Part shown: positions 1-58,680 of the stretch, in pieces
Numbering within the stretch: position 1 is the first letter of the stretch
Layout: each line of letters starts with the position of its first letter
Program-made: the position numbers and the translations under genes
The notes under the pieces: model-generated
What the model saw: the letters and a program-made list of their open reading frames with translations, nothing else
Told to the model about the DNA's origin: nothing
Databases searched by the model: none
Assembly (NCBI GenBank): GCA_903882875.1
Contig: CAIRYQ010000026.1
Coordinates: 1-58,680 of the forward strand
Reading direction: 5' to 3'
Source: an uncultured Spartobacteria bacterium
Lineage (GTDB): Bacteria > Verrucomicrobiota > Verrucomicrobiia > Chthoniobacterales > Chthoniobacteraceae
Length of the DNA: 58,680 nucleotides

Positions 1-129
1 AAGATCGAACGCACCTTTGCCTGGCTGGGCAACTACCGCCGCCTGGTCGTCCGTTACGAAAATCACCTCCTGATGTATCAAGCCTTCTTCCATGTCGCTT
101 GCTCGCTCATCACCCTTCGATACTTATGA
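1..129 (+). mobile_element. IS5-family transposase, C-terminal fragment
   Basis: The first 42 codons are open and end with TGA at 127-129. The residues KIERTFAWLGNYRRLVVRYE followed by a short hydrophobic tail ending LITLRYL are the typical C-terminus of IS5/IS1031-type DDE transposases, where the Glu of this segment is the last catalytic acid. The N-terminal four fifths lie outside the window. The inner end of the element must fall shortly after 129, because attC-like sequence begins by about 164. I could not identify the terminal inverted repeat, which needs the other end. Confidence 0.8.
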
Positions 130-163
130 AACCACTTCTAAGAAGGAAGGCCAGCGAACGCGG

Positions 164-190
164 CGGAGCCGTTCGATGCAGCGCTTAGGC
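164..190 (-). repeat. attC-like site, cut by the IS element
   Basis: Read on the minus strand the site starts GCCTAAG 7 nt after the stop codon of the 198-503 gene and continues through GCTGCATCGAACGGC. The first 27 bases match the site at 3160 at 25 positions, in the opposite orientation. It carries an imperfect palindrome (CGAACG...CGTTCG, reaching to about 155). A GCCTAAC-like box just after a cassette gene and a palindromic body are attC features. The 3' half, with the GTTRRRY box, is missing and was probably removed by the IS. Called by eye, not by a covariance model. Confidence 0.4.
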
Positions 191-197
191 ATTGGCG

Positions 198-503
198 TCA
201 CGATATGTGGAAGCTGGCGAGATATAAAACGAACCAGGTCAAAGTCACGAGAACTAGCCCGATAAGCGAGCGGTAGTCGCGGCGCTGCCGGATGTCCTGA
301 AAAGCCTTGGCTAACCAGTAACAGTTAAAAAAGAAGCACAACGCCAAGGCAGGCATGGCAGCAACGAAGAAGTTGAGGCCATCTCCGAAATCCGCAAAAT
401 CCCTCTCCTCCATCTTCTGTTGCCTGACGATGCCGACATAAACAGCAAGAACGAAAAGCATGACGACGCAGTTGGCCGCTGCTGCGATAATGGGCAAAGA
501 CAT
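198..503 (-). CDS. small three-helix membrane protein, unknown function
   Basis: A 101-residue protein with three predicted membrane segments (about residues 3-23, 47-68 and 82-98) and charged loops between them (KMEERDFADF, QDIRQRRDYR). I recognise no family. I place the start at the ATG at 503, which has GGAAC about 9 nt upstream. A GTG at 533 would add ten polar residues but has no ribosome site. The gene sits between a GTTAGGC box (551-557, minus strand) and the attC-like repeat at 164-190, which is the layout of an integron gene cassette read right to left. Such cassettes usually carry orphan genes like this one. Confidence 0.6.
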   Translation of the reverse strand: MSLPIIAAAANCVVMLFVLAVYVGIVRQQKMEERDFADFGDGLNFFVAAMPALALCFFFNCYWLAKAFQDIRQRRDYRSLIGLVLVTLTWFVLYLASFHIS

Positions 504-550
504 TTTAACGCGTTCCGTTTGGCTTTCTTTCACTGGATGCGGGTGGAAAC

Positions 551-557
551 GCCTAAC
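551..557 (-). other. GTTAGGC box (attC R'-like), start of a putative cassette
   Basis: On the minus strand GTTAGGC lies about 48 nt before the ATG of the small membrane protein. It fits the integron crossover consensus GTTRRRY exactly and is the complement of the GCCTAAC-type box expected at the end of the cassette. The sequence upstream of it shows no attC fold, so the preceding site is absent or degraded. Confidence 0.3.
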
Positions 558-879
558 AATGACTGGGCGAAGGCAGGTTTAGTTTTGAAAAGCGAAACGA
601 GTGCCGAGGGAGATGGGTTCGGGGTGAACGGAAACCATGTGCGGGAGGCTTTCTGGAAAAGGCGCTGCGGGCAAGACCGATTGTTCCGGGGCTGATGCAT
701 CACAGTCCCAGCGATGGCGGGCGCTCCACCCGGGAGCTGCCCCCGGATGCCCTGGGGCGAACCGGAACCGGGCGGTGCCGGACGCGCCGCGCGGGGGCGC
801 ACGGCATGGCGGAAGGGGGGCGGCGGGGCGGGCGGACATCCGGCGGCGGAAACTTTTTTCAAAAAATTTCGCCCAAACG
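558..879. other. gene-free, very GC-rich stretch
   Basis: Several frames stay open because of the high GC, but they are rich in Arg, Pro, Gly and Ala with no recognisable domain, and none has a convincing ribosome site. The only contrast is an AT patch (TTTTTTCAAAAAATTT, about 854-869) just before the promoter-like site at 880. I see no gene here. Confidence 0.5.
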
Positions 880-931
880 TGTAACAAACGGCCTGCGAGA
901 AGTGTATCCGAATATAGGAGATCTCTTCATG
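880..931 (+). promoter_or_regulatory. promoter-like pair with strong RBS and ATG, no intact gene behind it
   Basis: TGTAAC at 880-885 and GTATCC at 903-908 are separated by 17 bp, an arrangement typical of extracytoplasmic-function sigma promoters (AAC-containing -35). AGGAG follows at 916-920 and an ATG at 929, 8 nt later. The frame starting at 929 reads a few plausible residues (MFPSLSYFLAVRVGHAAQG) and then becomes Arg-rich and runs into the tandem array, so it does not look like a protein. It may be the surviving head of a lost gene, possibly a self-regulated ECF sigma factor. That last step is inference. Confidence 0.3.
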
Positions 932-1029
932 TTCCCATCGCTTTCCTACTTTCTTGCAGTCCGCGTCGGCCACGCCGCGCAGGGTTCCCGCCCCGGCCTC
1001 GGAAGGGAGCGGACGGGCGGGCGGCGCGC

Positions 1030-1141
1030 AGTGTCCGGTTTTGAATTTGGAAGCCATGAAGCCATGAAAAGCAGGCTTTTCCCTCTGGTCCCGCGGGCTT
1101 TGCTTCCTTTCCTGGCTTCTTGGCTTCCAAATTGGGACACT
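1030..1141. repeat. large inverted repeat with 8-bp tandem units in its arms
   Basis: AGTGTCC at 1030-1036 pairs with GGGACACT at 1134-1141. The 20 bases at 1044-1063 pair with 1114-1133 with one mismatch. Inside the arms the octamer GAAGCCAT occurs twice in a row (1050-1065), followed by a variant. The other arm has the same 8-bp rhythm (GGCTTCTT, GGCTTCC). A second small hairpin, AAAAGC-AG-GCTTTT, sits at 1067-1080. Transcribed, the whole would fold into a long hairpin. No coding potential is apparent. Confidence 0.7.
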
Positions 1142-1161
1142 GCCGCCCGGCGGGTGCGGAA

Positions 1162-1484
1162 GGGCGCTCGGACGTGGCAAACGAGTACTCGGACGCGGCA
1201 AATGAGTACTCGGATACGGCAAATGAGTACTCGGATACGGCAAATGAGTACTCGGATACGGCAAATGAGTACTCGGTCGCGGCAAACGAGTACTCGGATG
1301 CGGCAGACGAGTACTCGGACGCGGCAAACGAGTACTCGGATGCGGCAGACGAGTACTCGGACATGGCAGACGAGTACTCGGACGCGGCAAACGAGTACTC
1401 GGACGCGGCAAACGAGTACTCGGACGCGGCAGACGAGTACTCGGACACGGCAGACGAGTACTCGGATACCGCAGACGAGTACTC
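1162..1484. repeat. 21-bp tandem array, 15 units
   Basis: The octamer GAGTACTC, a perfect palindrome, starts at 1183 and recurs every 21 bp up to 1477, 15 times without a phase slip. It is preceded by one degenerate unit. The rest of the unit is CGGAYRCGGCARAY with point changes at a few positions only (for example GAC/GAT, AAC/GAC). Because 21 is a multiple of 3 and there are no stops, five or more frames stay open through it and read heptapeptides such as DAANEYS or RQTSTRT. I regard these as by-products, since the DNA palindrome is more constant than any one peptide. Confidence 0.9.
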
Positions 1485-1653
1485 GTTTTCTGACCTTTCC
1501 CGCCATTTTACCGCAAAAACGGCCCATTTCAGCCCACAAACAACCAACAACAACACAACACCCATGGCAAAATCGCTATTCTGGAGCTCCCCAAGTTTCG
1601 TTTGGAACAAAAAGGGCGTGGTCTGGAATGGCATGGAGCCAGACCAGAAAACC

Positions 1654-2310
1654 ATGAAAAAGACCAAAGCCATCATCAACTTCACCATCTACGGTGACGC
1701 CGAACTTGCGCCCACCGCGCAGACCATCCACGACAAGATGATCACGAATGTGGCCACTTTCGTCGTGGCACCGCTCACCCTGGCAGTGCTCCAGGCGCTG
1801 CTCGCGGCCCTCCAGACGCTGATCAACACCTACGCGCAGGCGCTCGCGAAAAAGGCCAGCCGCGCCTCGGACGACATCCTCGCCTTCAACGTCGCCCGGC
1901 ACGACCTCGAAGGCGCGCTGTCCGACCTCGGCGGCACCGTGAACCACGTCGCGCAGGGCGACCCCGTCATCGTGGGCCTGAGCGGCTTCCCCTCCTACGG
2001 CGGGGCCAGTGCGCTGCCCAATGCGACCCGGCAGGCGCCGGACAACCTCCGTCTCGCCCACGGCGACCTGAGCACCACCGTGAAGGCCCATTACCACCCC
2101 GACGGCCAGCACACGATGAACGAGGTGCAGACCACCACCGGCGACCCGAACAACGAGGCCGGCTGGGTGACTGCCGGGTTCTTCGGCGGCGGGAAGGCGC
2201 TGCTCACGGGCCTCACCGTGGGCACGACCCTCTGGGTCCGGGTCCGCACCCGCCTGAGCAACAATACCTTCAGCCCGTGGAGCGACCCGGCGAAAATCAC
2301 CGTGATATGA
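1654..2310 (+). CDS. fibronectin type III-like protein behind a helical N-terminus
   Basis: A 218-residue protein. Residues 1-115 are mostly helical and Ala/Leu-rich. The C-terminal 100 residues (from about PVIVGLSGFPSYGG) look like one fibronectin type III fold: alternating strands, then a GLTVGTTLWVRVRTRLSN segment and a closing FSPWSDPAKITVI, which is the usual final strand pattern. There is no signal peptide. The frame is open far upstream through the tandem array; I start at the ATG at 1654 (MKKTKAIINFTIYG), where normal protein composition begins. The stop overlaps the ATG of the next gene (ATGA), so the two are probably translated together. The exact role is unknown. Confidence 0.6.
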   Translation: MKKTKAIINFTIYGDAELAPTAQTIHDKMITNVATFVVAPLTLAVLQALLAALQTLINTYAQALAKKASRASDDILAFNVARHDLEGALSDLGGTVNHVAQGDPVIVGLSGFPSYGGASALPNATRQAPDNLRLAHGDLSTTVKAHYHPDGQHTMNEVQTTTGDPNNEAGWVTAGFFGGGKALLTGLTVGTTLWVRVRTRLSNNTFSPWSDPAKITVI

Positions 2311-2510
2311 GCGACCCGGCAGACCGGCCCTCTCCGACGACGCCCGAACCAGCGGAGGATGCGCCCCACGGCGAATCCAAATCCGGCGCGTGGCTAATCT
2401 GGACGATCCTCGCCATCATTCTGGCGCTCGAGATCGCCGGAGCCCTGTGGTTCCACCGCCACTACCGCCAGCCGCCCACCCCGCCGGCGACACCGGCAGG
2501 CAAGCGGTGA
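2307..2510 (+). CDS. small single-span membrane protein
   Basis: A 67-residue protein: an acidic, Pro-rich head of about 30 residues, one membrane helix (AWLIWTILAIILALEIAGAL) and a short basic, Pro-rich tail (HRHYRQPPTPPATPAGKR). It starts at the ATG that overlaps the TGA of the FN3-like gene by the four bases ATGA, which favours this start over the longer in-frame extension at 2277. No family recognised. By position it may anchor or accompany the FN3-like protein; this is inference. Confidence 0.6.
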   Translation: MSDPADRPSPTTPEPAEDAPHGESKSGAWLIWTILAIILALEIAGALWFHRHYRQPPTPPATPAGKR

Positions 2511-2603
2511 CCATTCCGAACGCGCCGGGCAGGGATGCGGATTGACCCCCCACCCCGCCCGGCGCAGCTTTTCGGGGATGACTATGGCTTTCGTGTGGTT
2601 CAT

Positions 2604-2610
2604 GTTGGGC
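2604..2610 (+). other. GTTGGGC box (attC R'-like) before the DUF2251 gene
   Basis: GTTGGGC matches GTTRRRY and lies 47 bp before the ATG of the DUF2251 gene, the position of a cassette start. No matching GCCCAAC box or palindrome is visible just upstream, so a complete attC is not present here. A seven-base match alone is weak evidence; the value is in the same arrangement repeating at 551, 3208 and 4240. Confidence 0.25.
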
Positions 2611-2657
2611 GCTGCCACGTCTCTCCCGTGAACAACAAACTTCCTGCATTCCTACTT

Positions 2658-3146
2658 ATGGGCATCTTCTCGTTTCTCTTTCGCAGCAGCGCCGAGGAAC
2701 CAAAGGACAAGCAGTCGCCCACCGCAGCGCCCGCCACCCCGAAACTCAAAGGCAGCATTGGCGCAGAACGCACTCTCAAGGTCGGTGCCAAGGATGTCCT
2801 CGACTCCAAGTCACCGAAGAACGATTTCGCCGTTGTGTTCGAGGACGACGGCGACACCGGCTATCTCTACGCACTCGACACCACCCGCAAGGACCAACCA
2901 ATCCTCGATGCTGTGAGTATCTACGACGTGAAGAACGTCACCGACCGAGACAAGCCTTCCAAGTTCGTCATCGTCTGGTCGTCGGACGGCTTGAAGGCCG
3001 CTCTATTGATCAACGACTACCCTCATGCAGTGTTCGATTTTGTAGGCAAGCGTGGTCACTGCCGCCGTAACTTCCCAGAACCCATCAAGAACTGGACGAA
3101 ACACTCACACGAATGGAGCGACTCTGCGCTCGACCTTTTCAAGTGA
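2658..3146 (+). CDS. DUF2251 family protein
   Basis: A 162-residue protein whose second half carries the pattern I associate with DUF2251: FAVVFEDDGDTGYLYALD, then an LDAVSIYDV segment, a W-x-x-DG strand, LLINDYPHAVFDF, KRGHCRRNFP and a closing W-x-x-HxW. These proteins are small, cytosolic and of unknown function, and are often found as single mobile genes. The start is placed at MGIFSF because the upstream codons of the longer frame fall in the GTTGGGC box region. The first 45 residues are Lys/Pro/Ala-rich and poorly conserved in kind. The attC-like site follows 13 nt after the stop. Confidence 0.65.
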   Translation: MGIFSFLFRSSAEEPKDKQSPTAAPATPKLKGSIGAERTLKVGAKDVLDSKSPKNDFAVVFEDDGDTGYLYALDTTRKDQPILDAVSIYDVKNVTDRDKPSKFVIVWSSDGLKAALLINDYPHAVFDFVGKRGHCRRNFPEPIKNWTKHSHEWSDSALDLFK

Positions 3147-3159
3147 ACGCAATCGCAAG

Positions 3160-3213
3160 GCCTAAGTGCTGCATCGAACGGCCCCGGCCGGCGCTGAGCT
3201 TGGGGTCGTAGGC
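3160..3213 (+). repeat. attC-like site after the DUF2251 gene
   Basis: The site opens with GCCTAAG, shares the core GCTGCATCGAACGGC with the copy at 164-190, contains the near-palindrome GGCCCCGGCCGGC, and closes with GTAGGC at 3208-3213, 39 bp before the next ATG. Its 54-bp length is close to that of short attC sites. Against it, the last box lacks one T of the canonical GTTAGGC, which is the crossover triplet. It may be a decayed site. Confidence 0.4.
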
Positions 3214-3251
3214 GTCATTCTCACATCTCACTGCCAACAAACACTTCTACA

Positions 3252-3728
3252 ATGAAACTCCACATCGTTATTTGTGCGCTGCTTCTCAATGGAGCCCTCC
3301 AGCTATCCCGTGCCGAAGAAGCCCCGCCGGCTGTCGAGTTGCAGGCGCGAGACAAGCAAGTGCCCCTTTCAGCGGACGCTCAACAGAAACTACGTCAGCA
3401 AGCCCTCATGCTGGTGCAGACATCCAATTTTCATTCCAGCCCTGACGATGAGCACCATATTTTCACCCTCCCCCAGATTCAACGGGAGTATCGAAAGACC
3501 GTAGCGGGCAAATTTCTCCTGGTTTCCTTTGCGAGGCCGCAGAAGATACGCACCACGGGAGGTGAGATTACCGTGAGGGAGATTATTGTGGGATTGAACC
3601 GTGATGATTACGCGAGCAGCCTATTTACCATAGACGCATCAGGAACCGTAGTCGGCCATGCGAAGTATGACGGAGGGTCTTGCATTGAGATACTGAAGAC
3701 CATCAAGCAATTTGACCACGACATCTAG
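3252..3728 (+). CDS. secreted protein of unknown function
   Basis: A 158-residue protein with a Sec signal peptide (MKLHIVICALLLNGALQLSRA, cleaved about residue 21). The mature part has a mixed alpha/beta look: a helix (PLSADAQQKLRQQALMLVQT), then strands ending in FLLVSFARPQKI, EIIVGLN and SLFTIDASGTVVGHAKYDG. The final segment resembles proteins that read out a value against a substrate, but I recognise no family. It lies between the attC-like site at 3160 and a GCCTAAC box at 3807, so it may be the cargo of a cassette. Confidence 0.6.
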   Translation: MKLHIVICALLLNGALQLSRAEEAPPAVELQARDKQVPLSADAQQKLRQQALMLVQTSNFHSSPDDEHHIFTLPQIQREYRKTVAGKFLLVSFARPQKIRTTGGEITVREIIVGLNRDDYASSLFTIDASGTVVGHAKYDGGSCIEILKTIKQFDHDI

Positions 3729-4007
3729 CCAGTTTCGACCCTGGCGATCCACAGAAAGCGATTGCTCGTTTCCGAGGCCGTCTCAACAGAGTAACACGAT
3801 GATGCCGCCTAACCGGCACGATGCAGCACCCACCGCCCGTCGCGGAGGCGATCTCCACCAGCAAAAGCTCGCCGCCCCGCGCGCCAGCGTCGGCAAGCTC
3901 CAGGTCGCCCTCACCGATCAAAGCAGCGCCTTCCTCCGAGTCGCCGAGCAAGCCCTCGGCCTGCAAGTCGGCGACACCAAGCTCCGCGCCGTGCAGCACT
4001 CCGTCGC
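3729..4007. other. gene-free stretch with further attC-like boxes
   Basis: GCCTAAC at 3807-3813 is followed by GATGCAGCACC (3819-3829), the complement of the GTGCTGCATC core of the 3160 site. At 3990-4022 the complement of the same core (GTGCAGCACTCCG) is followed by a short hairpin GTCGCCTAAG-A-CTTAGCGAC. These look like pieces of the same repeat family, rearranged. The open frames here are low-complexity and I do not call a gene. Confidence 0.3.
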
Positions 4008-4229
4008 CTAAGACTTAGCGACCTTCTTCAGAGAGGAGCGAGCCGCCATGCCGCCAAGCAATGCGCCCAGCAAATAACCAATCCAGTTGTCCTTCCAGTA
4101 TTCCGCTTCAAAAACGGTAACCCGATGATCGGGAACTGGAGGTAGATGAGGCATGAGAAACCAGCCCGCTAAAACGAACACGACCACAAAGACAAATGTG
4201 AATGAGACGAATGCAGAAGCGTATTTCAT
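4008..4229 (-). CDS. small two-helix membrane protein
   Basis: A 73-residue protein with a signal-anchor helix at the N-terminus (ASAFVSFTFVFVVVFVLAGWFL), a short periplasmic loop containing VFEAEYWKDNW, and a second, Gly/Leu-rich helix (IGYLLGALLGGMA) followed by a basic tail (RSSLKKVAKS). No family recognised. GTTAAAC, which fits GTTRRRY, lies 10 bp before the ATG on the same strand, and relics of the attC-like repeat lie just after the stop, so the cassette layout recurs. The gene ends 3' of hisD on the same strand and could also be read from the hisD transcript. Confidence 0.55.
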   Translation of the reverse strand: MKYASAFVSFTFVFVVVFVLAGWFLMPHLPPVPDHRVTVFEAEYWKDNWIGYLLGALLGGMAARSSLKKVAKS

Positions 4230-4253
4230 CGGTGTAGTGGTTTAACTTGAGGC

Positions 4254-5522
4254 TTATTCAAAGCGTATCCTCGCACTCCGCCCGTGCGCATCGAGCCCCT
4301 CGATGCGGCTGAATTGCTCGATGGTCTCCACGCTTTTCGCCAGCGAGGCGCGGTCGAGGCGGACGATGCTCGTGCGGCGCTGGAACATGTCGGCCATGAG
4401 GCCGGGGAAGCTTTTTCCCGCGCCGCCCGTGGGCAGCGTGTGGCTCGGCCCGGCGACGAAATCGCCCGCGGCGACGGGCGACCAGCCGCCGAGGAAAATC
4501 GCGCCGCTCGTGCGGATGTCGCGCGCGATGGCGTCCTCGTTTTTCGCGACGATGGAGATGTGCTCGGGCGCGAAGTCGTTCGCGATGGCGATGCCGTCGG
4601 CGAGGGATTTCACGAGGACGAGCGCGGCGTTTTGCTCGAGGACTTCGGTGAGGTAGGCGCGGCGGCTGAGCGTGGCGGCCTGGGCGCGGATTTGCCTTTC
4701 CACGGCGATGAGGAGGCGCGCGCTGTCGGTGACGAAAAGGATGCTGCTGCCGTGGCCGTGCTCGGCCTGCGCGAGGAGATCGGCGGCGACCCACGCGGCG
4801 TTCGCGGTGGCGTCGGCGAGGACGAGGATTTCGCTCGGGCCGGGCAGGAGGTCGATCGAGCACAGGCCGAAGACCTGGCGCTTCGCCTCGACGACCCACG
4901 GGCTGCCAGGGCCGAAGATTTTCTGCACGGGCCGGATGGTCTGCGTGCCATACGCGAGCGCCGCGACCGCCTGCGCGCCGCCGACGCGGTAGATCTCGGT
5001 GGCTCCCGCGTGGCGAAGCGCGAAGAGCAGCGCGGGATTCACCGAGCCGTCCTTGCCGCACGGCGTGACGGCGACGATCTCCGGGCAGCCCGCGGCGGCG
5101 GCGAGCGTGACGGTCATCACCGCCGTGGAGACGAGCGGCGCGGTGCCGCCGGGCACATACACCCCGACGCGCTGGAACGGATCAAAGCGTTCGCCGACGC
5201 GCGCGCCCTGGGCGTTGCGGCCAGTCCACGATTTGCGAAGGCTCTTCTTGGCAAAGGCGAAGACGTTCTTGTGCGAAGTCGCGATGGCCTTGCGAGTCGC
5301 GGCGTCCACAGTCGCGCTCTGGGTCACAGCAAGGTACGGTGTCTTGAATTTCGGCCCGCCGAATTTCGCTGTGAGTTCGATCAGCGCAGCATCACCGCGC
5401 TTGCGCACAAACGCGATGATGTCCGCGACCGTCTTGCGCACATCGTCCGTCGGCTCCGAGTGCCGCTTCAGGGCATCGAGGGCTTTCAGGAATCCGGGCT
5501 GTGTATGGCGGAGAATCTTCAT
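4254..5522 (-). CDS. hisD: histidinol dehydrogenase
   Basis: The enzyme oxidises histidinol to histidine in two NAD-dependent steps, ending histidine synthesis in the cytosol. The 422-residue product has the family's length and signatures: VGVYVPGGTAPLVSTAVMT, the ID-LLPGPSE segment, the zinc ligands in LLAQAEHGHG, GDFVAGPSHTLPTGG and the C-terminal DAH, and the catalytic APEH. One deviation is GPGSPWV where most enzymes have GPGN-YV. The ATG at 5522 (MKILRHT) fits HisD; the frame stays open about 100 codons upstream but with unlikely sequence. No other his genes are nearby, so the pathway is scattered. Confidence 0.93.
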   Translation of the reverse strand: MKILRHTQPGFLKALDALKRHSEPTDDVRKTVADIIAFVRKRGDAALIELTAKFGGPKFKTPYLAVTQSATVDAATRKAIATSHKNVFAFAKKSLRKSWTGRNAQGARVGERFDPFQRVGVYVPGGTAPLVSTAVMTVTLAAAAGCPEIVAVTPCGKDGSVNPALLFALRHAGATEIYRVGGAQAVAALAYGTQTIRPVQKIFGPGSPWVVEAKRQVFGLCSIDLLPGPSEILVLADATANAAWVAADLLAQAEHGHGSSILFVTDSARLLIAVERQIRAQAATLSRRAYLTEVLEQNAALVLVKSLADGIAIANDFAPEHISIVAKNEDAIARDIRTSGAIFLGGWSPVAAGDFVAGPSHTLPTGGAGKSFPGLMADMFQRRTSIVRLDRASLAKSVETIEQFSRIEGLDAHGRSARIRFE

Positions 5523-5833
5523 GCGCCCGGTGCTTGTAGTCGCAGCGGCGCTGCGCAGGCAAGCGGCGGTCTGAGGAAATGCGTGAGAATGGAATGCCAC
5601 ATTTTTTGAAACTGGCGGATAATTGGGACACTCACTCGCCATCGATGCACGCGGTGGAATGGTCGTCTGACTGTCAGTGGACGAATGCAAAGCCAATCGA
5701 GGCGGAAAAAATCGTGCCTCTTTCCAGCTCCTGCTGGATGGATCTTCGGATTGTGATACGGAGTTTTTACGGAACATTGCCCCTATCAATTCCGCGCTCG
5801 AATGGCACTCCTCCACGACCAACGTCGCAACCC
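5523..5833. other. intergenic region between hisD and a divergent gene
   Basis: This gap of 311 bp separates hisD (leftward) from the propeller gene at 5834 (rightward) and so must hold both promoters. The middle (about 5596-5780) is less GC-rich than its surroundings. I could not single out a convincing promoter, operator or hairpin by eye. Confidence 0.4.
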
Positions 5834-7609
5834 ATGAACACCTCTCGCCTGAATTTTCTATCCACCGCCTTGTCGGTGCTTTTCATCCATCTGGCGTGGG
5901 CGCGAGACAATGCCTTTGCGCAGGGATGGCCGGGGTACGGGCACGATGCGCAGCATTCATGCACCTCCGGCGTGCCGTCGCAAATTCCCCAGCTCATCCG
6001 CTGGAGCACACCCGTGGATTTGCAGCCGCAGTACTCCGGCCCCGGCAACACGGGCGATCTCTACATCCATTATGGAACGCCGGTGATCACCGCGGCGAAC
6101 ACGCTGCTCGTGCCCATTAAAACGGGGGCGACCGGCGGTTTCCGCGTGGATGCCCGCAAAGCCGTGGATGGAACGCTTCTCTGGTCGCTGAACACCGATT
6201 ACGCGGTCCCGTCTCACAACTGGTTCCCGATCTGCGGAGTGACACTGACTCCGAATGATGCGGCGCTCGCCGTGCCCGCAGCCGGAGGCACGATACTGCT
6301 CCGGCCCTCACCGGATTCCGCGGCTGGCGCGACAGCCACCCGAATGGCTTTCTATGGGATCGCCAGCTACAACGCCAATCCCGGGGCTTACAACGATGCG
6401 ATCCAGATTTGCACACCGATCACCAGCGATGCGCAGGGGAATCTGTATTTCGGCTATGTCTCTTCCTTTGCCGGGATCCCGAGCGGGCTGGCGCGGATTG
6501 CCAGCGATGGCACGGGGAGCTTTGCCTCGGCGGCGGACATTTCCGGGGATGCTTCGATGCAGAAGGTCTGCTATAACTGCTGCCCGGCTCTCAGCAGCGA
6601 CGGCGCGAAGCTTTATGTGGCGGTGAACAATGGCAGCACCGGTTATCTTTGCGTCCTCGACAGCACCACCCTGGCGAGACAAAATTCTGTTCGTCTTCTC
6701 GATCCGAAGTCCGGCTCGCCCGCCTGGGTGAATGACGACAGCAGTTCGACTCCGACGGTCGGGCCGGACGGAGATGTTTACTACGGCGTTTTGGAAAGCC
6801 CGTCCCTCGAGAATAACGATCGCGGCTGGCTTCTGCATTTCAGCGGCGATCTGGCGACCACAAAGCTGCCCGGCGCATTTGGGTGGGACGACACGGCTTC
6901 CATCGTTCCCGCCAGCGCGGTGCCTTCCTATTCCGGGCCATCGTCCTATCTTCTGCTCACGAAATACAACAACTACGCCGATTTCGGCATCGGAGACGGA
7001 GTGAACAGGCTGGCTCTGAATGATCCGAGCACGACCTACACCGACCCGCGCACCGGCGTGACTGTGATGAACCCGTTTCTCACCGTGAAAGGTGTGACGC
7101 CCGATCCTGATTTTGTGAATGGCGGCTTTCCAAATGCCGTGCGCGAATGGTGCATCAACTCGGCGGCGGTTGACCCGATCAACCACTGCGCGGTGGTCAA
7201 TAGCGAAGACGGCAACCTTTACCGCTGGGACTTCACCAAGGCGACCGACACGCCGGGACAGCTCACCCCTGCGCTCTACCTCGCGCCTGCCACCGGCGAG
7301 GCATACACGCCCACAGTCATCGGCCCCGATGGAGCCGTGTACGCGATCAACAACGCCACGCTTTTTTCCGTGGTCTCGGTCCCGCTGCTTCAGGCCGTGA
7401 TGGATAGGAGAAACAACGCGCTCGTCTTCGGCTACAGTCGTGCCCTGGACAATGCGACTTACACCGTCCAGACGACGATCGATCTCGTGAACTGGACCGT
7501 GACAGGAGTGAACCAAGGCAATGGGATCGTCGGACAGGATGTCATCACGTCCGTCCCGATTGGGGCGGATACAAAACGCTTTGTAAGACTGGTCGTGACT
7601 CAGCCGTAG
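5834..7609 (+). CDS. secreted PQQ-type beta-propeller protein
   Basis: A 591-residue exported protein with a signal peptide (to about residue 30). The body is a series of blades with the wording of PQQ-like propellers: NLYFGYVS, SDGAKLYVAVNN, GPDGDVYYGV, DGNLYRWDF, GPDGAVYAINN. The last 70 residues form a separate domain (FGYSRALDNATYTVQTTIDL, then VNWT and FVRLVVTQP), a C-terminal module common on exported Verrucomicrobia proteins, where it reads like a sorting or adhesion domain. The ATG at 5834 is chosen because the signal peptide begins there; the open frame extends 85 codons upstream. No dehydrogenase active-site residues are evident, so it may be structural or binding only. Confidence 0.7.
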   Translation: MNTSRLNFLSTALSVLFIHLAWARDNAFAQGWPGYGHDAQHSCTSGVPSQIPQLIRWSTPVDLQPQYSGPGNTGDLYIHYGTPVITAANTLLVPIKTGATGGFRVDARKAVDGTLLWSLNTDYAVPSHNWFPICGVTLTPNDAALAVPAAGGTILLRPSPDSAAGATATRMAFYGIASYNANPGAYNDAIQICTPITSDAQGNLYFGYVSSFAGIPSGLARIASDGTGSFASAADISGDASMQKVCYNCCPALSSDGAKLYVAVNNGSTGYLCVLDSTTLARQNSVRLLDPKSGSPAWVNDDSSSTPTVGPDGDVYYGVLESPSLENNDRGWLLHFSGDLATTKLPGAFGWDDTASIVPASAVPSYSGPSSYLLLTKYNNYADFGIGDGVNRLALNDPSTTYTDPRTGVTVMNPFLTVKGVTPDPDFVNGGFPNAVREWCINSAAVDPINHCAVVNSEDGNLYRWDFTKATDTPGQLTPALYLAPATGEAYTPTVIGPDGAVYAINNATLFSVVSVPLLQAVMDRRNNALVFGYSRALDNATYTVQTTIDLVNWTVTGVNQGNGIVGQDVITSVPIGADTKRFVRLVVTQP

Positions 7610-7641
7610 CCTGCTTTACCCGAGGTCACGCCGACACGATC

Positions 7642-10221
7642 CTACTGCGTCCCGCGCGGTCGCACGGGCGGCGGGGCGGCAGGCTGGATCCAATTCCACT
7701 CGCTCTTGTATTCGACCTTGAGATTCGGCGTCTCGCGACGCACGCCGCCTTCGCTTTGTGAGCGCATGCATTCGTCCACGATGCCGCTCGTGAGCAGCGT
7801 ACGCTCGACGGGCCACGGCGCTTTGCCGGTGAGAATGAAGTGCTCGATGCCGTTGAAAAGGATGCCGAAGTGCGAGAAGGGGCGCTCATCCTGGATGACG
7901 AATGCGAGGCTCGTCACGCGGTCGTGATCGTCCTTCCACGCGGTGGCCCATTCCGCGACCGCGCCGTTGAGCGTGAACATGCAGGCGCGCAGGCCGTCGC
8001 GGTAGTCAATCACGCACAGGATGGGACTCTTCACGAGATCCTCCACGCGCTTGCCGGGCGGCAGCGGGCGTTCGCGCATCGCGGCGAGTGCGGCGTCGAG
8101 CAGCTTGCGTTCGTACACACCACGGTCGGCGGCTTTCCATACGTCGTCGCCGGTGATCGTCTGTACCGCGGCGACGCCCGTCTCGCCACCTGCGCGACGC
8201 TCGACGAGAGACTGCATGGCCTCAAACGCGTGGAAGCCGTAGATGTCCACGCGGTGGTAGGAGACGGTGACGATTTGCTTGAGCTTCGCGCCGCGCGGCA
8301 TGTCAATCGGCGGGTTGCGCCAAGCGGAGGGCACGGATGATCCGGCCATGAGCGGCATGTCGCGCTTTTTCGCCTCGTCGTAGATCCACTTCGCATCGGT
8401 CCAAGTGTCGGCGAGGTGCTTGTCGCAGAAGACCGGCAGGCCGCGCCGTCCGAATTTGTCCACGGTCGCAAAAATTTCCTCGAAGAATTTTCGCTTCGGA
8501 TACGCGATCGCGCCGGTCGGTGAGAGCGGGTAGTCGCCGTGCTCCGCGACGACGAGCGCGCCCTCAACGGCGATTTTTTCCTGCCCGAGAGTGAGCGTCT
8601 CCGCGACGGATTTTGCGAGCGGGATCGCGAGGTCCGCGGTGATGCGCCGGCTGGTGTCGGTCTTCGGCTTTTGGTCGGTGTAAAGTGACGCCACCCGCAG
8701 CGACGGGATGCGGCCCTGGCCATCGAGCGTGTCGGTCTGCATCATTCGTCCGATGATGACATCGGAGTGCGAATTGTAGTGATACGCCGTCGTGATCGCC
8801 GCGACGGGCTTGCGCACTTCGACGATGCGCTGCTGCGGGCGCGCGTGGATTTCGTGAAGCGTGAGCGGTGCGAGCGAGAGGACGTATTGAGCGTCGCGCG
8901 TCGCACACACGCCGAGCAGCGCGTACTGCGGGATGAGGTTGCCGTCGCCGAAACGCCGGAAGCCGTGGTGCCACGGGAACGGTTCGCCCTTCTTGTCCGT
9001 GAATGCCGTGAAGTCCGTGTTCTTCACCGCGAGCGGGCCGTTGTCGGTCGGCGCGGCGTCGCCGGGCTTCCAACTCACGAGATGCGCAAACGAGCGGCGC
9101 ACGTCGTATTTTGCCACGAGCGCAGCCCACACGGTACCGTTCGGCGCGACGCAAAGCGCGCGGCAGTCCGTGTTCTCGGCGATCGCGCAGAGTTTGCCGA
9201 GGCTGCGGCCTTCGAGCGTGTCGCCGTTCCCCGCGAGATCGTAAGAGTAGAGCTGGTTGCCGCTCATCGCGACGGTGTAGAGCGTGCGGCGGTTCGGCGA
9301 GATCTCCCAGTTGATCGGATGCGTGTTTTCGTCCGCGAGGTGCGAGTCCGGGGTCGGCGGCTTGCCGTCAATCGTCTGCTTCAGCCGCTCGACCTTGTCC
9401 GACTTCGGATCGTAGCGCAGGATGTCGCCGCCGCGCATCGGGTGATATGCGCGCCCGAGGAAATCCACGACGACGAACGCATACAGGTGGTTCGTCTCGC
9501 CGAGGTCGCGGGTTTCGCCCGTCGCGAGATCGAGCTTCATGAAGTGGGAACTCTCCAACGGCCGTTCGTCCGAGCACGTCGAGAGGTAGGCGACGCCGCG
9601 CGATTCGTCCGGCGCGATGCTGATGATGCCGTGGTGCTTCACCGGCACGGGATACACGCGCGTCTTCCCCGTCTCGGGATCGAACACCATCGGATAGCCG
9701 CCGGGATAGTCGGTGATTTTTTCGCCCTTCTTCGGATCCGGGTATCCCTGCTTCGTGCCGAAATAAATCTTCCCACTCGCGCCGACATTGTTCCGCGTGT
9801 GGATCTTCGACTGCGCGGCAAAGCCCCTCGCCGTCGAGCCGATCTCGCGCATGCAATCCACGACGACACGCATCTCCTGCGTCGCGGGATCAAATTCCAC
9901 GAGGTACGCATTCTCGCCGTATTTCGCCGTGCCGATGTAGAGCCGCCCGTTCTTTCCCTCGACAATGGAAAAGTAGCCGCTGCCCTGGTTCGTGAGATGC
10001 TTCGGCAGCGCACGCGCGTGCGTGTACAGCCACGGCATCTCCGGAGCCTGCGCGCCTGCGCCCACGATCAGCACGGTGAAAAAAAGAAGCGCGAGGAAAG
10101 TGCAGGCCGGAGCCGTTCGCGTCCGCAGCGGATGGAAAATAAGGGCCGTGGAGAGACGGGAAATCGCTTTTGAAAATCGCAGGAGGATCATGGTGGGGAG
10201 GACGAATGGGAATGCCGTCAC
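7642..10221 (-). CDS. propeller protein fused to a PVC-specific C-terminal domain
   Basis: An 859-residue protein. After a long signal-anchor region (to about 58), residues 60-470 form a beta-propeller (LYIGTAKYGENAYLVEFDPAT, GRLYIG and FDPETGKTRVY repeats). Residues 480-840 match a domain that in Planctomycetes and Verrucomicrobia I know as a separate protein: SHSDVIIGRM, then SLYTDQ, VAEHGDYPLS, PVFCDKHLADTW, MPLMAGSSVPSAWR and RRAGGETGV. That domain looks Rossmann-like, related to Gfo/Idh/MocA proteins, but lacks an obvious GxGxxG here. The GTG start at 10221 has AAGGA 8 nt before it. Function unknown; the two parts suggest binding plus catalysis outside the cytoplasm. Confidence 0.65.
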   Translation of the reverse strand: MTAFPFVLPTMILLRFSKAISRLSTALIFHPLRTRTAPACTFLALLFFTVLIVGAGAQAPEMPWLYTHARALPKHLTNQGSGYFSIVEGKNGRLYIGTAKYGENAYLVEFDPATQEMRVVVDCMREIGSTARGFAAQSKIHTRNNVGASGKIYFGTKQGYPDPKKGEKITDYPGGYPMVFDPETGKTRVYPVPVKHHGIISIAPDESRGVAYLSTCSDERPLESSHFMKLDLATGETRDLGETNHLYAFVVVDFLGRAYHPMRGGDILRYDPKSDKVERLKQTIDGKPPTPDSHLADENTHPINWEISPNRRTLYTVAMSGNQLYSYDLAGNGDTLEGRSLGKLCAIAENTDCRALCVAPNGTVWAALVAKYDVRRSFAHLVSWKPGDAAPTDNGPLAVKNTDFTAFTDKKGEPFPWHHGFRRFGDGNLIPQYALLGVCATRDAQYVLSLAPLTLHEIHARPQQRIVEVRKPVAAITTAYHYNSHSDVIIGRMMQTDTLDGQGRIPSLRVASLYTDQKPKTDTSRRITADLAIPLAKSVAETLTLGQEKIAVEGALVVAEHGDYPLSPTGAIAYPKRKFFEEIFATVDKFGRRGLPVFCDKHLADTWTDAKWIYDEAKKRDMPLMAGSSVPSAWRNPPIDMPRGAKLKQIVTVSYHRVDIYGFHAFEAMQSLVERRAGGETGVAAVQTITGDDVWKAADRGVYERKLLDAALAAMRERPLPPGKRVEDLVKSPILCVIDYRDGLRACMFTLNGAVAEWATAWKDDHDRVTSLAFVIQDERPFSHFGILFNGIEHFILTGKAPWPVERTLLTSGIVDECMRSQSEGGVRRETPNLKVEYKSEWNWIQPAAPPPVRPRGTQ

Positions 10222-10705
10222 GTTTGGATTCCTTAGAAGACGCGCCCGCCGAATTCCATCGAACCATCAGGCATCGCGTCTCACCGCCTCTCGCCGATTT
10301 CCCTTCCGTTCCGCCCCGCCCCACCAAGCCACCTGCACAGGACGGCTGGCGGAACCTTTCTTCGGTCATGCCGCACGAGCAGCACTCGCGCACACTGCCA
10401 AAGCATCGCGTCAATAATCAGAGCCTTCGACGCACACTTGGGTTTCAAGAGGAAGTATTCCCGCATCAATCATGTCCAAGATCTGCCACAACGAATTTGT
10501 AGTTTTGGAATGCTCGCCAGTTGTTCTGTCAAAAAACCTTTGCCCTTCCTTGACGCTCAATCAGCACATCCCGATTCTTTGGATTGCCGATGAACGATCT
10601 GTGGATCGCCTCTCTCGCCATTCAGGATGAACTCGACCTTTGCACTCGGACGGACACATCCGGGAAGTGGACGCGTTGAGGCTCTGTTGAATCAAAATCC
10701 GCGCA
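10222..10705. other. intergenic region, nothing recognised
   Basis: This gap of 484 bp lies between two leftward genes. No open frame here has a plausible composition or start. I see no tRNA, hairpin terminator or repeat. It should carry the promoter of the propeller fusion, but I cannot point to it. Confidence 0.4.
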
Positions 10706-13700
10706 CTATTTCTTCTTCAGCGTGCTCAGGTACTCGACGAGGTTCACGAGGTCTTCCTGTGTGAGCGCCTGGCTGAGGCCGCTCGGCATCATTGAGGTCG
10801 CGAGTTTCTCGCGGGACTTGATTTCGTTCTTCGCAAATTTCTGCGTCGCGCCACCGGGGAGCGCGAGGACGATTTCCTCGTTCGTCTCACTGCGGACGAT
10901 GCCCATGCCGGTGCCACCTTTTTTCAGCGTGAGCTGCGTGGTCTCGAAGCCCATGCTGATGCCGGCGTTCGGATTGATGATGGAGTCGAAGAGGACTTCC
11001 TTCGGCAGCTTCGTGCCGATCTCCGAGAGTGCGGGGCCGAAGTCCACGCCCTTGTCGTCCACGCGATGGCAGATGATGCAGCTCGATTCCGCGCGCTCGA
11101 AAATGGCGCGGCCCTTTGCGGCGTCGCCCTTGAGTTTCACGAGTTCGGAGATCGGCGGCAGCGCCTTTCCGTCGAGCGCAGCGGGTGCGGGAAAAAGCGC
11201 ATCAATCTCCTTGGTCAGCGACGCGTATTGCACGAGGCGAAGCGCGCTCGCGGCGACGGGCTTCAGGTCTTCCGGGAGCCTGCGTTCCTTCGCGGCGGTG
11301 ATGAGCGCCTCCGCGCCGGCCTGCGTACGACCCAGCGACTGCACGGCGGCGCGACGAAGCTCGGGCTGCGCGTTGGGGCTCGTGAGGATGCCGGTGAGGC
11401 GGCTCATGCCGCGCTTGCTGCCGGTCGCGCCGATGAGATTCAGGATGTCAGCAGCGCGCGAGCCGGCGAGCGCCTTGCCGAGAATCGCATCGCTGTCGCG
11501 ATCCTCGATGACGAACTTCATCGCTTCGACTGCGGCGGGATCGGTGCCGATGGCGAGCGCGGTGTCGAGCAGCGCCTGGCCCTGGCCGGCCGAGCCGAAG
11601 TCGGCAACGAGTTCGACGAATGCGGCGGTGCCCTTCGCCTTTGCAAGCGTGTCGGCGAGCAGCTTCCCGATTTCGGGGGACTTGCTGCCTTTCAGCCGCG
11701 CGAGCGCCTCACGGGAGACCTCGAAGTTCTTCGTGCCGAGCGATGCGAGCTGGAGCAGCGCCTTGTCCTTCGTCTCGCTCGCGGGGAGGAAGTCGAATGC
11801 GCGCAGGAAGCGTGGCTTCTCATTTTGCGAGATGGATTCGTCGCTGAGGATTTTTGCGAGATACTCGGGCGACTTCGACGCGCGCACGCGCCAGACGATG
11901 TCGCGGCCGCCGGGCGTGTTCCACTTGTCGCCGACTGCGGCGAGCCAGGTGTCGAAACACAGGTCTTCATTTCCGACCGAACCGAGGCCGAGCGACTCAA
12001 GGAACCAGCGGTCCTTGCCGTCGTGCTGTTGCGCGAGCGCGGCCCAGAGCTTCTCGATCTTGTGCGAGGCGTGGAGCGAAAGCGCGATCTCGCGGCGGAC
12101 GGCGGCGCTCGGGTCCTGCATCAGTTTCGCAACGAGCGCGCGGTCGCTGTCGAGCGGCGTGGTGTCGAGCCCGCGCGTGGCGTGCAGTTCGCGGCAGAGG
12201 CGGACGGCGAAGCAGCGCACATCGCTGTCGGCATCGTTGAGTCCTGCGGCGAGGTGCTGCGTTTCGCGGCCCTTGATCTGCGAGAGCACACCGAGCGCGC
12301 GCGCACGCAGGCGCGGGTTTTGATTTTTGAAAAGCGAGAGGAGCGCGGGCTCAGCCTTCGCACCGAGTGCGTGCAGCTCGCTCCAGCCGAGCGAACGCGT
12401 GACACGGTTCGGCGACGACAGCGCGAGGATTGCGCCATCCACTGTGCTTACGTCCACCTTCGCCGCGGTCCCGTTGTTGCCCTCGGGAGCGACGCGGTAG
12501 ATGCGGCCCATGATCTTTCCCTTTTCGTGATCGCCCATCGCGTGTCCGCCGACGCCAGGATCGTACCAGTCCGCGACGAAGAGCGCGCCGTCATTTCCGA
12601 TTGCGCAGTCGCTCGGGCGGTACCACGAGTCGGTCGATGTGAGTATGTCCACCATCTCCGCGGTGTAGCCAGCACCGTCCGGCTTCACGGGATACGCGCG
12701 CACCGTGCGCGGGCCGGCGTCGCAGTGGATGATCTGATTTGTGAACTGCGCGCCGAGCAGCGTGCCTTCGTTCACGAGGATGCCGGTCGGCGAGCCCGCG
12801 CCGGTCTGGAGCAGGTTCGGAATCACGCCGGGATCATTTTGATGCCAGTGCCGCTTCGGGATTTCCGTCTCGATGTTCGTGCGCTTCGCCTGCCAGCCCG
12901 CGCCGGTGATCTCGTCCTGGTAGCCGAAGTTGCCGTAGTCCATCACGAAGTTGATTCGCACGCCCTTGTTGCCGTCGTCATCGTTGTCGCTCTGCCACAT
13001 CGCGCCAAACGAATCCACGGCGACCTCGTAGTTGTTGCGGAAGTTGTGCCCGAGCGTCTCGACATTGCTCGCCACTCCCTTTTCCAGATCAATGTCGCAG
13101 CGGAACACCATGCCCTGCCGGTATGGCGTGCCCTTGTTCGTGATTTCATTGCCGACCACGTCCTTCACGATTTTCCCATCGGGCCACATCAGCTCGGTGA
13201 TCGAGTTGCCCGCGTTGAAATAAAATTTCCCGTCCGGCCCGAAGCTGAATGCGTGGATCTGGTGATCGTAATTCCACACGCCGCCGATTTTGAAAAGCAC
13301 CTGTGCCTTGTCTGCGTGGTCGGTGCCGTTTGTGTCGGTGAGCAGCCACACATTCGGCGCGGCGCTCACGATCACGCGCTGCCCTTTTTTCCCGCCGCCG
13401 GGTCCGGGAATGTAGCAGATGCCGAGCGGATTCGTCAGCTCGGGGCTCTGGTAGAAAGTCGTCTCCTTGTCCGCGAGTCCGTCGCCGTTTGTGTCCTCGA
13501 GGATCACCACGCGGTCGCCTTCGGGACGGAGGTCCATGTACCTGCGATAGTTCACGCACTCGGTCGCCCACACGCGGCCGTTGTGATCAATGTCAATGTT
13601 CGTCGGGTTCTGGATCATCGGCTCCGCGGCGAAGAGCGACGCCTTCAGCCCCGCGGGCGTGGTGAAATTTGCCATCGCCTTCTTCGCATTCTCGAGGCCG

Positions 13701-14260
13701 TAGCGCTCTTCGTTCGTCTTGCCGTCGCCGCCTTGCGAGACATTCAGCAGCTTGCGCGGCGGCTCCTCGTTGAAGACGAAGAACTGCACCGAACCGCCGC
13801 CCTGATCCGTGCCGCCGTTGTCAATTCCGCACGTCACATCGAACGCCACGACATCCACCGGCAGATCAAACGCGACCATCGCCGGCGCGTGCGTGCCGAA
13901 GCCGAATGCGACCGATTTTCCCTCGACGCGCATGGGGCCGCCGCCGGCGTTTGCATTCACGCCGAGCTTTCCAAAGCCGACCCGTGCGGATTTTGGTTTC
14001 AGTTCCGTGAGTTTGATTTTGGACCCGTCAGCCTTCACGAGCACAGGCTCCATCCAATCCGCCCAGTCGGCCATGATTCCGTCGCCGCCGTCGGTCACGA
14101 CGAGGAAAAGCTGACGCGCGCCCTTGAGTTCGGCGTGGAGTTTCGCCGGCTGCTTTGAGATAATCGCGGTCTTCGCGAGCGGCTCCGCGTCTTTCGGTGC
14201 GGCAAAAGCGGGGAGCGAGACGAGGACGGCTGCGGAGGCGAGGAGGATTCGTGGGTGCAT
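10706..14260 (-). CDS. giant PVC haem-binding protein: NPCBM, propeller, HEAT repeats, cytochrome c
   Basis: A 1184-residue exported protein with a signal peptide (MHPRILLASAAVLVSLPAFA). In order: an NPCBM-like carbohydrate-binding module (about 25-190), a sorbosone-dehydrogenase-type propeller (about 210-620; GLKASLFAAEPMIQNPTNID, GRVWATECVNYRR, LFVADWYDPG), HEAT-like helical repeats (about 640-1010) and a C-terminal haem domain with CIICH (about 1060) ending in the typical LTQEDLVNLVEYLSTLKK. This architecture is a hallmark of Planctomycetes and Verrucomicrobia, where large families are linked to polysaccharide breakdown; the exact reaction is unknown. The start is the ATG at 14260, where the signal peptide begins. 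Confidence 0.85.
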   Translation of the reverse strand: MHPRILLASAAVLVSLPAFAAPKDAEPLAKTAIISKQPAKLHAELKGARQLFLVVTDGGDGIMADWADWMEPVLVKADGSKIKLTELKPKSARVGFGKLGVNANAGGGPMRVEGKSVAFGFGTHAPAMVAFDLPVDVVAFDVTCGIDNGGTDQGGGSVQFFVFNEEPPRKLLNVSQGGDGKTNEERYGLENAKKAMANFTTPAGLKASLFAAEPMIQNPTNIDIDHNGRVWATECVNYRRYMDLRPEGDRVVILEDTNGDGLADKETTFYQSPELTNPLGICYIPGPGGGKKGQRVIVSAAPNVWLLTDTNGTDHADKAQVLFKIGGVWNYDHQIHAFSFGPDGKFYFNAGNSITELMWPDGKIVKDVVGNEITNKGTPYRQGMVFRCDIDLEKGVASNVETLGHNFRNNYEVAVDSFGAMWQSDNDDDGNKGVRINFVMDYGNFGYQDEITGAGWQAKRTNIETEIPKRHWHQNDPGVIPNLLQTGAGSPTGILVNEGTLLGAQFTNQIIHCDAGPRTVRAYPVKPDGAGYTAEMVDILTSTDSWYRPSDCAIGNDGALFVADWYDPGVGGHAMGDHEKGKIMGRIYRVAPEGNNGTAAKVDVSTVDGAILALSSPNRVTRSLGWSELHALGAKAEPALLSLFKNQNPRLRARALGVLSQIKGRETQHLAAGLNDADSDVRCFAVRLCRELHATRGLDTTPLDSDRALVAKLMQDPSAAVRREIALSLHASHKIEKLWAALAQQHDGKDRWFLESLGLGSVGNEDLCFDTWLAAVGDKWNTPGGRDIVWRVRASKSPEYLAKILSDESISQNEKPRFLRAFDFLPASETKDKALLQLASLGTKNFEVSREALARLKGSKSPEIGKLLADTLAKAKGTAAFVELVADFGSAGQGQALLDTALAIGTDPAAVEAMKFVIEDRDSDAILGKALAGSRAADILNLIGATGSKRGMSRLTGILTSPNAQPELRRAAVQSLGRTQAGAEALITAAKERRLPEDLKPVAASALRLVQYASLTKEIDALFPAPAALDGKALPPISELVKLKGDAAKGRAIFERAESSCIICHRVDDKGVDFGPALSEIGTKLPKEVLFDSIINPNAGISMGFETTQLTLKKGGTGMGIVRSETNEEIVLALPGGATQKFAKNEIKSREKLATSMMPSGLSQALTQEDLVNLVEYLSTLKKK

Positions 14261-14472
14261 GGTTGGGTGATAACTCGGATTGGGGCGCGGACTTTGGCAG
14301 GCACTTGATGATTGGAAAGCGCGGCTTTTGCGCGCGGCGAATGCCTCGTGCCTGCCGCAGCGTCTGGCGCGGACGGCAGTGTCGAAATCAATCCGCCACA
14401 CGGTGCGTTTCTCCGCGCCACTTGCTCACCGGCGGATTCCCTATGCTGGAACGCAGCCGGAGAGGCTGCACG

Positions 14473-16221
14473 TCACTCGAGCAGCTCGGCGTAGTGAGCG
14501 CGGGCGACGTTGTCGCAGTGCGTCTGGATTTCCGCGCCGGTCTCCATTTTCAGTGCGGATTCGGCGAGTGCGCGGCAGGCGGCCATGTCGAGGGAACGGA
14601 TGGCGCGCTTCACATGCGGGAGCACTGCGGCGCCGCAGCTCAGTTCGTCCACACCGAGGCCGATGAGCAGCGGCGTCACGGAAATGTCGCCGCCCATTTC
14701 GCCGCAGACTCCGACGTGAATTCCGGCGGCGTGCGCGGCGTCCACGGTCATCTTGATCAGCCGCAGCACGCCGGGGTGTGTGGGTTCGTAGAGGTGGGCG
14801 ATGCGCTCGTTCGTGCGATCCACGGCAGTCGCGTACTGAACGAGATCGTTGGTTCCGAGGCTGAAGAATGCGACTTCCTTCGCCAGCAGGTCGGCGATCA
14901 TCGCGGCGCTCGGGACCTCGATCATCATACCGGTCTCGATTGCCTCGTCGAACGCGACGCGCTCGGCGCGCAGCTCGGCTCGGCATTCATCGAGCACGGC
15001 CTTTGCGTCGCGTAGCTCGGGGAGGCCGGAGATCATCGGGAACATGATTTTCACTTTTCCATAGGCACTGGCGCGGAGGATCGCGCGGAGCTGCGTCTTA
15101 AAAATGTCGCGGCGCTCAAGGCAGACGCGGATCGCGCGCCAGCCGAGGAAGGGGTTGTCCTCGCGGTCAGCGTGAAGCTGGTCGTGCAGCTTGTCGCCGC
15201 CGAGATCGAGCGTGCGGATGATGACGGGCCTCGGGTTCGCGGCCTCGACGACGATGCGGTACTCGGCGAACTGCTCGTCCTCGACCGGCAGGTCGTCGCG
15301 GTTGAAATAGAGGAACTCCGTGCGGAAAAGGCCGACGCCCTCGGCGCCGCTCTCGATCGCCTGGGTGATGTCGCCGCTCTGCTCGATGTTTGCCAAGAGC
15401 ATGACGTGCGTGCCGTCGCGCATCGTCGCGGCCGTGTCGCGCAGGCATGTGAGATCCTCCTCGATTCGTTTTCGCCGCTCCTCGACTGCGCCGTATTCAA
15501 AGAGCGTCTGCGCGCTCGGATTCACGATGAACAGGCCGCCGTAGCCGTCGAGCAGCACCTCGGAGCCGGATTCGATCCCGGTGAGTTTTCCGTGGAGACC
15601 GACAACCGCCGGGATGTTCAACGAGCGCGCCATGATGGCGGTGTGCGAGGTCTTGCCGCCGACCTCGGTGGCGAAGCCGAGCAAAAATTCGCGCGTGACC
15701 TGTACCGTGTCGCTCGGCGTGAGGTTGTGCGCGATGACGATTCGCGGGGCGTCGAGCCCTCCGAGCGCGGCGGGCTCGCGGCCGAGGAGATTGTGGATCA
15801 CTCGGCGTCCGACATCGTGGATGTCCACGGCGCGCTCGCGGAGGTAGGGATCCTCCATTTCGCCGAGGCTCTTGATGTAGCGGTGGACGACAGTGTGGAA
15901 CGCATGCTCCGCATTGCACGACTCGCGGCGGATCAATTTCTCGACCTCGTCAATCATCACGCCGTCCTCGACGACCATGACGTGCGCCTCGAAGATCGCG
16001 GCGTCCTTCGCGCCGAGCGATTTTTCCACCCGCGCCTGCAATTCGACGATCTGCCGACGCGTGGCGCAGAGCGCGTCACGCAGTCGCTCCACCTCGCGGT
16101 CGCTCCCGCCCGCGGTGATTTTCCGCGGCGGCGGCTCATCGTCGGGCCGGTGAACGAAAGCGATTCCATGGGCGATACCGGGCGACACCCCGACTCCCTG
16201 GAATCTCCGTTCAGTCTTCAT
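14473..16221 (-). CDS. ptsI: phosphoenolpyruvate-protein phosphotransferase (PTS enzyme I)
   Basis: Enzyme I takes phosphate from PEP onto a histidine and passes it to HPr. The 582-residue protein has the full length and parts: HPr-binding helical domain (about 25-145), the phospho-histidine in GGKTSHTAIMARS (His193), and the PEP-binding barrel with LFRTEFLYFNRDDLP, FSLGTNDLVQYATAVDR and the catalytic Cys in GVCGEMGGD. It overlaps the 3' end of ptsH by 11 bp, so translation is coupled. No sugar-specific EII gene lies in the window. It could serve as a regulatory PTS. Confidence 0.93.
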   Translation of the reverse strand: MKTERRFQGVGVSPGIAHGIAFVHRPDDEPPPRKITAGGSDREVERLRDALCATRRQIVELQARVEKSLGAKDAAIFEAHVMVVEDGVMIDEVEKLIRRESCNAEHAFHTVVHRYIKSLGEMEDPYLRERAVDIHDVGRRVIHNLLGREPAALGGLDAPRIVIAHNLTPSDTVQVTREFLLGFATEVGGKTSHTAIMARSLNIPAVVGLHGKLTGIESGSEVLLDGYGGLFIVNPSAQTLFEYGAVEERRKRIEEDLTCLRDTAATMRDGTHVMLLANIEQSGDITQAIESGAEGVGLFRTEFLYFNRDDLPVEDEQFAEYRIVVEAANPRPVIIRTLDLGGDKLHDQLHADREDNPFLGWRAIRVCLERRDIFKTQLRAILRASAYGKVKIMFPMISGLPELRDAKAVLDECRAELRAERVAFDEAIETGMMIEVPSAAMIADLLAKEVAFFSLGTNDLVQYATAVDRTNERIAHLYEPTHPGVLRLIKMTVDAAHAAGIHVGVCGEMGGDISVTPLLIGLGVDELSCGAAVLPHVKRAIRSLDMAACRALAESALKMETGAEIQTHCDNVARAHYAELLE

Positions 16222-16507
16222 CGAATTTTGAAAGGATCAGCTTTTCGATCGCCTCGAGCGCGGCCGCTGCATCCTCGCCCTCGCAGGTGATGAGGAGCCT
16301 GCTGCCCGAGCCCGCGGCGAGCATCATGAGGCCCATGATGCTCTTTCCGTTCACCGTGTCGTCGTCCTTGCCCACCCAGATGTCGGCGCGGAAGGTGTTC
16401 GCGAGCTTCACGAATTTCGCGCAGGGACGCGCGTGGAGACCGAGCTTGTTGATGATCTCGATTTCCCTGCTGGTCTTTGTTCCTGCGTTGCGGCCAAGGA
16501 TGCCCAT
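16211..16507 (-). CDS. ptsH: HPr phosphocarrier protein
   Basis: A 98-residue HPr with the phospho-carrier histidine in NKLGLHARPCAKF (His25) and the regulatory serine in NGKSIMGLMML (Ser56), the residue that HPr kinase modifies. It is about 10 residues longer at the N-terminus than classical HPr (MGILGRNAGTKTSREIEI). The ATG abuts the end of hprK (16508) and the 3' end overlaps ptsI, so hprK, ptsH and ptsI form one operon. Having both His and Ser sites beside a kinase points to dual control, as in Firmicutes. Confidence 0.93.
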   Translation of the reverse strand: MGILGRNAGTKTSREIEIINKLGLHARPCAKFVKLANTFRADIWVGKDDDTVNGKSIMGLMMLAAGSGSRLLITCEGEDAAAALEAIEKLILSKFDED

Positions 16508-17473
16508 TCAGCTTTCTTTCTTTTTTTTCTGCATGGATGCAAGCAGGCGCTCGTTAAATTCCATTGCGCTGTTGTGCCCCACGCTCTTGAGCTTCTGATC
16601 CATGGCCGCCACTTCAACGAGCCGGGCGATGTCGCGTCCGGGGCGCACGGGGATCGTCACGTGCGGGGTGAAAAGGTCGAGTATCTCGTAGTATTCGCTC
16701 TCCAACCCGGTGCGATCGATCTCGGCGATCTCGTTCCACTCCTTGAGCGTCACGACGAGATCGAGCCGCTTCTCGCGACGCACCGCGCTGATGCCGAAGA
16801 TGGCGGTGACATTGATCACGCCGAGGCCGCGGACCTCCATGTAATTCCGCGTGAGTTCGGAACTCGTGCCCATGAGGTTCCGGCCCTCGATGGCGCGGAA
16901 ATGCGTCATATCATCGGCGACGAGCGAATAGCCGCGCTCGATGAGGCCGATGACGCATTCGCTTTTTCCGATGCCGCTGGAGCCGCGGATCATCACGCCC
17001 ATGCCCTGGATGTCCACCATGCTGCCGTATTCGCTTTTGCGCGGGGCGAAGTCGTATTCGAGCGCGAGCGTCGCGGCGTTGATGAAGCGCATCGTGACCA
17101 TCGGCGTGGAAAAGACAGCGATGCCGTTTTCCTTCGCGACGGCGAGCACTTCATCCGGCACGCGGTACTGGCGGGCGAAGATGATGCAAGGGATGTGCCG
17201 CTGGCACATGGCGGCGCAACGCTGGCGGATTTCTTTTTCGGTGAGGCTCTTGAGGTAGGAGAGTTCCGCGGAGCCGAGCACCTGGATGCGCTTGTCCGCG
17301 AAGTAGGAAAAAAAGCCGCACAGCGCGAGGCCGGGGCGGTTCACGGTGGGCTCGCGGATGCGGCGCTGAAAGCCGACGCCGTCGTCGGTGAGCACCTTCA
17401 TCTGCAGCGACTCGGAGTGACGCGTGTAGAATTCGCCGACGGTGATGGTCGGGTGCTTCTCGGGCGAAATCAT
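16508..17473 (-). CDS. hprK: HPr kinase/phosphorylase
   Basis: This enzyme phosphorylates and dephosphorylates Ser of HPr, tying carbon regulation to ATP, phosphate and sugar phosphates. The 321-residue product has the N-terminal HPr-K domain (about 1-130), a P-loop GSSGIGKS (164-171), the acid pair in LVADDMT, and the family signature MEVRGLGVINVTAIFG near 212. At the position of the well-known LHGVLVD motif before the P-loop it reads EYGSMVD, so the usual His is Tyr149. That His is part of the active site in studied enzymes, so activity may be biased to one direction; inference only. It is the first gene of the hprK-ptsH-ptsI operon. Confidence 0.92.
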   Translation of the reverse strand: MISPEKHPTITVGEFYTRHSESLQMKVLTDDGVGFQRRIREPTVNRPGLALCGFFSYFADKRIQVLGSAELSYLKSLTEKEIRQRCAAMCQRHIPCIIFARQYRVPDEVLAVAKENGIAVFSTPMVTMRFINAATLALEYDFAPRKSEYGSMVDIQGMGVMIRGSSGIGKSECVIGLIERGYSLVADDMTHFRAIEGRNLMGTSSELTRNYMEVRGLGVINVTAIFGISAVRREKRLDLVVTLKEWNEIAEIDRTGLESEYYEILDLFTPHVTIPVRPGRDIARLVEVAAMDQKLKSVGHNSAMEFNERLLASMQKKKKES

Positions 17474-17606
17474 GCGCCCTCTTTACCAGAAGGTGTGCGG
17501 GCGATGGCAAGGGGGAACGCGCGGCGGAGATCACCTTCCGCTCGACATTCCGCTTCCGATCGTGGCCTTTGTCCGCCTTCATTTTTTCAAAAAAGACGAC
17601 CCATCA

Positions 17607-18623
17607 ATGAGCACATCCCGGAATGGAATCATCGCAGGCGGCAACTGGATCGTGGACGCCGTGAAGATCATAGACGTGTGGCCGCAGGAGGACACGCTGG
17701 CGAACATCTTCAGCACGGCCAAGGGCTCCGGAGGATCGCCATTCAACATCCTCGTGGACCTCGCGCTGCTCGGCGCGAAATTTCCGCTCAGCGGATCGGG
17801 TCTCGTCGGCGAGGACGACAACGGACGCTGGATCCTCGACTTCTGCACAAAGCACGGGATTGAGTGCTCGCACATCCGCAAGACGACGGAGGCGCCTACG
17901 AGCTTCACCGACGTGATGACGGTGAAGGACACGGGACGGCGGACATTTTTCCACGCGCGCGGCGCAAACGCGCTGCTCGACGCGCCGCACTTCGACTTCA
18001 GCGCGACGACTGCGCGCATTTTCCACCTCGGCTATCTGCTCCTGCTGGACAAGCTCGACGCGCCCAGCGCGAAACACGGCACCGTCGCCGCGGAAGTACT
18101 CGCCAAGGCGCAGGACGCCGGGCTGAAGACCTCGGTGGACTGCGTGAGCGAGGACAGCGACCGTTTTCCAAAAGTCGTCCTGCCCGCGCTGAAGTACGTG
18201 GACTACTGCATCATGAATGAATTCGAGTGCGGGCGCTGCACCGGGCGGCGTGTGCGGAAAAACGACCGCATTGACCCGATCCATATCCGCGGCGCGATGC
18301 AACTGCTCCTCGATGCGGGCGTGCGCGAGCGCGTCGTCGTCCATTATCCCGAGGGCGGCTGCGCACTCGGGCGCGACGGCTCGTGGGCCGAACACCACTC
18401 TGTAAAACTTCCGCCCGGTTACGTGAAGGGGGCGGCCGGCGCGGGCGATGCGTTCGCAGCCGGCGTGCTCTTCGGCTGGCACGAAGGCGTACCTGTCTCC
18501 GAACAGCTCCGCTACGGCGTGTGCGCGGCGGCGGCAAATCTCAGCGAGGAAACCTGCACCGGCGGCCTGATGCCGCTCGATGACTGCCTCAAGCTCGGAA
18601 AGCGCTTCGGTTTCCGCGGCTAG
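17607..18623 (+). CDS. PfkB-family carbohydrate kinase
   Basis: A 338-residue ribokinase-fold enzyme. The N-terminal GGNWIVDAVKIIDVWP and GGSPFNILVDLALLG shape the substrate lid, and GAAGAGDAFAAG carries the catalytic Asp281 and the anion hole. Ribokinase, fructokinase and adenosine kinase are all possible; the substrate cannot be read from sequence. It diverges from hprK across 133 bp, so shared regulation with the PTS operon is plausible. The ATG at 17607 fits the fold; the longer open frame upstream does not. Its stop TAG overlaps that of the converging gene at 18620 within a CTAG. Confidence 0.85.
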   Translation: MSTSRNGIIAGGNWIVDAVKIIDVWPQEDTLANIFSTAKGSGGSPFNILVDLALLGAKFPLSGSGLVGEDDNGRWILDFCTKHGIECSHIRKTTEAPTSFTDVMTVKDTGRRTFFHARGANALLDAPHFDFSATTARIFHLGYLLLLDKLDAPSAKHGTVAAEVLAKAQDAGLKTSVDCVSEDSDRFPKVVLPALKYVDYCIMNEFECGRCTGRRVRKNDRIDPIHIRGAMQLLLDAGVRERVVVHYPEGGCALGRDGSWAEHHSVKLPPGYVKGAAGAGDAFAAGVLFGWHEGVPVSEQLRYGVCAAAANLSEETCTGGLMPLDDCLKLGKRFGFRG

Positions 18624-20275
18624 CGGAACTTCGCCAGCGTGGTCTGCAGGCCCGCCATCGTGAACGGCTTGCACATCACCAAATCTACGCCCTCGGGCTT
18701 CTCTCCGGTCGCGGCCATGATGTCGCCGAAGCCCGTCACCAGGATCACCGGCACCTCGGGCCGCCGCTTCTTCACCTCGCGCGCCAGCTCGTCGCCCTCC
18801 ACCTCGGGCATCGAGCGATCCGTCAGCACGATGTCGAATTCCGCACCGCAGAATTTTTCAAGCCCGTCGCGTCCGTTCACCGCGACCGTCACCGCGTAGC
18901 CGTCGTCGGTCAGGTACGTGTGGATGACCTCGCGCACGATCGGGTCGTCGTCCACCACGAGCACGCGGCGGCGCGGCAGCGGTGCGGCGGCGGATTTTGC
19001 CGAGGGAAAAATCACGCGCACCGTGGTGCCGATGCCCTTGCGGCTCTCGATCTCCAGCCTGCCACGGTGCCGCGCCACGACCTCGTGGATTACCGCGTAG
19101 CCTCTGGGCCAGCCGTCGGCACGTTCCGCCGCGGCGCTCGGATCCAGCAGCCGCTGACGCACCGCCTCGGTGACTCCCAGCCCGTCGTCCTGCACCGAGA
19201 GGATCGCATCGTCGCCCTGCTGGTGCGCGACGATCGTGATCGTCCCGCGGCGCGGGATCGCATTCATCGAATTTCTCACGAGGTGCGTGAGCATCTCGCG
19301 CAGCCGGATCGGATCGCCGTGAATCTCCACGCCAGGGCCGCCCCTCCGCTCAAAGGCGACTTTCGGCGCAGCGTCTCCGGCGTGATCGGTGATCTTCGGC
19401 TGGAACAGTCCGGTGATGTGATCGATCAGCGTGTCGAGCGCCACAGTTTGAACCATCTCCTCCGGCGGCACAACATCCGCCGCCACGGCCTCGGACAGAT
19501 CATCAGGCTTGCGCAACGCCTTCCGTCCGGCTTCCGCCGCCTGGAGGATCTGCTGGAAATGCTCCGTCACTTTCTCCGGGTTCGCAATCACTGCCGGCGC
19601 GCGCAGCACGACTTCCGAGTGCTGCTGGATGCGCCTGAGCGCCTCCTCGATCTCGCGCGTCGCCGGGCCCGATCGCTCCACCACCGCGCGGCTCCGCTGC
19701 ACGGCCCGCAATTCCGCAAGCGCCACCGTGAGCTGCTGGTTGATCTTCACGAGCTGCTCCTCCGCCTGCCGTCGTTCCGCGATCTCGCGCTGGAGCTGTT
19801 CATTCACCGCTTCCAGCGCGGTCGTCCGTTCCTTCACGCGCGCCTCCAGCTCGGCATTGTCGCGCCGTGCCGCCACCTGCGCGCGCTTGCGTTCGATCGC
19901 GTATTGGATCGAGCGGAGCATCATCTGCATGTCCACATGCCCCTTCACCAAATAATCCTGCGCGCCCTTCTGCACCAGCTCGATGGCCGCCGTCACATCC
20001 GACACACCGCTCAGGATCACGATTGGCAGATCCGGCGCGGCCTCGTTCATCCGGTGAAAGGTCGCCACGCCGACGCTGTCCGGCAGCGTGAGATCCAGCA
20101 GCACAATGTCCAGCCCGCCCTCGAACGCCAGACGGACTCCCTCGGCGAGCGATACAGCCGAGGCCACGGTGAACACCGGATGCTCCGACTCGCCGAGCAG
20201 CCGCCCGAGCAATTCGGAGTGCTCCCGGTTATCCTCGACGAGAAGAACCTGGATCGGACGGTTGGTGATGGGCAT
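18620..20275 (-). CDS. REC-HATPase-REC signalling protein (atypical histidine kinase)
   Basis: A 551-residue cytosolic protein. REC1 (about 8-125) has acceptor Asp61 in DIVLLDLTLPD and the YLVKG lysine. A long coiled coil (about 130-210) leads to a helical bundle and an HATPase domain (about 320-425; N box LVRNSMNA, G box DDGLGV). REC2 (about 434-551) has acceptor Asp near 485 in DIVLTDRSMPE. The helical bundle does not show the usual H-E/D-LR-x-PL motif: the only nearby His is in IQQHSEVVL. The protein may dimerise and bind ATP yet use a different phosphate acceptor, or act as a relay hub. No membrane segment. Confidence 0.8.
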   Translation of the reverse strand: MPITNRPIQVLLVEDNREHSELLGRLLGESEHPVFTVASAVSLAEGVRLAFEGGLDIVLLDLTLPDSVGVATFHRMNEAAPDLPIVILSGVSDVTAAIELVQKGAQDYLVKGHVDMQMMLRSIQYAIERKRAQVAARRDNAELEARVKERTTALEAVNEQLQREIAERRQAEEQLVKINQQLTVALAELRAVQRSRAVVERSGPATREIEEALRRIQQHSEVVLRAPAVIANPEKVTEHFQQILQAAEAGRKALRKPDDLSEAVAADVVPPEEMVQTVALDTLIDHITGLFQPKITDHAGDAAPKVAFERRGGPGVEIHGDPIRLREMLTHLVRNSMNAIPRRGTITIVAHQQGDDAILSVQDDGLGVTEAVRQRLLDPSAAAERADGWPRGYAVIHEVVARHRGRLEIESRKGIGTTVRVIFPSAKSAAAPLPRRRVLVVDDDPIVREVIHTYLTDDGYAVTVAVNGRDGLEKFCGAEFDIVLTDRSMPEVEGDELAREVKKRRPEVPVILVTGFGDIMAATGEKPEGVDLVMCKPFTMAGLQTTLAKFR

Positions 20276-20360
20276 CTTGGCTTTCTGGTGACGGTGAGGG
20301 CTGAATCAACGTTCACTGCAAGCGCAGCATTCGGGCCAGCAAAGATGAACGGCCAGTGAA

Positions 20361-21272
20361 TTACAAGCCGCCAACGGGAAATCGAACGGACTTCCCGCTC
20401 CGCACCTCGGCGCGCGCCGCGCACGAGCAGCCGCCCACGATGATCACCGTGCCCGTGAGATAAATCCAGAGCAGCAGCGCCACCACGCTTCCGAACGTCC
20501 CATACACCACGTTGAAATGCGCCACCCGCCCCGCGTAAAAGACGAACAGCTTCTGAAGGCCGCCGAGCGCCGCGGTCACGAGGATCGCCTCGATCCACAC
20601 CTCGCGGAACGTCGTCTTCCGCCGCGGCGCAAACTTGTAGAAAAGCACGAGGCCGTAAAAAAGAAGCAGCGGCGGCAGCAGATCGCGCACGGTCTTCACC
20701 GCCCATCCGCCGAGGCCGAAATCGTACGCGAACACGTCCGGATGCGAGAGGTAATATTTTTCAAGCCCGTTCAGGATCGCCGGCGCGAGGAGGCCGATGA
20801 GCAGCGCGCTCGCGAGCACCGTCACCATGAGCAGATTTTTCAACGGAAGCCGCCACCAGCTCAGCTCGTGCGTGCCCCACGCGTTGTTCACCGCGCGCAC
20901 GAGCGAATGGAAAAAACGCAGGGAGCACCACGTGAGGATCGCAAACGAGATCAGCCCCGAGCCGAGCCGCGACTGCATGAAGCTCTGCACGGTCGCACGC
21001 ACCGCTTCCTTGCTCCCGAGATCCACGATGTACGGCGAAAGCAGATCGAAAATCTGCGTCGTCGCCTGCTCCCGATTGCCGAGGAAGCGCGTGCTCACCG
21101 TGATCAGCAGCACCAGCAGCGGCAGCAGCGAAAACAGCGCGTAGTATGCAAACGATGCGGCGGACTGCTCGCCATCCGTCTCCACGTATTTCACCCCCGT
21201 CCGCCAGAGCGTCGCCCAGAATCGTCCCATGAGGCGGCGGCGCGGAGTTGTGGATGCGTGGGTTTCAGACAT
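20361..21272 (-). CDS. YihY/BrkB-family membrane protein
   Basis: A 303-residue inner-membrane protein of the YihY/virulence factor BrkB family (once misnamed ribonuclease BN). The signature near the N-terminus is AASFAYYALFSLLPLLVLLITV, followed by several helices including WCSLRFFHSLVRAVNNAWG and a C-terminal LLLWIYLTGTVIIVGGCSCAA. The start MSETHAST has no strong ribosome site in view. It lies 85 bp upstream of the REC-HATPase-REC gene and 85 bp downstream of the helical-repeat gene, all leftward. Function is unknown. Confidence 0.88.
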   Translation of the reverse strand: MSETHASTTPRRRLMGRFWATLWRTGVKYVETDGEQSAASFAYYALFSLLPLLVLLITVSTRFLGNREQATTQIFDLLSPYIVDLGSKEAVRATVQSFMQSRLGSGLISFAILTWCSLRFFHSLVRAVNNAWGTHELSWWRLPLKNLLMVTVLASALLIGLLAPAILNGLEKYYLSHPDVFAYDFGLGGWAVKTVRDLLPPLLLFYGLVLFYKFAPRRKTTFREVWIEAILVTAALGGLQKLFVFYAGRVAHFNVVYGTFGSVVALLLWIYLTGTVIIVGGCSCAARAEVRSGKSVRFPVGGL

Positions 21273-21357
21273 CGCTGCGCGGATTCAAAACGAAATCGCG
21301 CGCCGACGCGAAGCACATTCTGGCGCGGAATGAAAACTGCGGCCCACTCCGCATTCG

Positions 21358-22653
21358 CTAGTTCCCCGGACCGCGTCCGCGGCCAAAGCCGCCGCGGCTG
21401 GGAGACTGGATGCGCGTCTTCACCTCGTCGGGCAGCGTGCTCTGCGCGATCCATTCCTTCGCCGCGGGCGCGTCCTGCTTCACCCAGGTGCGCACCACGC
21501 TCTCCACAGCGCGCTGCTGGCGCTCCTTGTCCGTGATCGTGGTCGCCCACGCGAGCGCGCCCTTCGGATCCTTCTCGGCGACGGTCGTCGCGTAACTCTC
21601 GCGGCTGCGGTCGGCGTCGGGGGTCGCAGGCAGGTTCACCATGAATGCCCCCGCGGCGACCGCGTCCTTCTTCGCCCATTCGCCGATCGTGTCGGCGAGC
21701 GCGCGCGACTTCGCATCCCCGTCCGGCAACGAGAGCGCCCACGAAGCCGCGGACGGCGTGTCCTTTTCGGCAAATTTCCCGGCCAACTGCGTGATGAGTC
21801 CGTCGCGCAGCGAGCCCGCGGACATGCCGTCAATCGCACTGCGCGCACCGTCCACGCCGCGCTGGCCGATGAGTTCCGTCGCGAGCGTGTCGAGCGTACG
21901 GCTGCGGCGGTCGAAAGTCTCCGTCGCCGCCACGCCGAGCGCACGGTCCAGATCCGTGCGCGCGAGCTGCGTGAGCACGATCGAAATCGGCGAGGTCGTG
22001 AAGCCCGGCATTCCTCCGCCGGGGCCGCCCTGCGACTCATCCTTTTCCTTGCCGGTCGTCTGCGCCCATACGATCGCGGCGGCGGGATCCGTGCGCGTCC
22101 ACGTCTGCATCACCGCGCTCGTGCCGATCCATTTTTCCTCGCGGCCCTTGCCGTTCACGTAGCCGATCGCGTCCTTCGGATCGAGCTGCGTCCACTTTTC
22201 CAAAATCATCGAGTACTCCGTGAACCGCGCGCCACGCCCGAATCCGCGGTCGCCGCGGAGATTGATCGCGCCGAGCATCGTCTTCAGATCCTCCGGGTCG
22301 CGCACCGCTTCGAGCAGCCGAAGCAGGCCGTTCATCCGCACAATGTCGTCCTGCTGCGCCATGAGGCTCTTCATCCATTTGTCGAGCGGCTGGCCGTTCG
22401 TCAGGCGCGCGACTGTGAGCGAACCCTCGCCCTCGCCCATCGCAAACTGCCCGCGCCCGCCCGGCGTCCCCGGCAAGTCGGCGACCCCGCCCGCCGTGCC
22501 GCCGGATTTTTCCGAAACGGAACGCGCCGCTTCATCATTCGCCGTCACGGGCGGCGTCGGCACACCGATTCTGCCGATGCAAAATGCAATCGCCGCAGTG
22601 GCAAGCCAGCCGATGCCGACGGCGAGGGCAATGGGGGACGGTGTGGATTTCAT
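21358..22653 (-). CDS. membrane-anchored helical-repeat protein (Verrucomicrobia type)
   Basis: A 431-residue protein with one N-terminal membrane helix (ALAVGIGWLATAAIAFCIGRIG), a Gly-rich linker, and about ten degenerate repeats of the pattern W-x-x-x-D-P-x-x-A-x-x-W (examples: EKWTQLDPKDAIGYV, QTWTRTDPAAAIVWA, ATTVAEKDPKGALAWA, RTWVKQDAPAAKEWI). These give an alpha-solenoid like TPR/Sel1 and are abundant in this phylum. The protein ends SPSRGGFGRGRGPGN, an Arg/Gly tail. No enzymatic motif. The ATG at 22653 is chosen so that the membrane helix is N-terminal. Confidence 0.7.
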   Translation of the reverse strand: MKSTPSPIALAVGIGWLATAAIAFCIGRIGVPTPPVTANDEAARSVSEKSGGTAGGVADLPGTPGGRGQFAMGEGEGSLTVARLTNGQPLDKWMKSLMAQQDDIVRMNGLLRLLEAVRDPEDLKTMLGAINLRGDRGFGRGARFTEYSMILEKWTQLDPKDAIGYVNGKGREEKWIGTSAVMQTWTRTDPAAAIVWAQTTGKEKDESQGGPGGGMPGFTTSPISIVLTQLARTDLDRALGVAATETFDRRSRTLDTLATELIGQRGVDGARSAIDGMSAGSLRDGLITQLAGKFAEKDTPSAASWALSLPDGDAKSRALADTIGEWAKKDAVAAGAFMVNLPATPDADRSRESYATTVAEKDPKGALAWATTITDKERQQRAVESVVRTWVKQDAPAAKEWIAQSTLPDEVKTRIQSPSRGGFGRGRGPGN

Positions 22654-22774
22654 ACGGCGAAACAGTGGCTGAAATGACACGGAACAGACACCGGATGCAA
22701 CCCTCGCAGACGGAAAAATCTCCCAGCCCATCCGCGCACATGACGCGCGGACGCAGATGTGCAAGACTCGCGCC

Positions 22775-23020
22775 GTGCCGATCTACGTTTACGAACTCTG
22801 CGAAGGAGAATGCAAAATCTGCGGCGGCAGTTTCGAGCTGCGCCAGCCGCTCGACCGCGAGCCGTGCAAAATGTGCCCGCTTTGCCGCAAGCCCGTGCGC
22901 CGCATCATCACCGGCGTGAACTCGCCGAAACTTACGAAGCCCGTCTCCGTCACCGATGCGAAGAAAGCCGGTTTCAAAATCTACAAGCGCACCGGCAAGG
23001 GTGAATACGAGCGGCAGTGA
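22775..23020 (+). CDS. FmdB-like zinc-ribbon protein
   Basis: An 81-residue protein starting VPIYVYELCEG, close to the MPIYEYRC opening of FmdB regulators. Four cysteine pairs are visible: C-x-x-C at ECKICGG and the CKMCPLCRKP run, fit to hold zinc. The middle PVRRIITGVNSP matches the family's usual ending before a variable tail (SVTDAKKAGFKIYKRTGKGEYE). I use the GTG at 22775; an ATG at 22757 would add six residues. Often described as putative regulators, but the role is unproven. Confidence 0.75.
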   Translation: MPIYVYELCEGECKICGGSFELRQPLDREPCKMCPLCRKPVRRIITGVNSPKLTKPVSVTDAKKAGFKIYKRTGKGEYERQ

Positions 23021-23123
23021 GGCGGATGCCGGGCCGGTTTGCACAGCCCTCATTCATTGGCTTCACCGCGCTGACACGCACCTGTAATTTGCGCATCCAT
23101 TACCTCGGTGCCATCCTCCGGGC

Positions 23124-23609
23124 ATGAAAGCCCAGTTCATCGCACTCCTCGCAACCGTCCTCCTTTTCCCGGGCTGCGCCACGCAGACGAAGGAACAGCT
23201 CGCCGCCGTCCGTGCCGCCGGAGTCTCGTCCGGGCTCATCAGCAAGCTCGAGCACGGCGGACGCCTCGGCCCCGGCGACATCATCGAGCTGAAGCAACGC
23301 CATGTGAATGACTCCGTCGCGCTCCGCCAGCTCGAACGCACCGGCGTGAACTACATCGTGGACAAGGACATCGTCCGCCAGTTTCGCAAGGCTGGCGTGA
23401 GCGATGCCGTGATCGCCGCCGCACAGGCCGCGGGCGACCGGTATGCGGCGCAATTCCACCGGCCTTACGGCCCTGGTTGGTACGGCCCGTGGTGGGGCCC
23501 GTATCCGTATCCCGGCTACCCGTACGGCCCGTATTACTACGGCTACGCGGGGCCGTATCCCTACTACGGACACCGACATTTCCACGACGGCCCGGGTTTC
23601 TACCGCTGA
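23124..23609 (+). CDS. lipoprotein with a Tyr/Pro/Gly-rich tail
   Basis: A 161-residue lipoprotein: the signal ends LLFPGCAT (lipobox Cys at about residue 18). Residues 20-105 are two helical repeats of the type QLAAVRAAGVSSGLISKLE / QFRKAGVSDAVIAAAQAAG. The tail from about 115 is built of PYGP, GWYGP, PYPYP and YYYGY runs ending HDGPGFYR, low-complexity and likely extended on the cell surface. No close family recognised. It is a stand-alone gene before the peptidase. Confidence 0.7.
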   Translation: MKAQFIALLATVLLFPGCATQTKEQLAAVRAAGVSSGLISKLEHGGRLGPGDIIELKQRHVNDSVALRQLERTGVNYIVDKDIVRQFRKAGVSDAVIAAAQAAGDRYAAQFHRPYGPGWYGPWWGPYPYPGYPYGPYYYGYAGPYPYYGHRHFHDGPGFYR

Positions 23610-23732
23610 CCGGCTCCGGCGCAAGAAATTGGCATTCATCCCGAAAGGGCACCGCGGCGTGAAGCCGCCCGGATTGCTCCGACATTCCGCGTGCATCGCA
23701 CGGTGAGCACGCCCACATTCGCGGCTCCACGC

Positions 23733-26432
23733 ATGAAGCTCCTCATCCCCGCACTCGCACTCATCATGGCAGCCCCCGCATTTTCCGCCGAAGAAAAGCC
23801 CGCGCAGGTTCCCGGCGTCACGTTCGTCCGCAAGGCCGGGCAAATTTCCGAATACCGCCTCGAATCGAACGGCCTCCGCATCCTGCTCGTGCCGGAAAAA
23901 TCCGCGCCGGTCGTCACCTTTATGGTGACGTATCACGTCGGCTCGCGGAACGAGGTCACGGGCACCACGGGCGCGACGCATCTGCTCGAGCACCTCATGT
24001 TCAAGGGCACGGAAAAATTCGACCGCAGCAAGGGCACCGGCTTTGATCAGGTGCTCGAACGCGTGGGCGCGGAGACAAACGCGACGACGTGGCTGGATCG
24101 CACAAACTACTTCGCAACCGTCCCCGCAAACGCACTGCCGCTGCTCGTCGAGGTTGAGGCCGACCGGATGCGGAACCTCGCGCTGCGCGAGGACGACCGC
24201 CGCCCGGAGATGGTCGTCGTGCGGAATGAATTCGAGCGCGGCGAAAACGATCCGCGCGCCGCGCTCGACAAGGAGCTGTGGAGCGCCGCATTCCTCGCAC
24301 ACCCGTACCACCACGACACGATCGGCTGGCGCAGCGACATCGAGAAGGTGCCGATCGAAAAACTGCGCGCATTTTACGACACCTTCTACTGGCCGGACAA
24401 TGCGACCGCGACCCTCATCGGCGATTTCGATCCCGCGGCGGCTCTCGCGGAAATCCAGAAGCACTACGGCGCGATCCCGAAGGCGCCGCATCCCATCCCG
24501 CAAATCTACACCGAGGAGCCCGAGCAGAGCGGCCCGCGCCGCGTCACCGTGAAACGCGGCGGCGAGCTCGGCGTCGTCGCCATCGCCCACAAGACACCCG
24601 CGGCCACGGACGCCGACTGGCCCGCGGTCGAAGTGCTCCGCACAATTTTGACCGTCGGAAAAACGAGCCGCTGCTACCGCGCGCTCACGGACAAGAACCT
24701 CACGACCGAAGTCAGCGGCCAGCTCAGTTTCACGCACGATCCCTCGCTGCACATCCTCACCGCGGAACTCACTCCGGGCACGAAGCACGAGGCCGCGGAG
24801 CGCGCGCTCCTCGCCGAGATCGAGCGCGTGAAAAAGAGCGGCGTCACCGATGCCGAGGTGCAGACCGCCGTCGCAAAGCTGATCGCCGAACGCGCATACG
24901 CCCGCGACGGATCCTTCGCACAGGCCGAGCAGCTCAACGAGTGCATCGCCGTCGGCGACTGGACGCTCCACGTTTCGATCGGGGAGAAATTCAAGGCCGT
25001 CACCGCGGCGGACGTGAAGCGCGTCGCGAACACATACTTCGTGGAGAAGCACAGCGTGACCGGCTGGTTCATCCCGTCGAATGAGGGCGGCGAGACTCCG
25101 GTGAAAAAGCAGGCCGACGAAAAGCCGAAGCTCAAGGAAGTCGTCCCGGCGAAAGCGCCCGAGCAGGCGCTTCCACCGCCGGCCACCACCAATCTCGCAA
25201 GCACCGTCGTGCGCGAAAAAGTCGCCGGGGTCGAACTGCTCCTCTGCCGAACCGACGTGAAGGACGCCGTGACGATCCACGCCAGCATCGCCGCGGGCGA
25301 GACCGCCGCCGCGAACCCCGCGCTCGCGCATCTCGCCGCCGCGATGATCGAGCGCGGCACCGTGAAACACGATCAGTTTGCGATTGCCGACTTGCTCGAA
25401 AAGGCAGGCGTGGTGGTTGAACCGCGGGTCAACGGCGACACGCTGGAACTCGAAGCGAAACTGCTGCGCAAGGACATCCCGCTAGTCGTCTCGCTGATCG
25501 CAGAACAACTGCGGACGCCCGCATTTTCCGCCGCAGAATTTGCGAAGGCAAAGAAACAGCTCACCGCCGAGGCGCAGCAGACGCTCGAAGACACGGACGC
25601 GCAGGCGGCCATCGCATTTTCACAGGCGCTCTACCCGCCAGGCCATCCCGCGCGGCGCGCGGGCATCGTGGAACTCATCGCCGCGATTGAGAAGGCCAAG
25701 CTCGCCGAGGTACGCGCATTCCACGCCGCAGCCTACGGGCCCGACTCGCTGCACATTGCCGCCGCGGGCGATCTCGATCCCGCGGCATTCAAGGCGGAAG
25801 TCGCGAAGGCATTCGCGGGATGGAAAGGCGGGCGCGCGCCGAAGGCCTCCGACTCACCGGCGGCCGCAGGCGGCGAAAAGACCGTTCAGCTTCCCGACAA
25901 ATCGAGCGTGAGCGTCGTCATCGGCCAGCCGAGCGGACTGCGCGCGACCGACGCCGACTGGCTCGCGCTGAACATCGGCACCGGTATCCTCGGTCGCGGT
26001 TTCACGAGCCGGCTTGTCGGAAATGTGCGTGATCGCGAAGGCCTCACTTACGGCATCGGCGCGACTCTTTCCGGCGATTCATTCCGCACCGGCGCGTGGA
26101 CCACGAAGGCGACCTTTGCACCCGCGCTGCTGGAGCGCGGAATCGAAAGCACGCGCCGTGAGATCCAGTCGTGGTGGGAAAAGGGAATCACCGCCGAGGA
26201 ACTCGAATACCGCAAGAGTGCGGCGGCGGGACAGTTTGCCGTCGCTCTGGAAACTTCGCACGGACTCGCCGAACAGCTCCTGCGCTGCGCCGAGCGCGGG
26301 CTCGACGTCGCGTGGCTCGATGAATTCCCCGCGAAAGTTCGCGCGCTCACCGTCGAGCAGGTGAACGCCGCGGTGAAGAAGCACCTCGATCCCGCGAAGA
26401 TGACGACGGTGAAGGCTGGCACGCTGAAGTAG
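23733..26432 (+). CDS. M16-family metallopeptidase, two halves
   Basis: An 899-residue exported peptidase with a signal peptide (MKLLIPALALIMAAPAFSA). The first half has the inverted zinc motif HLLEHLMFKG (His83, His87) and the downstream Glu166 in VVVRNEFER. The second half (from about 480) keeps the fold but has no HxxEH, as in paired M16 proteins where one half is inactive; it carries AGVVVEPRVNGD and the closing RDREGLTYGIGATL. The two halves form a closing cage on peptide substrates. The start at 23733 is fixed by the signal peptide. Confidence 0.9.
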   Translation: MKLLIPALALIMAAPAFSAEEKPAQVPGVTFVRKAGQISEYRLESNGLRILLVPEKSAPVVTFMVTYHVGSRNEVTGTTGATHLLEHLMFKGTEKFDRSKGTGFDQVLERVGAETNATTWLDRTNYFATVPANALPLLVEVEADRMRNLALREDDRRPEMVVVRNEFERGENDPRAALDKELWSAAFLAHPYHHDTIGWRSDIEKVPIEKLRAFYDTFYWPDNATATLIGDFDPAAALAEIQKHYGAIPKAPHPIPQIYTEEPEQSGPRRVTVKRGGELGVVAIAHKTPAATDADWPAVEVLRTILTVGKTSRCYRALTDKNLTTEVSGQLSFTHDPSLHILTAELTPGTKHEAAERALLAEIERVKKSGVTDAEVQTAVAKLIAERAYARDGSFAQAEQLNECIAVGDWTLHVSIGEKFKAVTAADVKRVANTYFVEKHSVTGWFIPSNEGGETPVKKQADEKPKLKEVVPAKAPEQALPPPATTNLASTVVREKVAGVELLLCRTDVKDAVTIHASIAAGETAAANPALAHLAAAMIERGTVKHDQFAIADLLEKAGVVVEPRVNGDTLELEAKLLRKDIPLVVSLIAEQLRTPAFSAAEFAKAKKQLTAEAQQTLEDTDAQAAIAFSQALYPPGHPARRAGIVELIAAIEKAKLAEVRAFHAAAYGPDSLHIAAAGDLDPAAFKAEVAKAFAGWKGGRAPKASDSPAAAGGEKTVQLPDKSSVSVVIGQPSGLRATDADWLALNIGTGILGRGFTSRLVGNVRDREGLTYGIGATLSGDSFRTGAWTTKATFAPALLERGIESTRREIQSWWEKGITAEELEYRKSAAAGQFAVALETSHGLAEQLLRCAERGLDVAWLDEFPAKVRALTVEQVNAAVKKHLDPAKMTTVKAGTLK

Positions 26433-26441
26433 CGCGTCCGT

Positions 26442-27854
26442 TCAAAACGGCATCCAGCCGAGAGTGAAGGAACGGTCCAGAAACCACGCGAGCCCGAGCA
26501 GCGCGACGACAATGCTGATAGCAATTTTCGCCCCCGGCCCGTGTTTCCATTTCGCCAGCGCCAGCGACACCGGCAGCAACACAAGAACGATGGCAAGCTG
26601 GCCGGCCTCGACGCCGAGATTGAAGACCAGCAGGCACTTCGCCTTCTGATCCGGCGGCAGTTCCTGCGGATTGAGGTTATTGGCAAACGAGAAGCCGTGG
26701 ATGAGCCCGAAGAAAAATGTGAGCATCCAGCGGTGGGCAAATTTCGTGCGCCACAGGTTTTCGCATCCGACATACATGATGGTCAGCGCGACTGCGCATT
26801 CGATCCGATCCTGCCGAATCTTCACCACTTCAAACGCCGCGAGAAGCAGCGTGATGCTGTGTGCGACGGTGAACGAAGTGATGATCGTGACGAGCGGACG
26901 CAGTCGGCTGACGACCAGCAGTGCGAGCAGGAAGCACAGGTGATCAAAGCCGGTGAGGATGTGCCCGATTCCCCTCTTGAAATACGACCACACGGGTGAG
27001 TCGTCGGCATTGCTACGATGCGTCGCGTGCCGTGCCGCGGCATCGGGCTCCGTCTTTTTCGTGGGCGGGGCAGAAGGATTTGCAGCAGGAGCTTGGGGCG
27101 AGGCGTAGGCGACATCGAAAAGATAGTCCGGCTCCGCAGCCGTGAACACGACCTCGGTGCCCTGCCCTCGGTATTCGAAAACGCCGAGCACGCTGTGCCG
27201 GTCGCCGAGCGTGCCGAAGATGCCGAAGAGCAGCGCCACACTTTTCGGCGGCGACGCGAGCGGCTTGTCGAAGCCAAAGGACACGAGCGCCTCGTTCGTG
27301 TGCCACGCAGCGGCGGGGATCGGATCCGGCGCGTCGAGCGGCCAAAAGGGATCCTTTGCCGCACCGAGGTCTGAGGCGGCTTCGTTCACCTCGATGCCGA
27401 CGTGGGTGCGGAGGAATTTCTGGATCGCAGGCGTTGCGCGGCGGAGTTCCTCGCGGCTGAGCGCGGAGTCGCGGTTCTCATCAAGGTCGGGAACGATCCG
27501 CTGGAGCGTGAAGATGTCGAGCGTGAGGCGGATTTCGAGACGGTCGTTGAAAATGCGGACGCGTGCGTAGCTCGTTTCCACATTGTGTGCGCAGGCGGAT
27601 GAGCAGACGAGAAACAGTCCGAGAAAAAATGCGGCGAGAGTGAAGGCGACCACTGCGCGCCCATCACCAATCGTCCGAGGCTGCCGTTCTGCGACGGAAA
27701 TGGAATGAAGGGACAAGCGGCGGAAGCCGACGGCTTTCGCATCCCCGTTTGTCTGGGGCGATCTGATCGCGAGCTTGCGCGGCATGGGCCGCGACGCAGA
27801 AGCACCATGTCCGGGAACGACGCAGCGATGCTTTTTCCGCGTGCTCGATTTCAT
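26442..27854 (-). CDS. HupE/UreJ-type membrane protein
   Basis: About 470 residues with a signal (VVAFTLAAFFLGLFLVCSSACA), a periplasmic domain with an EF-hand-like loop (DLDENRDSALSREELRRA), and a C-terminal block of about six helices with the HupE/UreJ signature GIGHILTGFDHLCFLLALL, TSFTVAHSITL and FFFGLIHGFSFANNL. The conserved His/Asp residues there suit metal or nickel transport, though the substrate is unproven. The start is unsure: ATG at 27854 has AGGG just upstream, but in-frame starts lie further upstream and downstream. Confidence 0.8.
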   Translation of the reverse strand: MKSSTRKKHRCVVPGHGASASRPMPRKLAIRSPQTNGDAKAVGFRRLSLHSISVAERQPRTIGDGRAVVAFTLAAFFLGLFLVCSSACAHNVETSYARVRIFNDRLEIRLTLDIFTLQRIVPDLDENRDSALSREELRRATPAIQKFLRTHVGIEVNEAASDLGAAKDPFWPLDAPDPIPAAAWHTNEALVSFGFDKPLASPPKSVALLFGIFGTLGDRHSVLGVFEYRGQGTEVVFTAAEPDYLFDVAYASPQAPAANPSAPPTKKTEPDAAARHATHRSNADDSPVWSYFKRGIGHILTGFDHLCFLLALLVVSRLRPLVTIITSFTVAHSITLLLAAFEVVKIRQDRIECAVALTIMYVGCENLWRTKFAHRWMLTFFFGLIHGFSFANNLNPQELPPDQKAKCLLVFNLGVEAGQLAIVLVLLPVSLALAKWKHGPGAKIAISIVVALLGLAWFLDRSFTLGWMPF

Positions 27855-28002
27855 CGCCCTGCGTTTAATTCCGCCATCGGTGCCGCAAAAGACAAATAGG
27901 CACGCGGCGGGGCGGTCAATTTCACAAGCGCGCACCTGACACCAGCCCGTGTGGAAAGACTTTCGCGGCAGGATTGGCACTCGCATTGCTTTTGCAACGG
28001 AC

Positions 28003-29220
28003 ATGCTCTCCTTTGCCTACCAAGCCCGCGACTCTGCGGGAAAAATCATGAACGGCGTCCAAGAAGGCCTCAACGAGGAAAACGCCGTGAACGCGCTGAT
28101 GTCGCGCGGCCTTCTCGTGCTCTCGATCCAGCAGAAGGGCGCGAGCAAGATGGCGCGCGTAAAATCGAGGGTGCCCGACGCGGATCTCGTGATGTTCACG
28201 CGCATGCTCGCGACGATGGTGGACGCGGGCCTGCCGCTCGTGGGCGCGCTCACCGCACTTTTCGAACAGGCCGATCCGAAGAAGCAGGCGGGCCTCCGCC
28301 GCATCATCGGCGAAATCACGGCCTACGTGCAGGAAGGCTCGACGTTCACGGACGCGATCAGCAAGCACCCGAAGGTTTTCTCGCGGCTCTACACCTCGAT
28401 GGTGAAGGCCGGCGAGTCCGGCGGCATGTTGTCCGAGGTGCTGGACCGGCTCGCGGGATTCCTCGAGTCATCGGCGCGGCTGACGAAGAAAATCAAGTCC
28501 GCCATGACCTACCCGGTGATCGTGATCTGCATCGCGATGGCCATCACGATTTTCCTCATCGTAAAAGTCGTGCCGGTCTTCGGCAGCATCTTCGCGGACT
28601 TCGGCGCGAAGCTCCCCGCGCCCACGCAGTTCCTGATCGATCTGTCATCGTTCATGCGGAACTACTGGTACTACATGATCGGCGGTGTCGTCGGCATTTT
28701 CTACGGCATCCGCGCATGGATGAAGACCGAAAAGGGCGCGGACACATGGGATCGCTGGAAGCTAAAGATGCCGGTGTTCGGCCCGCTCGTTCACAAGATT
28801 TGCATGAGCCGCTTTGCGCGCACCTTTGCGCAGCTCATCCGCTCAGGCGTGCCGATTCTCGAGGTGATGCAGATCGTCGGCGACACATCGGGCAACAGTG
28901 TCGTGACAAAGGCGATCAAGGCCGTCTCGCTCGACGTGGAGAAAGGCGATCACCTCACCGCTTCACTGAACCGCCAGGCGATCTTCCCGCCGATGATGCT
29001 GCGCATGGTCGCCGCCGGCGAGAGCACAGGCAAGATTGACACGATGCTCGAAAAGATCGCGGACTTCTGGGACGAAGAAATCGAGGCGCTGCTCTCGGCG
29101 CTCACCTCGCTCATCGAGCCGATGCTCATCGTCGTCCTCGGCGTGATCGTCGGCGGCATCGTCATCGCGATGTTCCTCCCGATCTTCAAGCTGAGCGACA
29201 TCGTCTCAGCGAACAAGTAG
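28003..29220 (+). CDS. type II secretion / type IV pilus inner-membrane protein (PilC/GspF)
   Basis: A 405-residue protein with two T2SSF domains, each followed by membrane helices (about 168-190, 218-238 and 375-398). Signatures: FTRMLATMVDAGLPLVGAL, KVFSRLYTSMVKAGESGGML, then FARTFAQLIRSGVPILEVM and MLRMVAAGESTGKIDTMLE. It forms the platform that couples the assembly ATPase to pilin extrusion. The ATG at 28003 is preferred: the longer frame adds 18 residues with a different composition. No other pilus gene is present nearby, so the system is dispersed. It ends with a 15-bp overlap on the next gene, which converges. Confidence 0.9.
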   Translation: MLSFAYQARDSAGKIMNGVQEGLNEENAVNALMSRGLLVLSIQQKGASKMARVKSRVPDADLVMFTRMLATMVDAGLPLVGALTALFEQADPKKQAGLRRIIGEITAYVQEGSTFTDAISKHPKVFSRLYTSMVKAGESGGMLSEVLDRLAGFLESSARLTKKIKSAMTYPVIVICIAMAITIFLIVKVVPVFGSIFADFGAKLPAPTQFLIDLSSFMRNYWYYMIGGVVGIFYGIRAWMKTEKGADTWDRWKLKMPVFGPLVHKICMSRFARTFAQLIRSGVPILEVMQIVGDTSGNSVVTKAIKAVSLDVEKGDHLTASLNRQAIFPPMMLRMVAAGESTGKIDTMLEKIADFWDEEIEALLSALTSLIEPMLIVVLGVIVGGIVIAMFLPIFKLSDIVSANK

Positions 29221-29769
29221 GCCGCCCACGATCAGCAACGCTCCATAGGCGAGCCCGGCGAAAGCCGCGGCTCGCCAGCGTTTTTCGGAGGCGGTCGCCC
29301 ACGAGATCTGATTGCGCAGCGTGTAGGGCATCCCGACCCAAAACATGCCGAGGACAACCCACGCATAGGCGAGCACGACAAGCGCGAGACGGATTTTTTC
29401 CGGGCGCAAAAATGCCGACTCCAGCAGCGGCTCGGCGACGAGGAGCGCACACGCACCGAGCGCACGCACGGCGAGGAAATCCGGGATGAACGTGATCGCC
29501 AGCCCTGCCGCGATCGGCGTGGCGATCAGCACCGTGTTCCGCCACGGATCGAAGTCGCCGAGATCCATTATCCGCACAAGGAAGAAAAACCACGCGCCCG
29601 CGACGAGCGAGAGCACCACGCCGGCCTCCTTGCTCCGAGGAAACTTGCGCAGCCAGTCCTGCGCCGCGCGCACCTTCACGAGCGCGAGCACATGTGCGAT
29701 GATGAGCAGCACGCCGACACCGAGCATCGTGTTCTTGAGCGTGAGCCAGGAGAAATCGTGGTAGATCAT
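29206..29769 (-). CDS. six-helix membrane protein, unknown
   Basis: A 187-residue inner-membrane protein with about six hydrophobic helices (first LKNTMLGVGVLLIIAHVLAL; last AAAFAGLAYGALLIVGGLLV) and short charged loops (VKVRAAQDWLRKFPRSK). No family recognised. Its 3' end overlaps the PilC/GspF gene by 15 bp in convergent orientation, and its start lies 8 bp after the 29761 region. It is followed on the same strand by no gene but lies just downstream of purQ (18 bp), so it could be the last gene of the purS-purQ transcript. Confidence 0.65.
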   Translation of the reverse strand: MIYHDFSWLTLKNTMLGVGVLLIIAHVLALVKVRAAQDWLRKFPRSKEAGVVLSLVAGAWFFFLVRIMDLGDFDPWRNTVLIATPIAAGLAITFIPDFLAVRALGACALLVAEPLLESAFLRPEKIRLALVVLAYAWVVLGMFWVGMPYTLRNQISWATASEKRWRAAAFAGLAYGALLIVGGLLVR

Positions 29770-29787
29770 GCGCGGGATTTTTCTGCG

Positions 29788-30489
<702 letters not shown>

Positions 30490-30492
30490 GTG

Positions 30493-30723
30493 CTATTTCT
30501 CCAGCACGAGCTGGTAGTCCTCGACGACGGGATTGCTGAGAAGGTCGCGGCAGATTTCGTGGAGCTTCGCCTCGTCTGCACCGTCCACCTCGAGATCGAT
30601 CATTTTGCCGACGCGCACGCTTTTCACGCCGGGCAGCCCATGGTGGCGCATCGCGTCCCGCACGGCCACGCCCTGCGGGTCGAGAATGCTGGTTTTCGGC
30701 ATCACGATCACTTTTGCTTTCAT
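30493..30723 (-). CDS. purS: phosphoribosylformylglycinamidine synthase, PurS subunit
   Basis: A 76-residue PurS, the small bridging subunit needed by PurL-PurQ in this type of purine synthesis. It has the usual opening AKVIVMPKTSILDPQGVAVRD, the LPGVKSVRVGKMIDLEV core and the C-terminal NPVVEDYQLVLEK. The ATG at 30723 fits the family; the open frame has 25 unlikely codons upstream. It lies directly before purQ on the same strand. Confidence 0.95.
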   Translation of the reverse strand: MKAKVIVMPKTSILDPQGVAVRDAMRHHGLPGVKSVRVGKMIDLEVDGADEAKLHEICRDLLSNPVVEDYQLVLEK

Positions 30724-30794
30724 AAGAGGCGCGGCTTGTAGAGGGCTCCCCGGCGCGTGTCGAGCACTCCCGCTTGCGCGCTGCGCCGGCGGCA

Positions 30795-33779
30795 TCATTT
30801 CGGACTGAACATCGCTTTCAACACCGCGGCCAGATCGGACACGGCGAACGGCTTGTCGAGCCGCGCGGTCACCCCCAGCTTCCGAAATTCCGCGGCCACG
30901 GCTTCATCCAGCCGCCCACTGGAAACGGCGACCGGGATGTCCGGCAGCATCCGCCGCAGTTCGCGGACAAACGCCAGCCCGTCCATGCGTGGCATGTGCA
31001 GATCCGTGAAGACGGCGCGCAATTCGGCGCGATGCCGTTCCGCCTGCGCGAGCCCGTCCGCGCCGTCGGAGGCCGTCAGCGGCGTGAAATTCAGCCGCTT
31101 CAAAATCATCCGCGCCATGTCGCGGACGGACGCCTCGTCGTCCACAAAAAGGATGGTCTCGCCGCGCCCGGAAAACTCCTGCGGAATGGCTGCGGACTGC
31201 TCCGCCGGCGCGGTCGTCTCCGCGGCGGGGATGCAGACGGTGAATGCCGATCCCTCCCCCGGCTGCGAATGCACCTGCAAAAATCCGCCGTGGCCCTTCA
31301 CGATCCCCACGACGGTCGAGAGCCCGAGGCCGGTGCCCTTGTCCGGGCCTTTGGTCGTGAAGAACGGATCAAAAATCCGCTCGATGATTTCCGGCGGGAT
31401 GCCCGTGCCCGTGTCCCGCACCGTCAGCATCACGTACCTGCCGGGCTTCGCGTCGGGCGCGGATTTGGCGAATGCGGCGTCCACGTCGAGGGCAGACGCC
31501 TCCACCGTGAGCGTGCCGCCGGAAGGCATCGCGTCCCGCGCATTCACACACAGGTTCAGGAGCACCTGGTGCAACTGCGTGACGTCTCCGAGCACGGAAG
31601 GCAGCGCGGGATCGGATGCGACGTTCATCTCAATGTCCTTCGGAAAAGTGCTCTTCATCATCCCCTCCAGCTCCCGCACCAGCCGTCCGGGCTGGATGGA
31701 AATGCGCTCGCCTCCCACGCCCCTGGCGAATGCGAGCAGTTGCCTCACCATGTCCGTGCTCCGCCTGGCGCTGGCTTCAAACATCTCCATGAATTTCGAC
31801 TCGCCGGGGTACTGCTCCCTGAGCAGTTCCAACCCCATCACGATCGGGGCGAGCGCGTTGTTCAGGTCATGCGCGACACCACCCGCGAGCGTGCCGATAG
31901 CCTCCAGCCGCTGTGAACGCTGCGCCATTCGCTCGTGCTGGAGGCGCTCGGTGATGTCGCGCGCGATGGCCACAAACCGCGGTTGCCCGTCCGCAGGCGT
32001 GACGTATTGCACATTGATTTCGACCGGAATCAAATGTCCGTCCCGGTGCCGGTGAACCGACGTGAAGCGGTGCGACGGGACTTCGCCGCGAATCATCGGC
32101 ACGACACTTTCGCGGAACTTTCCCTCGTCGAATTCCGGTGAGATGTCCCGCGGCGACATTCCGAGCAGCTCCTCGCGGGTGTATCCGAGCTGACGTGCCG
32201 CACCGGCATTCACGCGGGTGAAACGCAGCGTCCCAGGATCAAAGATGAACGCGGCGTCCTCCGCCGCGTCCAGCGTGAGCAGCGCCTGCCGCATCTCGGT
32301 CGTGCGCAGCGCGACGAGCGCCTCGAGCTGGGTGTTCAGATTGCGCGTCGCCTCCTCGGCGGCCTTCTGCGCGGTGATGTCGCGCACCGTCGCCTGGAGG
32401 AACGATTCCCCGCCCTGCTCGATCCGGCTCAGCAGCACCGTGGCGGCAAAGGGCCATCCGTCGAGGCGCCGGTGCGTCCATTCAAAAAAGTGCGAGCCCT
32501 CACTCATCGCCGTCGCGATCATCTCCGCCGCCTTTTCCTCGGAAGTCCGCCCGTCGGGCTGCAACTCCGGCGACACTTCCCACGGGCCGAGCGCGCAGAA
32601 CTGCTCCTCGTCCCTCACACCAAACAGGCCCAGCGTGGCGGGATTGCACGATGTGAATCGCCAGTCCGGCGGACTCAGCGTCATGATCGCGTCACGGCTT
32701 CCGGAGATGAGCAGCCGGTGGCGCTCCTCGCTCGCCCGCAACGCCCGCTCGGCCCTGCGCTCCGCCGTCTGGTCGCGGAAGCAGAGGACCACGCCGGCAA
32801 GGCGGCCAGTGTTATTGCGAATGGGAGCCGCGCTGTCGGCGATGGGCCGCTCCGTCCCGTCGCGCGCGATGAGCAGGGTGTGGCTGCCCATCCCGTGGAT
32901 TTCGCCCGAGGCCAGCACATCGCCCACCGGGATGATCGCGGGCTTACGCGTTTCCTCGCTGACGATGCGAAAGACCTCGGCCGCAGGACGCCCCATTGCC
33001 TCGGCCTCTTTCCAGCCCGTCAATGCCTCCGCGATCGGATTCATCCGCGTCACACGCCCCTCCGTGTCCGTAGCCAGCACGGCGTCACCGATTGATTTGA
33101 GCGTGACGGCGAGGCTTTCCTCGCTGCGCCGGAGGGCATCCTCCGCCTGCTGCCGCTTTTGAAAATCACGCTGCACGATCACGTTCGCGAATCCAATCAG
33201 CCCCAACGACAGCAGACCGCCGAATGCCACGATTGCCATCGTCGTCCGGGCCAAAGCCTCGGCCTTGGCCGTGAGCGGCTTCAGCATCTTCTCCTCCTCG
33301 TTTTCCATCTCGCCGATCAGCCTTCGGATCTCATCCATCGTCCGCTGGCCCTGTCCCTCGACGACGAGCGCGAGCGCGCCGGAGGTGTCGCCACTCCGGC
33401 GCACGCGGATCGCCTCCTCCACCTGCCGGATCTTCTCCTGAATCAAAGGCTCCAAAGCCGCCAGCCGGAGCTGCTGGCCCGGATTCTCCCGAGTCAGCCG
33501 CTTCACCGTATCGAACGATTTCCGAACCGTCGGGATCGCGGCCTGGTAGGGTGCCAGAATTTTCTCGTCGCCGGAAATCGCGAACCCGCGGTTTCCCGTC
33601 TCCGTGTTCAGCATTTCCACAAGCGTGACCTCCAGTTCGTCCACCACTTCGTAGGTGCGGGCCACCGCCTGGAAAGTCTCCACATTCCGCCGACCGCTCC
33701 ACCACGCACTCGCGCCCGTGAGCATCAGAAACACCATCGCAACCGCGAAACCGGCGTGGATCTTTTTCTGAATCAACAT
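30795..33779 (-). CDS. hybrid sensor histidine kinase: CHASE3-PAS-PAS-PAS-HisKA-HATPase-REC
   Basis: A 994-residue membrane kinase. After one helix at the N-terminus, a CHASE3 sensor (about 35-175; NTETGNRGFAISGDEKILAP) lies outside, with a second helix about 190-210. Three PAS domains follow (about 230-350, 355-470 and 505-620). The phospho-His is in GGVAHDLNNALAP (about 645), the ATP site in NLCVNARDAMP and DTGTGIPPEI, and the C-terminal REC has its acceptor Asp in AVFTDLHMPRMDG. The ATG at 33779 is used; GTG/ATG codons further upstream add unlikely residues. No dedicated partner regulator lies next to it; purS-purQ are downstream and unrelated. Confidence 0.9.
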   Translation of the reverse strand: MLIQKKIHAGFAVAMVFLMLTGASAWWSGRRNVETFQAVARTYEVVDELEVTLVEMLNTETGNRGFAISGDEKILAPYQAAIPTVRKSFDTVKRLTRENPGQQLRLAALEPLIQEKIRQVEEAIRVRRSGDTSGALALVVEGQGQRTMDEIRRLIGEMENEEEKMLKPLTAKAEALARTTMAIVAFGGLLSLGLIGFANVIVQRDFQKRQQAEDALRRSEESLAVTLKSIGDAVLATDTEGRVTRMNPIAEALTGWKEAEAMGRPAAEVFRIVSEETRKPAIIPVGDVLASGEIHGMGSHTLLIARDGTERPIADSAAPIRNNTGRLAGVVLCFRDQTAERRAERALRASEERHRLLISGSRDAIMTLSPPDWRFTSCNPATLGLFGVRDEEQFCALGPWEVSPELQPDGRTSEEKAAEMIATAMSEGSHFFEWTHRRLDGWPFAATVLLSRIEQGGESFLQATVRDITAQKAAEEATRNLNTQLEALVALRTTEMRQALLTLDAAEDAAFIFDPGTLRFTRVNAGAARQLGYTREELLGMSPRDISPEFDEGKFRESVVPMIRGEVPSHRFTSVHRHRDGHLIPVEINVQYVTPADGQPRFVAIARDITERLQHERMAQRSQRLEAIGTLAGGVAHDLNNALAPIVMGLELLREQYPGESKFMEMFEASARRSTDMVRQLLAFARGVGGERISIQPGRLVRELEGMMKSTFPKDIEMNVASDPALPSVLGDVTQLHQVLLNLCVNARDAMPSGGTLTVEASALDVDAAFAKSAPDAKPGRYVMLTVRDTGTGIPPEIIERIFDPFFTTKGPDKGTGLGLSTVVGIVKGHGGFLQVHSQPGEGSAFTVCIPAAETTAPAEQSAAIPQEFSGRGETILFVDDEASVRDMARMILKRLNFTPLTASDGADGLAQAERHRAELRAVFTDLHMPRMDGLAFVRELRRMLPDIPVAVSSGRLDEAVAAEFRKLGVTARLDKPFAVSDLAAVLKAMFSPK

Positions 33780-33943
33780 TTCCCCATAAGTCGCGCCAGT
33801 GTTGCCACACGGGGCAGCCTTCGCCAAATGACACCTGCTTCATGCCACTGCTCATGCCGCTGGGCGAATGTGCGCGCACCGGAATTTCCCGGACGCCGAC
33901 TCTCGGCTCGACACGATCCCGCACCCGCGGCTACCGTCCACGC

Positions 33944-34750
33944 ATGTTTCGAAGCGCCTGCGTGTCCACCCTGCTCGCGCTGGCGGCGTGTGTCTGCACG
34001 GTCGCGGACGGCGCACAGCCTCTCGCGGAGGATCAGGTGCGCGGCGCGGAATTTCTCGACGGCCTCTCGGTTCCCGCGCCGGGCGAACTTTTCGCCGCCT
34101 TCGGAAAAATCGGCAAGCCCGACTGGGCCGCATTTTTCCGCAAGCAGCCGCCGGCACCGCACACGAGCCGCCCGCTCATCGCGCTGAACCTCGGCACGCG
34201 CATCGCCGACGGTTTCCTCGCCGCCGAGGCGCAGGACCGGCAGCAGGTGAAAAACATCTCGATGGAAATCAAAGTGCTCGCGAAGAGCCTCGGGCTGGAG
34301 CAGGAATTCATGGCGCGCAGCAACAGCATCGCGGACTTTGCCGACAACCGCCGGTGGGATGCGCTGGATGAGGAGCTTGATGCCGTGCAGTCCGAACTCG
34401 CCGCCGCGATGACCGCGCGCAGCGACGCCGAACTCGTCACCCTCATGTCGCTCGGCTGCTGGCTGCGCTCCGTGGACATCGCAGCCGCACTGCTCGCCAC
34501 CGAATACACACCCGAGGGGGCAAAAGTGCTGCGCCTACCCGCCGTCGCTGATTTTTTCGCAACAAGGCTCGATGCGCTGCCCGCAAAAATCAAAACGCTC
34601 CCCGCCATCGCCGAAATCCGACGCCGCCTGCCCGCACTTGGCGCGACCCTCTCGCTGCCTGCCGCGACGCCCGCATCCGCCGAAACCGTGGCCGGGATTC
34701 ACGATCTCACCGCCGCCATGATCCGCATCATCAGCGCCCCGGAAAAATGA
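33944..34750 (+). CDS. secreted helical protein, unknown
   Basis: A 268-residue exported protein (signal MFRSACVSTLLALAACVCTVADG). The mature part is almost all helical: DQVRGAEFLDGLSVPAPGELFAAFGKIG resembles a repeated sensor region, then QQVKNISMEIKVLAKSLGL and LDEELDAVQSELAAAM suggest coiled coils. No family recognised. The stop overlaps the next start by ATGA, so it is coupled to the 34747 gene, and the two secreted proteins probably act together. Confidence 0.65.
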   Translation: MFRSACVSTLLALAACVCTVADGAQPLAEDQVRGAEFLDGLSVPAPGELFAAFGKIGKPDWAAFFRKQPPAPHTSRPLIALNLGTRIADGFLAAEAQDRQQVKNISMEIKVLAKSLGLEQEFMARSNSIADFADNRRWDALDEELDAVQSELAAAMTARSDAELVTLMSLGCWLRSVDIAAALLATEYTPEGAKVLRLPAVADFFATRLDALPAKIKTLPAIAEIRRRLPALGATLSLPAATPASAETVAGIHDLTAAMIRIISAPEK

Positions 34751-35181
34751 TCCGCATCCCACTCATCGCATCGTTCCTCGTCCTCGAGATCGCGCTCGCC
34801 GCCGGACCTGCGAGCAGCGACGCCGCCGTGACCTGCCGCCGCGCCGCGCTCGAACTCGCCGGCGCGTGGGCAAACGACGGCTTCCGCACCCGCGAGAACA
34901 CATGGACCGCCACGCTGCCCGCCGGCAAACCCGCGCTCGCCCGCGTGAACCTCCTCGCCGGAAACCGTTACTGGTTCACCGCCGCGACGAACGCCGCCTC
35001 GACCACACTCGCCGTGGAAATTTTCACCGCCAGCGGAACGCCCGTCGCCGCCGAGACGCACCGCGACGGCCCGCTCGCCGCCGCAGGATTTTCACCCGCC
35101 GAAAGCGGCGCCTACCTCATCGCCGTCAGCGAAGCCCACGGCACGCCGGTGCCCTTCTGCCTCGTCCATTCCTACAAATAG
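34747..35181 (+). CDS. small secreted beta-rich protein, unknown
   Basis: A 144-residue exported protein (signal MIRIPLIASFLVLEIALA). The body reads as a beta-sandwich: GNRYWFTAATNAASTTLAVEI, then FTASGTPVAAETHR and SGAYLIAVSEAHGTPVPFCLVHSY, similar to pre-peptidase C-terminal or lectin-like modules, though the match is not firm. The start overlaps the previous stop by ATGA. It is followed 2 bp later by the double ACT gene, so all three may be one transcript, although the ACT protein is cytosolic. Confidence 0.6.
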   Translation: MIRIPLIASFLVLEIALAAGPASSDAAVTCRRAALELAGAWANDGFRTRENTWTATLPAGKPALARVNLLAGNRYWFTAATNAASTTLAVEIFTASGTPVAAETHRDGPLAAAGFSPAESGAYLIAVSEAHGTPVPFCLVHSYK

Positions 35182-35183
35182 CC

Positions 35184-35660
35184 ATGCCAGCCAAAAATCC
35201 GCCGACCTCCTCCGCCGCCACACGCGCCGCACGCGACCGCGTCGTCCAGTTCAGCATTTTCCTGCGCAACAAAGTCGGGGCATTCCTCGATGTCGTGCGG
35301 CTCCTGCAGGAGCACCAGGTGAATGTGCTCGGCACCACGATCGAGCCAAGCGCGGACACCGCGATCGTGCGCGTCGTCGTGAGCGATCCCGAGGCCGTCG
35401 AGGGAATTTTCCACCTCCACTCGATCCCGTATTCGACGTGGCCGCTCGTCGTCGTCGAGCTGAAGGAGGCTGCCCATTTCGGCGAAGTGCTCACCGCGCT
35501 GCTCGCCGCGGAGGTGAACATCTTCGGAGCCTACGCGCTGCTCACGCGCCCGAACGACAACGCCGCGCTCGCGCTCCATGTCGAGGACAACGAATGCGCG
35601 ACCTCCGTGCTGAACGGCAGCGGCTTCATCATCCTGAGCCAGGACGATCTCTCGCGGTGA
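35184..35660 (+). CDS. double ACT-domain protein
   Basis: A 158-residue cytosolic protein with two ACT folds and no enzyme: the first about 20-85 (QFSIFLRNKVGAFLDVVRLL, VVSDPEAVEGIF), the second about 92-155 (VVELKEAAHFGEVLTALLAAE, ALHVEDNECATSVLNGSG). ACT domains bind amino acids and regulate partners. Stand-alone double ACT proteins usually act as small sensors, often with a purine or amino-acid enzyme. The ATG at 35184 is 2 bp after the preceding stop. Confidence 0.8.
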   Translation: MPAKNPPTSSAATRAARDRVVQFSIFLRNKVGAFLDVVRLLQEHQVNVLGTTIEPSADTAIVRVVVSDPEAVEGIFHLHSIPYSTWPLVVVELKEAAHFGEVLTALLAAEVNIFGAYALLTRPNDNAALALHVEDNECATSVLNGSGFIILSQDDLSR

Positions 35661-35666
35661 GGCGGG

Positions 35667-36278
35667 CTACTGCGCCGCCTGCCCGTTCCCGCCGAGCTTC
35701 GCAAATTTCGCCCCGGAAAGATCCACCGGCGGCTCTGATCCCGGCAGCGTGAGCGGGGCGTTGACGATCTCCACTTTCGCTCCCACGCCGACGGTGTTGT
35801 AAAGATCCGCCACATCGCGCGAACGCATGCGGATGCAGCCGTAGCTCGCAGGCGTGCCGATGCGCCATTCCTCCGCCGTACCGTGGATGTAGATGCAGCG
35901 CGCGTACGAATTGCGGTTCTCCGGCTCCTTGCCGTCGAGCCACAGGATGCGCGACACGATCGGATCTCGGCCCGGCGCATTCGGCTGCACGATCTCGCCG
36001 GTCGGCCTGCGGCTGGCAAACTTCATCCCGAGCGGCTGGCCGCCGCCGATCTTCCTTGCGATCTCGTGTTTCCCCAGCGGCGTCCCGTAGCTGCCATTGC
36101 GCGTGCTCACACAGAATTTCGACGTGGAGACATCGTACAGTTTCACAAACTGGCCCTTGCGGTAGAGCGCGAGCTTTTGATCCGGAACGCTGACGACCAT
36201 CGTGTGAACGGTGTCCTTCGCGCACGACGCGAGGAACACCGCCACGATCACGCTGAGAAGACGAAGGGCTTTGTGCAT
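35667..36278 (-). CDS. L,D-transpeptidase lipoprotein (YkuD domain)
   Basis: A 203-residue lipoprotein (lipobox in FLASCAKD) with the YkuD catalytic pattern: the His of YIHGTAEEW and the active Cys in SYGCIRMRSRDV, with the usual Gly/Ser between. The enzyme forms 3-3 cross-links in the wall or attaches lipoproteins. The ATG at 36278 (MHKALRLL) is chosen because the lipobox follows at the right distance; the longer frame adds 13 residues. It is convergent with the ACT gene. Confidence 0.9.
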   Translation of the reverse strand: MHKALRLLSVIVAVFLASCAKDTVHTMVVSVPDQKLALYRKGQFVKLYDVSTSKFCVSTRNGSYGTPLGKHEIARKIGGGQPLGMKFASRRPTGEIVQPNAPGRDPIVSRILWLDGKEPENRNSYARCIYIHGTAEEWRIGTPASYGCIRMRSRDVADLYNTVGVGAKVEIVNAPLTLPGSEPPVDLSGAKFAKLGGNGQAAQ

Positions 36279-36407
36279 CACAGGGCGCGAAAATATCACC
36301 GGCAGCCGTGGGCGCAACCCTGTCCTTCCTCGCGCGAAACGATCTCACACAGCCGCGGCGCAGTGATTTCCCTTGAGCGGCAAAGCCGCCGCGACGATCC
36401 TCCGCGC

Positions 36408-37799
36408 ATGATCTCACGGCTCTGGCTCACCGTCCTGCTGTTCCTCGCCGGCCCGCTCGTCGCGGCGGATGAAAATCTCAGCGCACCCGCACCCGCACCC
36501 GCAGGCCCGGTCTTCGTCATCCCGATTCACGGCACAGTCTGCGATGCACAATTCTATTTCCTCCGCCGCGCGCTGAAGGAGGCACAGCGCGCGAATGCCA
36601 GCGCCGTCATCCTTGATGTGGACACATTCGGCGGACGCGTGGATGCCGCGATGGATGAGATGGACGCGCTCCTCACCACGCGCATCCCGACGATCGCCTT
36701 CGTGAACACGAAGGCGATCTCCGCAGGCTCGCTCATTTCGCTCGCGGCAAAAAAAATCTACATGCACCCGAACGCCGTCATCGGGGCATCCGCAGTCGTC
36801 GGCGGCGAAGGTGAGGACTTGAAGGAGACGATGAAGGAAAAGAGCACCTCGATGGTCGTGGCCAAGGCGCGCGGCACTGCAAAAGCCAGCGGCCATGCCG
36901 AGGACGTCGCCGAAGCATTCGTGCGGAAGGAAAGCGAAGTGAAGCGTGGCGACGTTGTCGTGGACTCGAAGGACACACTGCTCACGCTCAACGCCGCCGA
37001 TGCCGCGAAACTCTACGATGGCAAGCCGCTCCTCGCGGACGGCACCGCGGAAAATCTCGAAGAACTCATGAAGTCCGCAGGACTCACCGGCCCCGTGCAC
37101 CGCATGGAGCCGAGCGGATTCGAGACGATCGCTTCATGGCTCACCACATTTTCGTCGCTGCTCCTCATCGGCGGCATCGTCGGCGCGTACATGGAAATGA
37201 AGGCGCCCGGCTTTGGCATCCCCGGCATCGTCTCAATCATTTGCTTCGCGCTGTTTTTCGCCAGCTACTTCATCGCCGGGCTCGCGGGATGGGAGGTGGT
37301 CATCGTCTTTGCTGTCGGCCTGCTGCTCGTCCTCGGCGAACTTTTCCTCCACCCCGGCACGATGATCCCCGGACTCCTCGGCGTGCTGATGATGTTCGGC
37401 TCGCTCGTGTGGGCGATGGTGGATCACTGGCCGGGCACGCCGGGCCTGCCATCGGCGGCGGATTTCCGGCAGCCGATGCTGAATCTCGTCATCGCGATCC
37501 TCGGCGGCAGCGTGTTCATCGCGGTGCTCGCGAGATTTCTGCCGAAGACCTCGTTCTTCCGCCGCCTCGTGCTCGCGACCTCATCCGCGAGCGGCCCGGC
37601 CGTGACTGTGCCCGTCGTAAATCTCGAACTGCATATCGGCGACACCGGCATCGCCGCGACCACGCTGCGCCCCTCTGGCAAGGCGACATTCAATGGCGAG
37701 GCGCACGACGTGACCGCCGACGGCGACTTCATCACGCAGGGCACCGCCGTGCGCGTGGTGAGCGTGGACGGGATGCGCGTGGTGGTGGAGAAAATGTGA
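36408..37799 (+). CDS. NfeD/ClpP-class membrane serine protease
   Basis: A 463-residue protein (signal to about residue 20). Residues 30-215 are the ClpP-like protease: the DTFGGRVDAAMDEM loop, then the nucleophile Ser in KAISAGSLISLAAKK, and a basic residue at VVAKARGTAK. Four helices follow (about 245-345; LLLIGGIVGAYMEMKAPGFG, FALFFASYFIAG), and the C-terminal 70 residues form the NfeD OB-fold (GDTGIAATTLRPSGKATFNG). Such proteins act with stomatin-like partners in membrane quality control. No stomatin gene is adjacent. Confidence 0.9.
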   Translation: MISRLWLTVLLFLAGPLVAADENLSAPAPAPAGPVFVIPIHGTVCDAQFYFLRRALKEAQRANASAVILDVDTFGGRVDAAMDEMDALLTTRIPTIAFVNTKAISAGSLISLAAKKIYMHPNAVIGASAVVGGEGEDLKETMKEKSTSMVVAKARGTAKASGHAEDVAEAFVRKESEVKRGDVVVDSKDTLLTLNAADAAKLYDGKPLLADGTAENLEELMKSAGLTGPVHRMEPSGFETIASWLTTFSSLLLIGGIVGAYMEMKAPGFGIPGIVSIICFALFFASYFIAGLAGWEVVIVFAVGLLLVLGELFLHPGTMIPGLLGVLMMFGSLVWAMVDHWPGTPGLPSAADFRQPMLNLVIAILGGSVFIAVLARFLPKTSFFRRLVLATSSASGPAVTVPVVNLELHIGDTGIAATTLRPSGKATFNGEAHDVTADGDFITQGTAVRVVSVDGMRVVVEKM

Positions 37800-37821
37800 C
37801 GCCCGCGAGGGATGCTCGCCG

Positions 37822-39078
37822 TCACTCCGCCGTGCTCCACCAGTTGCCGGACATCGCGATGAGGCAGAGCATTTTCAAAGTGCGCGCGTAGTAGCGGTCA
37901 TCGGCATTGTCGCTCGCAACGATGTAATCCCACAGCGCGTTCAGCCATTCCTGATGCGCCGCGTCGCACATCGCGCCGACGCCGAAGCATGCGGTGAACG
38001 CCATCGAGCGGTCGTCGCGATCGAGGATTTTTCCCGCAAGATCGTAGCCCGCGACGATGCGCTCAGGCTTGCCGCCAGTCGCGGTTTTCAGCCACACGTT
38101 CATCGGCATGAGCACGGCCTTCGCGCGCGGTTCGCCATGCAGAAGGAAGTCGAGCCCGACTCGCAACGGCACGCGGCACGCATTGTAGGAAAAGTGGCCG
38201 TCGTGTTTCCCCTCGAGGTGCTTTCCTTTCGGCGGACGCGGATCGCGATCCACGCCGATCGCGAAGTCCGGAAGCAGCCCCGTCTTCGCGGCGAAACGCG
38301 ACTGCAATCCGTCGAGCAATTGGTAGCCGCTCTCGATCACGCGGCTCCAGTCCGTATCGTTCGTCACTTGCCGGAAGCTGCGAAAATGGCCGGGCATGAA
38401 ATCGGACGTGCGCGTGGTGAAAAACATCGCGTTCTCCGCATCGGCCCAGTCGCCGAGCTTCGGCGTCCATGTCTTCGCGTTGATCTCGTCCTTCATGATC
38501 GCGGCGATGAGAGCGCGCGCCTCGTCGCGGTAATGGATCGGCCCTGCATTTCCCCACTGCGCATCCGCGAGCAAGAGCGCCTGCGCGATGTCGAGATCGC
38601 CGTCCGTCGCGGAGTCCTCGTCGTCGCGCAGCGTGCGCTCGCCCGCTACTTGCTTCCACGCCATGAGGCGCGGGTTGATTTTGCTCGGATGCGCGCGGGC
38701 ATAGCGCCACAGGCCGTCGAAGTTTTCGCGCGCCTCCGGTTCCGCACCGGCCATGAGCACCGCGATGAGCATCCCGTAGCCCTGACCCTCGGACACCGCG
38801 ATTTTTTTCGGCCCCTTCTCCGTGCCGTCCTCGTCCACCAACACGAAAAAATTTCCAGCCGTGTGCGACGGCGCGAGATACTTTGCCTTCCACTTTTGGT
38901 AAAAGGCGAGCGTCGCGGCGTCGAGCTGCGCCTGTGTGACATGAGAGGGCAGGATCGATCCCGCGGCGTATTTCGTGTGCTGAGGAAACGGGCGGAGCGG
39001 CTCCGGTTTCGCGGCGTGCGCGGGTGGTGTTAATAAATTAACACTGAGCGCAAGTGCGATAGCGGACGAAGCCCGCAC
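37822..39078 (-). CDS. secreted glycoside hydrolase family 8 (endoglucanase-like)
   Basis: A 418-residue exported GH8 enzyme (signal MRASSAIALALSVNLLTPPAHA). The catalytic acid is in SEGQGYGMLIAVLMAG (Glu97) and the partner Asp in DEDSATDGDLDIAQALL (Asp159), with the usual WGNAGPIHYRDEA helix of the alpha/alpha barrel. GH8 cuts beta-1,4 links in cellulose, xylan or chitosan; the substrate is not determined. No cellulose synthase genes are near, so a degradative role is as likely as a biosynthetic one. Its start is 3 bp from the end of the DUF1801 gene. Confidence 0.9.
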   Translation of the reverse strand: MRASSAIALALSVNLLTPPAHAAKPEPLRPFPQHTKYAAGSILPSHVTQAQLDAATLAFYQKWKAKYLAPSHTAGNFFVLVDEDGTEKGPKKIAVSEGQGYGMLIAVLMAGAEPEARENFDGLWRYARAHPSKINPRLMAWKQVAGERTLRDDEDSATDGDLDIAQALLLADAQWGNAGPIHYRDEARALIAAIMKDEINAKTWTPKLGDWADAENAMFFTTRTSDFMPGHFRSFRQVTNDTDWSRVIESGYQLLDGLQSRFAAKTGLLPDFAIGVDRDPRPPKGKHLEGKHDGHFSYNACRVPLRVGLDFLLHGEPRAKAVLMPMNVWLKTATGGKPERIVAGYDLAGKILDRDDRSMAFTACFGVGAMCDAAHQEWLNALWDYIVASDNADDRYYARTLKMLCLIAMSGNWWSTAE

Positions 39079-39080
39079 CG

Positions 39081-39503
39081 CTACGCGCCTTTCTTCGCAG
39101 TCTCCGCGTGCCGCTTTGTGGATTTCTTCACGAGTTCCATCGCGGCCTTCAGGTCGAGGTCTGCGAGCCTTTTGAAACGGATGCAGTTCCTGCCGACGGA
39201 GACTTTGCCGAGGCGATCCTTGTTCTTCTCGGCGAGGTAGCCGTCCCCGCCGCTGCAGCCGAGGTAGAGGCTGATGTGATTCTTCTGGCTCGCGAGCACG
39301 ACGACGCCCGTGTCGCCCTCGCGTCCGCTCTCGTATTTGTAGTGGTATTTTCCGAAGGCCAACATGCCGCCGATCATCTCGGGCTTTAGCTTCGGCGCGG
39401 CCTTGCGGATTGCGTCGTGCAGCCCGCGCACGTCGCTACGGCGCGGTTCTTCGAGGCTGGCGAAATATTGCTCGGGCGTCTTGATGTCGGAGGATGCAAT
39501 CAT
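39081..39503 (-). CDS. DUF1801-family protein
   Basis: A 140-residue cytosolic protein with the YdhG-like/DUF1801 layout: DIKTPEQYFASLEEPRRSDVRGLHD, IRKAAPKLKPEMIGGMLAFG, YHYKYES, VVVLASQKNHISLYLGC and GRNCIRFKRLADLDLKA. The fold is a small alpha/beta barrel of unknown function, often annotated as an iron-related or DNA-binding protein without proof. It is 3 bp upstream of GH8 on the same strand and probably shares its transcript, yet has no obvious link in role. Confidence 0.8.
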   Translation of the reverse strand: MIASSDIKTPEQYFASLEEPRRSDVRGLHDAIRKAAPKLKPEMIGGMLAFGKYHYKYESGREGDTGVVVLASQKNHISLYLGCSGGDGYLAEKNKDRLGKVSVGRNCIRFKRLADLDLKAAMELVKKSTKRHAETAKKGA

Positions 39504-39539
39504 GATCAGCCCGCCTCCTTCCGTCGGCGGCTACGAAGT

Positions 39540-40910
39540 TCAGAACAGCTCCGTGATCGGCCTCGTGCCGACATCCACGAGCGGGAACGGGCGGCCTTGC
39601 GGGCCGGGGAGATGTCCTTCGATGTCGAGGCCGAGGCCGTGGAAAATGGTTGCGACAATTTCCTTCGGCTCGACGGGGCGCTCGGTCGGGAAGCCGCCGA
39701 TCTCGTCGCTCTTGCCGATGGCGCGTCCGCCTTTCACTCCGCCGCCGGCGAAATAGACGCTCCAGCATTGCGGCCAGTGATCGCGTCCGCCGGTGGGGTT
39801 CACCTTCGGCGTGCGGCCGAATTCCGCGAGGCTCGCGACCATCGTGCTTTCGAGCATCCCGCGCTGGTGCAAATCTTCGATGAGCGCGCTGTAGCCCTGG
39901 TCGTACATCGGCGCGACGATGTCCTTCATGCCAGCGATGCTCGTGAACGGCTTCGAGCCGTGGATGTCCCAGGTGATTTCGTTGAAGACGGTGATGAACG
40001 TGTTCAGCGTGATGAAGCGCACGCCGCGCTCGACGAGCCGTCGCGCGAGGAGCGCGCACTGGCCGAAGCGGTTCATGCCGTAGCGCTCGCGGACACTCGT
40101 CGGCTCCTTCGAGAGATCGAACGCCTCGCGCGCCAGCGGCGAAGTCATCAGACGGTACGCGGCCTCGAAGTTTGCGTCCATGAGTTGCGCGTCGGGCGAT
40201 GCCTCGAAATTTTTCAGCGCACCCTCGATCACTTCGCGCAGTTTACGACGGCGATCCAAGCGCGCCTCCCCGATTTCCGTCGGCGGCAGCAAGTCGGGCA
40301 CACGGAAGTCCGGCTTCGACGGATCGGCGTTCAGCACAAACGGATCGTGGCTTTTCCCAAGGAAGCCCGCGTCCTGCCCGTGCGGCATGTTGCCGCCGGT
40401 CGGGCCCATCGGCTCGGGGAGGATGACATGCGCGGGCAGCTCGTTGCGGCGGCCCTTGAGGAATTCATACACGCAGCCTGCGTGCGGCGTATTGATGCCG
40501 CCGGTGAAAAGACGGCCCGTCTGCATCATCTGATGACCCGTGTCATGCACCGCCGCCGCCGTGTGATGCACACTGCGCACGATGCTGAACTTGTCCGCGA
40601 TGGCCGCGTGCTTCGGGAAAATTTCGGTGATCTGGAAATCGCCCTTCGTCGAGATGGGCTTGAACGGCCCGCGCACTTCGCGCGGCGCGTCGGGCTTCGG
40701 ATCCCAGCAGTCGAGCTGCGAGGGAGCGCCGAGATTGAAGATGAGGATGCACGCCTTTTCCGACGACGAGGGCTTCAGCAACTGCGCCTCCGCCCGTGCG
40801 AGATTCGCGAGCGAAAAGCCGAGCGCACCGAGCGTCCCGATTTGCAAAAAATCGCGGCGCGAAACGCCGTCGCAAGTGGTGATGGAGCCGGGGCCGGTGA
40901 GTTTGATCAT
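39540..40910 (-). CDS. DUF1501 family protein, Tat signal
   Basis: A 456-residue exported protein. The Tat signal reads SRRDFLQIGTLGALGFSL. DUF1501 marks follow: KACILIFNLGAPSQLDCWDPKP, HAAIADKFSIVRSVHHTA, HDTGHQMMQTGRLFTGG, and the metal-site-like GRDHWPQCWSVYFAGGGVKGG near residue 390. The fold is sulfatase/alkaline phosphatase-like and the substrate is unknown. Unlike the copy at 46281, it has no DUF1549/1553 partner next to it. Confidence 0.88.
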   Translation of the reverse strand: MIKLTGPGSITTCDGVSRRDFLQIGTLGALGFSLANLARAEAQLLKPSSSEKACILIFNLGAPSQLDCWDPKPDAPREVRGPFKPISTKGDFQITEIFPKHAAIADKFSIVRSVHHTAAAVHDTGHQMMQTGRLFTGGINTPHAGCVYEFLKGRRNELPAHVILPEPMGPTGGNMPHGQDAGFLGKSHDPFVLNADPSKPDFRVPDLLPPTEIGEARLDRRRKLREVIEGALKNFEASPDAQLMDANFEAAYRLMTSPLAREAFDLSKEPTSVRERYGMNRFGQCALLARRLVERGVRFITLNTFITVFNEITWDIHGSKPFTSIAGMKDIVAPMYDQGYSALIEDLHQRGMLESTMVASLAEFGRTPKVNPTGGRDHWPQCWSVYFAGGGVKGGRAIGKSDEIGGFPTERPVEPKEIVATIFHGLGLDIEGHLPGPQGRPFPLVDVGTRPITELF

Positions 40911-41113
40911 GGCTGGATAAAGTGGGGTTCAGCTTGATAACCCGGTTCCGGGCCTTCGCCAAGGCTCCGTTTGGCGCGCGCGCAACGAAATCAAGTGATT
41001 GGGAAAGACTGCGCGAAATGATGTCAACTTTCGGCAGGAAAACCCAACCCAGAAAATGCACTCCAGAGCAGGAGCGCCAATGATTTCATCCAAAAAACAG
41101 ACGACTCCCAATT

Positions 41114-42445
41114 TTACCTCGTCCACCAACCCCAGCCCCAGCCCCAGCCGTGCGGTGGTCGCGTGGGGCGTGGTGTGGGCGTGGGTGTGGGACTCGGCGT
41201 CGGCGTCGGTGTGGGCGTCGGTCTAGGAGTGGGTGCGGGGGTCGGCGTCGGCGTCGGCTTTGTCGGGGACGTGCCAGTGACGACCGGAACGGGTGCCGCA
41301 GCCACCAGCGACGGAACGAGCGAAGCCGCGTTCGGACTGCCGAGGCCGGTGACGTAGTCGTAGCCTTTGCCAGCGGAGTAGCCGCCGTCGTTGCCGTTGG
41401 TCACGTCGAAAAAATCCGTCGAATACGCGCTGCCCGCCACGCCGTAGAGGACGCCGAGCACATTGCCCAGCGCAGCCGTGCGGGAAGAGTTCACGAGCGC
41501 ATTCAAGGCCGCCCACTGCGGCGCGCCTGCACTGGTGCCGCCGACGGTGATCCATCCCGTCGCCCGGTTGTAGTTGCTGATGTACACCGGGAAGCCGGTC
41601 GAGGGGTTCGCGTCGTAGCTCACATCGGGAACGGTGCGCGCGGTGGTCGTCTGCCAGGTGGACTGGTAATTCGGCTTGCCCTCGTACTTGCTCACGCCGC
41701 CGCCGCTGCCGGACCATGCGGTCTCGGAAGTCACCGCGCCCGCACTATTGATGTTCAGCGTCGTGCCGCCGACAGCGGTGACGTAGGGTGATGCGGCAGG
41801 CCAGATGACGCCGGAACCGTTGTCGCCGGACGATGCGAAAAATGAAACGCCGGCGACGTTGAAATGCGAATCATAGCCGGTCTCGCTGGAAAACTCCGAC
41901 GATCCCCAGCTCATCGAGACCTGCTTTGCGCCGACGGTTTTCACCGCGTAGTCCACCGCCACGAGCAGATCGGTGAGATTGGATGACTTCGCCACGACGA
42001 CCGCGATTTTAGCGCCCGGCGCGATCGCGTGCGCCCATTCCACGTCGAGCGAAGTCTCCAGAGCCCATCCGCTGTCTGCGGGCGGCGTGCCCTGCGGGTA
42101 ATACACGGTCACCTGCGCCGCAGGCAGGCCCATCGCCGTGGAAAATGCGGCGGTATCGTTTGCAATCGTCGGGCTGCCGTATGCCTCCACGACCGCGATC
42201 GTCTGCCCCGCGCCCGTTGCGCTCAATTTGTCAAAGCCGTACGCGTGGCGAATCTGCGCCGCGCTGTAACCGCCGGGGCTCGTCGCGAGGAAAGGGCGGA
42301 CGCGGACCTGATTCCCGAGAGACCAAAGCGGCGGACGAGCCTCATGCAGATCCGATTCCCCGCCGGCCCACGACAAGCGCGGGGACAGGGTGAACTGGAC
42401 GGCAATCGCGAAAACGGACGGGAGGAGGACATAACGGGGAATCAT
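41114..42445 (-). CDS. sedolisin (S53) peptidase without a propeptide domain
   Basis: A 443-residue exported serine-carboxyl peptidase. The signal ends near residue 27. Catalytic residues visible: Glu130 and Asp134 in ALETSLDVEWAH, Asp208 in ASSGDNGSG, and Ser305 in GGTSAGAPQW; the calcium site is DYVTGLGSP near 363. Only about 30 residues lie between signal and catalytic domain, where classical sedolisins have a propeptide of 150 or more. The C-terminus is a Thr-Pro repeat (about 395-430) ending HGWGWGWGWWTR. The ATG at 42445 overlaps the stop of the preceding gene by ATGA. Confidence 0.85.
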   Translation of the reverse strand: MIPRYVLLPSVFAIAVQFTLSPRLSWAGGESDLHEARPPLWSLGNQVRVRPFLATSPGGYSAAQIRHAYGFDKLSATGAGQTIAVVEAYGSPTIANDTAAFSTAMGLPAAQVTVYYPQGTPPADSGWALETSLDVEWAHAIAPGAKIAVVVAKSSNLTDLLVAVDYAVKTVGAKQVSMSWGSSEFSSETGYDSHFNVAGVSFFASSGDNGSGVIWPAASPYVTAVGGTTLNINSAGAVTSETAWSGSGGGVSKYEGKPNYQSTWQTTTARTVPDVSYDANPSTGFPVYISNYNRATGWITVGGTSAGAPQWAALNALVNSSRTAALGNVLGVLYGVAGSAYSTDFFDVTNGNDGGYSAGKGYDYVTGLGSPNAASLVPSLVAAAPVPVVTGTSPTKPTPTPTPAPTPRPTPTPTPTPSPTPTPTPRPTRPPHGWGWGWGWWTR

Positions 42446-42858
42446 GATGGGCGGAACTGAAGGCGTGCATCCTTCAGTGTCCACACACAAGATGATGAAT
42501 TCTGCGTCAATCCCGTCCGCAGTCGGACGCGGCTACCTGCGGGCGACGTACTTGCCTTCGCGCACTTCGTGAACGCGGTGTTGATGTGTGCTTCCATCGC
42601 CTTGTGGTGGTGCCTGCGTGCCGCGGCGATGGCCTCGTTCACCTGATGGATGGCCTCGACGCGCTCACCGTGCTTGTTGTGCCTGGCATCCTCAAGGTCG
42701 TGCTTGGCGCGCTCAAGGTGCTCGATGGGATGGTGGGAGTGCTTGGCTTCTTCGAGCTGGACGATCGCTCCGTTCATCTCGGGCTGTCTTGCACCGGCGG
42801 CGGAGCAGAGCGCAAGGATGCCGAACGAGGCGAGGAAGGATTTGAGGGGTGTCTTCAT
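42442..42858 (-). CDS. His-rich small secreted protein, 3' end frameshifted
   Basis: A 139-residue exported protein (signal MKTPLKSFLASFGILALCSA). Residues 25-100 are two or three amphipathic helices rich in His, Glu and Lys (QLEEAKHSHHPIEHLERAKH, HNKHGERVEAIHQVNEAIAA), reminiscent of small metal-binding four-helix proteins (SmbP-like). It is clearly paralogous to the next gene. After HIN-TA the frame changes: one base less would give VHEVREGKYVARR and a stop at 42533-42535, exactly as in the paralogue. The present frame instead adds about 40 unrelated residues. Cause unknown (mutation or sequence error). Confidence 0.7.
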   Translation of the reverse strand: MKTPLKSFLASFGILALCSAAGARQPEMNGAIVQLEEAKHSHHPIEHLERAKHDLEDARHNKHGERVEAIHQVNEAIAAARRHHHKAMEAHINTAFTKCAKASTSPAGSRVRLRTGLTQNSSSCVWTLKDARLQFRPS

Positions 42859-42913
42859 GGTTGTAGTGGCGATTGAAAAGTGACCGACCGAAAAATGTAA
42901 ACCGGTTTCACGC

Positions 42914-43243
42914 TTACTTGCGCGAGGCATCATGCTCGCCTTCGCGGACATCGCGGATGGCACGCTCGATGTGCTCGTGCATCAATTTGTGCTCCTTTCG
43001 ACGGTGGGCCGCGATCGCTTCATTAATCTGGCGGATCGCTTCGAGGCGTTCACCGTGCTTGTTATGCGCCGCTTCCTCGAGGTGGTGCTTCGCCTTTTCG
43101 AGGTGTTCGATGGGATTCTTGCCGTGCTTGGCCTCTTCGAGGTTGTGAAGCGCCTCGTTCATCTCGGGCTGGAACGCGCGGACTGTGCCGCAGAGCGCGA
43201 AAGTGCAGATGGCGGCGAGAATGGATTTGATGGGTGTTTTCAT
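42914..43243 (-). CDS. His-rich small secreted protein, intact paralogue
   Basis: A 109-residue exported protein (signal to about residue 23) with three His/Lys/Glu-rich helices: ALHNLEEAKHGKNPIEHLEK, HNKHGERLEAIRQINEAIAA, and EHKLMHEHIERAIRDV, ending REGEHDASRK. The spacing of His pairs suits metal binding; this is inference from composition and resemblance to SmbP. It is tandem to 42442-42858 with 55 bp between, same strand, about half identical by eye, so a recent duplication. A hairpin lies in its leader (43337-43367). Confidence 0.7.
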   Translation of the reverse strand: MKTPIKSILAAICTFALCGTVRAFQPEMNEALHNLEEAKHGKNPIEHLEKAKHHLEEAAHNKHGERLEAIRQINEAIAAHRRKEHKLMHEHIERAIRDVREGEHDASRK

Positions 43244-43336
43244 TTTGATTTTTGAGGGTTCGTTTTTTGAGGGTTCGGAGTGGTTCCGAGTTGGGACTCA
43301 TGAACCCATTTCCACCCCTCGTGTCGTGCAAAAACT

Positions 43337-43367
43337 GCGTGGTTTTTTTGCCATGAAAAAGCCACGC
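43337..43367 (-). promoter_or_regulatory. hairpin in the leader of the His-rich gene pair
   Basis: GCGTGGTTTTTT at 43337-43348 pairs with AAAAAGCCACGC at 43356-43367, with a loop of seven. It lies 94 bp before the start of the 43243 gene. Being A/U-rich on one side, it could be a start-proximal regulator or a terminator for the minus strand. Also in this leader the 15-mer TTTTTGAGGGTTCGT is repeated (43246-43277). Confidence 0.35.
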
Positions 43368-43503
43368 GAAAAGGCGTCCCGATTTCGTGATTTCGCGCTG
43401 TTGCATCATTCGTGTTCCGCGTCGGGATGGATTTTGCATCGCCGCAATTTCGCTTGCCCGCACGGGGCGCAAACGCGAGACGTGTCGCCCTCTTTTCCCA
43501 CAC

Positions 43504-43983
43504 ATGGACAAAATCCTGCCGCTCCTGCGCAAAAATGCGCGCGCTTCCGTCGCCGATCTCGCGAAGGCTTCCAGCCTGAGCGAAGCGGACGTGGCCGCAC
43601 ACATCGCGAGGCTGGAGCACGACGGCGTGGTGCTCGGCTACCAGGCGATCGTAGACCCGGAGAAAATCGCGCGCGAAAGCGTGACGGCGGTGATCGAGGT
43701 GAAGCTCACGCCGGAACGCGACGGCGGCTTCAACAAACTGGCCGAGCGCATTTCCAAATTTCCCGAGGTGCAGAGCTGCTACCTGATGAGCGGCGGCTAT
43801 GATCTCATGGTCGTGGTCGAGGGACGCACGCTGCACGAGGTGGCGGGATTTGTAAGCGAGAAGCTGAGCACGCAGAAGGGTGTGATTTCGACGGGCACGC
43901 ATTTCCGCCTGCGCGCCTACAAGGAGAATGGCGTGGAGCTAAAAAAGGAGAACGGCCCCGAGCGGCTGTCCGTCGCGCCGTGA
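43504..43983 (+). CDS. Lrp/AsnC-family transcriptional regulator
   Basis: A 159-residue regulator. Residues 1-50 are the helix-turn-helix (ILPLLRKNARASVADLAKAS, LSEADVAAHIARLEHDGVV) and the ASNC/ACT-like sensor domain follows (about 65-140; AVIEVKLTPERDGGFNKLAE, SGGYDLMVVVEG). It differs from the classical type by a degenerate first helix (no LD--D--IL). Such regulators bind an amino acid and control linked genes; the aminotransferase 217 bp downstream is the natural target. The 206-bp repeat element lies between them. Confidence 0.88.
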   Translation: MDKILPLLRKNARASVADLAKASSLSEADVAAHIARLEHDGVVLGYQAIVDPEKIARESVTAVIEVKLTPERDGGFNKLAERISKFPEVQSCYLMSGGYDLMVVVEGRTLHEVAGFVSEKLSTQKGVISTGTHFRLRAYKENGVELKKENGPERLSVAP

Positions 43984-43989
43984 GTGCAT

Positions 43990-44195
43990 TTAAGATCTCG
44001 GATTTTGGACTTAAGATTTGGGCGGCGCGAGCTCGGTAGCCGTGCGTTTCGCGCGAGGCGCGACATTTTGCCGCGAGGCAAAGACAAGACGCACGGCACT
44101 CCAAAAAAACTTCCGCAAGCAGCTGCTCGCGCTGCGTCCACGACCTGCGCGAGCGTGCCCCGCAAAAATCTTAAATCCCAAATCTGAAATCTAAA
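43990..44195. repeat. 206-bp inverted-repeat element with heptamer arms
   Basis: Each end is four 7-bp units: TTAAGAT, CTCGGAT, TTTGGAC, TTAAGAT at 43990-44017, and ATCTTAA, ATCCCAA, ATCTGAA, ATCTAAA at 44168-44195. The outer 46 bases pair with the other end at 36 positions. Inside, GCCGTGCGT (44039-44047) pairs with ACGCACGGC (44089-44097) and encloses two perfect hairpins (44049-44063 and 44067-44082), a three-way-junction shape. AGCAGCTGCT at about 44117 is a 10-bp palindrome. The element starts 7 bp after one stop and ends 6 bp before the next ATG. Local AT content at its ends stands out. Confidence 0.75.
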
Positions 44196-44200
44196 ATTCC

Positions 44201-45373
44201 ATGACTCTTTCCAAACACATCGCAAACCACGTCCGCGAGATTCCCCGCTCGGGAATCCGCGACTTTTTTGAAATCGTCCAGACGATGGCCGACGTGATCT
44301 CACTCGGCATCGGCGAACCCGATTTTCACACGCCGTGGCGGATCCGCGAGGCGGCCATCTACGGGCTCGAACGCGGGCACACGGGCTACACGTCGAATCT
44401 CGGCCTGCCGAAATTGCGCGAGCGGATCGCTCAGTATGTGCAGAAGCATTTTCACGTCAGCTACGATCCGGCGACGGAGATCATCGTGACGGTCGGCGTG
44501 AGCGAGGCAATCGATCTCGCGCTGCGCGCGCTTTTGAACCCCGGCGACGAGGTGCTCTACCACGAGCCTTGCTACGTGAGCTACAGCCCGAGCGTGGTGC
44601 TCGCGCACGGCGTGCCGGTTGCGGTGCCGACGTTTGCGAAGGACAACTTCCGCATGACGTCCGAGGAACTCGCGAAACTCATCACGCCAAGATCGAAAGT
44701 GCTGATGATGAATTTCCCCTGCAACCCAACCGGTGCCACGCAGACGCGCGAGGAACTGGAAAAAATCGCGGCACTGTGCGTAAAGCACGATCTCGTCGTG
44801 CTCACGGACGAAATTTACAGCGAGCTGACCTACGACGGCGCACAGCACGTGAGCATCGCGTCGCTGCCGGGGATGCGCGAGCGCACGGTGTTTTTGCACG
44901 GCTTCTCGAAGGCGTTTGCGATGACGGGATTTCGCGTCGGCTACGCGTGCGCGCCGCCCGCGCTCACCGAGGCCATGATGAAGGTGCATCAGTATGCGAT
45001 CCTTTGCGCGAACACGATGGCGCAGGACGCCGCGATCGAGGCGCTCGAAAGTGGTGACGGCGACGTGGCGATGATGCGCAAGGAATACGAGGCGCGGCGG
45101 AATTTCATCGTGCGAAGTTTGAACGATATCGGACTGCCGTGCTTCAAGCCACTTGGGGCATTTTATGTTTTTCCGGACATCCGCAGCACGGGGCTCACGA
45201 GCAAGGAATTTTCGCTGCGACTTTTGCAGGAGAAAAAAGTCGCGTGCGTGCCGGGCCCGGCGTTCGGCGTGAGCGGCGAAGGCCACGTGCGGTGCAGCTA
45301 CGCGACTTCGATGGAGAAGATCAAAATCGCGATGGAACGCATGGCGGAATTTATCGCGGAGGTGCGAAAGTGA
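44201..45373 (+). CDS. PLP-dependent class I/II aminotransferase
   Basis: A 390-residue fold-type I aminotransferase. Key parts: ISLGIGEPDFHTPWRIREAA near the N-terminus, the cofactor pocket (VTVGVSEAIDLALRAL), the substrate carboxylate region NFPCNPTGATQTREEL, LTDEIYSELTYDG with the Asp and Tyr, and the Schiff-base Lys in HGFSKAFAMTGFRVGY. The likely acceptor is an aromatic or branched amino acid, as in the AspB/AraT group, but not certain. It follows the Lrp-type regulator and overlaps the nucleotidyltransferase by four bases. Confidence 0.88.
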   Translation: MTLSKHIANHVREIPRSGIRDFFEIVQTMADVISLGIGEPDFHTPWRIREAAIYGLERGHTGYTSNLGLPKLRERIAQYVQKHFHVSYDPATEIIVTVGVSEAIDLALRALLNPGDEVLYHEPCYVSYSPSVVLAHGVPVAVPTFAKDNFRMTSEELAKLITPRSKVLMMNFPCNPTGATQTREELEKIAALCVKHDLVVLTDEIYSELTYDGAQHVSIASLPGMRERTVFLHGFSKAFAMTGFRVGYACAPPALTEAMMKVHQYAILCANTMAQDAAIEALESGDGDVAMMRKEYEARRNFIVRSLNDIGLPCFKPLGAFYVFPDIRSTGLTSKEFSLRLLQEKKVACVPGPAFGVSGEGHVRCSYATSMEKIKIAMERMAEFIAEVRK

Positions 45374-46083
45374 GCGCAGCAAAAGTCACCAAGGCCGTGC
45401 TCCTCGCCGCAGGCAAGGGCACGCGGATGAAGGAACTCACGAACGAATTGCCGAAGCCGATGCTCGAAGTGCGCGGTAAGCCGATTTTGCTGCACATCGT
45501 CGAGGGACTGCGCGCCGCGGGCGTGACGGATTTCTGCATCATCGTCGGCTACCGCGCGGATGTGGTGCGCGATTTTTTCGGCGATGGATCGAAGTTCGGC
45601 GTGCGCGTGAGCTACGAGACGCAGGTCGTGCAGGACGGCACGGGGCGCGTGCTGGAACTCGCGAAAAATTTCGCCGGCAGCGATCCGTTCGTGCTGAGCT
45701 ACGGCGACATTTTGATCAACCCGGCGAACTACGCGCGGCTCACCGAACTCGACGCCGAGGGTATCGTGACCGTGAAGCACAACGAGGGCGAGATCGCGAA
45801 AGGCGGATGCGTTGTGGTGAATGCGAACTTCGAGTTGACCGACCTGATCGAGAAGCCCGTCGGCACTGCGCCGAGCCCGTGGTACAACGCTGGCGTGTAC
45901 ACGTTTCGCCCGAGCGTCTTCGATTTTACAGCGCGGCTGAAACTTTCTCCGCGCGGCGAATACGAACTCACCGACGCCATCCGCAATCTCGCGCTCAGCG
46001 GCAAGACCGTGCAGGTCGTGGAACTCAGCGGCGATTGGGCCGACGTGCGCGATCCGGAAGTGCTGGCGGCATTGAACCGGTAA
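45370..46083 (+). CDS. sugar-phosphate nucleotidyltransferase (NTP_transferase)
   Basis: A 237-residue enzyme starting GTG at 45370, overlapping the previous stop by GTGA. The nucleotide loop is LLAAGKGTRMKELTNELPKP, then LSYGDILINPANYARL and EKPVGTAPSPWYNAGVY, typical of glucose-1-phosphate thymidylyl/cytidylyl-type transferases without the extra domain of GlmU. Product likely an activated sugar for the envelope. The operon pairing with an aminotransferase suggests amino-sugar synthesis, but the aminotransferase does not look like a sugar type, so this is only a possibility. Confidence 0.85.
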   Translation: MSAAKVTKAVLLAAGKGTRMKELTNELPKPMLEVRGKPILLHIVEGLRAAGVTDFCIIVGYRADVVRDFFGDGSKFGVRVSYETQVVQDGTGRVLELAKNFAGSDPFVLSYGDILINPANYARLTELDAEGIVTVKHNEGEIAKGGCVVVNANFELTDLIEKPVGTAPSPWYNAGVYTFRPSVFDFTARLKLSPRGEYELTDAIRNLALSGKTVQVVELSGDWADVRDPEVLAALNR

Positions 46084-46149
46084 AGCCCGGCAAAGCCCGA
46101 TCTCCCCGGCCTGACGCAAGAACGCCGCATTCGGATGAAAATGGCGGGG

Positions 46150-46165
46150 TTCAAATTATTTTGAA
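46150..46165. promoter_or_regulatory. 16-bp AT palindrome upstream of the DUF1501 gene
   Basis: TTCAAA-TTAT-TTTGAA at 46150-46165 stands in a GC-rich setting, 116 bp before the ATG, with an AT-rich run (GATTTTTTG) shortly after. It may be an operator or a -10/-35 region. I cannot assign a regulator. Confidence 0.3.
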
Positions 46166-46280
46166 TCGGGCTGATTTTTTGCTAGCCAAGGGATGCAAAG
46201 TGTGTGCAATTTACGATAGCCGTGGGTTCCACTACCCGGCGATCAACGTCCACACAAAAAACAAAACCCAGAAATCCATC

Positions 46281-47723
46281 ATGAGCACTCCGAACCGTCC
46301 GACTGAAAAATACATCCGCGAACACTCACCGTCCGCGGAAGACATCATCTTCACACGCCGCCAATTCCTGCTCCGCACTGGCATGGGCTTCGGCGGCATG
46401 AGCCTCGCCGCGCTGTTTGGCATCAATCCTTGGGCGGAAGGCGCCTCGGCACTGAATCCCGGTGGCCTGAAGGTCGCGAACCCCCTCGCGCCGAAGCAGC
46501 CGCATTTCCCGGCGAAGGCAAAACACATCATCCATATTTTCGCATCGGGCGGCCCTACGCAAGTGGACACGTGGGATCCGAAGCCGGAGTTGACGAAGTT
46601 TGACGGCAAGAGCATCCCCGGGCATGATGGGCTCGCGTTTGGCTCGCCGTTCAAATTCACGAAGCAGGGCAAGAGCGGTGTCGAGGTGAACATGGAGGTC
46701 TTTCCAAAGCTCGGCGCGCTGATTGACGACATCGCAGTCATCCGTTCGCTGTGGACGGACATTCCGGCGCATGAAGTCGCCCAGCGTTTCATGAACACGG
46801 GTTCGCTCCAGCTTCCCAAGCCCTCGTTCGGCTCGTGGGTGGTGTACGGCCTCGGCACGGACAATCAGAACATGCCCGGCTTCGTGACCATCGGCGGACG
46901 TCCCGAGTGGCGCCAGTCGTCTTTCCTGCCCGGCACTTATCAAGGTGTGAATGTGAACTACTCGCGCGGCATGAATCTCGACAACGTGATTCTGAACATC
47001 CGCAACCAGTTCAGCCCGATGGAGCGCCAGCGCCGTCAGCTCGACCTCGTCAAGGATCTCAACAAGATGCACGCCGCCGCGCTCCAAAAGGACGCGCAGC
47101 TTGAGGCTCGCATTGAGGCGTTTGAAATGGCGTTCAAGATGCAGACCGAGGCGACCGAAGCGTTCGACATCACGAAGGAACCCGACAACATTCAGGAAGA
47201 ATACGGCAAGACCGACCTCGGCTCGAAGCTCCTCGTCGCCCGCCGCCTCGTCGAGCGCGGTGTCCGTTTCGTCCAGGTGGAAGCTGGCGGATGGGACATG
47301 CATGGAAATATCCAGACCGCCCTGCCCGCGACCGGCGGACGTCTCGACACGCCCGCTGCAGCACTCATCAACGACCTCAAGCAGCGTGGCCTGCTCGACT
47401 CGACGCTCATCATCTGGGGCGGCGAATTCGGACGCACCGTCACTGCCGACCGCAACGGCAATGCCAACCCTGGCCGCGATCACAACGGTCGCGCAATGGT
47501 CGCATGGATGGCTGGCGGCGGCGTCAAGGGCGGTCAGGCCTATGGCTCAACCGACGAATTCGGCTCCAAGGCCGTGGAAAACAAGGTTCACATCCATGAC
47601 TTGCACGCCACGCAACTCGCGTTGCTCGGCTTTGACCACGAGAAACTCACCTACCGCTACAATGGCCGCGACTTCCGCTTTACCGACAACTACGGCAAGG
47701 TCGTGAAGGCGCTCGTCGGCTAA
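46281..47723 (+). CDS. DUF1501 family protein, paired with DUF1549/1553
   Basis: A 480-residue protein with a twin-Arg-like start (TRRQFLLRTGMGFGGMSLAA; only two Arg) and the DUF1501 core: HIIHIFASGGPTQVDTWDPK, HDGLAFGSPFKFTKQGKSG, FVQVEAGGWDMHGN, and GGEFGRTVTADRNGNANPGR with the usual WGGEFGRT motif. The final third binds metal in the alkaline-phosphatase-like way. It precedes the DUF1549/1553 gene, with a strong terminator between them, so the two are probably separate transcripts of one functional pair. The usual order is the reverse. Confidence 0.9.
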   Translation: MSTPNRPTEKYIREHSPSAEDIIFTRRQFLLRTGMGFGGMSLAALFGINPWAEGASALNPGGLKVANPLAPKQPHFPAKAKHIIHIFASGGPTQVDTWDPKPELTKFDGKSIPGHDGLAFGSPFKFTKQGKSGVEVNMEVFPKLGALIDDIAVIRSLWTDIPAHEVAQRFMNTGSLQLPKPSFGSWVVYGLGTDNQNMPGFVTIGGRPEWRQSSFLPGTYQGVNVNYSRGMNLDNVILNIRNQFSPMERQRRQLDLVKDLNKMHAAALQKDAQLEARIEAFEMAFKMQTEATEAFDITKEPDNIQEEYGKTDLGSKLLVARRLVERGVRFVQVEAGGWDMHGNIQTALPATGGRLDTPAAALINDLKQRGLLDSTLIIWGGEFGRTVTADRNGNANPGRDHNGRAMVAWMAGGGVKGGQAYGSTDEFGSKAVENKVHIHDLHATQLALLGFDHEKLTYRYNGRDFRFTDNYGKVVKALVG

Positions 47724-47751
47724 CTGCGGACGCTGGAACAGCATTCTGCTC

Positions 47752-47795
47752 AGCGCCCGCCGGAAGCCGAGGCCTCCGGCGGGCGCTTTCCTTTT
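47752..47795 (+). terminator. rho-independent terminator after DUF1501
   Basis: AGCGCCCGCCGGA (47752-47764) and TCCGGCGGGCGCT (47775-47787) form a perfect 13-bp stem with a 10-nt loop, followed by TTTCCTTTT. Confidence 0.85.
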
Positions 47796-47874
47796 CAAAC
47801 AACAACTCCGACATTGATTCGCCGACGTTCGCGCGCATAATTTTTCCGCACCCAAAACCCTCGTTCCTTCATCC

Positions 47875-50800
47875 ATGAGCAAGACAAAACCCGCATTCAT
47901 CCTCACCGGAGCGCTCGCACTCGCGTTTCCGACATTTGCAGACGAGCCGACCAAGGAGCAGCTCGATTTTTTCCAAGGCAAAATCCTCCCGATTCTGAGT
48001 GACAAGTGCTACAAGTGCCACAGCCTTGAGTCCGGCAAGAGCAAGGGCGGCCTCACGGTCGATCTTGCTGCGGCCACGCTCAAGGGCGGTGACACCGGCC
48101 CCGGCATCGTCCCCGGCGCCCCCTCGAAATCACTCATCTACAAGGCCGTCACTTACGAGGATAAGGACATGCAGATGCCGCCCTCAAGCAGCGGCGGAAA
48201 ACTCGATGCGCAGCAAATCGCTGACATCGCCGCATGGATCAAGATGGGCGCGCCTGATCCGCGCAAGGACGCAGCCAAGGCCAAAAAGCTCAGCGGCCTG
48301 AACGACAGCGCCCGCAAACACTGGGCCTACCAGCTTCCGAAAAACTGGCTCCGGGTCAAGATCCCGGTGAACAAGAACCAGATCTGGTGCCGGACCCCGA
48401 TTGACGCGTTCATTCTCCAGAAGCTCGAGGAAAAGGGAATGCTCCCCTCGCCTGATGCGAACCGCGAAATTCTCCTCCGCCGCGCCTACTACGATCTCAT
48501 CGGCCTCCCGCCGAGCCCGGCGCAAATCGAGGCATTCCTCTCCGACAAGTCGCCAAACGCTTGGGAAAAGGTCATTGATGGCCTCCTTGCCAGCCCGCAC
48601 TACGGCGAGCGATGGGCTCGCTACTGGCTGAATTCCGCCCGTTATGCCGACACGATCGGCGGCGACGCGAATGTGAACAACGGCCGCCAGGACTACCGCT
48701 ATCCGAACGCGTGGACATACCGCGACTACGTCGTCCGCGCCTACAACGAGGACAAGCCCTACAACCAGTTCATCATCGAGCAACTCGCGGCCGACCACGT
48801 TTACCCAGTCCAACCCATCACCCAGGCGATGCCCACGGGCAAGATGGGCAAGGCACCGAAGCCCCCGGTAAAGAAGCCGGACACGGTCGCCGTAGCAAAG
48901 ACCGACTCCACGATGATGGAAGGCGGCAGTGTCGGCGTCTCCGAAGGCAAGGAAACCCAAGGCAACTCGAATCTCGCCGCGCTCGGCTTCCTCACCGTCG
49001 GCATGCGCTTCAACAACGCAAACGACAACATTGACGACAAGATCAACGTGTTCTCGAAGGCGTTCCTCGGCGTCACCGTCGCGTGCGCCCGCTGCCACGA
49101 CCACATGTTCGACCCCGTCCCGCAGGCGGACTACTACGCCATCCACGGCATCTTCGCGAGCAGCGAGGAACCGGTGGAGGAGGAACGTCCCGTCATCGCG
49201 AAGGCCGATCCCTCGGCAAAGGCCGACTTCGAGAAAAAAATCGCTGGTGTCGTCAAGGAAAACCGTGACCTCTACTACCGTGAAGTCGAGCATTTCCTCT
49301 CCATGCTTCACGCGAAGCCGGCAGATTACATGCAGGCTTCCATGCTCGGCGGCCGGATGGCTGGCAAAAACGCCGAAGCCCGTCAGGAGATCATCAAGAA
49401 GGCAGATCTCGACGTTCCGTTCACGAACTTCTTCGCGCGTGTCATGCGCCCGGAAAATCCCGTCTACGGCCCGCTTAAGAAACTCGAATCGCTCAGCGAA
49501 AGTGAGTTTGCATCCAAAGGCGCGGCGACCATCGCCGAGATGAAAAAGGGAGGCCGCTACAATGCCATCGTCATCGACGAACTCACCAAGGCCAACCCGC
49601 ATTCACACTACGAAGTCGTCGCCGCCTACGAATCCCTGCTCAAGCGCATGACGCCGAAGCTGAAGCCCTTCATCGCGGCGTTCAAGGAAGCCTCCACCGA
49701 TACCGTCTCGGGCTTCACTCCGGCGGAAGTCGAACTGCTCTCCGGGCCGTTCGCGATAGTCACCGCCCCGAACGCCACGACCGACTGGGTTCGCAGCGCC
49801 ATCGGCACATGGAACAATCAGATGACCGGTCGTGCGAGGTTCGCCTTCGCGAAAATCAACGACCTTGAGCTCACCAATCCCGGTGCCCCGTCCCGTGCGA
49901 TGGTCATGGTGGACAAGTCCAGCCCCAAGAATTCGCAGCTCCTCCTCCGCGGCCAGGCAGGCACGCCCGGCGGAGAGGTTCCGCGCGGTTTCCTCAGCAT
50001 CCTCGGTCAGGACGGCAAGCGCGACCAGTTCACTGGCGGCAGCGGACGTCTCGAACTCGCCAAGGCAATCGCCAACAAGGACAACCCGCTCACAGGACGC
50101 GTCGTTGTGAACCGTGTCTGGCTCCAGCACTTCGGCGAGGGCTTCGTTCGCACGCCCGATGACCTCGGCGTGATGAGCGAAAAGCCCACGCACCCTGAGC
50201 TGATTGATTATCTCGCCAGTTGGTTCGTGGATGAAAAGGGCGCAAACTGGAGCATCAAAAAACTGCACAAGTTCATCATGCTCTCCCGTGTCTATCAGGA
50301 GAGCAGCTACACCCGCGCCGACTACGAAGTCATGGAGCCGGACAACCGCCTCCTCTGGCGTGCAAATGTCCGCCGCCTTGACTTCGAATCGTTCCGCGAC
50401 TCGCTGCTCGCCATGTCCGGCCGCCTCGATCCGAAAATGGGAGGTCAGCCCGTCAACATCACCGACGAGCCCTACAGCTACCGCCGCAGCATCTACGGCT
50501 ACATTGACCGCGGCAACGTGCCGGAGATCATGTATATCTTCGACTTCAGCGATCCCGACATGCCGAACACCAAGCGTTCGACCACCGTCGTGCCGCAGCA
50601 GGCGCTCTTCCTCATGAACAGCCCGATCGCCGTGGACGTCGCACGCCGCGTCATCGCACGCAGCGAATTTGCACGCGCGGACAACGATCTGCGCCGCGTC
50701 TTCGCGCTTTACCGGATCATGTTCCAGCGCCAGCCCGCCCCGAGGGAGATCGAAATCGGCATCAACTTCGTGAACAAGGAAAAACAGAAGCAAGCCGAGG

Positions 50801-50997
50801 TGGACAAGGAGGCTCCTTCGATCGCCAAGAAGAACGCGGAAATCCAGAAACGCGTGGACGACCTTGCCAAGCGTGACAACGACGCCAAGCGCGCCGTCCA
50901 GAACAGCGGCGAAATCGTCGAGCGCAAGCCGCTCAAGCCTTGGGAAGCCTACGCGCACGCCCTGCTCTTCGCGAACGAGGCCATCTACGTGAACTGA
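47875..50997 (+). CDS. PSCyt1-DUF1549-DUF1553 protein (planctomycete cytochrome type)
   Basis: A 1040-residue exported protein, signal to about residue 22. A cytochrome c domain follows (Cys45-Tyr-Lys-Cys48-His49), then DUF1549 (about 165-380, with the internal CARCHDHMFDP motif and ARYWLNSARYADTIGG), an insert with Lys/Pro runs, and DUF1553 (about 720-980; RDQFTGGSGRLELAKAIA, LQHFGEGFVRTPDDLG, RRSIYGYIDRGNVPE, STTVVPQQALFLMNSP). It works with DUF1501 in a complex found throughout this superphylum and tied to sulfated polysaccharide use by genetic context; the reaction is unproven. It ends at a terminator (51019). Confidence 0.9.
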   Translation: MSKTKPAFILTGALALAFPTFADEPTKEQLDFFQGKILPILSDKCYKCHSLESGKSKGGLTVDLAAATLKGGDTGPGIVPGAPSKSLIYKAVTYEDKDMQMPPSSSGGKLDAQQIADIAAWIKMGAPDPRKDAAKAKKLSGLNDSARKHWAYQLPKNWLRVKIPVNKNQIWCRTPIDAFILQKLEEKGMLPSPDANREILLRRAYYDLIGLPPSPAQIEAFLSDKSPNAWEKVIDGLLASPHYGERWARYWLNSARYADTIGGDANVNNGRQDYRYPNAWTYRDYVVRAYNEDKPYNQFIIEQLAADHVYPVQPITQAMPTGKMGKAPKPPVKKPDTVAVAKTDSTMMEGGSVGVSEGKETQGNSNLAALGFLTVGMRFNNANDNIDDKINVFSKAFLGVTVACARCHDHMFDPVPQADYYAIHGIFASSEEPVEEERPVIAKADPSAKADFEKKIAGVVKENRDLYYREVEHFLSMLHAKPADYMQASMLGGRMAGKNAEARQEIIKKADLDVPFTNFFARVMRPENPVYGPLKKLESLSESEFASKGAATIAEMKKGGRYNAIVIDELTKANPHSHYEVVAAYESLLKRMTPKLKPFIAAFKEASTDTVSGFTPAEVELLSGPFAIVTAPNATTDWVRSAIGTWNNQMTGRARFAFAKINDLELTNPGAPSRAMVMVDKSSPKNSQLLLRGQAGTPGGEVPRGFLSILGQDGKRDQFTGGSGRLELAKAIANKDNPLTGRVVVNRVWLQHFGEGFVRTPDDLGVMSEKPTHPELIDYLASWFVDEKGANWSIKKLHKFIMLSRVYQESSYTRADYEVMEPDNRLLWRANVRRLDFESFRDSLLAMSGRLDPKMGGQPVNITDEPYSYRRSIYGYIDRGNVPEIMYIFDFSDPDMPNTKRSTTVVPQQALFLMNSPIAVDVARRVIARSEFARADNDLRRVFALYRIMFQRQPAPREIEIGINFVNKEKQKQAEVDKEAPSIAKKNAEIQKRVDDLAKRDNDAKRAVQNSGEIVERKPLKPWEAYAHALLFANEAIYVN

Positions 50998-51018
50998 CCG
51001 GGCTCACAGCCGATTCAG

Positions 51019-51053
51019 AAAAGGGCGCACCTTCATCGGTGCGCCCTTTTTCT
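51019..51053 (+). terminator. rho-independent terminator after DUF1549/1553
   Basis: AAAAGGGCGCACC at 51019-51031 pairs with GGTGCGCCCTTTT at 51038-51050, a 13-bp stem with a six-base loop, then a T run. Confidence 0.85.
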
Positions 51054-51080
51054 TTCCGCACGGATTGTGCGATCCTTCTC

Positions 51081-51127
51081 AACGCGGCTTGCGCGTTCTT
51101 TTTCACCGCGGTTTGCGCGTTTTCTTT
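51081..51127 (+). terminator. two tandem terminator-like hairpins, 24-bp period
   Basis: AACGCG-GCTTG-CGCGTT followed by CTTTTT (51081-51103) is repeated as ACCGCG-GTTTG-CGCGTT then TTCTTTT (51105-51127). The two copies are 24 bp apart and stand before the DUF1015 gene, directly after the 51019 terminator. They may be backup terminators or a leader repeat. Confidence 0.5.
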
Positions 51128-51176
51128 TCGTGCAATGCTTGCACCCGCGCCCCTGCCCCGCTACCACGCGCGCCCC

Positions 51177-52424
51177 ATGCTTCGCATCCGCGCTTTTCAA
51201 GGTCTCGTCCCCGATCCCACACAAGTCTCCGACATCGCCTGCGTCCCCTATGACGTGCTGAACACCGACGAGGCCCGCGTCCTCGCCGAGGGAAAACCGA
51301 ACACCCTCCTCCGAGTGGATCGCGCGGAACTCGAACTGCCCGCCGACACGAACCCCTACTCCGACGCCGTCTATGCGCGCGCAAAGGAAAACTTCCAGCG
51401 CCTCCAGCAGGTCGGCGCGCTCCGCCGCGAAAGTGCGCCCGCCATCTACCTCTACCAGCAGCGCATGGGCTCTCACGTGCAGACCGGCCTCGCCGCCGTG
51501 TGCCATGTGGACGACTACATCCACGAGCGCGCCGAAAACCCGCTCGCCCGCGACATCATCAAAAAGCACGAGCGCACGCGGCAGGACAAGGAGGACGACC
51601 GCACGAAGCTCATCGGCACACTGCGCGCCGACACCGGCCCCGTCTTCCTCACCTATCGCGGCACGGGGAAAATTGACGCCATCATCGCCGCCGAGACCGC
51701 CAAGTCCCCCGCGAACGACTTCACCGCGCCCGACGGCATCCGCCACACCGTCTGGCGCGTCACCGCGCCCGACACCATCGCCGCGCTCGTCTCCGAATTC
51801 GCAAAGCTCCCCGCCGCCTACGTCGCCGACGGCCACCACCGCACCGCCAGCGCCGCCCGCGTCGGCCTGGAACTGCGCGCGAAAGGCCGGTCCACGCCCG
51901 ACTCCGACTGGTTCCTCGCCGTCCTCTTCCCCGGCAGCCAGCTCCAGATCATGCCCTACAACCGCGCCGTGAAAGACCTGAACGGCCTCACGCCCGCGCA
52001 GTTCCTCGCCGCCGTGGAAAAGCAGTTCACCGTCACCCCGGACGCCACCGACACCCCCGCCAAGCCCGGCGACATCCGCATGTATCTCGGCGGAAAATGG
52101 TACGCCCTCGGCTGGCAGCACGCGCCCGATGCCGACCCCATCTCGCGCCTCGATGTCGAAGGCCTCCAGCAGCGCCTCCTCGCCCCCGTCCTCGGCATTG
52201 ATGACCCCCGCACCAGCAAGCGCATTGACTTCATCGGCGGCATCCGCGGCCCCGGCGAACTCGTGAAACTCGTGGATTCAGGAAAAGCAGCAGTTGCCTT
52301 CTCCATGTTCCCCACCACCGTCCAGCAGCTCATGGACATCGCCGACGCCGGCCAGATCATGCCCCCCAAGAGCACCTGGTTCGAGCCCAAGCTCCGCTCC
52401 GGCCTCTTCGTCCACACGTTCTGA
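51177..52424 (+). CDS. DUF1015 family protein
   Basis: A 415-residue cytosolic protein with DUF1015 wording: LRIRAFQGLVPDPTQVSDIA, VPYDVLNTDEARVLAEGKPN, RVDRAELELP, ARDIIKKHERTRQDKEDDRT, AAYVADGHHRTASAARV, and at the end DIADAGQIMPPKSTWFEPKL with SGLFVH. The two conserved His in DGHHRTASA suggest a metal or phosphate site, and members are often near serine biosynthesis genes, but not here. The start at 51177 is chosen because the fold begins with LRIRAF; the frame is open upstream through the terminators. Function unproven. Confidence 0.8.
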   Translation: MLRIRAFQGLVPDPTQVSDIACVPYDVLNTDEARVLAEGKPNTLLRVDRAELELPADTNPYSDAVYARAKENFQRLQQVGALRRESAPAIYLYQQRMGSHVQTGLAAVCHVDDYIHERAENPLARDIIKKHERTRQDKEDDRTKLIGTLRADTGPVFLTYRGTGKIDAIIAAETAKSPANDFTAPDGIRHTVWRVTAPDTIAALVSEFAKLPAAYVADGHHRTASAARVGLELRAKGRSTPDSDWFLAVLFPGSQLQIMPYNRAVKDLNGLTPAQFLAAVEKQFTVTPDATDTPAKPGDIRMYLGGKWYALGWQHAPDADPISRLDVEGLQQRLLAPVLGIDDPRTSKRIDFIGGIRGPGELVKLVDSGKAAVAFSMFPTTVQQLMDIADAGQIMPPKSTWFEPKLRSGLFVHTF

Positions 52425-52473
52425 AAAGTCGCCCCGCGTCGAAGTCTGCCAGACAGCGGTAGCGACGGATGGT

Positions 52474-53040
52474 TCACCGACGACCTCCGCTCGTCCACCG
52501 ACGCCCCCCGCCCGTCCGGCGACGACCTCCGCTCGTCCGCCGATGTCGTTGGACGGTTCGGGGAAGGCCCCGGACGGTTCAGGGAAGGCCCCGGATGATT
52601 CAGGGAAGGCCCCGGATGGTTCGGGGAAGGCCCCGGACGATTCAGGGAAGGCCCCGGACGATTCAGGGAAGGCCCCGGACGATTCGGGGAAGGCCCCGGA
52701 TGATTCGGGGAAGGCCCCGGACAGTTCAGAGAAGGCCCCGGACGGTTCGGGGAAGGCCCCGGACGGCTCGGGGAAGGCCCCGGACGGCTCGGGGAAGGCC
52801 CCGGACGGCTCAGGGAAGGCCCCGGATGGTTCGGGGAAGGCCCCGGATGGCTGGGGGTCAACCCCGGATGGCTGGGGGTCAACCCCGGATGGCTGGGGGT
52901 CAACCCCGGACGGCTGGGGGTCAACCCCGGATGGCTGGGGGTCAACCCCGGATGGCTGGGGGTCAACCCCGGATGGCTGGGGGTCAACCCCGGACGGCTG
53001 GGGGTCAACCCCGGATGGTCGGGGACTGAGCCCGGACAAT
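52474..53040. repeat. 21-bp tandem array with three unit families in one phase
   Basis: The first three to four units are of the CCGACGACCTCCGCTCG type (52474-52557). Fourteen units of GGGGAAGGCCCCGGAYGRT with small changes follow (to about 52850). Then eight units of GGGGTCAACCCCGGAYGGC and one degenerate unit. The spacing stays 21 bp across both family changes. Every unit has a short GGGG-N4-CCCC hairpin (families two and three) and the word CGGAY. All frames stay open and read peptides such as GSGKAPD and GWGSTPD. The array lies between the converging DUF1015 and kinase genes. I see no gene in it. Confidence 0.9.
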
Positions 53041-53069
53041 CCGCCGACGCCGACGGACGGCCCTAGGAA

Positions 53070-53098
53070 GGCCACTTTTCGCTGAAAGTGGCCGTTTT
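53070..53098. terminator. terminator-like hairpin at the array end
   Basis: GGCCACTTT (53070-53078) pairs with AAAGTGGCC (53085-53093), six-base loop, then GTTTTG. It can act for plus-strand transcripts leaving the array, and the A-rich other side is weaker. Confidence 0.6.
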
Positions 53099-53171
53099 GT
53101 GGCGGAAAGCGAACCCCGGAGGCCTTTCGGGCGCTTCCGGGGACTTCTTGAAGCCCGTTCGGGACGGGGGC

Positions 53172-54084
53172 TCACTTCCCCAGCCGCTTCACCTTCACCT
53201 CATACACCACCCAGTCGGCGGCGATGCTGCCAAGGGCGAGGGTGCCGGGTGGGGTTTTCCAAGCGGGATCCCGGCTGAGGGCGGCGGTGGGGCCGGTCCA
53301 TTCGTAGAGCGGCTGGCCATCGAGGGTGGTGGTGATGGTCGCGTTCGCGCCGTCGGGGCGGACGGTCACTTCCAAGTCGTGCTGCTCGGAGTCCTTCACC
53401 TGCTTACCCTCCACGACTCCGGGCAGGTTTTTGCCCATCTTGCCGTTCACCTTATCCAGCCCGGTGTAGAAACCGAGTCCTGGCTGCCCATCCAGCTCGA
53501 AGCCCACCATCCGGTCGGCGACGGGCAGTTCAAGATGGAAAACATCCTTCACGGTGAGCTGCCGCAACTTCACCCGCACTTGGTAGCTCGCATTGCCCAA
53601 GTTGCCCGGCAGAGGCAGGCTCGCAAAACGCTTGCTCGAGCCGAAGAGCGCGCCATTTTCCAGGCGCCAGCCGTTGCCGGTCTGCATGACGGCAGCGCGG
53701 TTGAGCGGGGCGATGAGGTCTTCCCAGCCGTCGGCGGGTTTGGCGGCGGCGGGCTGGTCGTTGAGCGACCGTGGCTCCCAGATGCGGGTGGGGTTGCCAA
53801 CGCCTGCGCAGCCGAGGCGCTGGCCGCTGGGGCTGAAGGCGAGTTCGGTGGGTGCGGTCACCATGCCGCGGAATTCCTCCAGCCGCCGGCCGGCCTCGAG
53901 GTTCCAAATCTTCACGCTCAGGTCGGCGGAGGCGGTGGCCATGATGGGCTTGGAGGGATGCCACGCGAGGGCGGTGATGGGGCCGTCGTGCGCGCGGAAT
54001 TCCTGCTGCATGGCCAGCGTCGCGGCATCGCGGATGCGCACCATCTTGTCCGCCCCGGCCTCGGCGAAGCGGCGGCCATCGGGG
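53172..54084 (-). pseudogene. 3' part of the FHA kinase gene: WD40 end plus LamG-like domain
   Basis: This stretch is in another frame than the 5' part but continues it: after the shift it reads SRPDGRRFAEAGADKMVRIR and HDGPITALAWHPSKPIMATA, which are WD40 blades, then a jelly-roll domain of the DUF1080/3-keto-glycoside hydrolase kind (GWEDLIAPLNRAAVMQTGNG, GFELDGQPGLGFYTGLDKVN, LALGSIAADWVVYEVKVKRL). The last blades and the binding domain complete the propeller that the 5' frame lacks. The frameshift is at the run of four G at 54081-54084 (four C on the coding strand); removing one base makes one frame of 1373 residues. Whether this is natural or a sequencing error cannot be told. Confidence 0.75.
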
Positions 54085-57000
54085 CGCGACGGCGAGCACA
54101 TCCATCGCGGTGCGGTTGACCGCAGTCTGCACGACCTTGCCGGTGGCGGCGTCCCAGAGGACGATCCATTCCTCCGAGCCGGCATTGCCGCGCTCCGCCT
54201 TGGCCGTGACCAGACCCACGAGCTGCTGGCCGCCGCTGACCCAGCCGAGGTCCCAGAACTTCCTCATGTCCTTGCGCTCCAGCTTGACCGGTTGCTGGCC
54301 GGTGGTGGGATCATACAGGGCCACGCCATTATTGGAATACCCGGTAATGGCCGCGAGATGGTCGCCCCTGGGGCTGAGCCGGAGCAGGGTGAGTCCGTCG
54401 GTTTGCTTGAAGACGGCCGCCTGCTCGGTGTGAGCGCCGGGGTTGCGCAGCAGGAAGAGGTCTTGGGCTTCGTTTTTACCGCCGACGTAGCCGATGGCGG
54501 CGAAACGCCCATCCGCGCTCACGCTGGGCCGGCGATAGTGCCCGTCGGACGGCTTCCAGAGCAGTTCCGGGGCGCCGGCCTGCAGCTTTTGCAGCGCGGC
54601 ATGCTGGCCCGGAGCAACAGCAAAGACCACATCATCCGATCCCCAGAAGGCGATGCTGGAACTGGTGCCGCCGCGCAGGGTCCACTTCTCCGGCGTGCCG
54701 GTGAGGTCCCACGCGCGGGAGCTGGCACCGGCCACGAGCAGCTCGCCGGAGAGCGGATGCACGCCCGCGTCCCTGAATTCGCCACTGCCGCCGAGCAAGG
54801 ATTGCAACGGAGCGCCTGTGTTCGCATCCCAGAGCTGGATGGCCTGCCGTCCATCGGGCAGCGTGGCCACGCTCACGAAGCGTGCGCCGTCGGGAGTAAA
54901 GGAGAAGTGCGCGAAGGTGTGCTCTTGCGCATGGAAATCGAAGGCGACTTTTCCATCAGCGAGGAACACGCCCTTGATCCTACCGGCGAAGCCGGTCACA
55001 ATCATCTTGCCGTCGGGGCGGACGGCGATGGGATTCATCTGGTAATTGCCGAGCTGGCGCACGAGCGTGCCGTCCTGCGCGTTCACGAGGCGGCCGCGCT
55101 CCTTGGCACCGTAGGTCACCACCTGCTGGCTGTCCGGGGTGAAGGTTCCCGAGGCCGCATTTCCCTCCGGCTCATACTTCCAGCGGGGCTGGCCGGTGGC
55201 CGCGTCCCAGACGGTGACGAGTGTCGAGTTCCTCTCCACCTGGAGGAGCAGTTTGCCATCGGGGCTGAACTCCAATCGCAGCGTGATGGGCGCTTCCCAC
55301 TCCAGCAGCTTCTTCCCATCCCGCGCGCTGTGGATCACGATGTGGCCTTCACCATCCTGGCTGGCCACGGCGATCCGCTCTCCGTCCGGCGAGAATGCGA
55401 GCTTGCGCGCCCCGCCGGACTTCGGCGGGAAAACGGGCGTGAACTCCAGCAGGCTGGCGCCGGTGCGCACATCCAGGAGGGTGACTTTGCCGCGGCTGTT
55501 CGCGATGGCGAAGACGCCGGGACGCCGCGGATCCGCCGCCACGCCGCTAGTCGTCTCGACGGTGCGGATGCGGGCGATGGAGCTGTCGGACTGATCGAGC
55601 AGGTAATGCCACGTCGAGTCGCGCAAGTCCTCGGGCACCTCGCCGAGCGCGGCCTGCATCTCCGGGCCATTGCCCTCCCGCCGCGCCGCCTCGGCTAGGG
55701 CGAGTGCGGACTTCACGAGCGCATGACGGGCAGCCTCGCCGTTCTGCACGGCCTCGGCCTCGGCCTTCGTCGCGCGAGCGGCTTCGGCCTTTGCCTCCGC
55801 CTCGGAGGCGATGGCGCTCTGCTCGCCCGCGACCGCGCGGCGCTCCTTCGCGCGAAGATTGATGACAAACCACACTGCAAGCGCGGTGATGAGCAGCCAC
55901 GCGGCGGCAGCGGTGGTGAAGATGCCCTTGTTGCGCCGGATGAGCAGGGTGAACTGCTTCCAAGCCGAGGCATGCTCCGCGCTCGTGGCAAAGCCATTCT
56001 GATAGGCGAGGATGTCCCGCTGGAGATCCGCGACGCTCGCGTAGCGCGCGGCGGGCTCGAGTGCCATGGCCTTCTTCACCACGGCGGCGAGCGACTCGGG
56101 GATCTTCGATTGCGGAGAGACGAGCGGCTCGATCTCGCCGCGCCCGACCTTGCCGACCATCTCCCACGCATCCGCGCCGGTGACGGAGACGCGCAGCGCG
56201 AGAATCTGGTAGAGGATCGCGCCGAGCGAATAGATGTCGCTGCGCGCATCGAGTTCATCCACCTCGCCGCGCGCCTGCTCCGGCGACATGAACTGCGGCG
56301 TGCCCATGACGGTGCCCGAGAGGGTCGCCGAAATACCGGATACCGGATACGGGATACCGGAAAGGTTCTGCTCCGAGGCACCGTCGGCGTCCGGATGATC
56401 CCTTTCCGGTATCCGGTTTCCGCTTTCCGAAATCCCCACTCGCTTCGCGAGTCCCCAGTCCATGACCAGCGCCTCGCCGTAGTCGCCGACCATGATGTTC
56501 TCCGGCTTCAGGTCGCGGTGGATGACGGATTTGCTGTGCGCAAAGGCGATGGCGTCGCAGACCTTCTGGAAGATGGTGAGCAGCGCGGGCAGCGGATATT
56601 TTTTCAGCGTCTCCGCGTCGTGCGCGGCGAGCTGCGCGAGGACATGTTTGAGGGTGACGCCCTTCACCATCTTCATCGTGTAGTACGGCTGGCCGTTCTC
56701 ATCCACGCTCAGCTCATGCACGGGCACGACGTTCGGGTGCTCAAGCTGGCCGGTGACTTTCGCCTCGGCGATGAAGCGTGAAACTGCGTCGGCGTCGTTC
56801 GTGTCGAGCATCACCTTCATCGCCACCCTGCGCTCGATGGCCGCCTCGCGCGCATCGAGGATCGCGCCCATCCCGCCGCGCGCGACGACCGTGCCGATGT
56901 CATACTTTTTCTCCCGCAGCAACTCCGCCGGAAGCATCGTGCGGATCGCGCGCTGCGCGGGGGCGAGCGACATGTCCGTGGGCTGCTCGCCCTGGAGTCG

Positions 57001-57294
57001 GCGCAGCGTGACCGTAGCCACGCCGATGCGGATTTTCTGGCTCGGCCAGAGCCGCGTGCGCTCGGTGACGGGAGTGTCGTTCACGAAAGTGCCGTGGCCG
57101 CTGCCGAGATCCTCGATGAGCGCGTGGTCGTAATTGACGATGAGTTTCGCGTGTTCGCGCGAGATGAGATCCGCGTCCACGCGGAGATGGCAGCCGTCAT
57201 TCCGCCCGATGACGTAGTCCCCCGGCGTGAGGACGTGTCGCGCGTGCTCCACGCCATCCACGGTGATGAGAACCTCGGTCTGCGGGGCGGGCAT
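54082..57294 (-). CDS. FHA-Ser/Thr kinase-WD40 protein, 5' part (frameshifted gene)
   Basis: FHA domain (about 1-105; GDYVIGRNDGCHLRVDADLI, EDLGSGHGTFVND) binds phospho-Thr. The kinase (about 130-430) has the glycine loop ARGGMGAILDA, the lysine in VAMKVM, HRDLKPENIM, and DWG in place of DFG (ALVMDWGLAKR). A 35-residue insert encoded by a heptamer element sits in the activation segment (56331-56435) before GTPQFMSPEQARGE. One membrane helix (about 465-487), an Ala/Glu coiled coil (about 490-545) and a WD40 propeller follow. Without the shift the frame continues to 53530 as Arg/Pro-rich nonsense. ATG at 57294 has no clear ribosome site in view. Confidence 0.85.
56331..56435. repeat. 105-bp heptamer-armed element inside the kinase gene
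   Basis: Left arm: AAATACC, GGATACC, GGATACG, GGATACC, GGAAAGG (56331-56365). Spacer of 35 bp. Right arm: CCTTTCC, GGTATCC, GGTTTCC, GCTTTCC, GAAATCC (56401-56435). Arms of 35 bp pair at about 27 positions, with the inner 14 bp perfect (56352-56365 with 56401-56414). Its total length is 15 heptamers, or 35 codons, so the reading frame survives. The translated part reads SESGNRIPERDHPDADGA and SEQNLSGIPYPVSG, unlike kinase sequence. Confidence 0.75.
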
Positions 57295-57339
57295 GACTTT
57301 CTCTGCTACCCAACACTTGTGAAAATGACGAGCCGGAAA

Positions 57340-58485
57340 TCAGTCCAGCGTCCGCAGCCCCTCGGTGACGCTCATCTTCGCGACCGCGATCGCCGGGGCG
57401 AGGCATGAGATGATGCCGAGCAGCGACGCCACGAGCGCGGCGGTGCCGAGCATCTGCGGCGTCACTTCGAGCGAGACAAAAACCCCGTGCGTCGCCCTCG
57501 GCACATCCATCGTCGAATAGAACAGCCACGCGCCGCCCGCACCGATGAGCGCGCCGAGCGCCGCGAGGCCGAAGCTCTCCGCGAGGATCAGCGCGAACAG
57601 ATCGCGCCTGCGGAAGCCGAGCGCCTTGAGGATCGCGAGTTCGCGGAACCGCTCGCGCACAGCCATGCTCATCGTGCTCGCCGTGACCATCACCAGCGTG
57701 AGCAGCACGAAGCCGCTGATGCTGCCGATGAGAAATTTGATCCCGCCCCACATCGAGACGAACGCGGCCTGGAAGGCCCGCTCGCTCTCCGCGCGTACCT
57801 CGTTCGCGGAGTTCGCGAAGGCCTTGTTGATCGTGTCAATCACCTCCGGCATGACCTCGGTGGACGTGACCTTCATCCACCACATGCCCGTCTGCCCCCA
57901 GTCGTGCATGGCCTCGTCGAGATACTTGTGGTGAAAGAACATGTTCCGGTCGTCCACCGTGCCCGAATAGATGCCCGCGACGCGCAGTTCGAGCTTCGGC
58001 GGGAAGATGCCGCTCACGAGCGTGAACCGGTCGCCGACCTTGTAGCCGTACTGCTGCGCGGTGTCGTGCCCCACGATGCAACTCGTGCGGTCATTCACCC
58101 ATGACTCGTACGCCGCATCATCACAGCGAAGCTCGGGGAGCAGCTTGCGCAATTTCGCCGGCTCGATGGCGAACGTCCCGAATCGGATCGGCCCGTCCAC
58201 CTCGGTCTTCCCGCCGAACCACACGAACGGCGTCATCACATCCACACCCGGCACTCGCTCGATGATCGTGCGCTGCCGCTGCGGCAGCATGCTCATGAGC
58301 GACACCTTGTTTCGCACCGCCACGCGCAGCGCCGCGTCCGCGTCCGTCGGCGGCTGCGTGAGTTCGCGCAGCACGACCATGAGCGACACGAGGAGAAAAA
58401 GGCTCACCGCCGCGCTCAGCACGCTGAGCAGCAGCCGCCGCTTGTTGCGCAGCGCATTGCGGATGACGAAGCCGGGGATGCTCAT
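57340..58485 (-). CDS. ABC transporter permease, FtsX/MacB type
   Basis: A 381-residue inner-membrane protein: an N-terminal helix (RNKRRLLLSVLSAAVSLFLLV), a large MacB-PCD-like periplasmic domain (about 50-250; GVDVMTPFVWFGGKTEVDG, GYKVGDRFTLVSG), then three helices with the FtsX motif MSMAVRERFRELAILKALGF and AESFGLAALGALIGAGGAWL. Such permeases do not form channels but transmit ATPase strokes to the periplasm. The cognate ATPase is not in the window, probably beyond the right edge or elsewhere. ATG at 58485 (MSIPGFVIRNAL) suits the family; the longer frame adds 25 residues. Confidence 0.88.
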   Translation of the reverse strand: MSIPGFVIRNALRNKRRLLLSVLSAAVSLFLLVSLMVVLRELTQPPTDADAALRVAVRNKVSLMSMLPQRQRTIIERVPGVDVMTPFVWFGGKTEVDGPIRFGTFAIEPAKLRKLLPELRCDDAAYESWVNDRTSCIVGHDTAQQYGYKVGDRFTLVSGIFPPKLELRVAGIYSGTVDDRNMFFHHKYLDEAMHDWGQTGMWWMKVTSTEVMPEVIDTINKAFANSANEVRAESERAFQAAFVSMWGGIKFLIGSISGFVLLTLVMVTASTMSMAVRERFRELAILKALGFRRRDLFALILAESFGLAALGALIGAGGAWLFYSTMDVPRATHGVFVSLEVTPQMLGTAALVASLLGIISCLAPAIAVAKMSVTEGLRTLD

Positions 58486-58558
58486 GGTGGAAATTTGTGA
58501 CTGGTGACTAGTGCAGTGTAACGTTGAGATGTGACGGTATTGGTGTATGATTGGATTC

Positions 58559-58680
58559 ATGCCAGCACCCTATCGTTTGAGTCCGCCGGAACGACGTGAA
58601 CTCACCAGGATCAGCCGGAGCCAAAGCCGCCGTGCGGATGATGTCCGCCGTGCCCGCATTGTGCTTGGTTTGGCCGCCGG
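58559..58680 (+). mobile_element. IS630-family transposase, N-terminal fragment
   Basis: An open frame begins at ATG 58559 and runs to the window edge. It reads LSPPERRELTRISRSQSRRA and DDVRRARIVLGLAA, the usual opening of the helix-turn-helix domain of IS630/Tc1-type transposases. The DDE part is beyond the edge. The sequence 58500-58558 should hold the left end; IS630 targets TA, and a TA occurs at about 58509, but I cannot set the end without its partner. Confidence 0.75.

Follow-up and report, generated by a model that had tools for sequence, protein, structure and literature searches.

Tandem arrays of heptanucleotide units are known from cyanobacteria as STRR, which share heptanucleotide tandem units with the arrays reported here; STRR are not known to bracket a gap with inverted arrays. 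TAACTGA heptamer repeats occur in Beggiatoaceae, Cyanobacteria and Bacteroidetes (MacGregor 2015, PMC4679880) and resemble the present arrays in several respects: they are tandem 7-bp units, mostly intergenic, that run toward a start codon and end a few nucleotides from it, they follow no pattern of gene function, their origin is uncertain, and they are scattered over phyla. Reversed TAACTGA sets lie beside a stop codon in Flexibacter litoralis or between stop codons in Microcystis, and in BOGUAY the 169 sets are direct arrays, with one inverted repeat among 170 (PMC4679880). Unlike the TAACTGA repeats, the arrays described below come as two inverted arrays that bracket a gap, with interchangeable words and 4-5 units per arm; neither inverted bracketing as a rule nor word exchange figures in the parts of the TAACTGA account on which this comparison draws (PMC4679880). 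According to the same source, heptamer repeats have in general been explained by slippage in 7-nt steps (Mrazek 2007, cited in PMC4679880). Heptamer repeats beside start codons have been described without an accepted origin or function.

Two further kinds of described element bear on the locus. GTAG REPs combine a GTAG tag with a palindrome and are highly enriched in the verrucomicrobium Opitutus terrae, as described in PMC3733652; their likeness to our locus concerns the core hairpin alone (44036-44096, below). MITEs and REPINs, like the elements reported here, are small, non-coding and present in many copies, with two inverted ends that are better conserved than the middle. Terminal inverted repeats of defined sequence and length, a MITE trait, are found here in the elements with AAATC and GAGAGTT words and in the family of genome G033. 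A literature search, with subscription journals mostly outside its coverage, returned no title on inverted heptamer arms and none of the six array sequences.

The window, that is, the whole stretch of 58,680 nucleotides analyzed here, comes from an uncultured Spartobacteria bacterium (genome G000) and contains the following features.

43504 to 43983, plus strand: upstream gene, Lrp/AsnC-type regulator (gene call; Pfam AsnC_trans_reg 1.5e-16 and HTH families)
43988 to 44019, minus strand: left arm, an array of heptads that spell AAATCNN when followed outward on this strand (sequence, pattern matches)
44020 to 44164, no strand assigned: core of 145 nt, common to G003, G004, G020 and G024 at this locus (alignments versus shuffles)
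44036 to 44096, plus strand: GTAG-tagged palindrome in the core, GTAG and then the stem CCGTGCGT...ACGCACGG
44049 to 44063, plus strand: inner hairpin 1 of a predicted three-way junction (predicted fold)
44067 to 44082, plus strand: inner hairpin 2 of the same predicted junction (predicted fold)
44166 to 44198, plus strand: right arm, AAATCTT AAATCCC AAATCTG AAATCTA AAATT (sequence, pattern matches)
44201 to 45373, plus strand: downstream gene, class I/II aminotransferase (Pfam Aminotran_1_2 3.3e-74)
56332 to 56435, no strand assigned: second inverted heptamer element, word GATACCG, reading CGGTATC...CTTTCCG (arms, translation, Pfam)

The gap between the stop codon of the Lrp-type regulator (TGA at 43981-43983) and the ATG of the aminotransferase (44201) measures 217 nt and is occupied from end to end, as the original prediction had held: the left arm starts 3-4 nt past the stop, and the right arm stops 2 nt short of the ATG. 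On the plus strand the left arm reads ATTTAAG ATCTCGG ATTTTGG ACTTAAG ATTT, with pattern matches on the minus strand at 43988-44005 and 44002-44019. The inverted arms (43988-44035/44150-44197) are 79% complementary over 48 nt, and their pairing exceeds that of shuffled sequence: the strand folds with a minimum free energy of -93.3 kcal/mol versus a shuffled mean of -67.9 (sd 4.7), with none of 200 dinucleotide shuffles folding as well. Four exact units had been claimed for each end, which overstates their regularity: in the right arm AAATC recurs exactly four times at 7-nt spacing while the last two letters vary (TT, CC, TG, TA), and in the left arm GATTT is exact in two units and altered by one letter in two others (GATCT, GACTT). 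The two arms account for all five matches of the heptamer pattern in the window when up to three mismatches are allowed, against an expectation of 0.11. No Rfam 15 family matched anywhere in the window at gathering score, and no sigma-70-type promoter was found in 43950-44250, where two terminator-like sites lie on the minus strand versus 0.5 expected. Elsewhere in the window, long arrays of 21-bp tandem repeats occur at 1167-1485 (15.2 copies) and at 52475-53025 (rows of 3.3 to 22.7 copies), with 81-92% matches.

Arms and branched core had been taken for a single element, a view that does not hold: the arms recur with other cores, and in related genomes the core is seen at this locus alone. 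Judging by its sequence, what had been called a branched core is a hairpin in its own right, specific to this locus and built like a GTAG REP. The three-way junction, with an outer stem at 44039-44047/44089-44097, is indeed predicted for the window's own sequence, but the orthologous gaps of G003, G004 and G020 have an outer stem with one hairpin, and among the cores folded the junction is predicted for G000 alone. Every pair among the cores of G000, G003, G004, G020 and G024 is similar (0-12 of 200 shuffles as good), whereas most comparisons of these cores with unarmed gaps of the genus do no better than shuffles, the exceptions being G003 with G002 and G006 (0-1 of 200) and, more weakly, pairs such as G024 with G009 (4-7 of 200). 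Across five genomes all 39 cells of the outer stem are paired, and four of its nine pairs have changed on both sides (2 of 500 shuffles); since all of these changes come from one lineage, G020, covariation support for the stem is thin. At this place the core starts with GTAG in G000 and G003, and GTAG is absent in G004, G020 and G024. In design the hairpin matches palindromes that lie close to genes for tyrosine transposases of the RAYT type in G005 (L413) and G006 (L423). Unlike GTAG REPs with their many copies, however, the window's stem is found in one hairpin in 859 kb, its own, among three loose GTAG-palindrome matches, and GTAGCCG is not enriched (279 versus 707 reversed).

A search for core inversion between relatives (20 pairs, both directions, four gaps) gave no consistent pattern, low reverse scores (2-3 of 300) coming from the heptosyltransferase gap (G000-G003 and G004-G003) and the atpD-atpC gap (G000-G003). 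An apparent core reversal in L454/L457 proved to be an artefact of contig orientation, and a core seemingly kept while its arms were respelled (atpD-atpC gap, G004 versus G003, 2 of 300 shuffles) was not significant given the number of pairs tried. In G003 the Lrp-aminotransferase gap is 390 nt long (L062) and holds an inverted repeat of CGCAGAGG-like units nested inside the heptamer arms, giving the appearance of one element having entered another.

The arms themselves were found again in the window's own genome, in its relatives and in other phyla; with these further copies and a pairing better than that of shuffles, the condition set for refuting the original prediction does not apply. In the 5.78 Mb of G000, AAATCNNAAATCNNAAATC with up to two mismatches has 81 matches versus 15 for the reversed control. 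Reading the listed matches locus by locus, and leaving out the AAATCAG type (C36, C111, C126) and the CAATCCG type, we counted 12 AAATC loci, eight of them inverted pairs (C3, C26, C34, C42, C91, C115 and two on C120) and four single arrays (C13, C72, C106, C110). Exact triple AAATC units occur in 46 of the 117 genomes searched. The two-armed AAATC pattern with a 20-50 nt core occurs at 24 places in 13 of these genomes, its backward control in one genome, and the same letters in opposite order, with cores of the same length, in none. At least 116 stretches of the GTDB contig set carry the two-armed pattern, although AT-rich matches among them may partly be due to chance; of the 142 overlapping matches in the 80 stretches listed, 122 comprise six or more units in total, and the phyla among the listed matches include Acidobacteria, Chloroflexi, Planctomycetota, Bacteroidetes, cyanobacteria and Patescibacteria.

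Arms of the same design are also spelled with other words. Using 859 kb of G000 with 603 genes from a simple gene caller, we ranked gaps by the complementarity of their two ends, and values of at least 11 were reached in 6 of 247 codirectional gaps (five of them supplied by the window, C120 and C42, which had known elements and make this sample non-random), 0 of 55 convergent and 1 of 82 divergent gaps, versus 1 of 738, 1 of 162 and 2 of 246 cross-gap controls, respectively. Two of the six codirectional gaps carry other words, GAGAGTT (C30) and GTGACTG (C120). Among arrays in 373 gaps the commonest period was 7 (8 of 373), with 0-2 for periods 5, 6 and 8-13 and six for period 14. GAGAGTT pairs with a 20-50 nt core occur at 42 places in 12 of the 117 genomes, representing six genera and three families, and in opposite order with such cores in none of the 117. 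G003 and G004 hold AAATC and GAGAGTT elements side by side.

Examination of orthologous gaps, with arms judged by eye and gene names backed by Pfam, indicated that the words are interchangeable at one and the same gap. The expected neighbor was present at 22 of 30 loci for Lrp, 27 of 30 for the phosphoesterase, 30 of 30 for atpD and 29 of 30 for accB. Within genus g1, three words are seen in the arms of the atpD-atpC gap: AAATC (G000, G004, G005), GAGAGTT (G002, G003, G006) and AGCACTG (G008). In G001, G007 and G009 this gap measures 18 nt and is without arms, giving occupied and unoccupied alleles of a single gap. Between accB and accC the arms are spelled AAATC in G004 and G012, GAGAGTT in G003, G079 and G101, and AAGGCGG in G047; no arms were seen by eye in the other 25 of the 29 genomes with an accB neighbor. 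At the Lrp-aminotransferase gap, AAATC arms (G000, G003, G004, G020), a mixed pair (G024) and GTGAAAG arms (G033) are found, and inspection by eye showed no arms in 16 of the 22 genomes that have an Lrp neighbor. At the heptosyltransferase gap, G000, G003 and G004 carry the word AAATC, G020 carries GGTTTCT, and G010 carries a CACGAAGG-type pair. Some gaps hold the same word in different families, as before rbfA (G003, G004, G066) and between accB and accC (G003, G079, G101); selection for a function would be another way to read this. Any explanation is clearly constrained by inverted pairs that fill a gap and by words that replace one another at one gap. At the atpD-atpC gaps of G002 and G006 (L251, L254), the outer parts of the arms are near-identical and the center, including the inner units, differs, as if the middle of the palindrome had been replaced en bloc.

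The construction of the arms was examined in 228 AAATC arms from 114 elements, found by a search that itself demanded two units. Counting units with up to one mismatch, five units (100 of 228) and four units (61 of 228) prevail; counting exact units alone, 90 arms have three, 66 have two and 58 have four. Adjacent units share the same two free letters at a frequency of 0.344 versus 0.380 in within-arm shuffles, 998 of 1000 of which are as high, so neighboring units are less alike than expected by chance. Free letters match between the two arms (101 of the 114 elements) no more often than in shuffles (99 versus 98.3, sd 4.3; 248 of 500 as high). The likeness of unit vocabulary is 0.531 within an element, 0.495 with another element of the same genome and 0.302 between random elements, the same-element value being reached in 143 of 2000 within-genome permutations; the free letters in use are mostly a trait of the genome. 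GAGAGTT arms read AGTTGAGAGTTGA-AGTTGAGAGTTGAGAGA on both sides at 40 of 42 places, with a poorly conserved spacer that is not mirrored between arms (96 of 500 shuffles as high), and same-genome pairs of GAGAGTT cores score at least 22 in 1 of 92 cases versus 1 of 780 when shuffled (means 11.5 versus 9.6), a low degree of core sharing that counts against the insertion reading given below. The dissimilarity of adjacent units and the unmirrored free letters thus argue against slippage, arm-to-arm copying and a selected paired stem, and the arm statistics are compatible with reiterated recognition sites.

The outer end of an arm lies within 12 nt of the start codon at 23 of 27 callable borders and within 9 nt of the stop codon at 17 of 19. 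The contexts of 28 loci are 17 codirectional (two with a neighbor missed by the gene caller), five divergent, one convergent, three inside a gene and two open; of the three inside, we regard L181 as real and the other two (L036, L184) as products of wrong gene calls. For the 21 usable loci (omitting the three inside, two without a neighbor, and L003 and L178, where a neighbor was missed), the gap exceeds the element by at most 15 nt in 18, and gaps that short make up 0.4% of intergenic length. In three of the five divergent pairs neither start codon is more than 10 nt away from the element, and the promoters are therefore to be expected within the element or the core that it encloses. The C3 pair of the window's genome lies between convergent genes and abuts one of them alone, and elements also lie between tRNA genes (two in L354, one each in L355 and in L407 of G021). 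The neighbors are diverse, including genes for ATP synthase, biotin carboxylase, ribosomal proteins and heptosyltransferase as well as tRNA genes.

The second element of the window, at 56332-56435, has 29-nt arms that are 86% complementary with 35 nt between them, and lies in frame within a minus-strand FHA/kinase gene (Pfam Pkinase 4.3e-29, FHA). It falls in the kinase activation segment, where the homology to PknB breaks and query residues 199-220 are unaligned, so that it forms an insert relative to homologues. Since arms are found here inside a coding sequence, a gene border is dispensable for them; gene borders are where arms are tolerated or wanted. AAATCAG-type arrays are likewise read inside coding sequence at L181 (G012, C249) and, in frame, at L038 (G000, C36), and such an array can encode a KSEIRNQ-like peptide.

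A related family with similar full-length copies was found in G033. Its members read AAATCCG...core...CGGATTT, with a polarity opposite to that of the window and a core of about 100 nt. Copies of about 150 bp number at least six in G033, including the query copy (L512-L516, L519), and one in G031 (L524). Aligned with the query over 147-155 nt, the six other copies show 74-82% likeness, and the five of them in G033 show 74-79%. The likeness resides mainly in the arms and in the common subterminal sequence into which they lead (GAAACAAAT/ATTTGTTTC); the middle by itself is weakly alike except between L513 and L524, the flanks of which look orthologous. By its sequence, this family has the appearance of a miniature inverted-repeat element and provides the best support for reading the arms as ends of an insertion. 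Because its order is opposite, polarity is a property of the family and not a general law; the finding of no opposite polarity in 117 genomes is valid for cores of 20-50 nt, and the G033 cores lie outside that range. When selected loci were rerun with cores of 10-150 nt, the opposite order appeared in L203, L204, L277, L302, L325, L355 and L484, some of which may join neighboring elements.

Target-site duplication was slightly above permutation for 113 AAATC elements (14 of 300 as high) without being consistent, and below permutation for 40 GAGAGTT elements (295 of 300 as high), so that no consistent duplication was found in either set. The RAYT transposase (PF01797) was considered as a partner; it is present in 13 of 13 genomes, but AAATC or GAGAGTT arms are found at none of the 30 loci examined, and at L413 and L423 GTAG palindromes are found instead of arms. 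Other heptamer arrays (CATTCGC, GGGATGC and AATCCGC) lie, perhaps by chance, within a few hundred bases of RAYT-type genes at L413, L423 and L427. The elements differ from MITEs in having no consistent target duplication, in that their ends are heptad arrays, and in that the gap is replaced and not split; little or no interior seems to be common to the window's family, and no parent was seen at the 30 PF01797 loci. The original prediction had left open a mobile or a regulatory RNA-forming element; the mobile half is favored and the regulatory RNA disfavored, since the variable positions are not complementary between arms, since elements also lie between divergent genes, between tRNA genes and inside coding sequence, and since the G033 family has similar full-length copies. 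With no transposase beside the arms at PF01797 loci and no consistent target-site duplication, mobility is something that we infer.

We favor, with confidence that is evenly balanced, the reading that a small insertion-like element terminates in these arms, which would be its reiterated recognition sites. Each arm would consist of about 4-5 copies of a short recognition word at an exact spacing of 7 bp, the two arms standing in opposite orientation and the DNA between them being a passenger, which in the window would be a locus-specific hairpin of the GTAG type. A putative DNA-acting enzyme would recognize the repeated word and insert the unit or swap it for another, and selection would keep the unit where it is tolerated, in gaps and occasionally in a flexible loop of a protein. 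The outward strand of AAATC and GAGAGTT arms is G-poor, and therefore an arm can directly precede a start codon. The strongest objections are the lack of a consistent target duplication, the lack of an enzyme (PF01797 tested) and the exact fit to the gap, which counts against insertion because insertion alone does not predict that a gap is replaced. The anatomy, the copies, the interchangeable words, the occupied and empty alleles of one gap and the insert within a coding sequence are observations, whereas the enzyme, the movement and the reason for the exact fit are matters of inference. The main rival, which we consider unlikely, holds that the arrays are cis-acting sites for a DNA-binding protein (an operator, nucleoid or partition protein) that mark or insulate gene borders, with selection keeping sites at both ends of a gap and respelling them when the specificity of the protein shifts. 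Omega-type ribbon-helix-helix repressors bind contiguous heptads, and the closeness of arm ends to start and stop codons, the mostly genome-level vocabulary and the occupation of the same gaps in different families all agree with such sites. Two words nevertheless coexist in G003 and G004 and swap at one gap, the neighboring genes are of many kinds, and elements also lie inside coding sequence.

If the arms instead acted as RNA, their pairing would bring the stop codon of one gene of an operon to the next start, or form a stem for processing or stabilization. Such a device accounts for a fold that beats all 200 shuffles, for the codirectional contexts (17 of the 28 loci, and 12 of 18 loci at 17 distinct places in another set) and for the excess of complementary ends in codirectional gaps over their controls, but codirectional gaps are the commonest in any case (247 of 384), and the same element stands in divergent pairs, in three of them within 10 nt of both starts, and between tRNA genes, with its variable positions unpaired between arms; we regard this explanation as improbable. 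Equally improbable is a mutational by-product, in which heptamer slippage would be joined by palindrome-templated repair that copies an array across the hairpin. Slippage in 7-nt steps is the published account of heptamer repeats noted above, period 7 is the commonest in gaps, and in places, such as the heptosyltransferase gap of G000 and G004, the difference between orthologous arms amounts to entire heptads. Slippage predicts that neighboring units are alike, however, whereas they are less alike than shuffled ones; arm length peaks at five units (three if exact) with no steady fall-off, and the order of units is not mirrored between arms.

Returning to the insertion-like reading, we tentatively suggest, as a broader and rather doubtful proposal, that the arms may belong to a class of gap-filling elements spread across many phyla, defined by architecture and not by sequence, with interchangeable words that coexist within a genome and a heptad-reading enzyme system behind it. 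Each member would have a pair of arms in inverted orientation, with about 4-5 heptads apiece, around a free core, and would end at gene borders; polarity would be constant within a family. If units of this kind move, whole intergenic regions, promoters included, could be replaced in one step, and bacteria would possess an overlooked route for swapping them. The pattern is testable, because AAATC matches are found also in records of Chitinophaga, Flavobacterium and cyanobacteria, a part of which belong to named strains.
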